A stretch of DNA of 13,644 nucleotides from positions 1 through 13,644 of the forward strand of contig JABXHG010000592.1 in the NCBI GenBank assembly GCA_013393545.1, in the 5' to 3' direction. The notes under the pieces are model-generated. The model worked only from the letters and a program-made list of their open reading frames with translations. It was not told the DNA's origin and did no database searches. Shown in pieces: positions 1 through 13,644 of this stretch. The position numbers and the translations under genes were made by a program. Source of the DNA: Alteromonadaceae bacterium. GTDB lineage: Bacteria; Pseudomonadota; Gammaproteobacteria; Pseudomonadales; Oleiphilaceae. How positions within the stretch are numbered: position 1 is the first letter of the stretch; the number at the start of each line of letters is the position of its first letter.

Positions 1-84
1 CTTCCCCGCGCTCGGTGCCGGGCAGGGAACAGCGGCCAACCGAATCTCAGGACTGTATCGGACCGCTGGTTACGGCCGGCGGGG

Positions 85-1233
85 GTGGAGGACGTTCTGC
101 CGCCCCGGGCCGGGCAGGTGGAATCCCTGCGCGGGGATGTAATGAACCCCTGCCAGCGCTGGTGTTACCAGCTGGTAATTCCGCCGCTGATCGAATATCT
201 GGAATCGCTGTTTACCGGTACCGGTCACGATCTGGAGCTGCAAACCTTCAAACTCACCGACCAGCTGACTGGCCGGATGATGGGTGTGCGCGCCGACATG
301 ACCCCGCAAGCGGCCCGGATTGACGCCCACACCCTGGGCGAAGACGGTATTACTCGCCTGTGTTACGCCGGCCACGTGTTGCACACCCGCCCACAGCACA
401 TGCTGACCGGGCGTACGCCAATCCAGGCCGGTTGCGAGTTGTTTGGCAGTGCGTCTGAATCCGCTGATATGGAAGTGATCAGTCTGATGCTGGAAACCCT
501 GCGGGTGGCCGGTTTGCCCCGGGTGCATCTGGACCTGGCGCACGTCTCTATCTACGAGAGCCTGGTAACTGAAGCCGGGTTTGATCGCGACACAGAGGCC
601 GCGGTGTTTGATGCCATGGCCCGCAAATCCGTACCAGAGCTGGACCAGCTACTGGGTGACTGTGCCCCGGGCAGTGCCGGCGCCCGCTTACGCGAATTGG
701 CACGGGTGAACGGCGGCGTGGATGCGCTGGAAGCTGCGCGCTCGATTCTTGGTGGCGCGTCGCCGGCTTTGGATGCCGCACTCGAACAATTGAGCCGTGT
801 GGTCGATACGCTGCAGCGGGCCTATCCGGAGGTCAGTCTTGGCTTCGATTTCTGTGAGCTGCGTGGCTACAACTACCATACCGGCCTGGTGTTTGCCGCC
901 TATGTGCCAGGGCACGGTGATTCCGTGGCCAAGGGCGGCCGGTACGATGCCATTGGCAGTGATTTCGGCCGTGCCCGGCCGGCAACCGGCTTCAGCCTGG
1001 ACATTCGCGCCCTGGTGGCACTGGGGCAGCGCGCCTATAACCGGGCAGGGGCAATCTGGGCACCGGCGGACGAAGATGCCGCCCTGGATGGCGTCATTTC
1101 TGGCCTGCGCATGACCGAAACGGTTGTGCGGGCACTGCCCGAAGATACCAACGCCGACCCGGCGGCCCGCGGTTGTGACCGGCAACTGGTCAAACGCGAC
1201 GGCAAATGGGTGGTTGAAGCGCTGGGCGACTAG
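85..1233 (+). CDS. hisZ: ATP phosphoribosyltransferase regulatory subunit HisZ (5' end uncertain)
   Basis: HisZ is a catalytically inactive paralogue of histidyl-tRNA synthetase. It pairs with short-form HisG to make the enzyme of the first step of histidine biosynthesis, in the cytoplasm. The product shows the class II synthetase-like core: FKLTDQLTGRMMGVRADMTPQAARI early in the chain (motif split here as FKLTDQ, RADMTPQAARID), LGFDFCELRGYNYHTGLVFAAY in the middle (LRGYNYHTG), then AKGGRYD and GFSLDI. The GTG at 85 is the first usable start in frame. The family N-terminus (SDRWL..GVEDVLPP) is already readable upstream from codon 58, and the codon where the start is expected (49-51, predicted 394 residues) is AGG, not ATG. 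The frame has no stop back to base 1. The natural start is therefore unresolved. purA follows after 78 bases on the same strand. Identity is secure; the start is not. Confidence 0.9.
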   Translation: MEDVLPPRAGQVESLRGDVMNPCQRWCYQLVIPPLIEYLESLFTGTGHDLELQTFKLTDQLTGRMMGVRADMTPQAARIDAHTLGEDGITRLCYAGHVLHTRPQHMLTGRTPIQAGCELFGSASESADMEVISLMLETLRVAGLPRVHLDLAHVSIYESLVTEAGFDRDTEAAVFDAMARKSVPELDQLLGDCAPGSAGARLRELARVNGGVDALEAARSILGGASPALDAALEQLSRVVDTLQRAYPEVSLGFDFCELRGYNYHTGLVFAAYVPGHGDSVAKGGRYDAIGSDFGRARPATGFSLDIRALVALGQRAYNRAGAIWAPADEDAALDGVISGLRMTETVVRALPEDTNADPAARGCDRQLVKRDGKWVVEALGD

Positions 1234-1266
1234 GCCCGGCTCTCAGAATTTTCATTTACTGGCTAA

Positions 1267-2607
<1,341 letters not shown>

Positions 2608-2635
2608 GGTCGCACCCTCTCCAGAACAAAAATAA

Positions 2636-2668
2636 CCGCCCGCAGCAAAGGCTCCGGGCGGTTTTTTT
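2636..2668. terminator. Intrinsic terminator, probably bidirectional, between purA and cmoB
   Basis: A 7-bp perfect GC-rich stem (CCGCCCG at 2636-2642 with CGGGCGG at 2655-2661, 12-nt loop) is followed on the plus strand by seven T residues (2662-2668), directly after purA. On the minus strand the same hairpin is followed by TTATTTTT (complement of 2628-2635), so it probably also ends cmoB transcripts coming from the right. Confidence 0.9.
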
Positions 2669-2691
2669 ATGCCTGAGGCGGCGGGGTAAAA

Positions 2692-3684
2692 TCAGGGCTT
2701 TTCGGCAATGATCGTGGCGCGTTTGGGGCCCGGGTAGCCTTCGATGGTTTTGGCGGGATCGTCCGGGTCCAGGAAGTCTTTCAGGGAATTGAAGCGCATC
2801 CAGTCAGTGCTGCGTTGTTCATCGGTGCTGGTATCGCTGACATCCACCACCCGGGCGTTGCGGAAACCGGTTCGGTCCAGCCAGCGTAGCAGAGTAGGGC
2901 AGCTGGGCAGGAACCAGACATTTCGCATCTGCCCGTAACGGTCTTCCGGCATCAGGCTGTACCCTTCCGGGCCGTCCACCACCCGGGTTTCCAGTACCAG
3001 CTCACCACCCCGGCGCAGGGTGCCTTTCAGCTCCAGCAAATGGTCGAGTGGCGAGCGGCGGTGGTAGAGCACGCCCATGGAAAAGGTAGTGTCGAACAGC
3101 TCCAGCTTGTCTGGCAGGTCTTCCATCCGCACCGGCAGCAGATCCACCGGCACATTACCAAGATAACCCTTCACCGCCAGGAACTGAAACAGGAACAGCA
3201 GGCCGGGATCGATGCCGATCACGCGGGCGGCGCCGGCCCCAAACATGCGCCAGCAGTGGTAACCCGAGCCGCAGCCAACATCCAGAATGGTGCGGCCCTT
3301 GAGGTCGGCCAGGTGCGGGGCCACCCGCTCCCATTTCCAGTCTGAACGCCATTCGGTATCGATATAGGTGTCAAAGAAATCAAACGGCCCCTTGCGCCAT
3401 GGCATGAGTCCTCGCAGGCCCTGTTCAACTGCCAGTTGAGTATTGGTTGTCAGAGCCTCGGGTGGAGTGAGGGTTACCGCGCTGGTGTTCAGGTCAGCCT
3501 CGGCACCGGGTATCTGAGGCAGGGTGTTCAGTGCTTCGAGCCACCGGGGCAGATCGCCGTGGGGGCGCTCCTCGAATTTATGGATCAACTGTTGTCTCAG
3601 CTGCCCGGCCCATTGCTCGCGGTCGGCCTGTGTCAGGTAATCCAGAACCGGGTTGAAGTGTGTCTGCCAGTCAAACAATGCCAT
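2692..3684 (-). CDS. cmoB: tRNA U34 carboxymethyltransferase CmoB
   Basis: CmoB transfers the carboxymethyl group of carboxy-S-adenosylmethionine to 5-hydroxyuridine at tRNA position 34, giving cmo5U, which widens wobble decoding. The sequence has the CmoB signature GLMPWRKGPFDFF..IDTEWRSDWKWERV (about residues 92-121) followed by a Rossmann methyltransferase fold with DVGCGSGYH (135-143), GIDP and GVLYHRRSP. Counting from the ATG at 3684 gives 330 residues, close to the family norm (E. coli 323). A longer reading starts at a TTG (3705) immediately after the cmoA stop, adding seven residues, but it has no visible ribosome site, whereas AGGA lies 13 nt before the ATG. Either way cmoB follows cmoA with almost no gap, as expected for an operon in which CmoA makes the substrate for CmoB. 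Confidence 0.95.
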   Translation of the reverse strand: MALFDWQTHFNPVLDYLTQADREQWAGQLRQQLIHKFEERPHGDLPRWLEALNTLPQIPGAEADLNTSAVTLTPPEALTTNTQLAVEQGLRGLMPWRKGPFDFFDTYIDTEWRSDWKWERVAPHLADLKGRTILDVGCGSGYHCWRMFGAGAARVIGIDPGLLFLFQFLAVKGYLGNVPVDLLPVRMEDLPDKLELFDTTFSMGVLYHRRSPLDHLLELKGTLRRGGELVLETRVVDGPEGYSLMPEDRYGQMRNVWFLPSCPTLLRWLDRTGFRNARVVDVSDTSTDEQRSTDWMRFNSLKDFLDPDDPAKTIEGYPGPKRATIIAEKP

Positions 3685-3705
3685 GGAAAATACGAAATCC
3701 TGCAA

Positions 3706-4464
3706 TCAAGGGTTTTTAACGGCGAGCATGGAAACAAAATTGAAGCACTGATACCACACCAGCACCTGGTCAAAGCCGGCCTCTTGCAGGCGGGCCTTGT
3801 GAGTGGCCAGGGTTTCCGGGACCAGCACTTTTTCAATGGCGGCGCGTTTTTGGCTGATTTCCAGATCGGAATAGCCATTGGCGCGTTTGAATTCGTGGTG
3901 CAGCCGGGTCTGGGTTTCCTGCTCCACCTCGGATTCGAAGCGGATTTTCTCGGAGACAACCAGCACGCCGCCGGGCAGGGTGGCGTCGGCAATCCGGCGG
4001 AGCAGGGGCAGGCGCTGCTCAGGTGGCACGAACTGCAGGGTGTAGTTCAGTGTGGTGACCGAAGCCTTGCTGAGTTCGGTGGTGAGGATATCCTCACAGC
4101 GCAGTTCCACCGGCAGATCGTGATCATCTAGCGCCACGTAATGCTCACAACGCTCAATCATGGCGCTGGAGTTATCCACCCCCACCAGCGTGCAGTCGGT
4201 GTGGGCAATGCCATGGCGCATGGCCAGGGTGGAGGCCCCAAGGGAGCAGCCAAGATCGTAACAGTGGGACCCCGGCTGCACATATTGCTCGGTGATGACT
4301 TCGATCATCGGGATGATGGTGGTGTAGCCGGGTACCGACCGGCGGATCATGTCCGGAAACACCCGGGCCACCGAGGCGTCGAACCGAAAATCTTCCGGAT
4401 TGCGTTCGGTGGCAAACAGCCGATCCGTCATCTGCTCCGGTGCGGCCGGCTTATTGCTGTTCAT
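3706..4464 (-). CDS. cmoA: Carboxy-S-adenosyl-L-methionine synthase CmoA
   Basis: CmoA converts S-adenosylmethionine and prephenate to carboxy-SAM, the donor used by CmoB. The 252 residues match the family (E. coli 247). Visible motifs are VPGYTTIIPMI (45-55), the SAM-binding loop YDLGCSLGAST (69-79), GVDNSSAMIERC (95-106), NYTLQFVPPEQR (140-151) and the family-typical FKRANGYSDLEISQKRAAIE (192-211), then WYQCFNFVSMLAVK at the end. The ATG at 4464 follows GAGG with a 6-nt spacer. The start overlaps the end of the upstream small gene by 14 bases, which suggests translational coupling. The stop codon abuts the cmoB region, so the two genes are certainly co-transcribed. No unusual residues noted. 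Confidence 0.96.
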   Translation of the reverse strand: MNSNKPAAPEQMTDRLFATERNPEDFRFDASVARVFPDMIRRSVPGYTTIIPMIEVITEQYVQPGSHCYDLGCSLGASTLAMRHGIAHTDCTLVGVDNSSAMIERCEHYVALDDHDLPVELRCEDILTTELSKASVTTLNYTLQFVPPEQRLPLLRRIADATLPGGVLVVSEKIRFESEVEQETQTRLHHEFKRANGYSDLEISQKRAAIEKVLVPETLATHKARLQEAGFDQVLVWYQCFNFVSMLAVKNP

Positions 4465-4831
4465 CGGGTACCTCGGTCGCTCCCGGTGTCGGTGTCACCA
4501 GATCCCGGTCGGTGGGCGAAGGCCGTACACAGCGAACGCCCCGGTTCTTGTAGTCAACCAGAATGCCCCGGAAAGAGGGATCCACGTCGGCGGCAATGGC
4601 GAGATAGCCATCCACGCAGGCTGCGTGCAATTCCGAGGATTTGCGCGACATGCGGAACTCTTCACCGGGCTTCAGGTGGATAGCCTGGAACTCACCCACC
4701 GGTACGTGATCCTTGTTGTCGGAATGCTCGATGCGGCCGGTGGCCTCCAGTACCAACACCGTGCCGATGATGCAGGCAGCGGCGGTGACCAGCAATGTGC
4801 GCACCGAATAGCCTTTCTCTTGTTCGCTCAT
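4451..4831 (-). CDS. Small single-pass membrane-anchored protein of unknown function
   Basis: A 126-residue protein I do not recognise. Residues 1-11 are polar with K6 and R11, followed by one hydrophobic segment (TLLVTAAACIIGTVLVLEA, 12-30), which fits an N-in signal anchor, so the remainder probably lies in the periplasm. The body holds two cysteines outside the membrane segment (C72 in HAACVDGYLAIA, C101 in VRCVRP) that could form a disulfide, and an acidic, threonine/proline-rich tail. The ATG at 4831 has AGAGG five bases upstream, which decides this start over a longer one reaching into srkA. It begins 19 bases after srkA ends and overlaps cmoA by 14 bases, so it is a genuine member of the cluster. 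No catalytic motif is visible; function cannot be inferred beyond membrane anchoring. Confidence 0.8.
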   Translation of the reverse strand: MSEQEKGYSVRTLLVTAAACIIGTVLVLEATGRIEHSDNKDHVPVGEFQAIHLKPGEEFRMSRKSSELHAACVDGYLAIAADVDPSFRGILVDYKNRGVRCVRPSPTDRDLVTPTPGATEVPDEQQ

Positions 4832-4850
4832 GGATACCTCTTTGCAATAA

Positions 4851-5870
4851 TCAGAATTGGCCCGGAAGGCTGATAGCCGGCTCTTGCAGGGCGGCCAGCT
4901 GTTCCCGTAACGACAGCACCTGGTCTGACCAGAACCGGGGCTGGGCAAACCAGGGGAAAAAGCGCGGGAAAGCCGGGTCGTCCCAGCGCCGGGCCAGCCA
5001 GGCGCAATGGGATAACTGCCGGTAACAGCGCAAGGGTTCGATCAGGTGCCGCTCCCGGCGATTGAATTCGCGGAACATTTCATAACCTTCCAGCAGTTCG
5101 CCGAGCTGGGCGCCGCGTTCACTGGCCTCGCCATTCAACAGCAGCCACATATCCTGGATGGCGGGGCCGGTACGGCAGTCGTCCAGATCCACGAACAGCA
5201 TCTGCTCGTCCCGGCACAGAATGTTGCCGGCATGGCAGTCGCCGTGAATGCGCAACGTGCTGACCGACCCGGCATCCGCCACCCGGGCTCGGCTGGCTGC
5301 CAACAGATCCGGAATCAGGCTGTCCCAGGCGGGGCGCAGGTCATCCGGCACCCAGCCTTCACTGACCAGAAATTCATTGTGTCGTTCAATGCCCTCTAGC
5401 AGATCAAACGCCGGGCGGTGCCTGAACTCTTTCAACTCTCCAATGTTGTGCATCTGCCCCAGCCACTGGCCAAGCCGATACAGGGTGTCGGTTACGCTGG
5501 TATCCGGCGCCTGGCCGCCCCGCTGCGGAAAGACGGCAAAACGGAAACCGCCGTGCTCGCCCAGGGTCGAGCCATTAGCCAGCATCAGGGGGGCGACCAC
5601 CGGAATGCTGGCTTCCTTCAGTGCCAGGGTGAATTCGTGCTCCTCCCGGATAGCGGCTTCTGTCCATCGGCCGGGTCGATAGAACTTGGCGATCACCGGT
5701 GGCTGATCGTCCACACCCACCTGGTAGACCCGGTTTTCATAGCTGTTAAGCGCGAAAAGGCGGCCGTTGATGGTAAAACCGGCGTCTTCCAGTGCGTCCA
5801 GAATCAGGTCGGGAGTCAGCGCATCGTAGGGATGGCTGGAGGTGGTCAGGTTTGGTGATTGCTCGGACAT
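4851..5870 (-). CDS. srkA: Stress response Ser/Thr kinase SrkA (RdoA/YihE family)
   Basis: A protein kinase of the aminoglycoside phosphotransferase-like (APH/choline kinase) fold; E. coli SrkA (YihE) is linked to the Cpx envelope stress response and protects against toxin-driven cell death. The 339 residues compare with 328 in E. coli. Visible features are LNSYENRVYQVG (41-52), the ATP-binding lysine region VIAKFYRPGRW (59-69), the catalytic loop IHGDCHAGNIL (208-218, catalytic D211 and N216), the metal-binding FVDLDDCRTGPAIQDMW (226-242, split FVDLDD) and the C-terminal WLARRWDDPAFP...FPWF. The ATG at 5870 (MSEQSPN) is preferred over an extension reaching into the comF stop region because homology to the kinase starts near PYDALTPD. 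It is probably the first gene of a cluster with the small protein, cmoA and cmoB. Confidence 0.93.
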   Translation of the reverse strand: MSEQSPNLTTSSHPYDALTPDLILDALEDAGFTINGRLFALNSYENRVYQVGVDDQPPVIAKFYRPGRWTEAAIREEHEFTLALKEASIPVVAPLMLANGSTLGEHGGFRFAVFPQRGGQAPDTSVTDTLYRLGQWLGQMHNIGELKEFRHRPAFDLLEGIERHNEFLVSEGWVPDDLRPAWDSLIPDLLAASRARVADAGSVSTLRIHGDCHAGNILCRDEQMLFVDLDDCRTGPAIQDMWLLLNGEASERGAQLGELLEGYEMFREFNRRERHLIEPLRCYRQLSHCAWLARRWDDPAFPRFFPWFAQPRFWSDQVLSLREQLAALQEPAISLPGQF

Positions 5871-5950
5871 AAAACCCACGGCTTGCTTAATGTGGGCCAA
5901 GTATACCGGTTGTCGCCGTTTCAGGTCATGTCTGTGAATGGTCGGGGTGC

Positions 5951-6676
5951 TTATCCCGGCGTTCGCGCCAGAGCCCAAAGCTGGATGTCCCTGGCCCCGG
6001 CGTTCCGCAGAGTTTGCGCCAGCACCCTGGCCGTGGCACCGGTGGTGACCACGTCATCCACCAACGCCACCCGTGCCGGGACTGGACCGCGAACCTCAAA
6101 CACTCCTCGCAGATTGGCCAGCCGGGCGCCCCGGCCGAGGCCTCGCTGCGCCCGCACCCGCCTTCGCCTGTACACCACCCCCCTGGCCACCGGAATGCCG
6201 AGCGGGCTGGCGATTGCCTCGCTGATCTCCGCCGCCTGGTTGAAGCCCCTGTGCCAGCGACGTGTCCAGTGCATGGGCGCGGGAATCAATACATCCGGCC
6301 ACTGGTCAGGGGGCACCTGTTGCCGGATGACGTCGGCAAACTCTGCCAGCAAAGGGCGAACATACTGGCGCTGGCCGTGGTACTTGTACCGGCCGATCAT
6401 GCCATCGACGGGGAACTGGTAACGCCAGGGAATGATAGAGCGGGAGAACGGCGGCGGGCTGGCCTGACATTCGCCGCACAGGGTGCCGGGTAGTGCGAAC
6501 GGCAGTGGTAACGCACAGGCATGGCAATGCCAGCGGTTAACCGGTAAGTCGGCCCGGCAATCCGGGCAAAGCCCGTGCAGGGCATCTTCGCGCAGGCAGG
6601 CTACGCAACGGCCGTGGTTTTCGCTGTTAACCTTTAGGTTTATGAAGGTTGACAGCGAGTGCAGTCCCTTTATCAT
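5951..6676 (-). CDS. ComF family protein (double zinc ribbon plus phosphoribosyltransferase domain)
   Basis: ComF/GntX-type protein of 241 residues. Eight cysteines in four pairs (C24/C27, C37/C40, C51/C54, C67/C70) form the N-terminal double zinc ribbon. A phosphoribosyltransferase domain follows, with LIPAPMHWTRRWHRGFNQA (IPAPMHW..R..RGFNQA, the family hallmark) and the PRPP-binding VALVDDVVTTGAT near the C-terminus. In transformable bacteria ComF is a cytosolic factor needed for uptake of single-stranded DNA; in E. coli the homologue GntX (NfuA neighbour) serves use of DNA as nutrient. The ATG at 6676 has no clear ribosome site, and this start places the bioB promoter and a BirA-like operator inside the first codons; residues 1-20 show no zinc-ribbon homology, so a non-ATG start further in is possible. 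It is divergent from bioB, a common arrangement in this group. The stop is 80 bases before srkA. Confidence 0.88.
   Translation of the reverse strand: MIKGLHSLSTFINLKVNSENHGRCVACLREDALHGLCPDCRADLPVNRWHCHACALPLPFALPGTLCGECQASPPPFSRSIIPWRYQFPVDGMIGRYKYHGQRQYVRPLLAEFADVIRQQVPPDQWPDVLIPAPMHWTRRWHRGFNQAAEISEAIASPLGIPVARGVVYRRRRVRAQRGLGRGARLANLRGVFEVRGPVPARVALVDDVVTTGATARVLAQTLRNAGARDIQLWALARTPG
6622..6657. promoter_or_regulatory. BirA operator 1 (biotin repressor site) over the bioB -35 box
   Basis: Inverted repeat CGCTGTTAACC (6622-6632), 14-nt spacer, GGTTGACAGCG (6647-6657); the arms match at 10 of 11 positions. This fits the known BirA operator layout, TTGTAAACC-like half-sites separated by 14-16 bases with an inward-facing AACC/GGTT. 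The right arm contains the TTGACA -35 box, so bound biotinyl-AMP-BirA would block RNA polymerase. Pattern seen directly; binding inferred. Confidence 0.8.
6649..6676 (+). promoter_or_regulatory. Sigma70-like promoter of bioB
   Basis: A perfect -35 box TTGACA (6649-6654), a 16-nt spacer and TATCAT (6671-6676, five of six matches to TATAAT) predict transcription starting near 6683, about 45 nt before the bioB ATG. The -35 box is embedded in the right arm of BirA operator 1. Confidence 0.7.
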
Positions 6677-6679
6677 CGC

Positions 6680-6695
6680 GGTTTATCCGTAAACC
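6680..6695 (+). promoter_or_regulatory. Short hairpin in the bioB leader
   Basis: GGTTTA (6680-6685), loop TCCG, TAAACC (6690-6695) form a perfect 6-bp hairpin around the predicted transcription start. Its right arm doubles as the left half-site of BirA operator 2. It may simply be a spare BirA half-site pair rather than an RNA structure. Confidence 0.4.
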
Positions 6696-6716
6696 AAATA
6701 ACCAAGAAAGGTTAAC
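6689..6716. promoter_or_regulatory. Probable second BirA operator just before the bioB ribosome site
   Basis: GTAAACC (6689-6695), 14-nt spacer, GGTTAAC (6710-6716): arms match at 6 of 7 positions, with the same spacer length as operator 1 and the GTAAACC half-site found in enterobacterial bio operators. The right arm directly abuts the AGGA ribosome site (6717-6720) of bioB. Placed downstream of the predicted start, it could act as a roadblock or help cooperative binding. Confidence 0.6.
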
Positions 6717-6727
6717 AGGACTTTGCC

Positions 6728-7786
6728 ATGACCGCCACCGCACTGCGTCACGACTGGACGCTCAAGGAAGCCCGGGAACTCTTCAGCCTGCCCTTCAACG
6801 ATCTGTTGTTCCGCGCCCAGACCGTACACCGGGAGCATTTCGACCCGAACGAGGTGCAGGTCAGCACGCTGCTGTCGATCAAAACCGGCGCCTGCCCGGA
6901 AGACTGCAAGTATTGCCCCCAGAGCGGTCACTACAACACCGATCTGGAGAAAGAAAAGCTGCTGGAGATCGAAAAAGTTGTGGGCGAAGCTCGCGCCGCG
7001 CGACAAAAAGGCGCGTCCCGCTTCTGCATGGGTGCCGCCTGGCGCAGTCCTTCGAAAAAGGACATGCCGTACGTGCTGGACATGATCCGGCAGGTGAAGT
7101 CCCTTGGCCTGGAAACCGGTATGACCCTGGGTATGCTAAAAGAAGAACAGGCCGAGGAACTGGCCGAGGCAGGCCTGGATTACTACAACCACAACCTCGA
7201 CACCTCCGAGAAGTACTACAGCCACATCATCACCACCCGTACTTATCAGGACCGGCTCGATACCCTGGATAACGTGCGCAAGGCGGGCATGAAAGTCTGC
7301 TGCGGCGGCATCATGGGCATGGGCGAGGAAGAAGACGATCGTGTCGGCCTGCTGGTGGAGCTGGCGAACCTGCCACAGCATCCGGAAAGTGGGCCGGTGA
7401 ACATGCTGGTGAAGGTGAAGGGCACGCCGCTGGAAGACGTCGAAGATCTGGAGCCGTTTGATTTCGTGCGCCTGATTGCGGTGGCGCGGATCATGATGCC
7501 GGCTTCCCACGTTCGCCTATCCGCTGGTCGTGAGCAAATGAACGAGCAGATGCAGGCGCTGTGTTTCATGGCCGGTGCCAATTCCATTTTCTACGGCGAG
7601 AAGCTGCTGACCACTTCTAACCCGGAGGCGGATGCGGACATGCAGCTTTTCCGCAAGCTGGGTATCCGGCCAGAGCAGCGGGAGCAGTGTGCCAGCGAGG
7701 AGCAGGAGGAAGAGGCGCTGGCCGAGGCTGTGGAGTATGAAGCGACGCGGCATTTGTTTTATGACGCTACTCGGGAGACTGCCTGA
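6728..7786 (+). CDS. bioB: Biotin synthase BioB
   Basis: Radical SAM enzyme that inserts sulfur into dethiobiotin, the last step of biotin synthesis. The [4Fe-4S] motif CPEDCKYC supplies C56, C60 and C63. Conserved surroundings are [20 protein letters not shown] (split [16 protein letters not shown]), the FCMGAAWR segment, [20 protein letters not shown] and [10 protein letters not shown], which together hold the cysteines and the arginine that ligate the sacrificial [2Fe-2S] cluster in the E. coli enzyme. Length 352 compares with 346 in E. coli. The ATG at 6728 has AGGA seven bases upstream. It is the first gene of the biotin cluster, behind two BirA-like operators, and is separated from bioF by 371 bases with two palindromic elements. 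The tail is acidic ([15 protein letters not shown]) before the end; otherwise ordinary. Confidence 0.98.
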
Positions 7787-7803
7787 TTTTGACTTGGGTG
7801 CTG

Positions 7804-7920
7804 TGGCTTTGAAGGCCGGGGTACGCTTTCCGGGACACGCTCAAGACATCCGTGTGCGCTTAGGTCGCGCCATCCATGGCGCTCTATAGTCCCGGAAAGC
7901 GTACCCCCGGCCTTCAGCCA
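7804..7920 (-). repeat. Palindromic element copy 1 (reverse orientation)
   Basis: Left arm 7811-7836 pairs with right arm 7889-7915 over 26 bp with a single bulged C; a further TGGCT/AGCCA pair (7804-7808 with 7916-7920) extends it. The 52-nt interior (7837-7888), read on the minus strand, carries the family core: GCGCCATGGATGGCGC, then CTAAGCG, then ACACGGATGT, then GAGCGT. GGA triplets on the minus strand lie at 7873-7875 and 7849-7851, 24 nt apart. It begins 18 bases after the bioB stop and points against the bio genes, so a bioB read-through transcript carries the complement of the GGA loops. Confidence 0.93.
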
Positions 7921-7980
7921 ATCTGGCCACGAGTTACCTACGTGTTTTGGGGTGTTTGAGGCGGCTCCTTGCTTTAGGTC

Positions 7981-8113
7981 ATGCGCCGAAGTAAGCGGCG
8001 AATCGGGTAGGCCTTCCCGGGACTATCTTTCGCCATGGATGGCGAAAGCTAAGCGAACAGGGATGTCTCGAGCGTGTCCCGGGAAGGCCTACCCGGTTCA
8101 CCGCGTTCGGCAT
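7981..8113 (+). repeat. Palindromic element copy 2
   Basis: Perfect 20-bp arms at 8004-8023 and 8076-8095, with imperfect pairing continuing outward (for example GCCGAA at 7985-7990 with TTCGGC at 8106-8111). The 52-nt interior (8024-8075) holds a perfect 8-bp hairpin CTTTCGCC-ATGGAT-GGCGAAAG (8027-8048) and then CTAAGCG and ACAGGGATGT (8057-8066). The GGA triplets are 24 nt apart (8037, 8061). Together with copy 1 it forms an inverted pair filling the bioB-bioF gap. The 83 bases between them (7921-7980 plus arm ends) show nothing I can name. Confidence 0.93.
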
Positions 8114-8157
8114 GGAATAAGGCCTTAGGCGGGCTTTTCACAGTCGATGGTTAATAC

Positions 8158-9339
8158 ATGCGCGACTTTGCAGCAGAAATAGAACAAAGAAAACGGGACG
8201 GCCTATACCGCCACCGCAGGCTGATGTCTGGCCCCCAGCAACCGGCCCTGACGGCCGATGGCAAGCCCTTGTTGTCGTTCTGCAGCAACGATTACCTGGG
8301 CCTCGCCAACGACGCCGGGAACATCGAGGCACTTAAGCAGGCCTTGCCGGAAACCGGGCTAGGCGGCGCGGCCTCGCACTTGGTATGTGGGCACCACGAA
8401 GCGCACCACCAGTTGGAGGAGCGACTGGCAGCATTCACCCAGCGCAGTTCCGCGCTGTTCTTCTCCACTGGCTACATGGCCAACATGGGCGTGATCTCGG
8501 CGCTGGTGGGGCGGGGCGATACGGTGTTTTCGGACAAACTGAATCACGCGTCGATTGTCGACGGCTGCATTCTCAGCCGCGCACGAATGCGCCGGTACGC
8601 CCATGGCGACGTGGCCGCACTGGAAACCATGTTGGCCAACACCGATGGCCATAAAGTCGTGGTGACCGACGGCGTTTTCAGCATGGACGGCGATATCGCA
8701 CCGTTACGGGAGCTGGCCCGGGTGTGCCGGGAGCAGGATGCCTTGTTGGTGGTGGACGATGCTCACGGGCTTGGTGTGCTTGGCCCACAAGGGCGGGGCA
8801 GTGTGCTGGAGGCCGGGTTGTCGGAAGCCGACGTGCCGGTATTGATCGGCACCCTGGGCAAGGCGGTCGGTACCAGCGGTGCGTTCGTCGCCGGGCCCGA
8901 GTGGTTGGTTGAATACCTGGTGCAGAAGGCCCGCACCTACATCTACACCACCGCCATGCCGCCAGCGTTGGCCGTGGCCACCTGCGCCAGCCTGGACCGG
9001 ATCGAATCTGATGACGCACGCCGGCAGCACCTCAATAGGCTGATTGCCGATTTTCGCCTTGGAGCAGGGCAGTTGGGGTATGAGCTGATGCCCTCAAAGA
9101 CACCTATTCAGCCAATTATGATTGGAGACAATTACGCAGCACTGGCTCTCAGCCAGGCGCTGGAAGAACAGGGCATTCTGGTAACCGCTATCCGTCCGCC
9201 CACGGTGCCGTTGGGGCAGGCGCGCCTGCGGGTGACCCTGAGCGCCGCGCATACCACCGAGCAGTTGGACCAACTGTTGGCGGCGCTCGCCAAAGCCCAT
9301 GATCTCGTTGGAAACATTCCGGAGGAGGCGTCCCAATGA
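8158..9339 (+). CDS. bioF: 8-amino-7-oxononanoate synthase BioF
   Basis: PLP enzyme of the alpha-oxoamine synthase family; it condenses pimeloyl-ACP (or -CoA) with L-alanine to give KAPA, the first step of biotin ring assembly. The 393 residues match the family. Seen are SFCSNDYLGLA (40-50), GGAASHLVCGHHEAHHQLE (split GGAASHLVCG, HHEAHHQLE), FSTGYMANMG, the cofactor aspartate/histidine motif VVDDAHGLGVLG (198-209) and the PLP lysine K235 in GTLGKAVGTSGAFVAG. The ATG at 8158 has no strong ribosome site (GATGG only), odd for a first-class operon gene, and follows the long palindromic gap after bioB. The stop overlaps the bioC start (ATGA), so bioF and bioC are translationally coupled. Confidence 0.97.
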   Translation: MRDFAAEIEQRKRDGLYRHRRLMSGPQQPALTADGKPLLSFCSNDYLGLANDAGNIEALKQALPETGLGGAASHLVCGHHEAHHQLEERLAAFTQRSSALFFSTGYMANMGVISALVGRGDTVFSDKLNHASIVDGCILSRARMRRYAHGDVAALETMLANTDGHKVVVTDGVFSMDGDIAPLRELARVCREQDALLVVDDAHGLGVLGPQGRGSVLEAGLSEADVPVLIGTLGKAVGTSGAFVAGPEWLVEYLVQKARTYIYTTAMPPALAVATCASLDRIESDDARRQHLNRLIADFRLGAGQLGYELMPSKTPIQPIMIGDNYAALALSQALEEQGILVTAIRPPTVPLGQARLRVTLSAAHTTEQLDQLLAALAKAHDLVGNIPEEASQ

Positions 9340-10172
9340 ATGCTGCTGAGAAAATTGTGCAGACGTCGGCCTCCACGCCGCCGATGGCAAGCACCGGCAG
9401 CAAGGAATCCATCGCCCGCTGCTTTGGCGGTGCCAGCCGAACATACGACACGGCTGCGCGCCTGCAAAAACGCATGGGTGATACCATGCTGGCCTGGTTA
9501 CCCGAAGGCTTCCAGCCCGATAATGTACTCGACCTGGGCTGCGGCACGGGCTGGTTTACGCGAAAACTGGCAGAACGATTCCCGCAAGCAACGCTGACCG
9601 GCGCCGACCTGTCCCCCGGCATGCTCACTCAGGCTAAAGCCAGCGCCCCGGGCCATACCAACTGGCTCAACGCTGATGCCGAACAGCTGCCCTTGCCCGA
9701 CCAAAGCGTGGACCTCATATTCAGCAACCTGATGATCCAATGGAGCAACCGGCCCGAAGTAATCCTCGCCGAATGCCGCCGACTGCTGAAATCTGGTGGT
9801 ATCCTTGCCGTTTCCACTCTACTCGACGGCACGCTTGCCGAACTCGAAGCAGCCTGGGCCCAGGCTGACCCCGGCCAGCCCCATGTTAACCGCTTCGCCC
9901 GGGAGGCCGATTGGCAGCAGTTGGTGAGTGGCGTTTTACCTGGCATGCAACATCAGGCAGAGACGATAATTTTGCCTTACAATTCCCCCCTGGCCCTCAA
10001 CCGGGAACTGAAACACCTGGGAGCGGGCTACAAGGGCGAGCAACGCCGGCGCACCGTCACCGCCCCGGGCCGGTTTAAAGCTATGTGCCAGGCTTATCCA
10101 AAAGACGAATTTGGGCAAGTTAGCGCCAGCTACCGGGCCGGCTGGCTGTATTGGCAAAAGCCTGAAAGCTAA
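9336..10172 (+). CDS. bioC: Malonyl-ACP O-methyltransferase BioC
   Basis: SAM-dependent methyltransferase that methylates malonyl-ACP so that fatty acid synthesis enzymes can build the pimeloyl chain. Seen are IARCFGGASRTYDTAARLQ (I.R.F..A...YD.AA, the BioC N-terminal signature, about 26-44), the SAM loop VLDLGCGTGWFT (64-75), GADLSPGML (89-97), LPDQSVDLIFSNLMIQW (split SVDLIFSNL) and the C-terminal LKHLGAG. At 278 residues it is longer than the E. coli protein (251), mainly through about 25 extra N-terminal residues. The ATG at 9336 has a near-perfect GGAGGAGG seven bases upstream and overlaps the bioF stop by four bases. In pseudomonads bioH usually sits between bioF and bioC; here there is none. 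Confidence 0.95.
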   Translation: MNAAEKIVQTSASTPPMASTGSKESIARCFGGASRTYDTAARLQKRMGDTMLAWLPEGFQPDNVLDLGCGTGWFTRKLAERFPQATLTGADLSPGMLTQAKASAPGHTNWLNADAEQLPLPDQSVDLIFSNLMIQWSNRPEVILAECRRLLKSGGILAVSTLLDGTLAELEAAWAQADPGQPHVNRFAREADWQQLVSGVLPGMQHQAETIILPYNSPLALNRELKHLGAGYKGEQRRRTVTAPGRFKAMCQAYPKDEFGQVSASYRAGWLYWQKPES

Positions 10173-10216
10173 AACGTAGACGCATAAAACTCCTGCGGTT
10201 TGCATTGAAGATTGCC

Positions 10217-10326
10217 GGTGAGGACGTGGTACTCCTTCCCGGGACTATAGAGGGCCATGGATGGCCCGACCTAAGCGCACATGGATGTTTCAAGCGTGTC
10301 CCGGGAAGGAGTACCACGTCCTCGCC
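10217..10326 (+). repeat. Palindromic element copy 3
   Basis: Arms at 10220-10245 and 10298-10323 pair perfectly over 26 bp, or 29 bp including one G-T wobble (10217-10326). The 52-nt interior (10246-10297) contains GGGCCATGGATGGCCC, CTAAGCG, ACATGGATGT and AAGCGT; the GGA triplets are 24 nt apart (10259, 10283). It separates bioC from bioD. An ATG inside its loop (10261) opens a frame that runs into bioD and can mislead start calling. Confidence 0.93.
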
Positions 10327-10368
10327 ACGCCCCCGGACACTGCAGGCACGACCAGACAAGGACAAAAA

Positions 10369-11073
10369 GTGGCCAAGAAAACCTACTTCGTAACCGGCAC
10401 CAACACCGGTGTTGGCAAAACCATCGCGACTGCCACCCTGCTGGAAGCCGCCAAAGACCAGGGCCTGAAAACCATCGCCATGAAACCCGTTGCCTCAGGC
10501 TGCGAGCAAACCGCCAATGGACTGCGCAACGACGACGCCCTGATACTCCAGACCGCCATCACCGAAGACATCACCTACGACGCCATCAACCCCGTTGCCC
10601 TGGAGCCGGCCATCGCCCCCCATGTGGCAGCACACCAGGCCGGCCAAACCATCTCCGCGCAGCGAATTGTCGGCTTTTGCCGGGGCGCCCAGCTGCGGCC
10701 CTCGGATCTGATGCTGATAGAAGGCGCTGGCGGCTGGCGGGTGCCGCTGAACGACCGGGAAACCTTCGCCGCCGTGCCCCGGGAAATGGGCCTGGGCGTT
10801 ATTGTGGTTATTCCCCTGCAGTTGGGTTGCATCAACCACGCTATGCTCACCGTCGAAGCCATCCAGGCCGACGGCCTGAGAGTGGCCGGCTGGATCGGCA
10901 ACCGGATTGACCCGCAGCCGATGGAATGCGAGCAGGAAACACTGAACTACCTCAGCCTGCACCTGAAAACGCCCTGCCTCGGTGTGCTGCCCTGGATCGA
11001 AGGTAAACCGGACAAAAGCCTGCCGCGCATCCTGAAAAAATATGTGAATATCGAACCGTTGATTGAAAATTAA
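10369..11073 (+). CDS. bioD: ATP-dependent dethiobiotin synthetase BioD
   Basis: BioD closes the ureido ring of DAPA with CO2 and ATP to give dethiobiotin, the substrate of BioB. The 234 residues fit the family. The P-loop is FVTGTNTGVGKT (7-18, K17), followed by MKPVASGCEQ (38-47, the diaminopelargonate-binding lysine region), EGAGGWRVPL (118-127) and VVIPLQLGCINHAMLT (split GCINHAMLT), GWIGNRID. The start chosen is GTG at 10369, with AAGGA (10358-10362) six bases upstream and family homology starting at once (AKKTYFVTGT). An in-frame ATG at 10261 lies inside palindromic element 3 and would add 36 unrelated residues. It is separated from bioC by 196 bases, mostly that element. No terminator is visible after the stop. 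Confidence 0.96.
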   Translation: MAKKTYFVTGTNTGVGKTIATATLLEAAKDQGLKTIAMKPVASGCEQTANGLRNDDALILQTAITEDITYDAINPVALEPAIAPHVAAHQAGQTISAQRIVGFCRGAQLRPSDLMLIEGAGGWRVPLNDRETFAAVPREMGLGVIVVIPLQLGCINHAMLTVEAIQADGLRVAGWIGNRIDPQPMECEQETLNYLSLHLKTPCLGVLPWIEGKPDKSLPRILKKYVNIEPLIEN

Positions 11074-11121
11074 ACAAGGTTGTGCGTTAATAACAGACAA
11101 GACAGTTAAAGGAGCGCGACC

Positions 11122-11367
11122 ATGATCAACAACACACTGGGAATCGGCATACAGGGTATCCAGGATGGCATGGTTGGCATGGAAAACGCTGCCCGGAAAA
11201 TCGCCAGAGGCGGCGCCGATGGCCCGCAGGGCAGTGCCGAAGGGGCCGGTAACCTGGCCGAGCCGATGATTCAACTCAACCTTTATGAACGTAGCGTTGA
11301 GGCGTCTGCGCAGGTGGTGAAAACCGCTGACGAAACCCTCGGAACGCTGCTGGATCTGCGAGCCTGA
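11122..11367 (+). CDS. Small flagellar rod-like protein (N- and C-terminal helices only)
   Basis: An 81-residue protein. The first residues (NNTLGIGIQGIQDGMVGMENAARKIA) resemble the N-terminal helix shared by flagellar rod and hook proteins, and the last (QLNLYERSVEASAQVVKTADETLGTLLDLR, split YERSVEASAQVVKTADETL, GTLLDLR) closely resemble their C-terminal helix, of the type V..KTADE.LGTLL.L. The large middle domain of FlgC/FlgE/FlgG is absent and only a short Gly/Ala linker (GGADGPQGSAEGAG) joins the halves. AAAGGAG (11108-11114) sits seven bases before the ATG, so it is very likely expressed. The next gene, a SprA-related protein, starts 24 bases downstream. Its function is unknown; it could join a coiled-coil axial assembly or act as a mimic of rod termini. 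Confidence 0.8.
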   Translation: MINNTLGIGIQGIQDGMVGMENAARKIARGGADGPQGSAEGAGNLAEPMIQLNLYERSVEASAQVVKTADETLGTLLDLRA

Positions 11368-11391
11368 TCCACATCTGGAAAGGGTTCTGCC

Positions 11392-12054
11392 GTGAACGTT
11401 CTTTCTTCGATTCCTCCTATCTATCCTTCCACCGGTGGCGCCATGCCACCGGCTGGTGCCGTACCGCCTGGCCAGGCGTCCACGGCCACCCGAACCAGCG
11501 CGGCCGGCGAAACCGCAACCGAAGCCAAAACTCGTTCAGCGCCGGCGGTCGGACAAAGTGCGGGAAACAACGACGCCAATCGTGGCACCGAGCAAGCCTC
11601 CCAGCGCCAGAGGGATGAAAGCCGCCAGGGTGAATCTTCTGGTCAACAGGCTAGTGGCCAGAAGAATAACGGCCAGAACCTTACCCCGGACCAGCTAAAA
11701 GAGCTAACCGAACTCAAAGCCCGTGACCGCGAAGTCCGTGCCCACGAACAGGCCCACCAGTCTGTCGGCGGCCAGTACGCCGGCTCCATGTCCTTCAGTT
11801 ACGAACGGGGTCCGGACGGCGCCCAATATGCGGTCGGCGGTGAAGTCTCCATCGATGTGTCGCCCGTTCAGGGGGACCCGCAAGCCACCATCGAAAAAAT
11901 GCGCGTGGTGCGCGCCGCCGCCATGGCGCCCGCCCAACCCTCCGGCCAGGACCGCGCCGTAGCCGCTCAGGCCATGCAGACCATGCTGCAGGCTCAGGCC
12001 GAAATGGCTGCGGGCGAAGACGAGCGGGAAGGCGCCTTGTCGGTATTTGCCTGA
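11392..12054 (+). CDS. SprA-related putative metalloprotease (CJM1_0395-type family)
   Basis: A 220-residue protein. Residues 1-95 are low complexity, rich in Ala, Gly, Gln, Ser and Pro, and look disordered. From about 100 on comes the family domain: LTELKARDREVRAHEQAHQSVGGQYAG (zinc-type HEQAH at H118-H122, split RAHEQAHQSVGGQYAG), then FSYERGPDGAQYAVGGEVSID (split YERGPDGAQYAVGGEV) and QATIEKMRVVRAAAMAPAQPS. These match what I know as the SprA-related family, annotated as putative metalloproteases because of the HExxH-like motif; activity is unproven. The start is GTG at 11392, with GGAAAGGG (11377-11384) seven bases upstream. There is no classical signal peptide. It probably forms an operon with the small rod-like gene upstream. 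Confidence 0.82.
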   Translation: MNVLSSIPPIYPSTGGAMPPAGAVPPGQASTATRTSAAGETATEAKTRSAPAVGQSAGNNDANRGTEQASQRQRDESRQGESSGQQASGQKNNGQNLTPDQLKELTELKARDREVRAHEQAHQSVGGQYAGSMSFSYERGPDGAQYAVGGEVSIDVSPVQGDPQATIEKMRVVRAAAMAPAQPSGQDRAVAAQAMQTMLQAQAEMAAGEDEREGALSVFA

Positions 12055-12099
12055 TTTTCTTTCCTGATTATTTCTCTTTTGATTGCCTGCGTATCCGGT

Positions 12100-12204
12100 A
12101 AGCGGGGTAGGTCTTTCCAAAAATTTGCGGAGCCATGGATGGCGGAGCATAAGCGCCACATGGATGTGCCGAAGGAGCGCTTTTTGGAAAGACCTACCCC
12201 GCTT
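12100..12204 (+). repeat. Palindromic element copy 4 (divergent)
   Basis: Perfect 24-bp arms at 12100-12123 and 12181-12204 enclose a 57-nt interior with GCCATGGATGGC, ATAAGCG, CCACATGGATGTG (a 5-bp hairpin) and GGAGCG. The GGA triplets are 25 nt apart (12137, 12162). The inner arm ends in A/T (CCAAAAA with TTTTTGG) where the other copies have CCCGGGAC. It lies 45 bases after the SprA-related gene. An open frame that crosses it into the acyl-CoA dehydrogenase gene is not a real extension. Confidence 0.92.
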
Positions 12205-12255
12205 GCACCCGGGCTTCAGGATTATTCTTTTGAACAGAAATTTCACACCAGCCTA

Positions 12256-12285
12256 TTGACACCTCTGCTCACCAAAACGTATGTT
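12256..12285 (+). promoter_or_regulatory. Sigma70-like promoter for the acyl-CoA dehydrogenase gene
   Basis: A perfect -35 box TTGACA (12256-12261), an 18-nt spacer and TATGTT (12280-12285) predict a start near 12292, about 100 nt before the ATG at 12394. The long leader in between holds no other recognised signal. Confidence 0.55.
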
Positions 12286-12286
12286 T

Positions 12287-12300
12287 CAAACAAGCGTTTA
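12287..12300. promoter_or_regulatory. PsrA-like operator
   Basis: CAAAC-AAGC-GTTTA fits the PsrA consensus known from Pseudomonas, (G/C)AAAC-N2-4-GTTT(G/C), except for the last base. PsrA is a TetR-type repressor released by long-chain fatty acids that controls beta-oxidation genes. The site overlaps the predicted start of transcription, where a repressor would act, and the gene is an acyl-CoA dehydrogenase. Confidence 0.5.
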
Positions 12301-12393
12301 ACAACAAGCCGTGATGTCGAAACATCACCGTATCCGAGCAAACCCCGAGCAGCCTCCAAACAGGGCGCCGGGCCGTCAACCGAGGTGGAAACG

Positions 12394-13551
12394 ATGCCTG
12401 AATACAAAGCTCCCCTGCGTGATATCCAGTTTGTCATGAACGAGTTGCTCAGTGCCGAGCAGCATTACGCCAGCCTGGAAGGGGCCGAAGATGCAACGCC
12501 GGATATGGTTGATGCCATTGTCCAGGAAGGGGCCAAGTTCTGTGAGCAGGTACTGTCTCCGCTTAACCGAGTGGGCGACGAAGAAGGCTGCCAGCTGACT
12601 GACGACGGCGTGAAAACGCCCACTGGTTTCAAGGAAGCTTACCAGCAGTACGTAGAAGGCGGTTGGCCGTCCATCACCGCCGATCCGAATTACGGCGGTC
12701 AGGGCCTGCCGCACTCCATTGGCCTGGTGATCAGTGAAATGGTGGGCACCTCCAACTGGTCCTGGGGCATGTACCCGGGCCTGAGCCACGGTGCCATCAA
12801 CACCATCGAGGCCCACGGCACCGAGGAGCAGAAGCAGACCTACCTGACCAAACTCACCAGCGGCGAGTGGACAGGCACCATGTGCCTGACTGAGCCTCAC
12901 TGCGGCTCGGATCTGGGCACTCTGCGCACCAAGGCTGAACCGAATGAAGACGGCAGTTACCGCATTACCGGCACCAAGATCTTCATTTCCGCTGGTGAAC
13001 ACGACATGGCTGAGAACATCGTCCACATCGTGCTGGCCCGCCTGCCGGGCGCGCCGGAAGGCACCAAGGGTATTTCCTTGTTCATCGTGCCCAAGTGTCT
13101 GCCGAACGAGGATGGTTCCGCCGGCGAGCGTAACGGTCTTTCCTGTGGCTCGCTGGAACACAAGATGGGTATCCATGGCAACGCCACCTGCGTGATGAAC
13201 TTTGACGGCGCCAAGGGCTGGCTGATCGGGCCGGAGAACAAGGGTCTGAACTGCATGTTCACCTTCATGAATACCGCCCGGATCGGCACTGCCATTCAGG
13301 GTTTGGGCGCCGCCGAGCTGGGTTTTCAGGGCTCACTGGCCTATGCCAGGGAACGCCTGGCGATGCGTTCTCTGAGTGGCGCGAAGAACCCGGACGGCAT
13401 TGCCGATCCGATCATCGTGCATCCGGACGTGCGCCGCATGCTGCTGACTCAAAAGGCCATCTCCGAAGGCGCCCGGGCCCTCATTTACCTGGCCGGCCAG
13501 CAAGTGGATATTGTTCACAGCGGCAAGAAGTACAAGGCCTGCTGTCTTTAG
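12394..13551 (+). CDS. Acyl-CoA dehydrogenase, C-terminally truncated (probable broken gene)
   Basis: FAD-dependent fatty acyl-CoA dehydrogenase of the long (about 600-residue) DmdC/FadE-like type. MPEYKAPLRDIQFVMNELL is the usual start of this subfamily. Family motifs are GWPSITADPNYGGQGLP, the flavin/substrate-binding MCLTEPHCGSDLGTLRTKA (MCLTEPHCGSDLG), GTKIFISAGEHD, HKMGIHGNATC and NTARIGTAIQGLG. After QQVDIVHSGK (to about 13527) homology ends; five unrelated residues and a TAG follow, for 385 residues in all. The YEGT motif with the catalytic glutamate and the C-terminal helical domain are missing, and no other frame restores them before the window ends. ATG 12394 is supported by GAGGTGG five bases upstream; a longer frame from 12079 only translates palindromic element 4. 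Probably inactive unless the window misrepresents the gene. Confidence 0.85.
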   Translation: MPEYKAPLRDIQFVMNELLSAEQHYASLEGAEDATPDMVDAIVQEGAKFCEQVLSPLNRVGDEEGCQLTDDGVKTPTGFKEAYQQYVEGGWPSITADPNYGGQGLPHSIGLVISEMVGTSNWSWGMYPGLSHGAINTIEAHGTEEQKQTYLTKLTSGEWTGTMCLTEPHCGSDLGTLRTKAEPNEDGSYRITGTKIFISAGEHDMAENIVHIVLARLPGAPEGTKGISLFIVPKCLPNEDGSAGERNGLSCGSLEHKMGIHGNATCVMNFDGAKGWLIGPENKGLNCMFTFMNTARIGTAIQGLGAAELGFQGSLAYARERLAMRSLSGAKNPDGIADPIIVHPDVRRMLLTQKAISEGARALIYLAGQQVDIVHSGKKYKACCL

Positions 13552-13584
13552 CCGGCACGGAGCCCTGATTCATGCGGTGTCCGG

Positions 13585-13644
13585 TCAGAATGCGCTGGAC
13601 ATCACTTCCTGCAGATCCTGCTTGAGCTCTTCTGGGGCCGTGAT
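13585..13644 (-). CDS. C-terminal end of an unidentified gene (partial)
   Basis: Reading leftward from the window edge, 19 codons (ITAPEELKQDLQEVMSSAF) end in TGA at 13585-13587. The composition is protein-like (amphipathic, EELKQDLQEVM helix), and it converges on the truncated acyl-CoA dehydrogenase with a 33-base gap. Too short to identify; it may belong to whatever DNA replaced the dehydrogenase 3' end. Confidence 0.45.
   Translation of the reverse strand: MTAPEELKQDLQEVMSSAF

Follow-up and report, generated by a model that had tools for sequence, protein, structure and literature searches.

Four long palindromes lie in the window (the whole stretch of 13,644 nucleotides that was analysed, from an Alteromonadaceae bacterium), and they raise the question of what kind of element repeats itself there with a constant core, and what this core may be doing. 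The preliminary description had reported four copies with complementary arms, a core of constant order and spacers of 52 nt (57 in copy 4), and all of this was borne out by the sequence and by a repeat finder. The same four elements were recovered by R1, a repeat-family model built on 32 seed sequences with the window copies among them, although its limits differ slightly from those given earlier; since all four copies are in the seed, their R1 scores below are no independent test. The hairpins were read from the sequence.

Copy 1: 7806 to 7924, minus strand; R1 94.5 bits, copy in seed; first member of a divergent doublet in the bioB-bioF gap
Copy 1, hairpin 1: 7869 to 7880, minus strand; GCC-AUGGAU-GGC
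Copy 1, hairpin 2: 7846 to 7855, minus strand; ACACGGAUGU
Copy 2: 7988 to 8107, plus strand; R1 110.7 bits, copy in seed; second member of the doublet, upstream of bioF
Copy 2, hairpin 1: 8032 to 8043, plus strand; GCC-AUGGAU-GGC
Copy 2, hairpin 2: 8057 to 8066, plus strand; ACAGGGAUGU
Copy 3: 10210 to 10329, plus strand; R1 105.2 bits, copy in seed; bioC-bioD gap
Copy 3, hairpin 1: 10254 to 10265, plus strand; GCC-AUGGAU-GGC
Copy 3, hairpin 2: 10279 to 10288, plus strand; ACAUGGAUGU
Copy 4: 12088 to 12212, plus strand; R1 96.3 bits, copy in seed; gap between a SprA-related gene and an acyl-CoA dehydrogenase gene
Copy 4, hairpin 1: 12132 to 12143, plus strand; GCC-AUGGAU-GGC, with a GGA/GGA internal loop beneath
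Copy 4, hairpin 2: 12158 to 12167, plus strand; ACAUGGAUGU

The arms returned by the repeat finder measure 29 nt in copy 3 (97% identity), 29 nt in copy 2 (93%), 24 nt in copy 4 (100%) and 19 nt in copy 1 (100%), the last extending outward beyond an offset; the spacer is 57 nt in copy 4 alone and 52 nt in the other three. Each copy contains CCATGGATGG once, on the minus strand in copy 1, and the window has no other instance of it. Compared with dinucleotide shuffles, copies 1 to 4 fold with z of -8.0, -9.2, -11.6 and -7.4, and for each of them none of 200 shuffles folded as well as the real copy. All four are read as intergenic, as first proposed, despite two listed open reading frames (ORFs) which overlap copy 3 (10261-11073) and copy 4 (12079-13551). 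The bioD start is likely the GTG at 10369, which leaves copy 3 outside the gene, because the M. persicus sequence matches on either side of it without the stretch upstream; for the ORF over copy 4 we infer a later start. Copy 3 is missing from M. persicus, where the corresponding site is empty, and the segment that carries it is bordered on both sides by AGAC, which is compatible with insertion or with deletion.

That these copies belong to a true repeat family with many more members, conserved in the core and variable in the complementary arms, is supported by R1 matches in 60 of the 61 genomes of a Marinobacter-genus sample and in 44 of 274 genomes of a class-wide sample. After 35 of 248 model matches, most of them shadows of a palindrome already matched on its other strand, had been dropped for overlapping a better match, 213 rows were kept, namely 144 from Marinobacter and 69 from G011/G013 (51 Saccharospirillum, 18 G013); two of the 213 (L042) are the same places as rows of L087. 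The further copies, too, lie mostly between genes. Viral spread was rejected, with no exact core match in the viral contig set, and the 18 plasmid records that match the stretch 7900-10400 at 60-80% identity in no case do so across the elements. Among the papers listed there was no published account of the repeat itself, and the passages of PMC9788540 on Rfam families among Alcanivorax small RNAs do not name TwoAYGGAY, the RNA family compared with the elements below.

The core of the element holds two conserved loops, both of which read A-N-G-G-A-N and are closed by C-G. In hairpin 1 of the 144 Marinobacter rows the fixed letters are almost without exception (A1 in 144, G3 in 144, G4 in 143, A5 in 142) while N2 varies (T 93, G 28, A 21, C 2), and the same pattern, with few gaps, is found in hairpin 2 and in the 69 G011/G013 rows. 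Since N2 is T in 32 of the 32 seed sequences, the contrast between fixed A/G/G/A and free N2 cannot be caused by the model. Among the 157 of 213 rows that contain GCCANGGANGGC (133 of 144 Marinobacter, 15 of 51 Saccharospirillum and 9 of 18 G013), both motifs were found in 146, with a GGA-to-GGA step of 24 nt in 114, 25 nt in 24 and 23 nt in 8. The CsrA motif is A(N)GGA (PMC4066749), and PMC6028588 gives the site as ANGGA, preferably in a hairpin loop, with one dimer holding two sites about 10-55 nt apart. The elements agree with this rule in motif, loop position and spacing, and the conserved loops look like CsrA/RsmA landing sites. The presence of csrA does not separate genomes with elements (40 of 44) from those without (195 of 230), a comparison that had no power and covered genomes of unstated completeness.

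The preliminary description knew no family for the repeat and counted a match in Rfam among the things that would refute this. The match came through the relatives: five of the elements found by R1, spread over G001, G003 and G011, exceed the curated gathering cut-off of RF01731 (TwoAYGGAY), 43 bits, so that the claim is not supported, although in the window itself no copy reaches the cut-off, copy 4 scoring 30.7 bits and copies 1-3 lacking a listing even at E up to 10. Over the cut-off RF01731 gave 12 matches in five of six genomes and none in 14 control genomes. R1 is strong at five of these 12 places, with 71-120 bits (one in G001, one in G003, three in G011), the M. persicus element G001:C8:347470 reaching the 120 bits; at the remainder it gave 39.8 bits once, 22-26 bits three times and no match three times. 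A scan of 17 element loci at the cut-off yielded no RF01731 match, nor did Moritella, where R1 matches are present. The two have in common two hairpins with the same loops and an outer stem. Consecutive G.A-type pairs are seen in hairpin 1 in 56 of the 157 copies with GCCANGGANGGC, and in this part of the copies they could correspond to the tandem G.A pairs that PMC4333381 describes in one stem of TwoAYGGAY. The AYGGAY terminal loop of RF01731 appears here in the wider form ANGGAN, with ATGGAT the commonest loop, and unlike TwoAYGGAY the elements have long, mostly perfect arms, are scattered in tens over each genome and form divergent doublets, neither of the last two being found in the parts available of the published TwoAYGGAY accounts. 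The elements are best read, on their sequence, as a repeat-like, many-copy form of TwoAYGGAY.

Concerning the strand on which the constraint acts, the mismatches left in the inner 26 stem pairs are G.T in 136 cases and A.C in 12, and in motif-anchored arms of 107 copies 56 and 4, respectively; copy by copy, 45 lean to G.T, 2 to A.C and 60 are tied. This bias indicates that the loop-bearing strand is the one that folds, as RNA or as single-stranded DNA; folded single-stranded DNA likewise tolerates the G.T wobble better than A.C, thus the strand signal is no proof of RNA. Across 28 ortholog pairs the arms changed in 166 paired and 32 single positions, and paired transversions were about as frequent as paired transitions (86 and 80), which exceeds what G.U steps alone would give.

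The explanation that we hold to be on balance probable is that the elements are dispersed dual CsrA-site decoy RNAs of the TwoAYGGAY form, which turn over like small mobile repeats. Each encodes on one strand a long stem opening into two ANGGAN-loop hairpins with a step of about 24 nt, and it is this loop-bearing strand that is under constraint; the copies are scattered with no evident preference for gene direction, and many stand in divergent pairs. In a transcribed copy the two loops could each sit on one face of a single CsrA/RsmA dimer, and the copies may jointly form a distributed decoy for CsrA/RsmA. Correction of one arm by the other, or exchange among copies, might keep the arms complementary, A.C mismatches on the folded strand being selected against, while elements would spread and be lost as small mobile repeats are. 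The sponge RNAs CsrB/CsrC and RsmX/Y/Z are single loci with many GGA sites each; the elements are predicted to share with them the presentation of GGA motifs to CsrA/RsmA, but they have two sites apiece, over many loci. PMC4333381 also names these sponge RNAs, and TwoAYGGAY has already been proposed there to bind CsrA.

A real if unlikely possibility is a purely DNA-level mobile repeat of REP or MITE type, in which a transposase or recombinase would recognise the folded single strand by the letters of its loops, with no role for CsrA. Many copies, near-random gene orientation, the presence or absence of copy 3 with its AGAC borders between close relatives, and a strict arrangement of close pairs (43 of 44 divergent) would all suit it, as would Moritella, where five copies are almost the same and inverted ATACCAAT...ATTGGTAT ends stand around several of them. 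The doublets do not appear to stem from local inverted duplication, since their members resemble each other scarcely better than copies drawn at random (mean identity 0.72 in 44 doublet pairs against 0.69 in 190 random same-contig pairs; 0.74 against 0.71 in Saccharospirillum). Where copies stand about 550-620 bp apart, a mobiliser captured between them was rejected, the ORFs of the four gaps read being mutually unlike by eye. REP/BIME/REPIN sequences with RAYT are dispersed intergenic palindromes that form inverted doublets, and in both respects the elements resemble them; here, however, conservation falls on the loop region, not on the stem, and no tie to the Y1 transposase (PF01797) was found. 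PF01797, present in 34 of the 61 genomes, does not track match counts: it is absent from G018, G021 and G022 (57-58 matches, 58 scored) and is most numerous, at 22, in G017, which has 6 element matches. Like MITEs, the elements are short non-coding dispersed units, and inverted ends are seen around several Moritella copies, but the arms vary from copy to copy, and no common terminal repeat was seen among the Marinobacter flanks listed. The free N2 and N6 in the loops are what CsrA needs, and the preliminary description's nearest concepts (REP/BIME, ERIC and MITE) leave two CsrA-type loops unexplained. Rather unlikely, too, is a mobile palindromic repeat with the dual CsrA site as its cargo, whose spread, in units of divergent pairs, would have built a genome-wide sponge that tunes or escapes a global regulator.

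It is improbable that the elements are cis-regulatory RNAs in leaders or tails of neighbouring genes, even though the Rfam entry type of RF01731 is Cis-reg, window copies 2, 3 and 4 stand in sense upstream of genes, and flank similarity ties 99 of the 213 rows into 27 groups, which points to fairly stable places. With ORFs called by a simple longest-ORF rule, and with 19 bioF-locus rows and 4 rows lacking two flanking ORFs set aside, the 84 single copies left after removing from 104 the 20 that overlap a called ORF were 22 sense, 20 antisense, 24 convergent and 18 divergent; the sense lean between same-direction genes (34 against 21) is seen when the ORF-overlapping copies are included. Orientation to the flanking genes thus looks random, so that many copies would not be carried in the right sense by neighbouring mRNAs. 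Of the 15 loci with a bioF-proximal copy in the bioB-bioF gap, 14 have it antisense to bioF, and Weinberg 2010 (PMC2864571) marks cis-regulation by TwoAYGGAY as probably not the case. A promoter of the element's own in the 5' flank was rejected, promoter-like sites in the flanks of 208 copies not being in excess over shuffles. An ordinary transcription terminator, or a palindrome like the attC sites of integrons, with no special function, would account for long stable hairpins in intergenic positions, but is made very improbable by the T-poor 3' flank (T 0.12-0.18 in the first six 10-nt bins, Marinobacter), the conserved asymmetric double-loop core and the occurrence at divergent gene pairs too.

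With these elements TwoAYGGAY, an orphan RNA family, would gain a far larger member set, a rule for its loops that agrees with the CsrA site at each base, and a genome setting, which was not found in the available parts of its published accounts. The arms also provide a natural case in which to study how bacteria maintain near-perfect palindromes. Were the mobile-cargo sponge true, the Csr/Rsm circuit would directly include dispersed repeats. Should the copies bind CsrA, the amount of a global regulator that is free would depend in part on dozens of small repeats in each genome, and repeats commonly dismissed as junk would belong to a regulatory circuit.

It was confirmed by window sequence, repeat finding, folding and a core-motif search that the four palindromic elements have the arms, spacers, core order and orientation given in the preliminary description. 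They occupy gaps in a region that carries bioB, bioF, bioC and bioD (gene names from Pfam domains and order):

7806-7924, minus strand: copy 1, bioB-bioF gap, first member of a divergent (minus then plus) pair
7988-8107, plus strand: copy 2, bioB-bioF gap, second member of the pair
10210-10329, plus strand: copy 3, bioC-bioD gap
12088-12212, plus strand: copy 4, flanked by an SprA-related gene and an acyl-CoA dehydrogenase gene

At 10261-10369 a core ATG (GCCATGG) opens a longer ORF that continues in frame into bioD and could mislead start annotation.

A strict core pattern found 33 stretches in the genome_contigs search, Marinobacter predominating, with Moritella dasanensis, Saccharospirillum salsuginis, an Oceanospirillales MAG and a Colwellia MAG as the other hosts. 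The covariance model of the repeat (R1) was seeded with 32 of 39 copies, the others being the five from Moritella and two near-duplicates from Marinobacter (L014, L016 minus). Among the candidates scored, it matched 11 to 113 times in each of nine Marinobacter genomes, 148 times in Saccharospirillum (best 150 candidates), 47 times in the Oceanospirillales MAG and 13 times in Moritella; these counts are rough, coming from the best 150, 58 or 13 candidates per genome and including some opposite-strand shadows of one palindrome. The model search gave no match in the Colwellia MAG. Many further copies, the outcome that the preliminary description had tied to a covariance-model search of relatives, were indeed obtained: R1 matched in 60 of 61 genomes of a Marinobacter-genus sample, and in 44 of 274 of a class sample, M. 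persicus counted among them. The five Moritella dasanensis copies (L006, L009, L021, L031, L033) are near-identical, several being bounded by ATACCAAT...ATTGGTAT, and look as if recently mobilised. Of the 21 elements in the 400 kb read from M. persicus contig C8 (L072-L091), 19 lie in the terminal 160 kb of that stretch and two in the first 240 kb.

The window had no match to Rfam at its cut-offs. Nevertheless, the proposal that the family was undescribed has to be given up, since R1 and the Rfam family TwoAYGGAY (RF01731, cut-off 43 bits) share elements in three genomes. In a lax-threshold scan copy 4 scored 30.7 bits against RF01731, which gave 12 matches above its cut-off in five of six genomes searched and none in 14 control genomes. 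When R1 was run on these 12 loci, it scored 120 bits in M. persicus, 101.6 in genome G003, 78.5, 74.9 and 71.4 at three Saccharospirillum places, 39.8 at one place in genome G013 and 21.7 to 26.4 at three places split between the Colwellia MAG and G013, with no match at three other G013 places; three genomes thus have elements picked up by both models, and RF01731 reaches additional forms missed by R1. At least 10 of 13 RF01731 matches in M. persicus coincide with the R1 matches listed. Counting against this assignment, RF01731 gave no match in 17 fetched loci at cut-off, and none in Moritella. In G013, RF01731 matches above cut-off at L150 and L160, missed by R1, are confined to the double-hairpin core (model positions 46-112); in the Colwellia MAG, L027 has repeated hairpins and lacks the outer palindrome, and L153 and L156 span two similarly flanked RF01731 copies that lie 385 bp from each other. 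In the passages cited, Weinberg 2010 regarded TwoAYGGAY, from human gut, gamma-Proteobacteria and Clostridiales, as a probable RNA with probably no cis-regulatory role (PMC2864571), a 2014 paper proposed CsrA binding (PMC4333381), Rfam 15 improved the structure (PMC11701678) and a 2025 preprint treats hairpin stability (PMC11661157).

In the seed (32 copies), each of the 30 outer pairs changes on both sides, and the whole structure has 343 cells with both-side changes versus 107 in shuffles. The inner 26 pairs of 213 aligned elements comprise 5226 standard pairs, 136 G.T versus 12 A.C cells and 120 other mismatches. Motif-anchored arms of 107 copies, compared independently of the model alignment, gave 56 G.T versus 4 A.C, 45 elements leaning to G.T, 2 to A.C and 60 tied. 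Whereas a symmetric DNA process would produce equal numbers, G.T exceeds A.C, therefore the loop-bearing strand must fold; this signal fits RNA, and folded single-stranded DNA would also be compatible.

The arms were further compared in 28 ortholog pairs, taken closest first with each copy used once and several pairs per gene gap. Both sides had changed in 166 arm pairs (transversions and transitions in equal measure, 86 and 80), one side in 32 (G.T 19, A.C 3, other 10), 12 showed complex changes and 518 were unchanged; in the 15 ortholog pairs with flank identity of at least 85% (mean 91%) there were 55 paired and 19 single changes among 390. Slow two-step compensation alone would hardly reach such a pace, thus we infer that the arms are coupled, through arm-to-arm correction or through exchange from one copy to another. 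Copy 4 has hairpin 1 in common with its M. persicus ortholog and departs from it in the half that holds hairpin 2, which fits such exchange.

The two core hairpins carry A-N-G-G-A-N loops. Among 144 Marinobacter elements hairpin 1 has A1 in 144, G3 in 144, G4 in 143 and A5 in 142, with N2 variable (T 93, G 28, A 21, C 2) and N6 mostly T (129; C 13, A 1, G 1); the freedom at N2 was not made by the model, because the seed had T alone there. Hairpin 2 follows the same pattern, its closing pair keeping C in 142 and G in 143 of 144, and so do the 69 Saccharospirillum and G013 elements, with some gaps. From one GGA to the next, the step measures 23 to 25 nt in each of the 146 copies where both motifs were found. 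In the sections cited, CsrA favours ANGGA presented in a hairpin loop and one dimer occupies two sites some 10 to 55 nt from each other (PMC6028588), and RsmA is bound by an RsmZ hairpin whose loop reads AAGGAU (PMC4066749). In two of its Marinobacter orthologs (L051 1262-1464, L071 1232-1430), the bioB-bioF copy contains about 80 additional bases inside hairpin 2, with further hairpin-like stretches.

R1 detected an element in the bioB-bioF gap of 15 of 30 loci, the bioF-proximal copy being antisense to bioF in 14 of the 15, and the window-type minus-plus pair recurred in M. persicus only. Apparent outer arm remnants were seen by eye in the element-free loci L052 and L057. The M. persicus bioC-bioD gap is without copy 3; in the window the extra segment has AGAC on either side, and AGAC stands once at the M. 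persicus junction, a pattern compatible with insertion as well as deletion. Since an element occupies this gap in three other loci, loss in M. persicus is favoured.

Single copies showed little preference in gene orientation: 84 without called-ORF overlap were 24 convergent, 18 divergent, 22 sense and 20 antisense, and 104 with ORF-overlapping ones included gave 34 sense versus 21 antisense (Saccharospirillum overall, 20 versus 13). Among the 190 copies that had an ORF on each side, overlap above 60 nt with a called ORF occurred in 27; for part of these we take it that the longest-ORF rule set the gene start too far upstream, as at copies 3 and 4. Pairs at most 400 bp apart were minus-plus in 43 cases, plus-minus in one and of the same direction in none (43/44, p ~4e-25 at an expected one in four), a share that is not a genome-wide figure because Marinobacter regions were chosen around top-scoring matches and Saccharospirillum and G013 regions partly for their density of matches. 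Over the uninterrupted 400 kb of C8 there were five minus-plus pairs and one plus-minus pair. Members of a doublet were barely more alike than random copies. About 60 nt 3' of the palindrome are A-rich and T-poor in Marinobacter and Saccharospirillum, and words resembling GCACCAAA recur there.

The structure, the choice of constrained strand, the loop rule, the dispersal and the pairing are the supported part of a mechanism in which the element would be transcribed and bound by CsrA, the elements may serve as a decoy, and they would spread through some mobiliser. Y1/RAYT in the last role was ruled out by comparing counts across genomes. Against this mechanism count the search for a promoter signal of the elements, which found none, the near-random gene orientation, and the co-occurrence of csrA with the elements, uninformative across genomes. 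The element is real and widespread and is best understood as a repeat-like variant within an RNA family already catalogued; as far as the literature matches listed show, the new part is its many-copy, paired, strand-specific setting.
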